A model generated the notes under the pieces. That model saw nothing but the letters and a program-made list of their open reading frames with translations, did not search any database and was not told the origin of the DNA. Shown piece by piece: positions 1-45,104 of a stretch of 45,104 nt of DNA; positions within the stretch are counted from its first letter, which is position 1; each line of letters opens with the position of its first letter. Origin of the DNA: Halocafeteria seosinensis. Lineage: Eukaryota; Sar; Bigyra; Bicosoecida. The stretch covers positions 1 to 45,104 of the forward strand of contig LVLI01000145.1 of the NCBI GenBank assembly GCA_001687465.1, in the 5' to 3' direction. Made by a program: the position numbers and the translations under genes.

Positions 1-217
1 TTGCTACGGCACCGTCTTTGAAGGAATGACACTATATCATCCCTACGTGCGTAGTGTAGCATCTTATAGACCCTTGGGGAGGACGCTGACTTGACTTCAC
101 AACACCTCCTCGACCCCTGTCGAACGCGTATTACTGGCCGCAAACAGGGAGATTGTAATAAAATTTGTCCACCGTCTGTCTCTGTTTCTTACTTCCTTCC
201 TATCCGCGTATGATTGT
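1..217. other. Left edge: possible 3' UTR of an upstream gene
   Basis: No coding region is supported here. An AATAAA at 157-162 is followed by TTTGTCC and a CTGTCTCTG run. This resembles the AATAAAATTTCTTGTCTGTC context after the first complete gene (2449 onward), so it may be the poly(A) signal of a plus-strand gene lying outside the window. A (TG)n microsatellite begins at 215, just before the first gene. This is inference from the shared motif only. Confidence 0.3.
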
Positions 218-235
218 GTGTGTGTGTGTGTGTGT
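215..235. repeat. (TG)n microsatellite in a 5' UTR
   Basis: About ten TG units lie 34 bp upstream of the chosen ATG at 269. An upstream in-frame GTG/TG-rich reading would add a Cys-Val-rich leader to the protein. I treat that as untranslated because the downstream ATG opens directly onto a good signal peptide. Confidence 0.8.
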
Positions 236-268
236 ATGTGTGCATGTAAACATCACTGTCAACAAACA

Positions 269-2278
269 ATGAGGAGCGTGGGAATCGGCGTTGTAATCGT
301 GCTACAGGTTTTCGGAAGTGTGGTGGCCAAGTATAATTACGTGGAGCATGCTATTCAACGGGCACAGAACGGCGATGTTGACGGGGCGTTGCGGATATTC
401 GATGACGGTCTTCGTGTGTTCCCCCATGACCAAGCCTTGCTGGCGAACGCGGCCATTGGGTACTGGCAAAAAGCAGACCATTCACGGGACGAAGAAGAGC
501 AACGAGAATGGTTCCAGCATGCTATGCATTTGTTAAAAAAGGCGCTCGTGTGGGATCCCACCAGCGAGCATTCTAGGAGCAACTTCGAAGGACTTCTCGA
601 GCGTATTCGAATGAAAGACCCTTCGTTGGTAGATGCTGATATAGAGGATTACTTGCTCCCGGAGTCTTTTTTGCAGCCGTACGAGTCCATGGATTCCTCT
701 GTGTATCAGACCAAAGAGGAAGACCGAGGACTTCCTGAGCCTCCCCCACTTCCCAAAGATATCTACCGGCGTTCCGAAATATTATTCGACTTTGGGTACC
801 GGGAGAAAGCAATCGACGAGCTTTGCCAAAAGGTGCGTCCGGATGCACAGAGATGGAAACATGATCACTGTAGTTGTGTCATTGCATTCTCCACCGCGAA
901 AATGCCTTTACAGGAACACGTTTTGATCAAATTGCCCCAGAAGGAAATCCAACAAGGCTTTCCCAGTGTTACAACCGTGATGAGAGCTTCAGCCGTTGTC
1001 AAGGTGCACATTTATGCTGGCTGCGCTTGTGTGACTAAGAATATTAATATGTGGAATGCTTTATACAGGTCTGTGGTTTTGTCCTAATTAAGGATGCTAT
1101 CCCGCCGGACCTTACAGAACGGATTCACCGAGAGCAAGATGAATGGTTTGATACAACATATGAGGAAGAAATTCGAGGGGATCCTGCGCTTGAAAACGCG
1201 AACACCTATGAGGCCACCCATTTTGCTATTCGGAGCAAGGGTAGATTTGAGTTTTCTAATCCTCTTAGAGAACCATTCACTAACAAGAGTATCATTAACA
1301 GTGATTTCACTCGTCCAATTATGGCAAGGTGAGCGGGACTTTCTGCTTCCCACCTGCCACATTTTTGGCTGTTGGTAACTTGCATTTTCATTACAGAGTG
1401 ATGGGCGAAAATCGATTGGAAATTGATACTTTTTCAACCGTCACCTCCCTTCCGCAAACTCCAGTACAGCATTGGCATAGGGATGATGGGTATCTTTTTA
1501 CAGATATGACTCAGTCCACTCCGCTTTCACGAACAATCGAACGCGACAGGTTAATAAACTTTTTAACAGACGGTGGAAAGAGGAAACTCGAATATGACCG
1601 TAAGTTTGGAGCGCAAGAACGAATACGCTTCGCACAGGCGATGTTATTCTGATAATGAGCATGCAGAAATTGAAGAAAGATTATCGAAGCTTACTCGGAG
1701 TCAAAAAAAACGAGCACTTACACACTCTCGATGGGGATTCTACAGCACGGCAATGCATTTACCTTCCCATGGCGTGGTGCAGTTTATTCCTTTGCGGGAT
1801 GTAGATTTCTCCATGGGACCCACGCAATTCGTTCCAGGGACGCACATTCACTGTACTTCGGAATGGGAGAAAGAAGAATCGTTGCCATCCACTTTTGACA
1901 ACTTTATTGCTAATTTTTGCCCAGAAGCATCACTACGGATCCTCGACACTGATGCTTCAGCAGGAACCTCTTTACTGTTTGATTTTCGCACCTTGCACCG
2001 GGGAGGAAAAAATGCCCATCCTAGTGCACGACGCCCACTAATGTATATGACATTTTTCCAGGTACGGTGTTCCAACGCCAGAGTACTTAGGCTGTTAAAT
2101 GTTATAAACCGCATCACGTACATCTTCTTTTCAGGAATGGTATTATGACAAAGTGAATTTCCATCAGAAACAGACTAAGGATTTTGATAGATTGGCACCG
2201 AATGAGCGTAAGCTACTGAATCGTTTAGACACGAAGCGATACATCCGCCGACTAGAGGAACGCCTTGAGTCTCTGTAA
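269..2278 (+). CDS. TPR + phytanoyl-CoA dioxygenase-like (PhyH) protein with signal peptide
   Basis: The model is six exons (269-832, 914-1003, 1069-1328, 1397-1599, 1667-2061, 2135-2278), 551 residues, with all phases consistent. The start at 269 gives a hydrophobic leader (VGIGVVIVLQVFGSVVA), then a TPR-like segment of about 80 residues (KYNYVEHAIQRAQNGDVDGA...). The C-terminal half is an Fe(II)/2-oxoglutarate dioxygenase of the PhyH type. It has GFVLIKDAIPPDL at the fold start, the H-x-D pair in QHWHRDDGYLF, FVPGTH, and the distal His and Arg in LHRGGKN...ARRPLMY. All three iron ligands and the cosubstrate Arg are therefore visible. The substrate cannot be read. The architecture (leader, TPR, dioxygenase) recalls prolyl-3-hydroxylases of the secretory pathway, but the catalytic domain reads as PhyH. 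The in-frame 81-bp intron at 833-913 is the least certain one, because it could be read through. Confidence 0.75.
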
Positions 2279-2444
2279 GGACGCTTCGATTTGCCTTTTA
2301 TATGGTAGTGTAGGCACTATTCTTATCCATATATACTTGCAGATTTGTGGATGTAGGAGAGGAGATTGAGTCAAACTATAACTTTGACGTCCATGGATAT
2401 GATGAAAAATCCCAAATAGAAGAACCATAGGGTGCGAAGAATAA

Positions 2445-2690
2445 TGTTAATAAAATTTCTTGTCTGTCTCTGCTTTGCTAATGTTGGCTCACGTTGGTGT
2501 TAGCCTAACTCCCATCCCGAAAGTATTTTGAGCTTTCCGCCCCTCTTCAAGTGGATCTGGGAACGGGAAGCCGCTTCCTCTTGTAACATGTTCGGCTTGG
2601 GACGGCAGCGCCTGTCGACTTGCCTTCACGGAGCACTTTGTTCGCAGCAACTTGCACTAGCGGGAGTAAGCTTCTGGCCGGCATAGTACC
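2445..2690 (-). pseudogene. Decayed duplicate of the kelch gene's 3' end
   Basis: The minus strand aligns with the last ~180 bp and the 3' flank of the kelch gene at 2957-3260. It reads QVAANKVLREGKS, identical to the intact copy, and further down has LPVP against LPLP. The copies then diverge through small indels that break the frame, and a stop comes early. The flanking GTTAATAAAATTTCTTGTC also matches GTTATTAAAGTTCTTTGTC beyond the intact stop, so the 3' UTR was copied too. No kelch domain or start codon is present. It is a non-functional tandem relic. Confidence 0.75.
2449..2454 (+). terminator. Poly(A) signal AATAAA
   Basis: A canonical AATAAA lies about 170 bp after the TAA of the dioxygenase gene and is followed by a T/GT-rich tract (TTTCTTGTCTGTCTCTG). 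It is placed by motif and position only. The same stretch also resembles the 3' flank of the kelch gene at about 2957, so it may have arrived with the duplicated tail described next. Confidence 0.45.
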
Positions 2691-3021
2691 CCATTGTGGG
2701 GATTCTCAATGTGGATAGCCGAAAGAAACTACATTGTAGTGGGAAAAGGAAGCACGTTCACTGGTCATACGATGGCGCTTGGGAATACACCCGTTAGTGT
2801 TTACTGTTCAACCACGAGATCCCAGCTAACGACTTTGTTGGCGGTGGTCGCTGTTAATGCAGTAAGAGACACGAGCTAGTTGTAGCTGTCAAAGCTCCTG
2901 CTGGTTGTTTAACGGGAGAAACAGGAGTGATAAGAGCCGTAGGGCATAAACTATAGTGTTACGTTATTAAAGTTCTTTGTCTACCGCTACCAACTGGTAC
3001 CGCTACCACGTTGGATTTGGT

Positions 3022-6000
3022 TCATGTTTGGCGTTTGCCCAGTTCTCGTAGGATGTAGTCCACTCCAAAATCAATTTGAGCTTTACGAGTCTGCATGTCT
3101 CTCTTCAGTTGATCTGGGAGCGGGAGGCCACTTCCTCCTGTAGCGTGCTTGGATTGGTACTGCGGTCCCAATCCTGCCGATTTACCTTCGCGGAGAACTT
3201 TGTTTGCAGCAACTTGAGCTTGCGCTGCCGCCACAGGGGGTAAGCTTCTAGTTCCAGTAGTAGTTCGCGTTTGCCGTTTTCTCCCTCGAGAAATATCCGC
3301 TCGGGAAATACCGGCACCTCTGTGTGTGTCATCCACAGAGATAATTCCGTGATGCAGTAATTCCGCCGCAGTTTTCTCATCCAAATACGATTTCGAGCTC
3401 CTGGCTGAAGGCTGAACGCTAACCTCCTCCGCTTGTTCAGCATCACCAGAAGCGGAAACGTTGTGTCTTCCAGCAGAGATACTGCTCGATTGAACGAGCC
3501 TTCTTCCAACTGTCCCAGGGACGTGACCCTCATCAAGGCGGGCGAAGCACCCGAAGGTGTTCGTTTGGGATGTACCCCCATCAACAGGGACGGAGGATGA
3601 CGACATCGCTTTCTTCGATACCGCCAACGCGGGAGGTTCGAGTACTTGTGCAACTAGTTGCCGTAGCTGTACTTCAGGTAAAGTCCTTAGCTCGTCATAC
3701 ACAGAGTAATCGTTCTTCCCTGTAGCATGTTTAAGCACGCTTTGCTTAGACTTTGAGGTGCTGGTCTTGCTCTGGTTTTGGTGGACGATTTCTGAAGCAT
3801 AGGAAGCACCTGTAACAAGGGCAGCAAGATACTCGTTTGGAACAACATCAGGGAACGGGTCTTCTCCATGGTTACTATCCACACTCCCCGGAGTTCGCCG
3901 TATTGAAGATTCCTCGTCACTCGATACTTCTAGTTGTTCCGATGAAGCCTCCTGTTGCTCTGGCATTGAAACAGCACTGTCCTCTGCGCTTGCGCCTTTA
4001 AACCCATAGCCCTGACTTATTATGGAGGCGGCGCTCTGCTTTAGAGAGTTCGATAGATCAACACTCTCGTGCTTCTCTCTGGATGCCTCAAGAAGTCTTT
4101 TCGCAAGTTGCCTTCCCTGATATTGCTCTGATTTGGTTAGTCTGGTGGTACGTTCCCTCTGCTGCCTCAAAGTGGGAGAATATGTCTTGTATTCTGCAGT
4201 ACTCGCGGTATCCTGCTTAGCATTTCGAACAATTTTGCTTCCCGGTAATACCAAAAATTCTGGAGGGAACCTTATGGGCGTTTCTTCTTTGCAGCTTTCT
4301 ACTGGCTCTTGTCTCTGATGGGCGGCAAGAGGTAAATGTTGTCGCAAATATCCAAGTTTGTCGGATCCGGTAGATCTGCTAACCATTTTGCTTGTCTCGG
4401 AGCCTCCTACATATTTCCGCTCTTGCTTTTTCTTCTCCGATGGTGATTCCACAGCTTCTCTTTGCGGGAGTTGCATGATATGTGGGCCTGCAAGCCTTCC
4501 GGACATTGGATCGCACATGGACAGATCAGACTTCCTAATAAATAAACTGTCTGTTTCATCCCTGATTGACGAGAATTTCGGTGTCCCCTCATCATCACTA
4601 TTTTCCTGCAAAGCTTCCTCCACCAAGACGGAGGACTTAAAGAGCGTTGATTCCAACGAATTTTCATTATCCACAGTCTCGGTAACCGCCGGTAATTGAG
4701 GAACATTTTGTCCACCCTCACCCGAAGGTTTTTGCGATCCATCTTCGGAAGCCGTCGCCGACGAACGGACGGACTGCCTGCGGGACATTGACCCTTTACT
4801 GGACCTGCGAGAAGACTTCACACTCTCGGTCTCCTTGCTTCCGGTTTCTTTTCTCTCAGTAAGGAACTCTTCTGATACGCCTTGATGCTTTGCTACACTC
4901 CGTTCGTTCTCGAGTGGAGGAAAGCATATGTGAAATACATCCGTTACCTGAGCGAGTCCCATAGAAGGAGTCAAGCTAAAGACTAGATCCCTCGCATTTG
5001 CGAGAGCTTGCCTGTCGCGCCATTTGTACAGAAAATCCGGATCATTGTTATTGATAGGTTCGTCTTGAAGAGCATTGCCTTCTCCCAAGAGTAACTCTTG
5101 GAATTCTTCCTGCGTAAATTGCCTCCAGGGATTGGGGCGATACGACAATGCTGATTCCGATTTCCCAGAGGGATGACTCGTCAGGGATTGCTCTTGCATC
5201 CTCTGCTGAAGCATTTCAACATAGTGCTTGTAAAGCATAGCAACGTTACTCATCAGCGGATTAGAATAGTTCATGGATGGAGACTGTTTGGATTCGCCTG
5301 ATGACACCTTCGCGCTAATAGAGCTTAGCCTTTTCGCGTTTTTCTTAATCAATGTACTTGGTTCTTCTACGTATATACCTCCCATGACCACAATCCTCTT
5401 AAAGTCGTATTCATTTCGAATGTCCTGCTTGTCTTGGAGTGTTGCCTTCTCGATGACCAGCGTACCGTCCTCTCTTCGTTTTAGTCGATGTGCTCTGCTG
5501 CCTTTAGCGGAATACATGCTTCCCCATCCAGTGGGTGGAGCGGGAACGGATCCATCTTCATTTTTGGTAGACGGTTCAGGTTGAGACTGAGGATCATTAC
5601 GTCTCCGTGAACAGAAATCGCGCAAGTCTTGCAGACGGGATTGTGGGTCATCGTCCGGATCTATTAGTTCCGCATGGGGACCCGGAAAGCCATCCATTGC
5701 GCTACGTAGCATTCGGGTTTCCTGCTGCGTCAGTCCAACGCTGTGCATGATAAAGTAGTAACGGGGCCAAGGCAGGTATTCTGACTCTTCACACGCTACA
5801 CGATGGGTTTGAGGGTGATCAAGAAAGTGCTGTATGTCCTGTTTTCGTGAACTGTACTCGGCAGGATCTGAGCTAACGCTCACTGGAGACATATCCTCGG
5901 GGGTTGCCGGTACCCAGTTCCAATGGTATTGCTCTGCACGAACCGACATAAGCTTTCATGCAAGCACGCACGACGCAACATGGTGGCGACCTACCTGTGT

Positions 6001-7696
6001 CAAATGCCCAAAGCGTCATAGACGGGGACGAATGGCGCGTTCTTCCGCCGCACAGGAGAAACCTGGATGGATTCCAAGGATCCTGCTCTAGCCTATGTCC
6101 ATACGACGCGTCCGGTAACGGATACTCTTCGCGTTTCCCACCTTTCTGCTTGCTCCTTGACTGCTGGCGAGAAGACCTTGCTCCGTAAAAGGAAAATGAC
6201 CTCGACGACCCTCCTTCCTTTTGCCCTCTAGGTGTAGCACTTCCTTCTGCCTTTGGAGTAGACGCCGGAAACTGAAAGCTCCTACGTGACCTCGCACTTG
6301 AAGGAGGTGTTTCTTCCTGGGCCTGCTTCGGTTCTCGAGGAGCCTTAGCCAGCTGCTTCGCTGCGTCAATCCGATTGTACCAAATCTTCCATTTCTTCGT
6401 GTTCAAATCTAGACTCCAGAGATCACCAAAGGCACCCTGCTTGCCATAGCCCCCATATACCCACAGGTCGCTATTTCCCATTACAATGGAGGCGTGGGAG
6501 CCTCGACCTGCAGGAGCGATTGAGCCTTCCATATCAACTTTTCTCCATCGACTATCAATTATATCAAATATGTATACATCATTGAGTGGAGTATCTTCTC
6601 GTTTTCCAAACTCCAGACGAGTAAAGCCCCCAAACATCACCAAACAAGGGCGGTTATTATTCATCCAAAAGGCAAGTGTATGGCATCTTCGCATATCCGG
6701 AACGATTGCACTTTCACCACGCACCTCTTCATGGCTCTCAAACAAATCAGGACGTTCATCTGCCAAAGAGCCTCGCCTTTTGTTCGAATCTGCCGGACTC
6801 TCGCCTCCGTCAGTTTTTGCTTGAGAGGAGCTAGTCTGATCTTTTGATTTTTTCACGGAACCCTCACCGACATCAACCCTATACCAAGTGAGCGTAAGTG
6901 TATCTAAGTAAAACATGTCCCTGTGCAATTCCGGCAGATTGCGCCCTGAGTTCAACTGGTCTTCAACGCTACTGCTTCTTCTTCCTCGGGGGGAGGATGT
7001 GGAGCCACGGTTTGTCGCGGACCCGTTTGCTCCGATACGAGTAATTGTTGCTCCTTCACCTGTAAATCAGAAACTTTAAGCCCACTAATAGAACAGGCTC
7101 TCACACAGAAGGATTACTAAAAACATTACCTCCGTGAATATAGATCCGATTACCCACAGCTACTGCAGCATGATGAGAGCGTGGTCTTGGGCGGTCCCCC
7201 TTGGTTTGTACTACTGACCATGTCCCGTCGTTAATATCGTACACTGCAACATCATTGATACGATACTCTGAGCGAAATGTTCCATGTTCGCTTTCGTCAT
7301 CGGCCGCATCGCTTTCGGTATCTCCTGGGTGATGACTTGGTCGCGCTCCAACGCTCACCCCTCCAATGATATAGATTTTGTCCTGGCAACAAGACTCACC
7401 GAAACAAGCATCATAACAATCAAAAGCGATATTAAAGCTTTCAAACCAACTACACATACTCCAACTCTGGCTGAGGTGTAGCCATCTCTCATCCGAGGAG
7501 GAGGCTGGTGTGTTTCTACCGGAACTTTTCTGTCAATTTCCAATGCAACCGATACACAAACAACAATCATCGTTCACGGAATACACATGTCGTTGTTGGC
7601 CCAAGCAAACGGAACGTACCTCCAAATGGGATGGACCTCCGAGCTGTAAGTCTCATCTCCTTTGACATATCGTCTTTGTCGACGGGGTTGCGACAT
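3022..7696 (-). CDS. Kelch-repeat protein with long disordered C-terminus
   Basis: The model is five exons on the minus strand (7620-7696, 7460-7529, 7130-7382, 5995-7059, 3022-5933), 1458 residues, with all phases closing. The start ATG at 7696 gives MSQPRRQRRYVKGDETYSS. About five kelch repeats follow over the first ~500 residues, with the usual GG and W spacing: PPPRMRDGYTSARVGDKIYIIGG, RSHHAAVAVGNRIYIHGG, RRCHTLAFW...LVMFGGF, GRGSHASIVMG...WVYGGYG and SYGHRL...FLLCGGR. They probably form one beta-propeller for protein binding. The remaining ~950 residues are Ser/Glu/Lys-rich with low-complexity stretches and no domain I recognise. Partner and location are unknown. It is head to head with the gene at 8261, and a broken copy of its tail lies just downstream. 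The splice at 5934-5994 joins the propeller to the long tail exon (AFDT|EQYHWNW). Confidence 0.8.
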
Positions 7697-8260
7697 CCTC
7701 CTGGGACCCTCCAAACGTCTCTGCCAATTCCTCGCGACGTTGAGGCCTTTTTCGAAGACGTCAATGAGTTCCCACTGTAAAATAGCCCCTCTTTCCCTAA
7801 ATCACTGCACTGGGTCCACAGTTCACTTCTGAATGGCTCGATCCTGTCAGTTGCGACGAAAAACGCGCGCTGCGAACCGCCGCCACCAATAAACACTGCT
7901 TTCAAAAACCACCCGAGCAAAGTTTCAAACGATTAGGAGCTCTCATTTCGTGCCCAACCACAATCCAACGGGATCTGTCATATTTCGTCGAGATACAGAC
8001 AGCCCTTGCACGTGCACGAGTGCTTCACAAACCCGTCAGTTCGCGCGCTGGAAGTCGCAACTTGTCCCACAAACACAGTCGTCTCTAGTCGAATGCGAAT
8101 TGTTAACAATACATATGCCCACACAGTGGAAGAAAAGAACGAATACGGGAGATCCGACAATTATGACGAACCATGTGCTCTGGTAGAGCGCAATGTCGGA
8201 AGTCGTTGAAGTAACGTGGTAGAGGACGTGCAAACCATACTTTAGCACATTGGTATAGTG
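7697..8260. promoter_or_regulatory. Shared 5' region of two divergent large genes
   Basis: These 564 bp separate the start codons of the kelch gene (minus) and the unknown large gene (plus), so the region must hold both promoters and both 5' UTRs. I see no clear TATA element or other known motif. Short reading frames here lack coding character. An untranslated first exon of the kelch gene is possible, because TTTTACAG at about 7780 on the minus strand looks like an acceptor. Confidence 0.45.
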
Positions 8261-11200
8261 ATGTCGTCGTCTTCTAGTGGTGGTGCTGATCGTGCAACGA
8301 CAGCCAAGACTACGTCATTTGCGGATGATGTGCTCATGCGAGAACGGTCACAAGACATGGTCTCAAGTGCTGCGTCCACACGTAAGACGCCGGTGCCGAG
8401 TAGTTCCTCAGCCTCAGGGGCTCGAGCCACTTTCGCGGATGACCATGATAATCTTGAAAAATCGTCTTCGGAGAAGTTGCCGAGCGCTAGCAAATCGTCC
8501 CTGGCATGGAAGCTGTATCGCAACAAAAAAGCTGGAGTTCCGGTGGATAAAGCTGCATCGAATGATGCTCGGACGTTATCGTTACCGGAAGAAGACTTTC
8601 CAGTGCCGAAGAATGTGATGGCCCGTTTGAAGAAGAACTCCACCCACAAACATTATTCCCGAACGGAAAGCAGGCCGTGGTATCGTCTCCGATCGATGAC
8701 GAGTGCCCCCATGGCGTCGAAATCCCTGGACCTTCCCCTCAAGTGGTATGGAGAAATCAAAAAGGAGATACACTTGGATTTCTCCGGTGGGAAGGAAGAA
8801 TCAAAACTATCGCTCACAAAAGAATTTTCTAGCGTTTGGCATGATTCGTCTGTAACCGAAAAGCAGCGTCGAAAAGTGAACGAGCTGTTTGACAATTCAG
8901 TTCGGAAAAAATCGGCCGAATACATTGATTCAGCTTTTACTTCGGACACTTACGAATTTCAGCGAAGGATTGTTCCTTCTAAAGAGCTCGTGTCCGATAC
9001 ATTGCAGCGACGGAAATCTGAGCAGGGAATTGCTCAGGAGCGAACCAGTGCGCGAGGAAATATAAATACCTGGACTCTAAAATCGGATTTTACTCGCAGA
9101 CAACAGAGTGCAACTACTCAGTCTTCTTCAGGAACCTCTCGCCCCGAAACTACGTCAACACCTGGACGATCAAGCGATCGTGCAACGATTGAGCGTAATA
9201 ACGAACATAGGCTGCGAGATCCTAACGTGAACCCTTTCGCGTGGTCCCATGCTCGGTCTGTAATAGACTTGTGGGACATATGCCTACATGACGAAAATTA
9301 TCGTCAAATAGGCATCCGGTCCTCAACTGACGAAGGCAGTGCTCCCGCAGGCTCAGGAGCAAGTAGTAGTGGTGGCGGAAGTACGGTGATGCACAGCAGC
9401 ACTGCTCAGCTCAATGATTTTCCAAAAGCATCACTGAATGTGAGAGTCAACGAAGTACCCAACGTTACTTCTAGTTCCACCGACGGTCAACCCCAAATTG
9501 AAGTGCGTTCCGAAGAGGTTCAATCAAAGGTACTTTCGCTAGTGGCGGATCACCGTTTCAAGCTGGCTATGGTAGCGGTCGACTTTGACGATGAAAGCGG
9601 CACCGGCCACAATATTGCGCGTGCGTTGGGTGCTGATGAAGAACTGTTTCAAGGAGCAGTTGCGGCGAAAACATCTGTCCAGGCTGATAATCAGCAAACA
9701 AGCGATGGCAAAAAGAAACCAAAGCAATCTGGAAGCAAGAGGAAGCCGGTTAGCCGAAGCGGTGTGAAAATAAAAAATAAGCCCAAAACTCCGGATTACC
9801 AGAAGTATAGCTCCGGAGATGAGAAAAGTACTTCGAGGATGCTTCATCGAACTGACATACTGAAGGCGATGAGAAAACAGCAAGACCAATTAGAAAGCCG
9901 GAAAAAGCTAGCGGAAGATATAGAGCAGAAGGCAACCGACTACTGGAAGCGATATCTAGAGCGGTTTCAACGTAAAGACAAACGGCTGCCTTCCGAGGTA
10001 GACAGTTTCTTTTCCGAACTCCTGGGAAAGTCGTGGACTAGTGCCAGCGATGCCAACCTAAAACGCAAAAATTTGCTATCACAGGAAGAAATGAAATTTG
10101 TGAAATGTTTGACCTACTCCCGAGACAATGAAAGCCTTAGTAAAATGGTCCATGAAGCAGAAACGCTGCTGGAGAGATATTATGAATACGGAGAATCTAT
10201 TCACCCTATTGCCAATACCAAGCATGAATGGTACACAGCGAGATCGGCTCTCATGAATCTCAAGATCGATTTCCAATTCATATCTGCCAAGGTTTACCTG
10301 TCGGAGTTCGAGTCTCCCTTAAATACCAAAGTAAGCAGTGTAACAATCTTTGCTTTAATTACGCCCCAGTCTTACTCTTTAGGATGAGTGCTCCGCAGTA
10401 CCGACTAAGTCGAATTTTACAGGCAAAGTACAGTCTTTTGGATCATCCTTTGAGAATATTTTCGATGCTAGTTCTTCATCGTGTAAGGAACTTCTAGGTT
10501 GGAATTCCGTACATGTACCTATTGTTACACATTTCCCTTTCCGCCCAGGTTCTTGAGAAACGGATATATGCAGTAGTCAAGAGACTGAGGGAAAAAATGG
10601 ACCAATGGCAGAAATCCAGAGTCCTTTCAGAAGGGAGTCTACATTCTCAAGTAGCATCGAAGATACGCACAGCAATTTATGATACCATTTCTTCTACGAA
10701 ACTAGATTCTGTTTACCAGGCTATTATCGCTAGAGCAGTCTCAGTGAGCAGGGCGCTCTACCGTGGAGATAGTATGAGCAGTGCCTTAGCATTTAACAGA
10801 GAGAGTGCCGAGGACGTCGTCGAGGAAACTCCTCCCGAGCCCACCTCTGAAGAAAAGTCCAGCAATCAATTAGGGATCTTGCACGTCTGGGCATACGCCA
10901 ACATTGACGAAGAGTTGGATATTATTGAAGAACTAGACAAGGGGTCTTCCTTCGAAACTTTCACTGCCTGGCAGATACAGGCGAGCACACAAGCCAACAA
11001 AAAGACAACACCTAAGGAGGACTCTTTCTCGGATGTGGAAGCTCGAACTGTTCAGCAGCTAGGAAGGCAAAACGAACCGAAACCTAAGCGTGCTAAGAGA
11101 ACCAGCAAGTTTGACAACAAACCTTGGCGAGAGCAGCCAACATACACGAAAAAAATGGGTGCCGCGTCATCCACTGTATTGCGGAGCACTAGGTCCGCGT

Positions 11201-13215
11201 GTACGGTATCGAAAGCTACACAGCTAGATGACGAAGCCAGCCGGTTTTTGAAGAATTTAACCCTGTCAAAGCATCTGCTTCATACGAAAGACGAAGAAAC
11301 TGTTAAAACTGCAACAGATATAGCCGCCGCCTGGTATTACTCTTTGCGCCCTCAAGCCTCCCGTAAATTGCCAGGATCCAATAAATCAAAGAGCGAAAAA
11401 ACAGTTTTCGAAACGAGAAAGAGGAGCGGGCTTCTATCTAGCACCGATAGCTCCCGTGGATTTTACTCAACGACAGTCACTCAAAGTGACGAAGCAATGC
11501 GAGACTTTATACCCCGCCAGCATTGGTCTGTAGAAAGTCCATACGTAGGGGCGCCGAGCACTGTAAAAGGTAAGCAACAGTCGAAGCAGGGAGCAAGTAG
11601 AACACCGGAAGCCTCCACAGAACAAACTCGCGCAACACCGGAAAAACCTTCGGAGAGCTTAGATCAGTCTCTGGACAGGTTTAATAGAACTCTTGAAAGA
11701 GCATCCTCGGGACTCAATGCCACACTTCCGTCGGTTCATGAAGTGCAACGACAATGGTCTGCAGGCAGCGGTGGTACATCGGCGTCATCTTCGAAGTGGA
11801 CAAACAGGCGCTCAGCAGAGCACGCATTTACACAGGCATTACAAGAAGCCAAGCGTGAAGCTCCAGAGGCATCAGAAAAAAGTGATGATCTTGGTTACTA
11901 TCAAACGTCCACGATAGAGCATAGTGGCCGGGAAGAATCAGAGAAAGAACTCCCCGCTAACGTTGGACTTCATGAACCGCTATCCCATAGAAGCACTTCA
12001 TTTCCCTCATTTGAAAGTGTAGAGAACATTGACGAACCTGTTGAGATACAATCCTCAGTAGGTCGTCGAAATCGCTCACGAGATCGACACGGAGCGACTC
12101 CTGGTGACAACCAAGGGAGCGTACGGGAAGATATGGGAGAATCCCGGACTGAGGTCAGTCAGCAACTCGCAGATGTCGTCTCGAAACTTACCATCCCCCC
12201 AAGGGTTTTCAACAAGCTGCTCAATTTGATAAAAGACGATATGGGAATGGAGCAGAGCGTTGAGCTGTCAGAAGAAGCTGCGGACCTTAAGCAAGAATCA
12301 ACTTCTTCTTCGTTGAAGAGTCTTCTTACCGTTCGTGACTGGAAGGAACTGCTTTGGTCGGTAGAGGCCTGCGGTGCGACCATAAATGCTCTTGACATGG
12401 CACTGGAGGAAACGGGAAAGATGATTGAAAATAGTCAGGAGTTCTCGGCTAATCGAAACCCGGCGGAGTTCATTAATCTTCGTTCCAAAGAAATCCCCTC
12501 CGATCTGCTACCTCAAAGATTCCTTCAAGACCTGCGAGATCGAGGACTAATGTACAAGGAGCCGCCTCAGACCCTGTTGCCTCCGAAATCCGAGGTGATG
12601 AATGTATTGCAACTTCCCAAACGAGAGGAAGATGTAGACGAGTTGTTGGATACCCTTTCCAAGGGTATTAGCTCCAAAGCGAGCGAGGATGTGCTGGCGC
12701 AAACCAAACAGTCGCCTTTGGAGGCTAAAATTGACCAAATGTTTCACAACGCTGCGGATGCTTTGCAACGATTACGAAATCAGCGAGAGAACTTGGGCGG
12801 CCGTTGCCGGGACGTTCGATTGCAACGTCAGTGGTTTGAAATTGAATTCTTTCTGCGAGAAGTGGCTAAAGTACTAGTTAATTACGCGCATTCAAAGTAT
12901 GAAGGAATAGTGGACATAGTCGGAGAGGAGAATGCCAAAGAAATCTACCATAAAGATATGGAACTATCATGTAAAGATGTGATAGATCATTTGAACAGTC
13001 TATTGGAAATGCGAGAGACGAAGTATCAAGTGTTCCTGCGGGCGACAGCTCCAACGTCATACCATCGAATGAAGCATGGTGGGGAAGGTCAGGAAGAAGG
13101 CATCGCGGATACGGCACCGCAGGATGCCACCATGGCAGCGGACGGGAGCCCCAGCAATACCACAACTGTAGGTTACAACCAGAGTGAAGATGAGCCCCCT
13201 CGAGAGGAAGTGTGA
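8261..13215 (+). CDS. Large protein of unknown function, Ser-rich with charged helical segments
   Basis: The model is three exons (8261-10330, 10399-10482, 10549-13215), 1606 residues. The middle 28-codon exon is fixed by phase: it joins ...SPLNTK to YRLSRILQAKYSLL and then to VLEKRIYAVVKRL, whereas other acceptor choices run into stops. The ATG at 8261 follows an in-frame GTG. I recognise no family. The N-terminus is a Ser/Ala-rich disordered stretch. Charged helical segments occur around QDQLESRKKLAEDIEQKA and DALQRLRNQRENLGG and could form coiled coils. The middle contains many basic patches (KKPKQSGSKRKPVSR), which might be nuclear or microtubule-binding, but this is a guess. It is transcribed divergently from the kelch gene, so co-regulation is possible. 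It ends 140 bp before the stop of the convergent gene at 13356. Confidence 0.75.
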
Positions 13216-13262
13216 GGATAAGTGCTACGTTCTTCTCGGTCCATTTAAACGGGCAACTTCCA

Positions 13263-13282
13263 CTCTCTCTCTCTCTCTCTCT
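13263..13282. repeat. (CT)n microsatellite between convergent genes
   Basis: Ten CT units lie between the stop codons of two convergent genes (13215 plus and 13356 minus), so they sit in the shared 3' UTR space. No other feature is evident in this 140-bp gap. Confidence 0.85.
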
Positions 13283-13355
13283 GACGTACCCTACGCACCG
13301 GAAAAGGCTCCACGTAGGGATAAGCCACACATATCCAAATGAAGTCAAACATCGG

Positions 13356-15771
13356 TTATATTCCACTGCTGAGAAACTTGAGTAGTGCATAGAATGCAAA
13401 CGGGACATGAAAGCCCTCCTGGAGACTATTTCGTAGGATCGACCTAAGCGTTTGTTCAAAAGAGGTGAGTTGGCGGTTGCGGAAAGACAACCAAAGCTGC
13501 TGTGCATGGTAGGAATTGTGTTGAATATCAGGGATGGACGTAACGTCATTTTGAAGAGCGTAGACAGTGCATTCCAAGTCTCCCCCCGAGTTGACATATA
13601 GCCGAGTGCTCACTGTACCAGAAGTGCTTCCGACACCCGTGTGCACAAAAGTAGCGAAAATACAACATTGCTCGAAATCGTACACGCAATTAAGGTGGTA
13701 CATTGCCTCTGTCTCGTTCTCTCCCGTGTCGTTTTTAGCATGTGGTTCGAAGCCATAAACATCTCCTTCACATGTAATTAAAGACCGCACTAGCTGATGA
13801 AACTTCCATGATCGGAGGAAGACCGTTGAACATTCCTTGATCATTGTCAGTGTAGATCCAACAGGAGGCGTTGCCATAACTTCTCTTGACTTGAATCCTA
13901 CACCAAATACCCTCCGCGAGGACACAAAAGGGGGCGAGTTTTTGCAGTGAGCATCGAACCTGATTTTGAATGGAATCTCACTACACTCCTCAGTCCCCCG
14001 GAAGGTCGCTGTACATGTTCGGCTTTGTTGTGGCTCTGTCGCTCCTTTCGGAGTTTGCGTTATATTAGTCCATTTTTTGTCACCCATTAAAAGCACCGGT
14101 TGGACAGAGCCAGTGCTACAAGAAGAAAGAACGCCTTTAATCGCTGTTCGCAAATCATAAGCTGAGAGTAGTACTGGTTGCAGCAGCTCCACAGATAGGG
14201 AAAGACATTCATGAGTTATCTCGGTAGTCTTTACTCCATCGTAGACCAAAACTTCCTCCCCGCGAGATAGAATCACACCATCTTTCTCGCCCAACGGACT
14301 AATATTACGGAATACAAACCCTTGGTAGCAATGAGGAAATGACGTATCCTCCTTTAATCCAAACCTGACAGCCTGTCCATGAAATTCACGCAGCGGTAAC
14401 ACGTTCGATACTCGGTCTAATAACAGAGCTGGTCCTTCTGCCATTCGCCGGAAATGTACCGACCGGTGAACTCCATCGGACCGCATGAGGCCCTCAGAGT
14501 TGTCTTCGGGAGTAGAAGTACCAAACAATTGCGATAGTAGTGAATCAAAATACTCTTTAAGTTTACTCGGATAATCCTTAGCCTTGTCAGTCGCTCTTGT
14601 CTTGCAACATAAGGACCGGAGTACATCCTGTGAAACCGGTTTAAAGACGAGCGTGTAAACGGATGCGCACAAATAGTTGGCGGTCTTACGTAAAGCAGAT
14701 CCCACTGTTTCCCTTGTAGGATTTTGGATATGGATGCACTGGCTTCCTCAAGTGTTTCTTCTTTAAAATCCTCTGAAATGATAGAAGCCGCAGTGATGTG
14801 GCCCTGGATTCAAATCCGTGATTCTAATTTCTCAATGATGACGACCCTCTACTGACTCGTGGAATAAGCTGCTTACCGTGATAGTCTGGATCTTTATCTC
14901 CACTAGAAAACATACAGTTTCAATGAACACTTCATATTCCCCACCCTTGCCTTCCGGAACAGATTTCGGTTGTCGAAGACACACCTTTGCATTTGATGAA
15001 TGTGAGTCCATTTCTACCGTGTAGTCGCTACACTCCTCTGAACACATGGAATGAAGCGCAATGTCGTGGCCATCAGCTCGAAGAGAATAAATCAACCCGG
15101 CCAGCCATGAAATCGACAAATAAAACCCAAAAGGATGAGGGATACGGGCTTCGGGACAGGGACCCCAGGTACATTTCTGTATTTCTTCTGAATCGGCATC
15201 CTTAATAGCTGCTTTGAATGCTTCATAGCCAGCCTCTTTGGACAAAGTAAGCATTCCATGAAACGAAGATAGCGCTTCCACACTGACAGCAAACCAATTC
15301 CGTCGTGAATTACGAACAACGTACTACACACCCTGTCGATACACATACCATCGTGTGGCCGTGGCAAGTTGCCCACATAATTTAGAATGCTTGGCTTCAA
15401 AGCGTGTCTTCCGTCGTTTGAGAACTTCGCTTCCTCCTGCTTCTTCTTGCCCCGTAGCCTGTGACCGTGTGTACTCTTCCAGCTGGCGCTTGACGCGCTG
15501 AACATTGTCGTTGGAGTACTCCAAGGCACTTATTATATTCACCGGAGAGCTCTTTCTGAGGCCTGTATCGGGTGCATGTCACTCTGTATGTATGTAAATT
15601 TCTCGAGACAAGAAGAACCGACATACCACTTGAGGAAGAATTTGTATTATCTGATGCTCCTTTCGTGGAAGAAAAGAGCTGTAGAGTGTCTGTATGAGCG
15701 AATAACTCAGCATGTCTCCTCAAGGCATCCACATTGTCATGGAGGTATAAGGACAGATTATACACGTTCAT
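13356..15771 (-). CDS. Unrecognised 705-residue protein
   Basis: The model is five exons (15627-15771, 15349-15562, 14877-15282, 14690-14770, 13356-14627), with all phases consistent. It starts MNVYNLSLYLHDNVDALRRHAELF, followed by a Ser-rich stretch and a helical, basic segment (DNVQRVKRQLEEYTRSQ...EVLKRRKTRFEAKHSK). The remaining ~550 residues look globular, with no signal peptide or convincing membrane span. I recognise no domain. The general layout (short helical N-terminus, then a large mixed fold) loosely resembles subunits of nuclear complexes such as Mediator, but I found no motif match and do not assign it. The acceptor of exon 4 (14771) was chosen because it is the only one that keeps the frame open. 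The start codon is 63 bp from that of the divergent dioxygenase gene. Confidence 0.65.
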
Positions 15772-15834
15772 TCGGTTTGTTTGGTTCTTGTTCTTTTTTT
15801 CTCTATAAATAAGCACATAGGTATTATACATACA
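15772..15834. promoter_or_regulatory. 63-bp bidirectional promoter with a TATA-like element
   Basis: Only 63 bp separate the start codons of the 705-residue gene (minus) and tryptophan 2,3-dioxygenase (plus). TATAAATA at 15804-15811 is oriented for the dioxygenase and sits 24 bp before its ATG, which would leave almost no 5' UTR. A T-rich run (TTCTTTTTTTCTC) precedes it. This depends on both start codons being right: the minus-strand frame stays open further upstream, so that start is the weaker of the two. Confidence 0.5.
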
Positions 15835-17167
15835 ATGGCGTCGGATAATAGTCAATACCAAGAGGATAAGAGCCATTATCCTACCCGGAGAGAGGCCATT
15901 CTGAAGCGCCGTGTGGGGAATCCCCTGGATTACAACAGCTATATCAAGGTCGAGGAGGTACGATGACAATATTTACCGACACATGGTGGTACTCTAGTGT
16001 ATACTGCGTCTCTATGTCATGCCAATGCAACGCAGTTGGCTAATTTACAGCACTTGGAGAGCGATAAAATCAGTGACTGGCCTCCGGCACACGATGAGCA
16101 CTTGTTCATTGTCATCCATCAAGTGTACGAACTGTGGTTCAAACAGATGCTGCACGAGATCGACTCCATCCGCAACATCTTTCGGCAGTCTCATGTGCCT
16201 GAAAAAGACGTGGGATTGGCAGTGCACCGTCTGACGCGTGTTACGGAAATTCAGCAAGTATTACTCCAGCAGCTGAATGTTCTTGAAACAATGACGCCGG
16301 TACGTCTTTTTATGTGTTGTTGTGCCATTACATTGCAATAAAGTAGCGATGGAGATATATATACAGCTGGAGTTCTTGGATTTCAGAGACTATTTGTTCC
16401 CAGCCAGTGGCTTCCAAAGCTGGCAATTCCGCATGCTAGAGAACAAACTTGGTCTTAAGCGAGAACAAAGGCTGAACTACGGGAAACGAGACTATCTCTC
16501 CTATCTGGACGAACGCATTGGCAACATGGTCAAAGCGTCGGAAGAAGAGCCTTCACTTCATGATCTTGTGGAAGACTGGCTTGAACGTACCCCGTTCCTG
16601 AAGTTGGAGAGCTTCGAGTTCTGGAAGCATTATCGCCAGGCAGTGGAGAAGATGATCGCGAATGAACGAAAGAGTATCGAAACAAACAGTCTAATTTCCG
16701 AATCCGACAAGGAAGAACAGTTGAAAGAGCTGGAGGGCCAAAAAGAACACTTTGAATCGCTCTTTGACAAGACGAAACACGAAGAGCTGCGGGAACAAGG
16801 GAAGCGGAGTTTCTCGTTTGAAGCCCTTCAGGCAGCTCTCCTCCTTACTACGTATCAAGATGAACCTATACTTCAGTTGCCTTCGGCACTTCTCAAGAAG
16901 CTATTGGACATGGATGAATTGTTGACTACCTGGAGATATCGTCACGCATTGATGGTCCATCGTATGATTGGAGTGAAAACCGGTACTGGGGGTAGCAGTG
17001 GGTTCAGGTATCTTCAAGCCACTGTCGGCAAGCACAGGATCTTTACGGATCTCTTCAACCTGTCAACATTTTTGATACCCCGAGCAGATTTACCGCAGCT
17101 TCCCAAGGAAATTGCCGACCGCATGAATTTTAAGTACGATGTTGAGCGTACAAGTGGTCACCACTAA
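15835..17167 (+). CDS. TDO2: Tryptophan 2,3-dioxygenase
   Basis: Three exons (15835-15957, 16036-16299, 16367-17167) give 395 residues, the usual family length. The enzyme is a heme protein of the cytosol. It opens the indole ring of L-tryptophan to N-formylkynurenine, the first step of the kynurenine route. Diagnostic segments are [33 protein letters not shown] with the distal substrate-pocket His, [23 protein letters not shown] with the substrate-binding Arg, and [10 protein letters not shown] with the proximal heme His, followed by [13 protein letters not shown]. The first intron acceptor at 16035 was chosen over an earlier AG because it restores both frame and family alignment. No other kynurenine-pathway gene is adjacent. 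Confidence 0.95.
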
Positions 17168-17628
17168 GAAGGGAAGAGAATAGTTTGTACTGAAAGAGTT
17201 CAGTAATCTAACTACTTATTTGTTTAATTTTACAGCTTTCATCGTGGATTATTTGGCTACACGAACTTAGCGGACCCCGCTCCAGTAATCTATAGTTTTG
17301 GCTTAGTTCCTAGCTGGTCAATAAACGAATTACGTCACTTCCGTAGCAACACCAGTTTATCCTCATGCACGGCACTATCAAGCCACCCCACGACTCGTAT
17401 CCACATAATCCTCCTGTCGGCCGAAGACAGCACATGTACTATGAGGCTCATAGTATGAGCGTCTATTCCTAGGTCTCGGTGTACGAATGCAATTAACGGA
17501 TCAGTGATTGAGGCAAAACTTCTCAGGTCCTAGTACTCGGTCGTAGTCAATGGGTGCCGGGAAGTCATATCAAATGAGGCTAGAATTATGTGTATACTAA
17601 ATCAAAAAATCTGGTATGGTTCAACAAC

Positions 17629-17685
17629 GATTTTCACTGCTTAGAGCAAATCTGAAGAATTGAAAAGCTCTAAACAGTGAAAATC
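17629..17685. repeat. 19-bp inverted repeat (hairpin)
   Basis: The left arm GATTTTCACTGCTTAGAGC (17629-17647) pairs with the right arm GCTCTAAACAGTGAAAATC (17667-17685) at 18 of 19 positions, across a 19-base spacer. The element AAATCTGAAG also occurs twice, in the spacer and just after the right arm. It could be the terminal inverted repeats of a tiny element remnant, a structured RNA, or a chance palindrome. Confidence 0.85.
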
Positions 17686-17840
17686 TGAAGCTGATAACTC
17701 AACATATACCTCTGGCTGTTTTCGTGGTACAACAGTTGTTCACACCTCTTAAAACAATTTCGGTAAGGTATGGCTGCATTTACAAGCACCAAACAATCCT
17801 ATCGCAAAAAAGAAGATACTTCGACGCGGCGTCCTTCAAT

Positions 17841-17960
17841 GTTCTCCACCGGCGTATTCTTTTGATCGACACTGGGTTGTACAGTAACTGCCCCTGCAGT
17901 GTTCTTCACTGGCGAAGAATGTTTTTTCTTTTCATCGACACCGGAGTAGTTGCTGCAAAC
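17841..17960. repeat. Diverged ~60-bp direct repeat
   Basis: GTTCTCCACCGGCGTATTCTTT (from 17841) recurs as GTTCTTCACTGGCGAAGAATGTTTT (from 17901), each followed by a shared ATCGACAC. On the minus strand the two units read as similar peptides (VDEKKKHSSPVKN and VDQKNTPVEN), which hints that the repeat was once coding. Confidence 0.55.
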
Positions 17961-18557
17961 ACGGATGCTATCGACAATTAGCCTCTCTGTCCCATCCGTG
18001 GTTATGGCATCATTGAAGCCCGCAGCATTTACCACTCATTTTTGTTGTATCTTCGTATCCAGTTCCCGGTTGTATCGATCTTGGATACCCTGCCGGTGTG
18101 AGGACGTTGGCCTTCATCGCCAGCCGACTCCGGCATTTTGCATTTATCCATTTCCTAGCAATGCTAGCATTCCCGGAAAGAATGGTTCATGGATGCTTGC
18201 AAAAACAACGAGGAAGCACTGTAGGTGGTGCCATGGCAATATTTGGTTGGCACATTAGCCAGTTGGTTGCCCATTGACTGGAAGTTTGACAACTTCCTCT
18301 TTTCCAAAGTACAGCACCACAGTCAAAAAACCTGGATATGCACTGATGTGTGGTATACTCTAGTCTAAGTCGACCTAAAAAGTCCATTGAAATGGATGGA
18401 TGCACAATGCCACAAGTTGAAGTTGGACTCAGCACTGCGTCAAACGCATGTATAGCACTGTTATTGTCGGCACCGTCCCCCATTGCCCTTTATCATTTAG
18501 AGTTTTCGTTTATATTGTGTAACTGGATGTCTCTCTGTAGTTGCTGAATACTCAATC

Positions 18558-20186
18558 ATGTCTCAATTCTTTGACCGCGGCTTCAACCTCGTATTTGGTG
18601 GAGGCGGCGATACAGAGAGCAATGAGAGCACGTCGGTGAGTTTGCCCCCTCCACGACCTGCTGGTACTGAGTACGTTTCCAAGCAAGATCGCCGAGAGGC
18701 TGCGTCGACTGCTGCGAGCAACACAGGCGGTAAACCCGAGCCAGCACCAGGGGAATCAGGCAGCAAAAATGTTAATGTGAAGGATTTAGACCGAGATCAA
18801 TTGATTCATTTGTCCCAGAAGCTGAACAAGAGGCTCCACAGCACTTCCAACAAGGTGAAAACGGCTTTGCAACAGGTTACCGACAAGGACAACGACTTGC
18901 AGAGTGTGAATTCAGTCTTGACAGATACACTAAATGTGCGAATTCCCTACACGCAACCCCAGCAAAACAGTGGCAGCACCAAACATGTGGACGTTGCCAA
19001 ATTTCGCCGGAATCTGAAAGCAGCTTTGAGAGAGAGGGAGGCAGAGGAGCAGTCCATGCGTACGTCATTACAAGCACAATTGGATCAAGTGTCACACGAC
19101 CATGATGTTCGCCGCAAAGCTCTAGAACGCGAAATTGAGGAATTGCAACAGGAGCAGTCTAACAAAGACAGCGAAATCGAAAATCTTTTGCAGCAACTGC
19201 ACTCATTAAAGAATCAAAACTCTAGGGCGCAGAAGAACGAAAAGAGGGACAAAACAACATCGAAATCCATTCAGACGGAAGTATCAGCTGAGTCCATAGC
19301 ACAACAGGGGGAAATCGAAAGGCTCACCCAAGAACTTGAGAAAAAAGATAGTGAGCTACATTCCCTTCGATCATACTATGACGAAGAACTCCGAAAAGCG
19401 AAAGGGAACGATAAATCCGCAGGGGAAGCTCGAGACGAGGTCAAGGAGATGCAAGAAAAAGTTGAAAGTCTGTCGAAAGAATTGAAAGATATCAACGAAG
19501 ATAGAAAGAGCCTAGAGGCATCGCTTCGCGAAGCCCAGAGCAAGTCGAAAAACGCACGGAATATGGTTGCCCGCAAGGATGCAGAGATAGGTAAGAAATG
19601 CTCAGTGTGTGTGTAGTAAAACGGGGGTTTGGTTCTATTGTGCTCGTCTGCCGTTGTTTTCCTCAGACTCTCTTAAGAAGCAAGTCTCAGAGCTTAGGGT
19701 GCAAGCAGAGTACGGGTCTCCTGCCGAGCAGCATTTCGTGCGATTGGCCGAAGAACAGGCCAACCGCGACTACAAACTGAACAGTCTTCAACGAGAGCTC
19801 GATCGATCTAGAACTAAGATCGAAGAATTGCGTTCACAGCTGAGTGCTGCGAACACTGCCAAAGAACGTCTTGAGGTCAGTGCATGAGCGCATTCTTAGT
19901 GGCCGGATTCATCCATCCAGACTATGTATCTGTCATTGTGTTTCCACAGGGTCAATTGTCTTCTCTTCAAAATCCGAAAAACGTCGAGAAAGTGAATATG
20001 GTGTACCTTAAGAACATTGTTGTCAAATACATGGCCTACGCAGATGATGCGCCTGAAAAGCAGTTCATGCGAAGAGTAATTGCGACCCTTCTTCAGTTTA
20101 ACTCGGAAGATGAGGATTTCCTGCAGCACGCCCCTATACCGGGCGGGGTAGTGAAGCAAGCACTGGAGCCACAGGAGAGCGGCTGA
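18558..20186 (+). CDS. GRIP-domain golgin (trans-Golgi coiled-coil tether)
   Basis: Three exons (18558-19590, 19667-19875, 19950-20186) give 492 residues. The N-terminus is short and Ser/Gly-rich (MSQFFDRGFNLVFGGGGD). It is followed by roughly 300 residues of nearly continuous coiled coil rich in Glu, Lys, Gln and Leu (for example KALEREIEELQQEQSNKDSEIENLLQ). The C-terminus carries a GRIP domain: VNMVYLKNIVVKYMAYAD, then FMRRVIATLLQFNSEDEDFL. The YLKN motif is the Tyr-containing signature that lets GRIP bind Arl1-GTP at the trans-Golgi. Golgins of this type capture incoming vesicles. The length is short compared with animal golgin-97 or golgin-245. The stop codon is 6 bp from the stop of the convergent GT41 gene, so the mRNAs must overlap. 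Confidence 0.88.
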
Positions 20187-20192
20187 GTCCTT

Positions 20193-23100
20193 TCAACCGC
20201 TTGGTTTGGCAAATGTGAGAACAATGTTCCATGCGTACCAACCGTCGTTACAAAGATGCGCCATGGCGATTTCATCCCGAGCATCAATAAGATGTTCGAA
20301 GATGTCGAGGCTGCTTCGCTGGGAGTGTGGTTCGTCGTACGGAACGTCCACCGGCTCCCTCCAAATGCGTGGGACGTTGTTCCCCAAGGGTTCATTTTTC
20401 AGAATGGAGTCAACTAATAAGGGCTTTGCTCCATTGAAAGGCATTTCCTTAAGCTTCCAAAATCGTTGTTGGTTTCTGAAGTAGCGCTGATAATGAGGGT
20501 TGTCCCTTGCCCTGTGATCCCAAATCATACCCTGTGAAGTGTTTCTTCGTGCTTGAAACCAATGCATCTGCGCTGCTCGCACTTCCCACATCCCATAGTA
20601 TGCTTGTTCAGATATCTCCGTCTGATGTAACGGATCGAACAGGACAGGCAAAGTTGCATGCGTATTGAAGAACGTCTTCGTCATCTTCGCTGACTCCCTT
20701 ACTGGGTGGTCGAGAACGTCTTGGTGCAAATTGCGGAAGAGCGCTTTTTGGTAATTGCTACACAGATCCTGCCGAATGCTACAAAGGTTTGGCTCAAGCC
20801 CAACTATCCCTCTCATCATCCCTTTGAGGAGCGCCAGGTGATACGTACTCGACAGCAAAGAGTTAGCTACTTGCTCGTATTCCCGCAGGTCGTACGTAAT
20901 CAAGCTCTTCAGAAGAGTTGACCTGGTTACATGGACTTGTTCTTTATGTTGTAACAAACTGTTGTAGGGATGTTCAACCATGTTTCTCAGCGCTGACGCT
21001 CCTACTCTTCCAGGTAAAGAATTGGACATCATTGTCAAAAGAGGAGTTCCCCAGTAAAACATATTATGGGATGTAGAGTGGGCTCCCCACCAGGAGGCGT
21101 CGAGGAATAAGTCCACTCTCTGTAACACTGCGGCATATTCAACGGAGTTAAAGTGTGGCAAAACGAAAACCCTTGTCCGCCGTGTGTCGACCGTGTAATG
21201 TGTGCTGCTTTCTAATAAAGCAACATACACTCCCCGTTTTAACGCTTCTTCTTGAAACCGTTGATGAATTATTTCATGACCAGATAGTTTCAGCCATAGA
21301 ACGGCGCTGGGATTCACTCGCAGGATATTCATCCAGGTGTCAATGAGGGCTGCGTCAATTTTATGCTGTCTGTTGACACATGCCAAGACAATGTTATCCT
21401 TGCTTGCATCCATTATGTTTCGAAATACCGGGGACCATTGTCCTCTTTTGGCAGCTCTGTGCTCCTTTAACAGTTGATCCCACTCTCCTGCAGTGACGAC
21501 TCTTTCTCCAAGCCGTTGATGCATACTGCCTGCAATGGCCCGACGAGGACCTAGCACCTCTGCCCCTCTTCTTGCTAGATATCCCAGACTGTTGGGTAAG
21601 AACGTGTACGGAACGTGAACTGTCCCTTCCACGTGACTACCGTAGATCAATGCACTGTTTCCTTTGTAGCGGGCGGCCACCGATCTCCATCCCAGTGCAG
21701 GAAGCACCTCTACTAGTATTTCGGCAGCACCGACAGTGTTATCCACAAGGGTATAATCAGAGTGGCCAGTGTGTCCATTCGGTCCGGCAAATCCAACCCA
21801 GCTTACGACGATGGGAGCCATTCGGCTGTTTATCCACAGACTTAATTGAGAGTCGTGTGCATGACCCATCGTATCAAAAGCGATATCTAATCGTTGCTCC
21901 CCGTTTTCCATGCGAGATCGCATATGCTTTCCGAGGGTATCTACGGCCACGCGGAAGTCCCAGTCCCTCGTATTGTCGACAGCAGTAGCAATTGGCTTTG
22001 AAGCGTCAGGATAATTCTTTTGACCGCGAAGTTGTTCATCGCTAGGTAGAGGAAACGGAGGTGATCCCCACCCATAAGCCGTGTAATATTCGTCAACACC
22101 ACATGCGTATACTTCGCTTGCTCCTACTGTGCTCGATTCTTCTTTTGGATATGGAAGGCCGTACAGCCTTGCCCACACGTAGTCACAAACTCCTGTTCGG
22201 CGGAGCTCTGGTGAAATGTTACGCGTGTCATCCCCCGTCAAGCGTTCTTTCCACGTTGAAAGGGAACGAGATGAGCCTTCGACCAGTGACGACTTCATGG
22301 CGGTGTTATCATTCGAAGTCTCGTGCCTCTGCTCCAATTGCTCGAGCATTGATCGGGTATATGTCAACGCATTAGTTCCTGGTCCACTATGTTCTGGGAA
22401 ATACCGCAGATTCAGCGGCCCAAAGTGGTACAGCTTCACGTACATTTTCCTTTGCCCTGCAGATGTCTCTCTGTCGCTACGAACAAAAGTCCGGCGGTTT
22501 CCTACATTCTCGATCGCAAGGCGATGCCTATTATAGCCAGCTATCATGGCGCATAGTGCGTCTCCCGTTGCATGATCTCGTAAATCATAACTCGCAAACC
22601 CTATTACTAAAGAGGCTCCCCGATGAAAGCTTTCAAGCGGGTACCGCTGGTGCAGCGGGCAGGGGAGTTCTCGTATATACAAAACTGTAGGCGAGCTGCA
22701 CAGTCTGCTCGCTCGGTTTGCTTCTACATTAGAGTACGGAAATAAACCCAATTGCAATGCGGGGAAAGACAAAGAGCCTAGATCGCGCAAAATAGTGTCG
22801 TAACTCCTAATGTGGTTGAATCTCGTCTCTGCCGAAGCGTTCGTGCTCCTCCACTCCTCCGGATTGACCAAGGAAATAGCTGTGTTCCTCACATCAGGAG
22901 TAAGCATAGACTCAGAAGCATTCGACGAGATTCCTAAAGATAAGGCCGTCATGTGCCACATATTTTGCTCCAACCAGTGAAGTCGTCGCATTAGTAGCTC
23001 CTCCCACTCGTCGAAGAAATTTTCAACGTTTTCCCAGAGTATTGTATGCGCGTGTGCCATCATACGAGAGGATTGAATTTTCAAATTGTATATGGAATCA

Positions 23101-24618
23101 CCATTATCCGCGAGTTCGTTTAGCAAATTAGTGTACATCTCGTTGTATCCAGCGGCATCGTGAGCCAAGAGTACTTGAGCTAGGTTTACTCTCGCAGCAT
23201 CCTTGTAGACAGCGATTTCTTCTGCCGATTCTAGTTCCGAAAAATTTGTTTCACGTATCACACCAAGCCAATTTCGGACTGAGCCATCTCCATCCAATAT
23301 TGAGTAGAAGTGATTTGCCAAATGAAGCCTAGCTGTTATGAGCCTTGGATCAAAATGTATAGCTTCCTGGAATCTTCTGGCAGCGACGGTATGTTCGTTA
23401 CTCTCTTCAAGCAACAGACCTGAAGGCAAATGGCAGGGGAAGACGGTGACGCAATCTTTGAGAAACCAAATGTGAACTCTTTGCAACGCACCTAACGTTT
23501 GCAGTTCGTGTCCAATCTCTGCGTTCGCTCCTGGATGGAACTGATTGAGCATGTCATACATCTCCATGGCGATGGGGCCCAAACTCGAAGCTATCTCTTG
23601 AGGATATACCTGCAATTCCATGGTCTCTAAATACATTTGGTAAAGTGAAAGCTTTCGAATTTCCGGGCGGTCTTGTTGCTTCAGCTGTGGATGACACATC
23701 ACTTGTTTGTATGGAGCCCATAGCAGCACCTCTGCAGGGCAGTCTAATTGTTGCTGGATTCCGAAAAACGATGAAGGGACAAACTTCTGGAGCCGCATAA
23801 AGCCCTCTAGCCATTTTCGCAGGGTAACAAACCCTTTCGCGTTAGTTAGTTGCACAGAACGTAAGATAGCATTTGCCATGGTTGCTAATGCTCTGACAGT
23901 CTGTTTGACATAGCTGACAGGGAGGGGCAATTTTGTTCCCTCGGCAATGAAGCCTACCAAAGGAAGCCTTAGTAATTTCTTCATCACTGCTTTGTCAAAA
24001 TGACTAGCCATGAAGAACGACTCCTCTATGGCCTTTGAGGCCATGACATGCGCGAAGAGAAAATTTTGCGATTTCAACCCCAAGCTTGATAAATATTCGT
24101 AGACTTTCTGGAAGCGGCAAACAGATAAACGTGTTCATCTTTGAATCCCAAACACACCGATTTTCATTCTGCACACTTACGGGACGAAGCAGTGGTACCT
24201 TGTGTATCATGCGCTCTAATAGCTCAAGCATCTTTTCAGATTCCCCGGCTCGAAGCAGTTCGTCCACTCGGTGGAGTTCCTTGCTGTATGTTTGTTCTAC
24301 TTTTTCTATTTTTTCCGCCAACGAATGAGGCTGCCGTTTCCTTATGATACTGTCCAAATCTACTCCTCCTTCTTGTGTACCGTTGCTCGATGTGACATGT
24401 GCTGTGTGACTGGGAGACGTGTTGCTCCCTGGCACTGGAGTAGCTTCTGATGCTGTTGCCTGTTGTTGTGTCACAGTAGATGAGGATTTTTTGAGGAATT
24501 TGATGCCAGAATCAGCACCATAAGCTACCGAGTTGAGCAATATGAGGGAGGTCACTATAAAGAGTGCCATCCATCGTTTATAATGGAGGGGGCAGCTCTG
24601 AAACGCACCCAGATTCAT
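20193..24618 (-). CDS. GT41-family (OGT/SPINDLY-like) glycosyltransferase with N-terminal membrane anchor
   Basis: Two exons (24181-24618, 20193-24107) joined by a 73-bp intron give 1450 residues. The C-terminal ~700 residues carry GT41 hallmarks: VVSWVGFAGPNGHTGHSDYT, a Rossmann-like half (NIVLACVNRQHKIDAALIDTW), and the nucleotide-sugar loop in VDLFLDASWWGAHSTSHNMF followed by YWGTPLLTM. This corresponds to the GTTT...G-P-V-T region of OGT. A single TPR-like unit is visible (HTVAARRFQEAIHFDPRL...), far fewer than in animal OGT. The N-terminus has one hydrophobic segment (RWMALFIVTSLILLNSVAYGA) after a short basic stretch, which reads as a signal anchor or signal peptide. The catalytic domain may therefore face the ER or Golgi lumen, unlike cytosolic OGT. 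The donor sugar (GlcNAc or fucose) cannot be read. A Thr/Ser/Gln-rich stem follows the anchor. Confidence 0.85.
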
Positions 24619-25086
24619 CACAAATTTGTGATACAGTATGAACCATTCACATACGAAACCCCTTGCCTATGCACTCATAGTTGCAGTAACTTCTATCCCT
24701 CACGAAAGTTTACTATTTATTAAACCTTATGTTATAGGTTTGACTGAAAAACTCCGTGTATTGGCCCCTCTCGTGAAACTCAGGAATTTCAACATACCGA
24801 GTCGGACAGCAGCTTGCATCTCCCTTTGGACGCGATGTATGCTCCATATAGAGACAAGGGAGCAGTTGATATAAAATAAAATGAGTGATCAAAGAACACT
24901 CGTATGTTCATTTTATTGCGATAATCATTCATCCAATGATTGGTTCGAGAAAGGAACTCAAAAACCAGATAAGGGTTCTTCTGCAAGTATGTAGGCGCTC
25001 ACTGATATAGCGATAGTTGTAGAGCATTTTCTTGTAGTTGCAGAGCATTCGTTTAGTTATAGCATTTGTCGACCGCGAACTATTCC
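24619..25086. other. Intergenic; upstream of the GT41 gene
   Basis: No gene is supported. It contains the GT41 promoter and the 3' flank of the minus-strand gene ending at 25087. A small A/T-rich palindrome (ATAAAATGA at 24876-24884, TCATTTTAT at 24908-24916) is present. Confidence 0.5.
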
Positions 25087-26398
25087 CTAGTTGTTTCCGT
25101 ACCCTGAAAGCTTCGCCAGTTTAACTCGAGTCTGAAGACGAACCGATGACAACAAATGTCGGGTTCTCATGTCCATATCATCCTTTACAGGGACAGTCCT
25201 CCCAGAAGGAAAAACTGTTCGAAATCTTGGCAGAGACGCTGCATTTGGCATGTCCCGACAAGGCTCCGATCGCATTTGAACTAAATTGGGCTCTGAGTAC
25301 GGTTCTCTAGTCTCCGTTTTCAAGTTTGACCCCGTATTCGTCGCTCGTGTCTTTCTACGAGGAGGTTTAGAGGCTGTCACGTGCTTGTCAAACGTTGAAA
25401 AAGCAGAAGGAAGGCTGGTGTTAAAGTTATGTGATATCCAGCGGTTTGAATCCCGATGTTTCCGCGGCGTAGCGGCGTCAAATAGAGGGGGGTCCTCGTA
25501 AGGTTCTGAGGACAAGAGTGAAGATTTTTTGACACCGTTGGAATCAACAACCTGCAAAAATTATGGAATCCAATTTATTTAGTGTGGAAACGACACCGAC
25601 CAAAGTAGTAAACTTGCCTTGTAGTAGAATTCGTTGCGCTGAGTTTCATCCTTCTTTAGTTGCCCACCGCCTCCAAAAGACTTCTTCGGGACTAACTGGT
25701 TGGAATGATGCATACGGGGAGAGCCTATTTCTAGCTCCTCGTTTCGGTCCCTAAAACTGCAGCAACACGCTGAAGAGGACTTTCGTTTCTCCAAACATCG
25801 GCAGCTGCCTTCTTACCAGTGGGAGTGCGGATGATGCTCAGCCCATCCCGGATACGTCGTATTTGTAGCCTTTTCTCGGATACGTTCCCGAGGAATCATA
25901 GCTGTCCGAAGAAGGCCACCATGATGCCGTCTTCGTTCTCGTAGTTTCTTTATCTTAGCGTAGATTCTTCGATCTATTGATTCCGCAGATAATTCTCCTG
26001 TACTTAGTGCACGGGATACCAACGCCATACAAATCTTTTCCTCGTTTCGGTAGTCTTTCCACGTTTGTCGGGCACGCTGCTCTGCTCCTCCTGAACCAGC
26101 ATAAGCAGGTCTCTCATAGAGGTAGGGGCTTCCATATCGCACCGACTCTCCGTCTTCGCTTTCAGGGGAGTTAACACTGGGAGCAAGCGAAGGTAATATA
26201 AACAAAAATATGCGAATAAGAGCTCCTCTCGCTTATATTATGGTAACCATCGTACCCTGTGTATCGGTGGGATCGCCCCGTTGCTTGACGCTGTCGATCT
26301 CTTCCCCCTTTTGCACGTCCTGTTTTGATTGAGTCTAGGCTATCCTCCCATTGTATTGACGGGCCCTTCGCGAGAATCGGAGGCGTTGAAGCGCTCAT
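25087..26398 (-). CDS. Basic, Ser/Arg-rich protein of unknown function
   Basis: Four exons (26256-26398, 25817-26176, 25618-25756, 25087-25551) give 368 residues. The third intron (25552-25617) uses a GC donor in perfect consensus (TACAAG|GCAAGT) with a TTTTTGCAG acceptor; no GT donor nearby keeps the frame. The protein is basic and largely disordered, with one likely helical segment (RQTWKDYRNEEKICMALVSRAL...IDRRIYAKIKKLRERRRH). There is no signal peptide, membrane span or domain I recognise. Basic, repeat-poor proteins of this size are common among ciliary and cytoskeletal factors, but nothing here proves that. Confidence 0.65.
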
Positions 26399-27323
26399 AT
26401 TTCAACTTCGTAGTCTAATCCAATACCATAGCGGTCCTGGCTTCTTGCGGCAGTAAAATGTGGCGCGTGACCTACTGCAGTATGGAGTCTGTATGAATCA
26501 TCCGTTGGTCGGTCGATGACTTCTCCGAGCAACGGTACTGTTCGTCAACATAACTGTGTATTACATCCATACGAAGTAATCAATGTAGAGGTCTTAGCAT
26601 TTGTGGTCAGTTTACATCCCCAACGTCTCCTTGAAGTGTCCCATGAGACTTGTCGATCGGAGTAGCTTGAGCAAGGCGTTTCACTTCGTAAAACTTGATT
26701 ATAGAATGAATACCAATGACAGGAGACCGAGGTTTCTGGCTCTAAGGAAAAGCTCGAACGGCAGTACCACAAGAAGTTACAGGTTGTAAATTGTTCTTCT
26801 GATTACAGGTACAACTTACTTCACTCATACCTGCTTACCTTTACCGCCAAGTTCGGAACGCAATTTTGGAATGGGATAAAATAGAAGGAGGGAGTAATCA
26901 AATAGAACGCACTGATATGGACGTGTTCTCATCCCGGAAAGCTCTCCACTATCAGCACAGCCTGCCGCGGGAGACACGAACCTTACATGTGTAACGTGCA
27001 CAAAGACATGAATGAACAGCAGGTATTTAGCTCTGCTGGAAGGGCAGTGCAGAGTTGGTAACCCCAAGAAGGTGTGCCATCGAAGATCAACGGATAGACT
27101 GGTACGAATTCCGGCACTTCTAGATCCGAAATCAATGCATTGGGTGTTTGTGGCCAGAGTTCCTGACAAGTGCGGAAAACAGCGACCTCGGGCTTGGCGC
27201 CCATGGCGTAGCAGTAGTTGATTGCTATATACTGTGTTTATATCGGCATGGGTGCTTGCCTCTAGGATATTTATATTTCGAGGTACTTGATAGTTGATTT
27301 GGGACTGTCTAAGGTAGCCAAAA
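26399..27323. other. Divergent intergenic region, no supported gene
   Basis: This 925-bp gap separates two divergent genes. Minus-strand frames at 26825-27379 and 26983-27204 are open, and the latter reads somewhat protein-like (DLEVPEFVPVYPLIF). A good donor (AAAG|GTAAGC near 26840) also exists, but I could not connect exons without stops. No tRNA or other RNA gene was seen. Confidence 0.4.
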
Positions 27324-29119
27324 ATGATGCAAACGCTCCGTGTATCACGCCCTTTACTGCGTTCATTCAGGAGCGTCAACTGGAGTCCTGTGTCCAGCTT
27401 CCATTGTGGTAAGTCCTATATCCATTATTGCATTCATTATTGTATCCATGAAGGAAAGAAATTCCGTGAAAAATGAGGTATTTTCCATCGAATGGAAGAT
27501 ATCGTTTCGAGGAGCTGGAGGGGTGCTCGAGGAAACTACAAAAAGGGTGGTGGGACCGGCGAAGGGGGGGCGCTAGGGGCATGCGAAAGACAAGATGCCC
27601 CCTCCTCGCAGAGCTGTTCTGAGAGCATTTAGAGGAAGGATACCGTCCATTACGTAGCTTTTCTACCACTCCAAAGGAGAAAGAACGCTAATAAAGACAG
27701 AACCTCGTTGATGGGCAACGTACTGGCATTGCTGTGCCGTAATTGGCTTGAATAGGGAAGCGATTTGAGATAATCTTCGTTAGAGTATCTAATCAAATTA
27801 GCTTTCTATTCGGATGCAGCTGCCCCTACCTTCGCTGAGAACGATAAGGAGCAAAATGACAGCAATGGTGGAGTGGATATTGACCGCTCAAACCCGTTAT
27901 ATGCGCCTTCTTGGAGGAGAGAGTGGAAACATTACGGCTACACAAATATTGCTCAGCCCAAGGAGGGAGAAGACTATTGGAAAGAGTGGGAAGATTTACC
28001 AGCACCCTATAAATATTACCATGTGAAAGTGGATCCAAAGGACGTTGAGAACGAAGGGCTTCTTTGGAAGGTATGCTTCCATAAGGATTTTGTTTTACTA
28101 TGGGATTGGTTAACACTTTTCGATTGGACACGCAGTTGGCAACTAACTGGAAGACCGCAATTCCCCTCTCTCTAGGGTTCGCTATTCCACTTTTCGCTTA
28201 TGACGTATGTGCTTAGTGTTTGGTGGAATATTGATGTAGCAGTTCTTTGAGTGTTCACCAATTTTGGTCGTGTTGCAGATTATTGTATTCGACTCACATA
28301 TGGAACTGGCTGCAATTTTCTGGTCCTCGGTTGCCATGGTCCAAATGAACTTTGGTTCCACGATTCGTCAATCGATTCAAGAAGAGAACGATGAAATTAA
28401 ACAGTAGGTATTTTGTTCAGGCAGAGTTGGTGCGACTCCATGCCACTATCACCACCTATATCGCTGCTTGATACAGGGAACTCCTCGACGCCGAAAAAGA
28501 GTATTTTGAGTCGCTGGAGGAGAGCATCGACGTCCACCAGAAGGCAGTGGACCTTCCCAAATATGTGAAGATGATTAACGAAGGGGAGCGCGCATTACGT
28601 CATATGGAAGCTGACGCCGCAACTCGTCGGGTGAAGATACAGGAAGTTAACCGCATGATACAGATGTTGGATTATCTAGTAATGACTAGCAAATCTGACG
28701 AAGCTGATACAGGGGATGACATGGTTGTCACCGCCCAAGCTAACACGGAGAAGAAGTTATTAGAGGATAAGCAGAAACAGCAACAATCGATCACTGACGC
28801 AATCAACGCCTTGAAATCTACCGGTGTACCTCAGCCCGGTAACGCAACTGAGCAATTGTTCAAGGAAGGAATGAAACAATACCGCGAAAACCCACCGAAA
28901 CCTGACCCAGCGCAACAGAAGGCTGAGAAGGAAAGAGAACGTGAGATTTTCAACAAACGCTTCGGCTTTGTCCAGGACACAGTGACCGAAACTATGCTGG
29001 AGAACGCCAAGGCAGATCAGGCTAAGTGGGCCGTGCTGAAGGCTAGAGTAGGAGGCGCGACCCCTGAAGTAGGCATGAAGATCCAAGCTCCGAACCCTAT
29101 CAACTTTGAAAAGAAGTAG
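27324..29119 (+). CDS. Probable mitochondrial ATP synthase subunit b (peripheral stalk)
   Basis: Five exons (27324-27408, 27820-28070, 28136-28204, 28279-28403, 28477-29119) give 390 residues. The N-terminus is a typical mitochondrial presequence (MMQTLRVSRPLLRSFRSV), with Arg, Ser and Leu but no acidic residues. Two hydrophobic segments follow (AIPLSLGFAIPLFAYDII and MELAAIFWSSVAMVQMNF). A long charged helix comes next (EENDEIKQELLDAEKEYFES) and a region resembling the animal subunit's RVYREVKNRLDY (RRVKIQEVNRMIQMLDYLV). This membrane hairpin plus stalk helix is the layout of Fo subunit b, which links the motor's stator to F1. It is longer than the ~250-residue animal protein because of a charged C-terminal tail. 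The first intron (411 bp) is five times longer than others here. Identity rests on layout and weak similarity, not a strict motif. Confidence 0.6.
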
Positions 29120-29640
29120 ACGGCATTCGTGGTGACTGTATTACATAGCAGTAGGAAGATCTCGCAACGGCGAGCTGTTAGGTGTTTAAAGGAGACTGGC
29201 AACGTATGTTAGAAAATAGCAACAAAGCTGATCTCACTGATATTTTTACAACTGTTGTTGCACAATCACCATCCAATTGAGCTTCGACCTCCGGTGAGTT
29301 TGCAGGATTGGTTGCCAACTTCAACGAGATGACAGTTGGAGCTCCTACGCTTTGTTCAAGCATTCCTGTTGCGCTGTATTGTCATGTCTTACTTGTTTAC
29401 GGCCTGGAGCATGTTGTCAACCGACAGTACGCTGTATATGTGCAGTGAGTGCTATTGAAATGTACCCAATAAGATCAAGTAAGGGAAAGTTCAACTTGGG
29501 AGAATAAGTGGACAATGAGCTCCGTTTTTATCGTATATGTGGAGCAATTTTTCGACATGACGACTTTGAATATGCTATGCAGTTTTTGTTCGAGGAGCTC
29601 CTCGTCTTCGTCGTGTGATTACAAGAGCCCAAATAGTTGC
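29120..29640. other. Intergenic, contains the unresolved 5' end of the FUN14 gene
   Basis: No complete gene is seen. The right part may include the first coding exon of the FUN14 gene. The stretch ending at a GTGAGT donor (29646) reads VRGAPRLRRVITRAQIVAK in the right phase, like a mitochondrial presequence, but I found no in-frame ATG without assuming a further upstream exon. Confidence 0.35.
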
Positions 29641-29761
29641 TAAACGTGAGTTTTGAACCCTTTCGGCAGGAGAAAGCAGTGCCATTCTCAGCTGTGATGA
29701 GCGTATTCATGCGCTTTCGGGGGTATAGCATCACTATTTCCTGTGTATATTGTTTATTCAG

Positions 29762-30469
29762 ACCGATTCCGTCAGAGGGGGGCCCGCGTAGGAGCGTCCG
29801 GACTGGGCCTTACGGCTGCTTTATTCCTCTGCCAGCACCGTAAGTTCAAGTGGCTTCGTTACATGAACACATGTTTTGGTGACGTTCCTAAAACCAACGC
29901 ACGCAGCTGCCTCGTTGGAATCTTCATCTAACTCTGATACGAATAAAAATGGCGCCGCTAAGAGTCAAGAACGGCCCCAGACGACAATCGAACTTCCGTT
30001 TGACCTGAACGAAGCAGGTATGAGTTTTGTAGTTAGTATCACCAAGGGAAGCACGCCCCCTGGGATTGGTTGGCATCGCAGGTCTACAAATGGGAATAGG
30101 AAGCGTTTGTGGATTTGCAAGTGGATATGCATTGAAAAAAGTGGGAAAAGTGACAGCAGTCGTTTTTGGTTTGGGCTTCATAGGGTTTCAGATTGCTCGG
30201 CACCAAGGCCTGGTAGAGAACCCCGACTGGCAAAGAATAGAAAAAGAAATCACAAGGAGACTAGATGCCGATGGGGATGGGAAAATCACTAATGCTGTAT
30301 GTTGAGTGTTTGTTGGAATCAGTTCAAAGTGCACCATAATGTTAGTTGTTACTACCCCTGCAGGATTTGAGACACCACTATCACCAAGTTGTCGAATTTC
30401 TGGGATTCGGCCTTCCTTCAGGAGCAGCGTTTGCGGGAGGCTTCTTCCTTGGTATCAAGCTTGGTTAAG
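29762..30469 (+). CDS. FUN14-domain mitochondrial membrane protein with EF-hand loop (5' end unresolved)
   Basis: Four exons are firm: 29762-29839, 29907-30017, 30082-30296, 30364-30469. Their phases agree. The start codon lies upstream and is not resolved. The FUN14 core is GIGSVCGFASGYALKKVGK, then VTAVVFGLGFIGFQIARHQG and VENPDWQRIEKEI, and it closes with PSGAAFAGGFFLGIKLG. FUN14 proteins sit in the mitochondrial outer membrane; animal FUNDC1 recruits LC3 for mitophagy. An N-terminal hydrophobic segment (VGASGLGLTAALFLCQ) precedes an Asn/Ser-rich linker. No clear LC3-interacting motif is visible in the exons I can place. Between the FUN14 helices lies DADGDGKITNAD, which fits every position of a canonical 12-residue EF-hand calcium loop. 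The human proteins lack this as far as I know. Confidence 0.82.
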
Positions 30470-30966
30470 TAACGCTGATGCCAATAGAGGGAAACAAGCT
30501 AAAAGCACTATAGAATGTGCTATGTTTGTAAAGTAGTTCAGCACCGGACAACGGAATAGAATACCATCCTACTGTGCAATGTACTGCAACTGTTCCTTGG
30601 CCACGTTGATTTCGCTGAAGTGAAATGACTGAGAACCATTGTCATGTCCATTCCATTGTGGGATCGTTTGCAAACTTTCCATCCAGTCCAGCTGCTGCCA
30701 ACACCTGGAGACGCAAGCCGTGGATACCTATCGTTCAGTCTCAGAATCGAACAATCTTTTCTCAGTCTTTGTTTTGAATGAGGAAAATGCGTGATGGAGG
30801 CTCATACAGCGTTAATTACTCGTTTCCATATCCGTATTTGATTGGTATAGGTAGTCATTACATTAATCTTGCTGGGAATCATCCTTGTTTCCTTTTAAAT
30901 GGCCGTATGGGCGGTGTATAGGAGACAAAACTAGAGGTACTTCAAACAGAGGAGAGCCAAACTATC
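30470..30966. other. Intergenic between FUN14 and BBS9 genes
   Basis: About 500 bp between two genes in the same orientation. It must hold the FUN14 3' UTR and the BBS9 promoter. I see no reading frame with coding character, no repeat and no RNA gene. Confidence 0.5.
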
Positions 30967-33900
30967 ATGTCTCTGTTTCAAGCCCGCGAGTGGTGGGGTA
31001 CGACACAGCAGGACGCTGCAAAGACGTCCCCAGATGAGCAGGATGCCGTCGAGACATTCTCATCCGGCGCGATGATCTTGTCGAATATCGACAATGACCC
31101 TTCCGACAGAGGTATGATCTTAACGCATTTTGGCTTATTCGGCTCTGTACAGTGGTTGTTTTACGGTCAAATTCCGCGGATATGGCGTGTATGTACGTGG
31201 TTATACAGTTAAAATTGTCACTGGGAGCCACAAGGGCATACTTCGTGTATTCGCGCCGCGGCAACGAGAATTCCAGGTGGACGACTTGTTGCTGGAAACG
31301 TCATTGGAAGACTCCCAAGGAAATCCGGACCCCATTCTACAACTAGCTTCCGGACGATTTCTTAGGTACGGTTTTCGGGTTTCTTGCCAATCATTCTTCA
31401 TTTGGACCAGTTACGAAGTTCTATGTTTTTCCGCAGCAACGGTGACGGAAATGCATTAGCCGTCTTGCAACCCAAAAGCCTCCGTGTGTATGAATTGAGA
31501 GGACAAGGAGGTGGTGATGCAAGCGCACCGAGCTTCCTGCATTTAACCTTGGCATATAAACACACGTTTAAAGGAGGACAACTTCAACATTTCTCGCCCT
31601 ACAACATGTGCTTCGGGCCCTTCGCCGGGGGAGGTCCTTTGCGTAAGTAGAGATTGAACGCCTCTGTTAGAACGGGCATATTAAAATTTGGCGACTTAAC
31701 TTGTTGTACGCAGGCAAAGACAGCATCTGTGTTCAATCGATGGATTGCCAGATAGCTGTTTTCGAACAAGATAAGCTCGTGTTTACGAAACAGCTACCCC
31801 CAGACATTCATTTACTTCCTGGGCCGGTAGCGTATCTACCAAGCAACGATTCATTGGTGTTTTCATCAACTGACTTGTGTTTGTGCGGGTATAAGTAAGT
31901 TTGGTGACTCGGTGATATTGCTGCACATGAAGGTATTCAAACGTGTTCTTCCTTACTCTGACAGATACGAGAATCTAACAAGTGCTGCTAGTGCTACCCA
32001 CAAGACTCCAGGACAAAAGTCTACGAATAAGGAAGCAGGGGGTAATGCTCCTGAGCTGGCTTCTGATTGGTCAATTTTGCTAGGGGAAGAAATAAAAGGT
32101 CTAAACATAGGACGCTACAGTTCCCATCTTTATCCATCCCAGTTCGAGATCTTAGCAATTACCGACACTGGCTTCTTTGTCATCAATGGTGACAGAGCGA
32201 GTTCCTGGAAGAAAAACAAAGATGTTTCTGAATCATCGGGACAACACTCTCCATTGAAGATGCAGAAGCGTTTGAATTATCACCCTTGTTCCGCTTGCTC
32301 TTACGGAACAAGTGGGCCATACGCCGGTAGGCAGATCACCGATCATGATTCGGCTAGGGCTGAACGACCTCAGAATATAGTTATTGGAAACCACGCCGGT
32401 ATGATAGAAGTCTATGGATCGCATCAAGTTCTTTGGGCCGCAAGAACGCCTATTCAACCAACTGTTGTTAGTGTTGAATGTTTCGGGGACCTGCGAGGTC
32501 TAATAGCCATGATGGACAGACATGGAACACTATCAGTGTGCTATCTGGGCACTGAGCCGCCTACAGGAGCGGTAGGTGCCTTGGCTGGTTCTACGAAGCC
32601 ACTAGATTACGTAGCAATGGACGAAGAACATAGGCGGCTGCTTAAGAAAATCCGTGAGGCCCAATCAGAGAATAAGTCAACTCAGCGTAATAAACTGACA
32701 TTGCGAGCGGAAGTACCGACTCGCTGCGAATACGGCTCTACTGGTAGCTCTGCAGAACAGGGGTTCTCGTCCATGAAAATTTCAAATGCATCCAGTACAG
32801 GGGATGTGCTCCCAAGTATCTGTGTTGCACTGCAGTTAAGCTACAATGGGTCTGAACCGATAAATAACCTTTCTTTAGCCATCGAGACTCCCATTGGCAT
32901 TCGACCTGAGCAATCCACGTACTTAGTGGAAAGACTTGCCGCTGGTGGAACAAGGACAGTGGATATCGTTTTCCAAGCCCTTCGCCAGGGGATTCCGCAG
33001 TCTCTGAAAGTAGATGTTACGGCATCCTACCAGACCCAGCAAGGGGAACCACGCATATCCCAATGTATGCTGGAACTACCATTTGCAATGGCGTGCCGAA
33101 TTGTGCGTCCCATAAAGAACCCAGTGTACAAACTGACGATCAACACGAATCAACCGCCGCCCCCTGCTCTATCTTCGTTTTTCCAGGACATGCTTGGTCA
33201 ACGATGTCTTTCGGATGACGAACGGACAGCGATCGAACAGGCTGGAGTTCATGTAGTCTCTCTCCGATACTACTCTGGTGCCGATGTTTCTATCCTCGTA
33301 TCTAAGAATGCGGGTAGATACCGAATCCAAGGAGGCATGCTAGAAGCTCTGTGGCTAGCGGCGACACAATTAGTTACTCGTTTGGAGAGATATTTTAGTT
33401 CCGCTGGAGTTAGTAGTGGAAGTACCTTAGAAATTTCTTATGATGAACCACTGCCACTTGCTGATTTTTTTCGGTACATCGACTCGCACTTCTCTGCCAG
33501 GACCCAACTAGCCTCCCTCCGTTCTCAATTAAACGACAGGGCGGCACAATTCCGATCTGTACAGAAGCGGCTCCTAGTGAGATTTCGGGATAGGAATCCG
33601 GCCCCATTGTCGTCGTTAGACAAAATGTTAAGCTCTACACACGAGGAGCTTGTTCAACTAGCAGACAAAGCAGAAGAGTGTTACTCTTCTATAGCATCTT
33701 CTCGTAATGGTCTGCAATGCGTGATTCGCCTTGTAGCGCTGTTAATTAAGTTGAAATATCGGATGCCAGAAGACGATTACAATGTGCTCAGTGATCATCT
33801 AATGCCCCAGGTAGAAGACAACAATGAGCAAGGTTGGGAAGAACGGTGTGATGCAGCCCTATCATACTTCTTACGAAACTACTTAGGCGTACCTCAACAA

Positions 33901-34020
33901 GCTCGTGCTTCGAATCGAGTCGAGTTGCCCGCCGATACTTCAGAGTTGAAAAACCGTATTGCCATTCTATGCGATAAACTGGACCGGCTAGGAGGTAAAT
34001 TCGAGTCGCAAACAAGCTAG
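30967..34020 (+). CDS. BBS9: BBSome subunit BBS9 (PTHB1)
   Basis: Five exons (30967-31111, 31209-31365, 31437-31642, 31714-31894, 31965-34020) give 914 residues, close to the human 887. BBS9 is a scaffold subunit of the BBSome, the coat complex that moves membrane proteins in and out of cilia. The match runs end to end: MSLFQAREWWGTT against human MSLFKARDWWSTI, IVTGSHKGILRVFAP (first beta-propeller strand), KDSICVQSMDCQIAVFEQDK, ITDTGFFVI, a central beta-sandwich region, GRYRIQGGMLEALWLAA, AAQFRSVQKRLLVRFRDRNP and WEERCDAALSYFLRNYL near the C-terminus. Every exon junction falls in conserved text. The stop is 60 bp from the stop of the convergent kinase gene. Confidence 0.95.
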
Positions 34021-34080
34021 CTTACTCACTGCGGAAGGGCAGCACAAAAAGCCAATTTACTCAGCCAAGAGAGCATAGCG

Positions 34081-37000
34081 CTAGCGACGCCGCCGACTAA
34101 GATAGGAGTGAGCAGCGGTAGCACTAGCTGCGGCTGCTGCTCCTGGCGCCGTCGCCATGTAACTCTGTGGGTCTACCCCGGCTTTCTTGGTCTGTTTCTT
34201 GGTTGCTTTTGAGATCTCAGTTTGGATATCTGTCACCGTTTGCGATCCGACTCTTATGAAGTAGGTCTGGTATTTGCTGTTAATTTTAAAGGGCGTCCCT
34301 ACTTCAACAGAATCTTCTTTGATAGCATGTTTTTGGGTATTCACCGTTTCGGCATCATATCTGCGTATCGTTCTCATTCGCAGCACTTGACAAAAATGCA
34401 ATGTCCGAGAGCTTTATTCTATCGGGACGCTTGCTTACCGTTTCGGCATCGGTGTCCACATCATGCTATTTTGCCTCCGCGTCCAACCGGCTTCATGAGC
34501 AGGTGCAACAGAGCCTTCTTCTAAAGGAGGAGGAGTGTGGCTGTACAACTCTGAAGGCTCCGCTTTGAGAGCTGTAAAGAATGGATGAGCCTGCAGCAAA
34601 ATACACTTCGCTAGGTCGACAGTACTACGTATCCAGTACTCGTCCAAGGTCTGCGTACCATTACATCTGTCATACCATTCTTTGCGCCAAGTCTAGTACC
34701 AGGATTGGGGTCTAAAAGCGAAGAAACCAGGTCCTTAACCTGCGGGTCAATATCTTCTGGCCAAAACACTGAAGACGACGAAGCGAATGTTACGCCTGTT
34801 CCTGAACGAGCTTGTGCAGATTGCTGAGCAGTATTTTTGATAAGCTCGAACATCTCATCTTGTGACTCAGCCCAGAACGGAGGTCGACCAGTGACGCAGA
34901 AGTATACAAGACACCCCAGTGCCCACGCATCCGATGCTATCGACGGGTTTTCTCCCGATAACAATTCAGGGGACATATATGCCGCTGTTCCTTCAATGCG
35001 ATTGTCTCGCTGACTGTACGATGCGGAGCCAGCTTCTACCAGATGCTCTGATGAAGCCGCTTGTGAGTCTTCTGCGTTCGACTGGGGGTCTCCTGAGGCT
35101 GTTGGTTCGTCTTCGGGTCTGGCAGGCCTCAACCGTTTGCTATTAGCTTGTTGCATTTCAGAAAATTTTTCAAGTTGCTCTTTCGAGTACGCGGCCCTCC
35201 AATCACCATCCTTCATGTTAGAGATAATATCACTAACCTGATCAACGAGTTTCGTGGCTGCCGAAGTGATAGGACGCACGCCCCCAAAATCAGTGAGCTT
35301 CGCATGTCCGCTTTGTGTAAGCACCACATTTTCAGGTTTGCAATCGCCGAAGGCAAACCCTTGCTGGTGGACAACATGCAATGCGGCCGTAATTTCTCCG
35401 GCGAGAAACCTCGTAGACTCAAGAGCTAAGGATCCAAGCCTCGTTACATGCCCGTGTAGATCCCCTCTAGATCCGTATTCCAAAACCAAATATGCTCCGT
35501 CTTTATATCTGAACGTTGCAATCAGTCGGGCAATGCTGGGGTGCTTTGCTCGGGATAGAATAGTGACCTCCCTACGGATACTTATTTCGTATCCTAGTTG
35601 CCTTATGCGGGGAGCATCAATAATCTTGACCGCGTACTCCGGCCATTGAGAGGGGCTGAGACCCCTCTGGATTAGTTTGGCGTACGTTACTATACTAAAT
35701 GACCCTTCACCCAACGTGTTGCCGAATACTAGATCGTGAAATCGTAGTTCCGGAATGATAGTTGGGGAAATTTCCATGGAGTCGTATTTCTTCGATAAGA
35801 AGGTAGTTTTGGGGTCAGATGAGTCCGCTGCATGGGGACTAGAATCAGAGCTCCACGAAGAATCCCGGTAAGAGTCTTTATCAGCGGGCGTTATACTACT
35901 TAGGTATTGCTCATACCTTGGCTTAGCGTTTTCTCCCCACTCCTTTGTCAACACTCGATCAAACAGCTGTCCATTTAGTTCCTCGAGAGAATCCAGAACA
36001 TTTCGTGTCATTTTATTCACGGTGAAACTCCAATGAGGAGTTCCTCCTCGCAGCAAACATGGAACAGCTTCAGTTATGAGAACATTGCATAGCTTCACCT
36101 CCTTCCCTCTCACAGATATGGTGGCCGACTCATCGGCCAAAACATTTAAGAGCGTTTTATTGCTAAAAAAGAGAAGAGATCTTTCTGCAATTCGAGAAAA
36201 TTCGGTCGTCATCGTCCGCACGAGTATGGGCAACACGATATGGAAGTCCGAGGCAAATTGACGAGGAGATTTTACCCTCACTGTGTCTTCCATGATTTGC
36301 TCCACCTCGTGGAGCAGCAACACCTGTTTGGGACTGTTCGCACTCTGCTCTCCGGGCCAAGAGTCTACAAGTTGAGTAAGGAAGCGCGGGACGAGATCAG
36401 GAAATTTCCTCAAACTTCTCAAAATGCAAACGCAAAGTGGCTCATGAAGCAGCTGCAGAAGGGGCTGCATGTCGTTAATCATCACGTTACTACCATGAAG
36501 TGGGAGTAGTATAGAACTCAGAAGACCTCTAATTATATCACAGTTGGAATCATCCAGACTGATGCCTTCGATTATTTTCCCAAGCACACGTAGGGAAGCT
36601 GAAATATTCTCCGCCAAACTCTGTAGCAGGTGTTGTTTCCATGGGGCGCCCACAGGCTGGGCTGACGGAAAGTTGTGCTCAACGCTATTTTCTGCTGCCA
36701 ATAGACCCGTCGAAAGGGCGGACCTGATAGCTCTTCGCAGTTGCGGGAATTGTGCATACATCCAATGAAGTATGTTTTCCAGGAGTGCTCGTTGTTGTGG
36801 CGTATGGACCATGAAGAGTAATGTCTCCACGAATTGGAACGGCATGACGTCACCGAAAACATGTTGCGCTATGTCAGAGGAATATTCCGGATACTTCCCA
36901 ATCTGGTAGAAAATACTCAGGATCTGCTCAGCATCATCTGTTGGAGTCGTCTCTTTGGAAGATCCTTTGCTTCCTGGAGCTGACGTACCAGCAGCTCCTG

Positions 37001-37484
37001 GAACCACTGTCGTATATTGTCTGCTCTTGTCGTTGGAGACCGAGCCTTTCGAGGAACTTCCGCTAGTCTGAGCGAACGCTGAAACTGCCGCTTCGGAAAT
37101 CAATTCCAGTGCTCTAATCAACAAATCGCGGTGGGTTTGGTAGAATTCCTCGTCCCAATACGCGCTACCATCTCGTATTTCCTGTCTCTGTATTATCGAT
37201 TTCCTGAGCTCCTGTACATTGGAAGAGATGGAGGATTCCGCCTCTGTGTCTTGATTGTGCGTCTGTGCCTCTCCGTGGCCAATAACATCCTTCATTTGCC
37301 TCAAACATCGCCTATAAATTTCCAATTCCTCATTTTCTTCCGCTCCTCCTTGTCCATTGGATGCTCCGAGAACACTGCCGGAAGACGACGACATGTCGTT
37401 ATGATTGAGCTTCCAACCTGACTGACTCAACGCACGAAAATCGTCTTGACAAGCCATAGAAAGCATGAAATTGAATCGACCCAT
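34081..37484 (-). CDS. Fusion: PP2A B56-type regulatory domain + PDK1-like AGC kinase
   Basis: Three exons (34659-37484, 34439-34590, 34081-34360) give 1085 residues. Roughly residues 185-530 are a B56 (PPP2R5) HEAT-like domain: RALLENILHWMYAQFPQLRR, LGKIIEGISL, LLPLHGS, FPDLVPRFLTQLVDSWPG, ERSLLFFSNKTLLNVL and HWSF. Residues ~590-960 are a kinase closest to PDK1: LGEGSFSIV loop, AVKII lysine, RREVTIL Glu, DFG, GTAAYMSPE, ASDAWALGCLVYF, and RLGAKNGMTDVM|AHPFF across the first intron. B56 and most of the kinase lie in one uninterrupted exon, so the fusion does not depend on splicing. The catalytic loop reads GFAFGDCKPEN, so the HRD His and Arg are Phe and Gly, while the catalytic Asp and Lys remain. 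The DFG-to-APE segment is about 95 residues. No PH domain is recognisable. The first exon has several in-frame ATGs; 37484 is the first. Confidence 0.88.
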
Positions 37485-37827
37485 CAAACTCAAGTGTGCG
37501 AAATGATTGTCGCCTCTGGGAGAAGAAAAACTAGCAGGTTTATATATATGTATAGAATGGATTTTCAAGGTGTTTGAGGTACCTTGATGACACGAGCGTA
37601 AATCATTTTTCTCGGCTAAGACTGCATTTCTCTTGCTAGCGTACGCCGTTGTAGAGAATTAAACCCGAGACAAAATGTGTAAGTGAACGATTTCTTTGTC
37701 TCCTTTTCCCGTATCTTAATATCATGCTATACAAGGTCTTTCCCTTGCTTTTTTTCCCACTCCAAGGTCCTCATACTGCATGCAAGGCTTAAATGTATGC
37801 TATGCCTCGTTTGTGTGTGGTGCAGCA
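37485..37827. promoter_or_regulatory. Divergent promoter region, fusion kinase / sorting nexin
   Basis: These 343 bp separate two divergent start codons. The stretch TTTATATATATG on the minus strand (about 37538-37549) is TATA-like and oriented toward the kinase gene. On the plus side the ATG at 37828 is preceded by TGTGGTGCAGCA, which could be a splice acceptor for a leader intron. The in-frame ATG at 37780 is an alternative sorting nexin start. Confidence 0.4.
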
Positions 37828-39330
37828 ATGGACGAAGAAGGCGCCTCGAGCTCCTCCAAGGGTGCGGGGAATCCTCAGTTCTGGGAGTCCGAGCGCGCCT
37901 GGCAGGACCAGGTGTTGAAGGAGCACTTCGAACTCAGTGTTTCCGATCCGCAGACCAAGTCTCAGACGTTCGGCAAATCGTACACGACCTACAAGATTGT
38001 CCTGGAACGGGATGCAGGCGTCTCGGAATTGCGTCGGCGCTTTAGCGATTTTGATTGGTTGCGGCAGATCCTTCGATATCGATTCCATGGTATTGCGGTT
38101 CCATGCTTGCCCCCAAAGAAAATTGTTGGAAATCAGAACAATACATTCATTGAGGAGCGTCGCCAAGGACTGGAAAAGTGGCTTAGAGAAATTGCTGGAA
38201 ACCCATACCTTCGCAAAGATTCGACATTTTACATGTTCTTGACCACCCCAGATGCCACCGAATTCGAACAAGCGAAAAAGGCTGCTGATAATGGTGCAGG
38301 TGCTGATCCAAACGAAAACAAAGGTTTAGCTCGTTGGTTTGGTGTACTTCAGAAGTATCCACTCCCTCAGGAATACACTGCAGCGGTTGACGAAGTCGAG
38401 CGTGAGTGTAATTCGTCCAAAGAAATTCTCGAGCGAGCTGTCAGAGCGTGCAATGATTATTTCAAGGCCGCCCAGAGTCTTAATGACGCGCTGACAAATA
38501 TGCGCGAGACGTTTGAAATGTGGAGATCGTCTTCTGAGAGTTCATCGTCCCCAGTCCCGGCAGCGGCCACTGCTACTGGAGAATTGACCGAAGTGCTCTC
38601 TAATACGGAGAAGGCATTTTCTGAGGCCGCTGACCTCGCCGGATTCTCTCCTAACGAGATAAAAATGTTCCTGATGACGTCGTTTAACAATGAGCTTCGT
38701 AGAGTGAATGCAATGCGAGATTTACTAGATTTGCTCAAGTCAGCTCGTAGTGCTTATGAAGACGCTTTCGGAAAAGTCGATAGCTTGAAGTTTAAGGAAA
38801 AGCAGCTACGTAGTAAAGGAAAGATGGAGCAAGCTGATGCTTTGTCACCAAAGATTGCGGAAGCAGAAGAGATGAGAAAGAAGGCGAAGGATCGAGTGGA
38901 GGACATTACTAAAGGAATCCTAAATGTGGAGGCAGCGAAAGTTTGCCGGGCACGTGTCCAGAATCTGACTTCTACGTTCGGTCAATTCGCTGCTTTGAAT
39001 ATGGCCTCAGGAGAACGCACGCAAACCTTGTGGCAGACGTTGATGAGCGATCTACAACTTGATTCGGAAGCCATGGTTGCTCGTGCCCAGAGTACGCTTA
39101 CCGGCGACGGACTGTCTGAGACCGATGGAGGACTTCCCGGACCACCGTCCGGAACGTCCTCAGGCGGGGCTGCTGCCAGCAGCAGTACCAAACGCGACTC
39201 AGATGGTAGCGAGGAAGCTTCGGCGCCTACATTTACTGGCACATCATATTCTGGTCAGCAATCTGCGAAGGGCGCTGACGACAATGATGACGATGAAGGT
39301 GAAGATTCCCACCAGGCTGCGTTCGATTAG
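37828..39330 (+). CDS. PX-BAR sorting nexin
   Basis: A single uninterrupted coding exon of 500 residues, unusual among the multi-exon neighbours. A PX domain fills about residues 30-145: FGKSYTTYKIVLER, RRRFSDFDWLRQIL with the phosphoinositide-contact Arg, CLPPKK, then the second basic patch RRQGLEKWLREIAGNPYLR and FYMFLT. PX domains of this form bind PI3P on early endosomes. A ~220-residue helical region follows (EVERECNSSKEILERAVRACNDYFKAAQ to NVEAAKVCRARVQNLTSTFG) with the length and heptad character of a sorting-nexin BAR domain, which senses or makes curved membrane. The C-terminal ~80 residues are Ser/Gly-rich and end in an acidic tail (DDNDDDEGEDSHQ). The subtype, whether a retromer-type SNX1/2/5/6 or another, cannot be decided. 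Confidence 0.88.
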   Translation: MDEEGASSSSKGAGNPQFWESERAWQDQVLKEHFELSVSDPQTKSQTFGKSYTTYKIVLERDAGVSELRRRFSDFDWLRQILRYRFHGIAVPCLPPKKIVGNQNNTFIEERRQGLEKWLREIAGNPYLRKDSTFYMFLTTPDATEFEQAKKAADNGAGADPNENKGLARWFGVLQKYPLPQEYTAAVDEVERECNSSKEILERAVRACNDYFKAAQSLNDALTNMRETFEMWRSSSESSSSPVPAAATATGELTEVLSNTEKAFSEAADLAGFSPNEIKMFLMTSFNNELRRVNAMRDLLDLLKSARSAYEDAFGKVDSLKFKEKQLRSKGKMEQADALSPKIAEAEEMRKKAKDRVEDITKGILNVEAAKVCRARVQNLTSTFGQFAALNMASGERTQTLWQTLMSDLQLDSEAMVARAQSTLTGDGLSETDGGLPGPPSGTSSGGAAASSSTKRDSDGSEEASAPTFTGTSYSGQQSAKGADDNDDDEGEDSHQAAFD

Positions 39331-39420
39331 GGACCAGCGTCCGGTGAGTCATTGAGCACCTATAGGCTACTAAATGGCATGAAGGTTTCGTTTTCCCAGA
39401 TTCCTTTTAGGCTTGTTCCG

Positions 39421-39473
39421 AATAAAACAGAAAGAAAACTACACGTACATCCTATATACGTAGCTTGTTTATT
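39421..39473. terminator. Two opposed poly(A) signals of convergent genes
   Basis: AATAAA at 39421-39426 (plus, 91 bp past the sorting nexin stop) and AATAAA on the minus strand at 39468-39473 (15 bp past the cereblon stop) lie 41 bp apart. If both are used, the two transcripts overlap at their 3' ends. Confidence 0.55.
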
Positions 39474-39487
39474 ATGTTGACAACACA

Positions 39488-42039
39488 TCATCTTCGACGA
39501 CGCCTTGTGGCCTGCCTAAGTATCGCATTACGAATGTCTGTAATCGGGGAGCGCGTACTTCGTGGATCCATTATTGTAAGTTCATTGTTGACGTTGTCCG
39601 TAGCAATTTCGGCCGGACTTGTTCCTTCGGCAGACGCCTGTTGATTAACTAAAGCGGAGCGCCTGAGCCCGTAGAAGGAGTACGGTAGTGTCGATTCTCC
39701 CGGGACACTGACAGAGTACCTTCCCAGTCGCACGGAACTATCTACATTTGCTTCGGGAGATCTGAAAGCATCATCAGAGCCTCCATGGGCAAGCTGCACT
39801 AGATCCTTGATCTTGGTGCTGTCAAACGAGGAGATCGGAACGGTTCCTTCTGGAAGATTAGAGGGCAACCGCATTCTCCCGTCTTCGTCAAAAATTGCCG
39901 TGTATACTTGCTCAATTTTCTCCAATGAGATATCTTTTGATAAGTCCAATTCATACCTGAGTTCCTTCTCGCACTGCTGTAGTTCTGAGTCCAGTGAAGG
40001 AGGCGTCCTTTCTACTTCCGCGGCTACGGGGGAGGTGCTGCCTTCTACCGTCCGTGAAGCTTCTACTGAATTCGACCGGTTCGGAGATCTACCGCGTTGA
40101 GTGGGACGTCTATATTTCCTCTGTCGAAGTTTCTTTAGATACTGTATGAGCCGTGCGATGTAACTGGTGCGCTGAGTAAGATCTGCCCAGTCAAACCGCC
40201 ATCCCAAATGGGCGCCGCAGCGGCTACAGCTCAGGATTGTCCACGCATATCCGGGAAACCAGCTATGCTCTTCCGTAGGCGGAGAAACCTTACTAACCAT
40301 TTGGCAGAATCGCGTGGTCATGACTTGATGCACAATACCATGGGCATTGACAAACGTTCCCATTGCCCCTTCTTTCGGGAAATGGAAAATATGTTGGCGG
40401 GCTGCGCTATATCATCAAGAATCATTTCGGCGTGGGCATTAGCAGTTGGCCAATAGTTACTTACTTGTGATTGGAGCCTTGCAATCAGCGCACACAAGCG
40501 TATTTAGTTGGCGGAGTAGCTTTACACTCTCTTTCAATCGGGGAACTACCCCTCGTTGAGAAAGAAGCTGCTGTCGAACAGTTGTGGACACTGGCATACT
40601 AGACGCAATCCAGTAGGAAAACCGGTTAAAGTCAAGTTGTCCTCTGTTGATTAGACAGTGTAGTCTTGCAGCAACAGATTGGGGTTGCTGGGGTTCTTCG
40701 AAGTCAGTGCTGCATGGTTCTGGGGGTGACACTTCCGTCCCAGATTGCGCTATACGAACTGTCCGTCCTCTATCCTGGACGTTTTCTCTGAATACAGGAC
40801 CACTTCGGCTACTTTGGAGCTCGTGCCCCTGAAAAGTATTTACCCCATCGACTTCAATTCCTTTCGTGCTTTCCGGTAGGAAGTCTTCCATTTTATCAAT
40901 GGCAAGCTTGGCCAGCCGGACAGGATCATAAAGTCTTTCGAACCAGATCCCATCGACGAAAGTAATCATTGACCGTCCGAAGTATGGGTTGCCATAACCA
41001 AACTCTTTCCAAAGGTTTCGGGGATTCAAAGTCCATGGGAACGTGCTACTGTTACCTGTTGGTTCCTCGAGCACCTCAACATCCGCAAACACTCCTCTGC
41101 AGATTGGCACTCATGACTGGCTAATATAACAAAGTGCACTATGATTGTGGACTTACAAGTCGGACCTCTGTGTGCAATTCAACAGCGTGAAGCGCCGCAC
41201 TCCGTAGCACAGACATCGAAGGCAACCTTCAGCGTCTCTACTAAAGGATCTAACTTCCACAAGTGTTCTGAGGCAATGTAGTGGTTAAAATTAAAAATAC
41301 GCGAAAAACATAAGCATAGATAAATCCTTGTTCAAGTTACTTACCCAACGGTTGCAATCTGTCCGTAAACCATTGAACTAACACCCAGCAACACAGCATG
41401 ATGCATCCCCGCCTGAATAGTCTCTATGACTGATGGTTGATTTACTATAAGAGGGACATGGTCGCCTGGGAAGACGACAGTGGAGTACAAAGGGGATATG
41501 GGGATTGCCTTTAACGTTGTACCAGCGCTGAGGGTATCTAATCGGGCGGCGTCTCGGGCTCCTTCACCAGCTCCTTGAGATTCCCAGAGGTACGAGTGAT
41601 TAGACGGTCGCTGAATGGTGTCGCCTCTTCTCACTTGCTCGGCATCGATTGTCGGTGGTTCTGGCCGTTCCAGACGCTCCTCCTCATCAGACGAAGAAAT
41701 ATCACTCTCCGTTGAAGAATCAGTTCGGCCGACTGGCATAGCAAGAATAGGCTCTGGCATGTCTCGTTCCCTAGCTGATATGTATGCAGCTGGCTCGCCG
41801 GCCATATTTTGGTCGTTGTGCAAGTCATCCCCATCGTCGTTCCCTCGATGTTGGTTCCTCTGTGAACGAAGCTCGCTAGTTTCCTCTTCTTCTTCTTCTT
41901 CTTCCTCCTCCTCCTCCTCCTGCTCATTGTTGTGGTCATCATGCACATGATTTTCTTCCCTGCGTCCCTGTCCCCGCAAAAAATGAAGAAAACCACGTAA
42001 ACCTGTCCGCCAAGGTTCGTTGCATTGGTTGGAACTCAT
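39488..42039 (-). CDS. CRBN: Cereblon (CRL4 substrate receptor; LON + CULT domains)
   Basis: Four exons (41345-42039, 41157-41267, 40465-41096, 39488-40401) give 783 residues. Cereblon binds DDB1-CUL4 and presents substrates for ubiquitination. The N-terminus is acidic and disordered, with an uninterrupted Glu tract. The LON-like domain begins at ISPLYSTVVFPGDHVPLIV and continues through YGQIATVGTLVEVRSFSRD into LLNCTQRSDLGVFADVEVLE. The DDB1-contact helical region follows (FSYWIASSMPVSTTVRQQLL). The CULT domain has zinc cysteines in CADC and CSRC, and the drug-pocket tryptophans in HSWFPGYAW and GWRF. The human counterpart is 442 residues. The extra length comes from the acidic N-terminus, a Ser/Glu insert between the LON and helical parts, and a ~200-residue C-terminal tail rich in Ser, Pro and Arg. 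All splice phases close. Confidence 0.94.
41881..41924. repeat. (CTT/CCT)n trinucleotide tract encoding poly-Glu in cereblon
   Basis: An uninterrupted run of CTT/CCT triplets codes for a Glu tract on the minus strand, near residue 40 of cereblon. Triplet tracts like this change length easily, so the Glu count may vary between strains. Confidence 0.85.
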
Positions 42040-42702
42040 TTTCGTTTATTAGTTACGACCAGCGCCAAAGTGGAGCGCCACGACGAAAGACATGTACGCA
42101 TTGACAGAGCAGCGATTCAAACCCCAAAGTGACCTCAATATCCTCTGGAAAGGGTGCATTATACCTCGAGTTTCCAATTTGCTCGTCGAATAATTGAAGT
42201 TGAAGAAGGATTGGGCCAAACTTCAAGTATCCAGTTTTCGGAAGCTCATTTCAAAAAAATGAGTCATTTGTGGCCGTTGCCGTCGCCAGAAAACATGAAT
42301 TACCAGGCCAGGGGGACCACAGACCCTCCGTTCTGCATATCAACATTCATAACGATGGAGGCGTAATTGACTGGCTTAACGCAGTTAAGACTCTGGCTTT
42401 GACCGACTTCCTCCGGATGTTCAAGTGGTCAGGCGCGCAAATCACCAGCACACCTATCTCAACATTGAGCGAGAGGGAAAGGTTACCTTGAAAGTTACCT
42501 GCGTGAGAATTGGGCTACTGATTGAAGCATTCAAAGTCGTACGACATTGAAGGATTCAAATGGATTCTAGTCCATCCGAGTTCTTGACTGTGCTGACGTC
42601 AGCGAGGCCTGGTGAATTCTACAATTGTATCAACCATCCCAGACATACCATGCATTCTTATTGTATTGGAAGTGGAAGGGCAGTCATCATTTACAGTTAC
42701 TC

Positions 42703-44291
42703 TTACTTTACTTTGCCACTGTAGAGCGTTTTTTCTTCGGCTTTCAATCTCTTATTTGCTTTGAAGCATCGCAATGACTGATGAAAGTTCATCATGGAAC
42801 TGCGAACACGGATACCGCTGACGTAGCCATTCGAGATGTAGATCGGCGATTTGACTGCGCTTTCACAACTGGGGCCGCAAGTTGCTGGTATGAACGGAGC
42901 CTCAATGGCTTGTGACGGGTATACGCAGCCATTTTTCATACTGCAAGGTGCACCCTGCTCGGGTTCCGTAAGGCGTTAGTATCCTACTGACCTGGAGCAC
43001 TATTAGCCCTGAAGTGTGTCTTAGTATTGCTCTTACCGGAAGAAGTGTAGACTACGGTACATGCTACGTTAAAGCTGACGTCATAGTGAAAGGACAAACA
43101 GTAAAATCCGTGTGTGACAACATTAAATAACAAGGTCCGAAAACAGCAAGTAGCTCAAAACCTCATACCTCCAGGTTGCCAAATGATAGTGGGATGACCT
43201 GCGTACTAAGTACTTGGGGTGTTGTTGACAAGTTGACGTGACCACGTCAGACAGGTATGTATGGCTTAAACAGTCGTCCGTAAGTGTATCGCAACAGAAC
43301 AGAGCAAGCAACTCGAAAACAGCAAGTATCTGCAGCATGTGATACGTAGCTGGACAGGTTTTGTCGTGCGGATGTCTCGATATGCCGTAGTGTGTGGTTC
43401 TTTTCCGAGATCTTGGGATTCGGGAGTGCGAGACCCGCGGTACCGCCACTGACGATCCTACACGAGTACTGATTCAACCGGAAGTTACGATCATCTTTTA
43501 GTTTCGTGTTTGGTTTTAAGAAGACAATGCTTTCGTGTGCATTTAACCGCGGTTCAAGTATCGTCCCAGCCACGTAGAGTTCAACAACGTTGACGCTGCC
43601 CGTGTATCGTGCGCTTCCTCTTGCAACACGTCCACCCACCTGGCTGGTGCGCAAGCTCAGGAGGTAGGTAGTGGCACCACTGCTCGGCAATGGACGTCCG
43701 ACGAACCATTTCCCTGAAGAACTGTAAGACTGAACTTAAAGCACTCGCATACTGTATCCCCGCTTCAGTGGCTCAAGCAGATCTGAAGGATTAGTGAACA
43801 CCTCGTCTATGATGTCATGCTTACAGCACTCGCCAGTACCGGACCAAGTGCCCTCTCCGAGCATGCGGACGGTGATAATCAATGTTGTGCGCTCCCTCCA
43901 TCTGGTACAATTGTATTGCTGTGAATGGATATACAATACGTCCATGACAACCCGTGTCGAGTCGACTCGGCAGAATGGAATGCGACCTTAGCGACGCTGA
44001 GCCCATGGTGGACGTCGGCTCCTGGACGCATCCGGAAGGCTCGACTTAGCGTTGGAGTGACTTCAGGGAGTCACCCGATGGGAATGACAGGGTTGCACCG
44101 CCGTCAGTCCTTAGCTTGTGTTCGAAACAAATCGAAGTGTTCGCTTCACAAGAGGGGAAGCAGTTCCAAGAACAAAAAGGCGACAAAGTTACGACCAGTA
44201 AGCTGTGATCGATTATTATTGCGATTTCCTGCAAGATGCGCAGTATTTCAGAATCGCTAAAGATGTAGGAGTGGTAGTTCTCGATCATCAA
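42703..44291 (-). other. Possible unresolved minus-strand gene or pseudogene
   Basis: Several minus-strand segments read as protein-like but do not join into a clean model. One ends at a stop at 42703 (GAPCSMKNGCVYPSQAIEA... with a Lys-rich tail) and is preceded by GAGCAG, a TACTAAC branch-point match and a GTAAGA donor further up. Another spans about 43247-43735 (YTGSVNVVELYVAGTILEP). A third at 43739-43968 (RVVMDVLYIHSQQYN) is in the same frame, separated from it by one in-frame TAA at 43736-43738. A fourth ends near 44080 (DGGATLSFPS). All are Cys-containing and beta-strand-like. I recognise no family. A 15-bp direct repeat (CGAAAACAGCAAGTA at 43138 and 43314) lies within. It may be a gene with introns I misplaced, or a decaying copy. 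Confidence 0.3.
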
Positions 44292-44996
44292 TTGATGGGA
44301 ACTGGAAGCACTCCTATAGCCATGCAGAGTAGCGCTATACTCTTTGGTGGCAGAAGCTCGTAGGAGCTACTGCGAGCCAGTGTGTGTGAGTTAAGAAAAC
44401 ATACACAGAGGCGACAGTGGGTAAGGAGGAGCAGAGGATCGAAAGTTCTCTCTTCTTCACTTCTACGAGCAAGTCAGACGAAAGTCTAAAGTGTAAGCCT
44501 GCACTCCCCCGAATTGGGTGGAGCAGGCTAAGTGGGTATGGTTTGTACTGCTTATCCTGTGAGATATTGCATACACCGACACACACAAGTAGCAGCGGCC
44601 TGGGCGAGTGTTACCCCTCGTTCTGCAACTGAACGAGTGTTGGGTTCATTTGCGCCAACCCTGCTTCGAAGATTGCCTATGATTGTTAAACTGTCGATTC
44701 GGTTTCTAACGAAATCTTCGTGAGTTAACAGTCTTTGCAATCTCCGGGGAATGTTGCAAGAAGGCTACAGGAAATGAAGTTGGTCAAAAGCCATTCTTTT
44801 GACTTCTTCAGAAAGGTTCAATCTGCCTTGGTCTTCTATCGTATGTACTGTATCGAAAATCCCTCGATTCTCGATGAGACATCCTCTCACATTCTCTGTG
44901 TGAGTGTGGTGTATCGTATGCCAGGTTATGCTGTTGACTTGGGAAAAGCATTCTCCCTGGGGACACAGATAGACTTGGTATGCGATGTACGATAGA
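44292..44996 (+). other. rDNA upstream region / probable 5' external transcribed spacer
   Basis: This stretch leads into the 18S gene and has no supported protein-coding frame. Two hairpins occur near the rRNA end: GAAGTTGGTCAAAAG (44776-44790) against CTTTTGACTTCTTC (44796-44809), and TCACA(TTCTC)TGTGTGA around 44888-44904. Such stems are common in external transcribed spacers. The RNA polymerase I start site cannot be located from sequence alone. Confidence 0.5.

Positions 44997-45104: not shown

Follow-up and report, generated by a model that had tools for sequence, protein, structure and literature searches.

The bicosoecid Halocafeteria seosinensis encodes a protein in which a PP2A B56-type subunit and a PDK1-derived protein kinase are fused in one chain, and this fusion was confirmed as real. 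The gene lies in the window, that is, the whole stretch of 45,104 nucleotides that was analyzed (contig LVLI01000145.1). The architecture is conserved, the two halves were inherited together, the B56 fold is complete, and the kinase retains its catalytic residues and has lost the regulatory and docking features of PDK1. Judging from the sequences, we see an even chance that the protein, a member of a family conserved in stramenopiles and alveolates, acts as a B56-type subunit of PP2A to which an active non-RD kinase is tethered.

Gene structure and genomic context

The fusion gene occupies positions 37484-34081 on the minus strand and, according to the splice model, consists of three exons encoding 1085 amino acids (Table 1). 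The minus-strand frame 34611-37568 is open through the B56 and kinase domains without a gap; read unspliced from the ATG at 37484, it gives 957 amino acids and then reaches a stop within intron 1. The two-intron model is supported because the end of the kinase (AHPFF) and the tail WTRRQNSMMWTPMP come into frame. Pfam detected B56 at 1.1e-28 and Pkinase at 7.3e-47 in the exon 1 frame, and these two domains and no further one in the spliced 1085-residue model. The original prediction had described a B56 subunit joined directly, in one polypeptide, to a kinase closest to PDK1. The open frame and the two Pfam domains of the spliced model bear out the fusion, and the identity of both halves was upheld as well, by the B56 profile score, by the best PDB family and by the kinase tree, as given below.

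Table 1. Features of the fusion gene and of its neighbors (nucleotide positions in the window; residues of the window protein)
Feature	Position	Strand	Content and evidence
Exon 1	34659..37484	-	Encodes residues 1-942, with the B56 domain, the linker and all but the end of the kinase domain; open frame, splice model, Pfam
Intron 1	34591-34658	-	GT-AG, 68 nt
Exon 2	34439..34590	-	Last part of the kinase C-lobe (AHPFF), followed by the C-tail motif; in frame after removal of intron 1
Intron 2	34361-34438	-	GT-AG, 78 nt
Exon 3	34081..34360	-	C-terminal extension up to the stop codon; inferred from GT-AG splice model
B56-type HEAT solenoid	35892..37346	-	Residues about 47-531; Pfam, PDB match, hhalign 99.7%, AlphaFold, structural match
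LxxIxE-pocket helix region	36723..36767	-	H240 (H187), W241 (R188), Y243 (Y190), R250 (R197), R254 (R201); aligned with human B56 delta, numbered as in gamma
Linker	35757..35891	-	Residues 532-576; without PPxTxTGVAPWA; pLDDT <50 at 537-566
PDK1-derived kinase domain	34567..35756	-	Starts at residue 577, spans intron 1; Pfam, PDB match, tree, structure
Catalytic loop FGDCKPEN	35328..35351	-	Residues 712-719; non-RD; catalytic D714, K716 and N719 retained
Activation-segment insert	35007..35276	-	Residues 737-826; GDW motif and disordered stretch
C-tail motif WTRRQNSMMWTPMP	34444..34485	-	Exon 2, in frame by splice model
BBS9/PTHB1 gene	31912-34020	+	Tail to tail with the fusion gene, ~60 bases off; Pfam
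PX-domain, sorting-nexin-like protein	37780-39330	+	Head to head with the fusion gene; Pfam

Since the window contains a BBS9/PTHB1 gene, the organism is probably ciliated. A tryptophan 2,3-dioxygenase frame was found at 16322-17164 (+), and the 5' end of a eukaryotic SSU rRNA gene lies at the window edge (44997-45104, +). The last 200 bases of the window match five more places in the genome, in whole or in part, at 95-100%. Three long frames at 3022-5949 (-), 8258-10387 (+), and 10513-13215 (+) (975, 709, and 900 amino acids, respectively) had no Pfam match at E <=0.001.

The B56 half

The Pfam B56 profile scored 100.8 bits on exon 1 and 100.4 bits on the spliced model, with a curated cut-off of 25. 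The HEAT solenoid was complete in the predicted structure, in agreement with hhalign (99.7%). In the structural comparison of the whole exon, the matches listed were all kinases; therefore, the B56 part was folded separately, and the first 20 matches of its structural search were all B56 entries. Core blocks around PKEV and WN were common to the fused B56 halves and B56. Compared with PPP2R5C and PPP2R5D (PP2A B56, PR61/B'), the fused half was about 20% identical, and it differs from PP2A B56 subunits by a mostly lost acidic patch, the loss of R188 and K240, an insert of the family that follows LLPLH (aligned at window residues 331-341), and the attached kinase. A small beta hairpin at window residues 455-464 was present in both structure models. 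The B56 half diverges faster than the kinase half (median pairwise identity 0.27 vs. 0.44).

Residues of the docking groove were counted in 90 of the 93 two-domain relatives and the window protein, with human gamma numbering. The question of whether the residues for LxxIxE binding are kept, raised in the original prediction, has a divided answer for the window protein: the equivalents of H187, Y190, R197, R201, and I231 are retained (H240, Y243, R250, R254, and I304), whereas those of R188 (now W241), K240, and H243 are lost. Among rows with a letter, the window included, R197 was kept in 83/83, R201 in 80/83, and Y190 in 81/83, and the I231 position was I or V in all 89 rows. H187 was kept in 22 and R188 in one of the 83 rows with a letter, H243 in 46/90, and K240 in none. 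In human B56 gamma, H187A and R197A each abolish BubR1 binding, and R188A mostly cancels the phospho-serine bonus (PMC4930772). The R201A substitution abolishes binding of the tested phosphopeptide, perhaps via a disturbance of the fold; because R201 is described as semi-buried (PMC4930772), its conservation may be structural. At the positions of the acidic patch (E276, E310, D313, and E316; PMC7108865), acidic residues occurred in 41/91, 3/91, 14/90, and 20/81 rows, respectively. The window protein has R, Q, E, and V there, one acidic residue of four; the canonical B56 of the same genome has E, E, E, and P and likewise lacks an acid at 316.

By its residues, then, the window protein appears to have kept the core of the groove and lost its phospho-specific side, from which we infer that the groove more probably docks an altered motif than binds LxxIxE in the unchanged way. 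The stretch SPTIIPE, immediately ahead of the kinase, is LxxIxE-like but was discarded, as its spacing, judged by eye, does not fit.

The kinase half

The best PDB family by sequence was PDK1 (125.9 bits for the best row), followed by S6K (93.2); by predicted fold, PDK1 and Aurora A tied. A tree was built from 74 kinases. The 40 that belong to the family formed one clade (100/100), and this clade joined PDK1 at 99/95, with S6K and the remaining sampled kinases of the genome outside. The stem of this clade is long (1.7 changes per column), and the data do not separate a placement of the fused kinases inside PDK1 from one beside it (p-AU 0.331). Three of the 40 family rows (P0123, P0146, and P0154) had no called B56 domain. 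P0123 carries a called eIF4E domain; a gene-model error is possible.

Kinase residues were counted in 103 of 106 relatives, three being dropped, with PDK1 numbering. K111, E130, D205, K207, and N210 were invariant (103/103), and the DFG Asp was kept in 101/103. The window protein has the catalytic set intact (VAIK Lys K620, alpha-C Glu E639, catalytic Asp D714, and DFG Asp D732). The HRD histidine was replaced by Y or F in 102/103 relatives and was H in one, and no row had R at position 204 (0/104, window included), where all 22 PDK1 rows have it. At the position of T-loop S241, 80/103 relatives have R; 18 of the 22 PDK1 rows have S or T there and four have A or G. The window protein has G713 at the HRD Arg and R829 at Ser241. 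In the PIF pocket, R131 was replaced by I, V, L, or M in 103/103 relatives, while 21/21 PDK1s with a letter have R or K. With the window included, K115 was kept in 1/104 and L155 was changed to A in 66/104; the window protein has A, V, and A at K115, R131, and L155. A PH domain had no match at E <=1 in the spliced 1085-aa model, and the PH_3 search of the whole genome gave matches on four other contigs and none on C98. Some PDK1s, such as P0267, also have no called PH_3.

Phosphorylation of S241 is described as strictly required for PDK1 activity, which is raised by L155A (PMC6327997), and S241A lowers the activity of PDK1 on Akt 50-fold (PMC8986801). The joint losses in the family fit a kinase freed from both T-loop phosphorylation and hydrophobic-motif docking. 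Thus, the fused kinase resembles PDK1 in being nearest to it by sequence and tree and in its complete catalytic core, but differs in the missing PH domain, the non-RD state, the lost T-loop Ser and PIF-pocket residues, and an activation-segment insert. The best reading of these residues is that the kinase half is no longer PDK1 in function.

Linker, insert and tail signatures

Motifs were counted in the 88 relatives present in both the B56 and kinase sets. A linker motif, PPxTxTGVAPWA, was found with exact GVAPW in 74/88 relatives and in one to three copies per relative (106 copies in total; P0056 and P0031 are examples), and GVAPW occurred in 0 of 22 PDK1s. The window protein and P0002 lack the motif. 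The linker of the window protein, about 45 residues long, is short: 90 residues separate fixed motifs, compared with 87 to 343 (median 224) in 71 relatives. The GDW-type insert of the activation segment was present in the window protein and 68/88 relatives and in 0/22 PDK1s; its model has helices between 741 and 784 and pLDDT <50 at residues 782-823. The tail motif [RK]RQ.S..W was detected in 73/88 relatives. Its RRQxS part resembles a basophilic kinase site and might, speculatively, be a self-site.

Distribution and history of the family

At least 93 distinct relatives have both Pfam domains, namely 68 of the 120 matches listed and 25 from a second search; both homolog searches scored limited candidates and gave 120 best matches each. 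The named hosts are brown algae (Ectocarpus fasciculatus, Ectocarpus sp., Scytosiphon, Discosporangium, and Choristocarpus), diatoms (Seminavis, Amphora, and Attheya), and, on the alveolate side, Amoebophrya A25 and A120 and Perkinsus marinus. The lineages were checked for Ectocarpus and Seminavis (stramenopiles) and for Amoebophrya and Perkinsus (alveolates). The closest among the matches listed was P0002, with 58% identity over 94% of the query; P0013, P0036, P0128, P0131, and P0133 are transcript assemblies, judging by their names. Neither a named animal, fungus, or plant nor a named oomycete was among the two-domain matches listed. The Phytophthora infestans kinome contains many odd kinase partners, with no B56 among the accessory domains given there (PMC3019232), and the main text of a paper on P. 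sojae multifunctional proteins has no B56. The P. infestans record and the lack of a named oomycete match together indicate that oomycetes may lack the fusion.

Pairwise distances in the B56 half were correlated with those in the kinase half (76 of 89 rows; Mantel r 0.779; 0/2000 permutations as high), from which it follows that the two halves travelled together. In the B56 tree, eight rows including the named alveolates (both Amoebophrya and Perkinsus) group at 100/97. In the kinase tree, nine rows taken as alveolate, four by name or closeness to Amoebophrya and the other five solely from where they fall in the B56 tree, were not one clade; a single clade was not rejected (p-AU 0.251). The presence of the fusion in both stramenopiles and alveolates suggests that it arose in the common ancestor of the two or earlier; a transfer of the fusion between the two groups is a conceivable alternative.

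Three other canonical B56 rows stood apart from the fused rows at 100/100. A divergent sequence from contig C100 (branch 5.24) was placed next to the fused rows or within them, probably as an effect of its long branch, and because of this placement no more than 12% of bootstrap trees set the fused rows apart on one side of a branch. The C100 gene (L034 415-2538, +) has a 707-aa frame with a B56 match at residues 550-699 only (58.6 bits) and reads, by its sequence, as very divergent B56-like. It was rejected as a second fusion, since the frame has B56 only and no kinase.

Canonical partners in the same genome

A canonical PDK1 with kinase and PH_3 domains, HRD, and the T-loop serine is encoded on contig C106 and falls in a 98/96 group whose named members are four oomycete PDK1s, a placement that points to a stramenopile. 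The genome also encodes a canonical B56, and PP2A-A is represented by a 326-aa piece on C502 (best PDB match, PR65 A-beta chain, 6.6e-66). Given these three genes, the fusion is an addition; replacement of the canonical PDK1 or B56 was rejected, as both were found. The general job of PDK1 is already covered by the C106 protein.

Proposed function and alternatives

In a B56-type PP2A subunit with a tethered active kinase, the B56 half would seat in the PP2A A/C holoenzyme and would dock clients via a narrowed groove that retains R197, R201, Y190, and I231. The kinase half would be on without T-loop phosphorylation, as a non-RD enzyme with Ser mostly changed to Arg and L155 mostly to Ala. The flexible linker, with TGVAPW in most relatives examined, would bring kinase and phosphatase to the same clients, and the balance of the two activities could be set by modification of the kinase insert, linker, or C-tail. 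A fuller version, put forward only tentatively, is that the common ancestor of stramenopiles and alveolates had, and passed on to both, a PP2A holoenzyme with its own always-on kinase, one molecule that would write and erase phosphate on the same clients. These would be docked by two elements, the narrowed groove of B56 and the linker motif TGVAPW, and the molecule would be separate from canonical PDK1 and B56 and additional to them.

It is somewhat unlikely, although the strongest of the competing explanations, that the B56-like solenoid works outside PP2A as a reused HEAT scaffold localizing or regulating an active kinase. The loss of R188, K240, and most of the acidic patch, the faster evolution of the B56 half, and the insert after LLPLH (residues 331-341) agree with this, but the fold is complete with B56 entries alone among the first 20 structural matches, R197, R201, and Y190 are strict, and the core blocks around PKEV and WN are shared. 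The kinase half might instead work in the manner of a pseudokinase, as a switch that can bind ATP or substrates and direct PP2A but transfers no phosphate, as the replaced H and R of HRD (H in 1/103, R in none) and the large activation-segment insert would allow. We regard this as improbable, because K111, E130, D205, K207, and N210 in 103/103 relatives and the DFG Asp in 101/103 show the strictness expected of an active enzyme.

The original prediction had the kinase acting as PDK1 on AGC activation loops, which the attached PP2A would reverse. The PDK1 ancestry of the kinase speaks for such a role, but the family has lost too much of PDK1 for it: the HRD Arg is found in 0/103 relatives, the T-loop Ser is R in 80/103 and lost in the window protein too, a basic residue at R131 is found in 0/103, K115 is kept in 1/104, a PH domain was not detected, and a separate canonical PDK1 with PH_3 is present in the same genome. 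A true PDK1 is therefore very improbable. Hardly any weight is left for an artefact, either a read-through gene model or an assembly join of two neighbors, which is refuted for the family by the open frame without a gap and by the at least 93 distinct two-domain relatives, several of which are, judging by their names, transcript assemblies.

Relation to known systems and meaning of the fusion

The original prediction knew of no described protein with this architecture. In the open-access literature, too, no description of a B56-kinase fusion was found among the matches listed, judged by title and abstract start; yet P0137 (NCBI; 3-phosphoinositide-dependent protein kinase ... protein phosphatase 2A, regulato...) and P0155 (JGI; PP2A regulatory B subunit (B56 family)/Protein kinase domain) are database records whose names cover both halves. 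Annotation pipelines have thus already met the combination. A look-up of the architecture across protists, as had been advised, did recover the fusion; what the original prediction missed is that it is an old conserved family of at least 93 two-domain relatives.

BubR1 is a kinase-family protein. Like the fused kinase it meets PP2A-B56, but via a short motif (PMC4930772), whereas the fusion is covalent. Proteins of P. infestans and plants with kinase and protein-phosphatase domains likewise unite a kinase-like and a phosphatase-related domain in one chain (PMC3019232). Two PKG-like proteins of P. infestans are described there with an inactive kinase domain, a phosphatase domain, and cNMP-binding domains; the fusion differs in joining a PP2A targeting subunit to an apparently intact kinase.

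Our data point to an old, apparently undescribed combined kinase and phosphatase regulator and, judging by the named two-domain matches listed, to a signaling protein beyond the animal, fungal, and plant picture. The fused kinase is a direct test case of a non-RD kinase shedding the docking and activation rules of PDK1, and the strictly kept TGVAPW motif, present in most relatives examined, points to a partner. Normally, a kinase meets PP2A by way of a scaffold or a short motif. A covalent linkage of the two that is old and has been kept in brown algae, diatoms, Amoebophrya, and Perkinsus would be evidence that opposing enzymes can be wired into one stable part.
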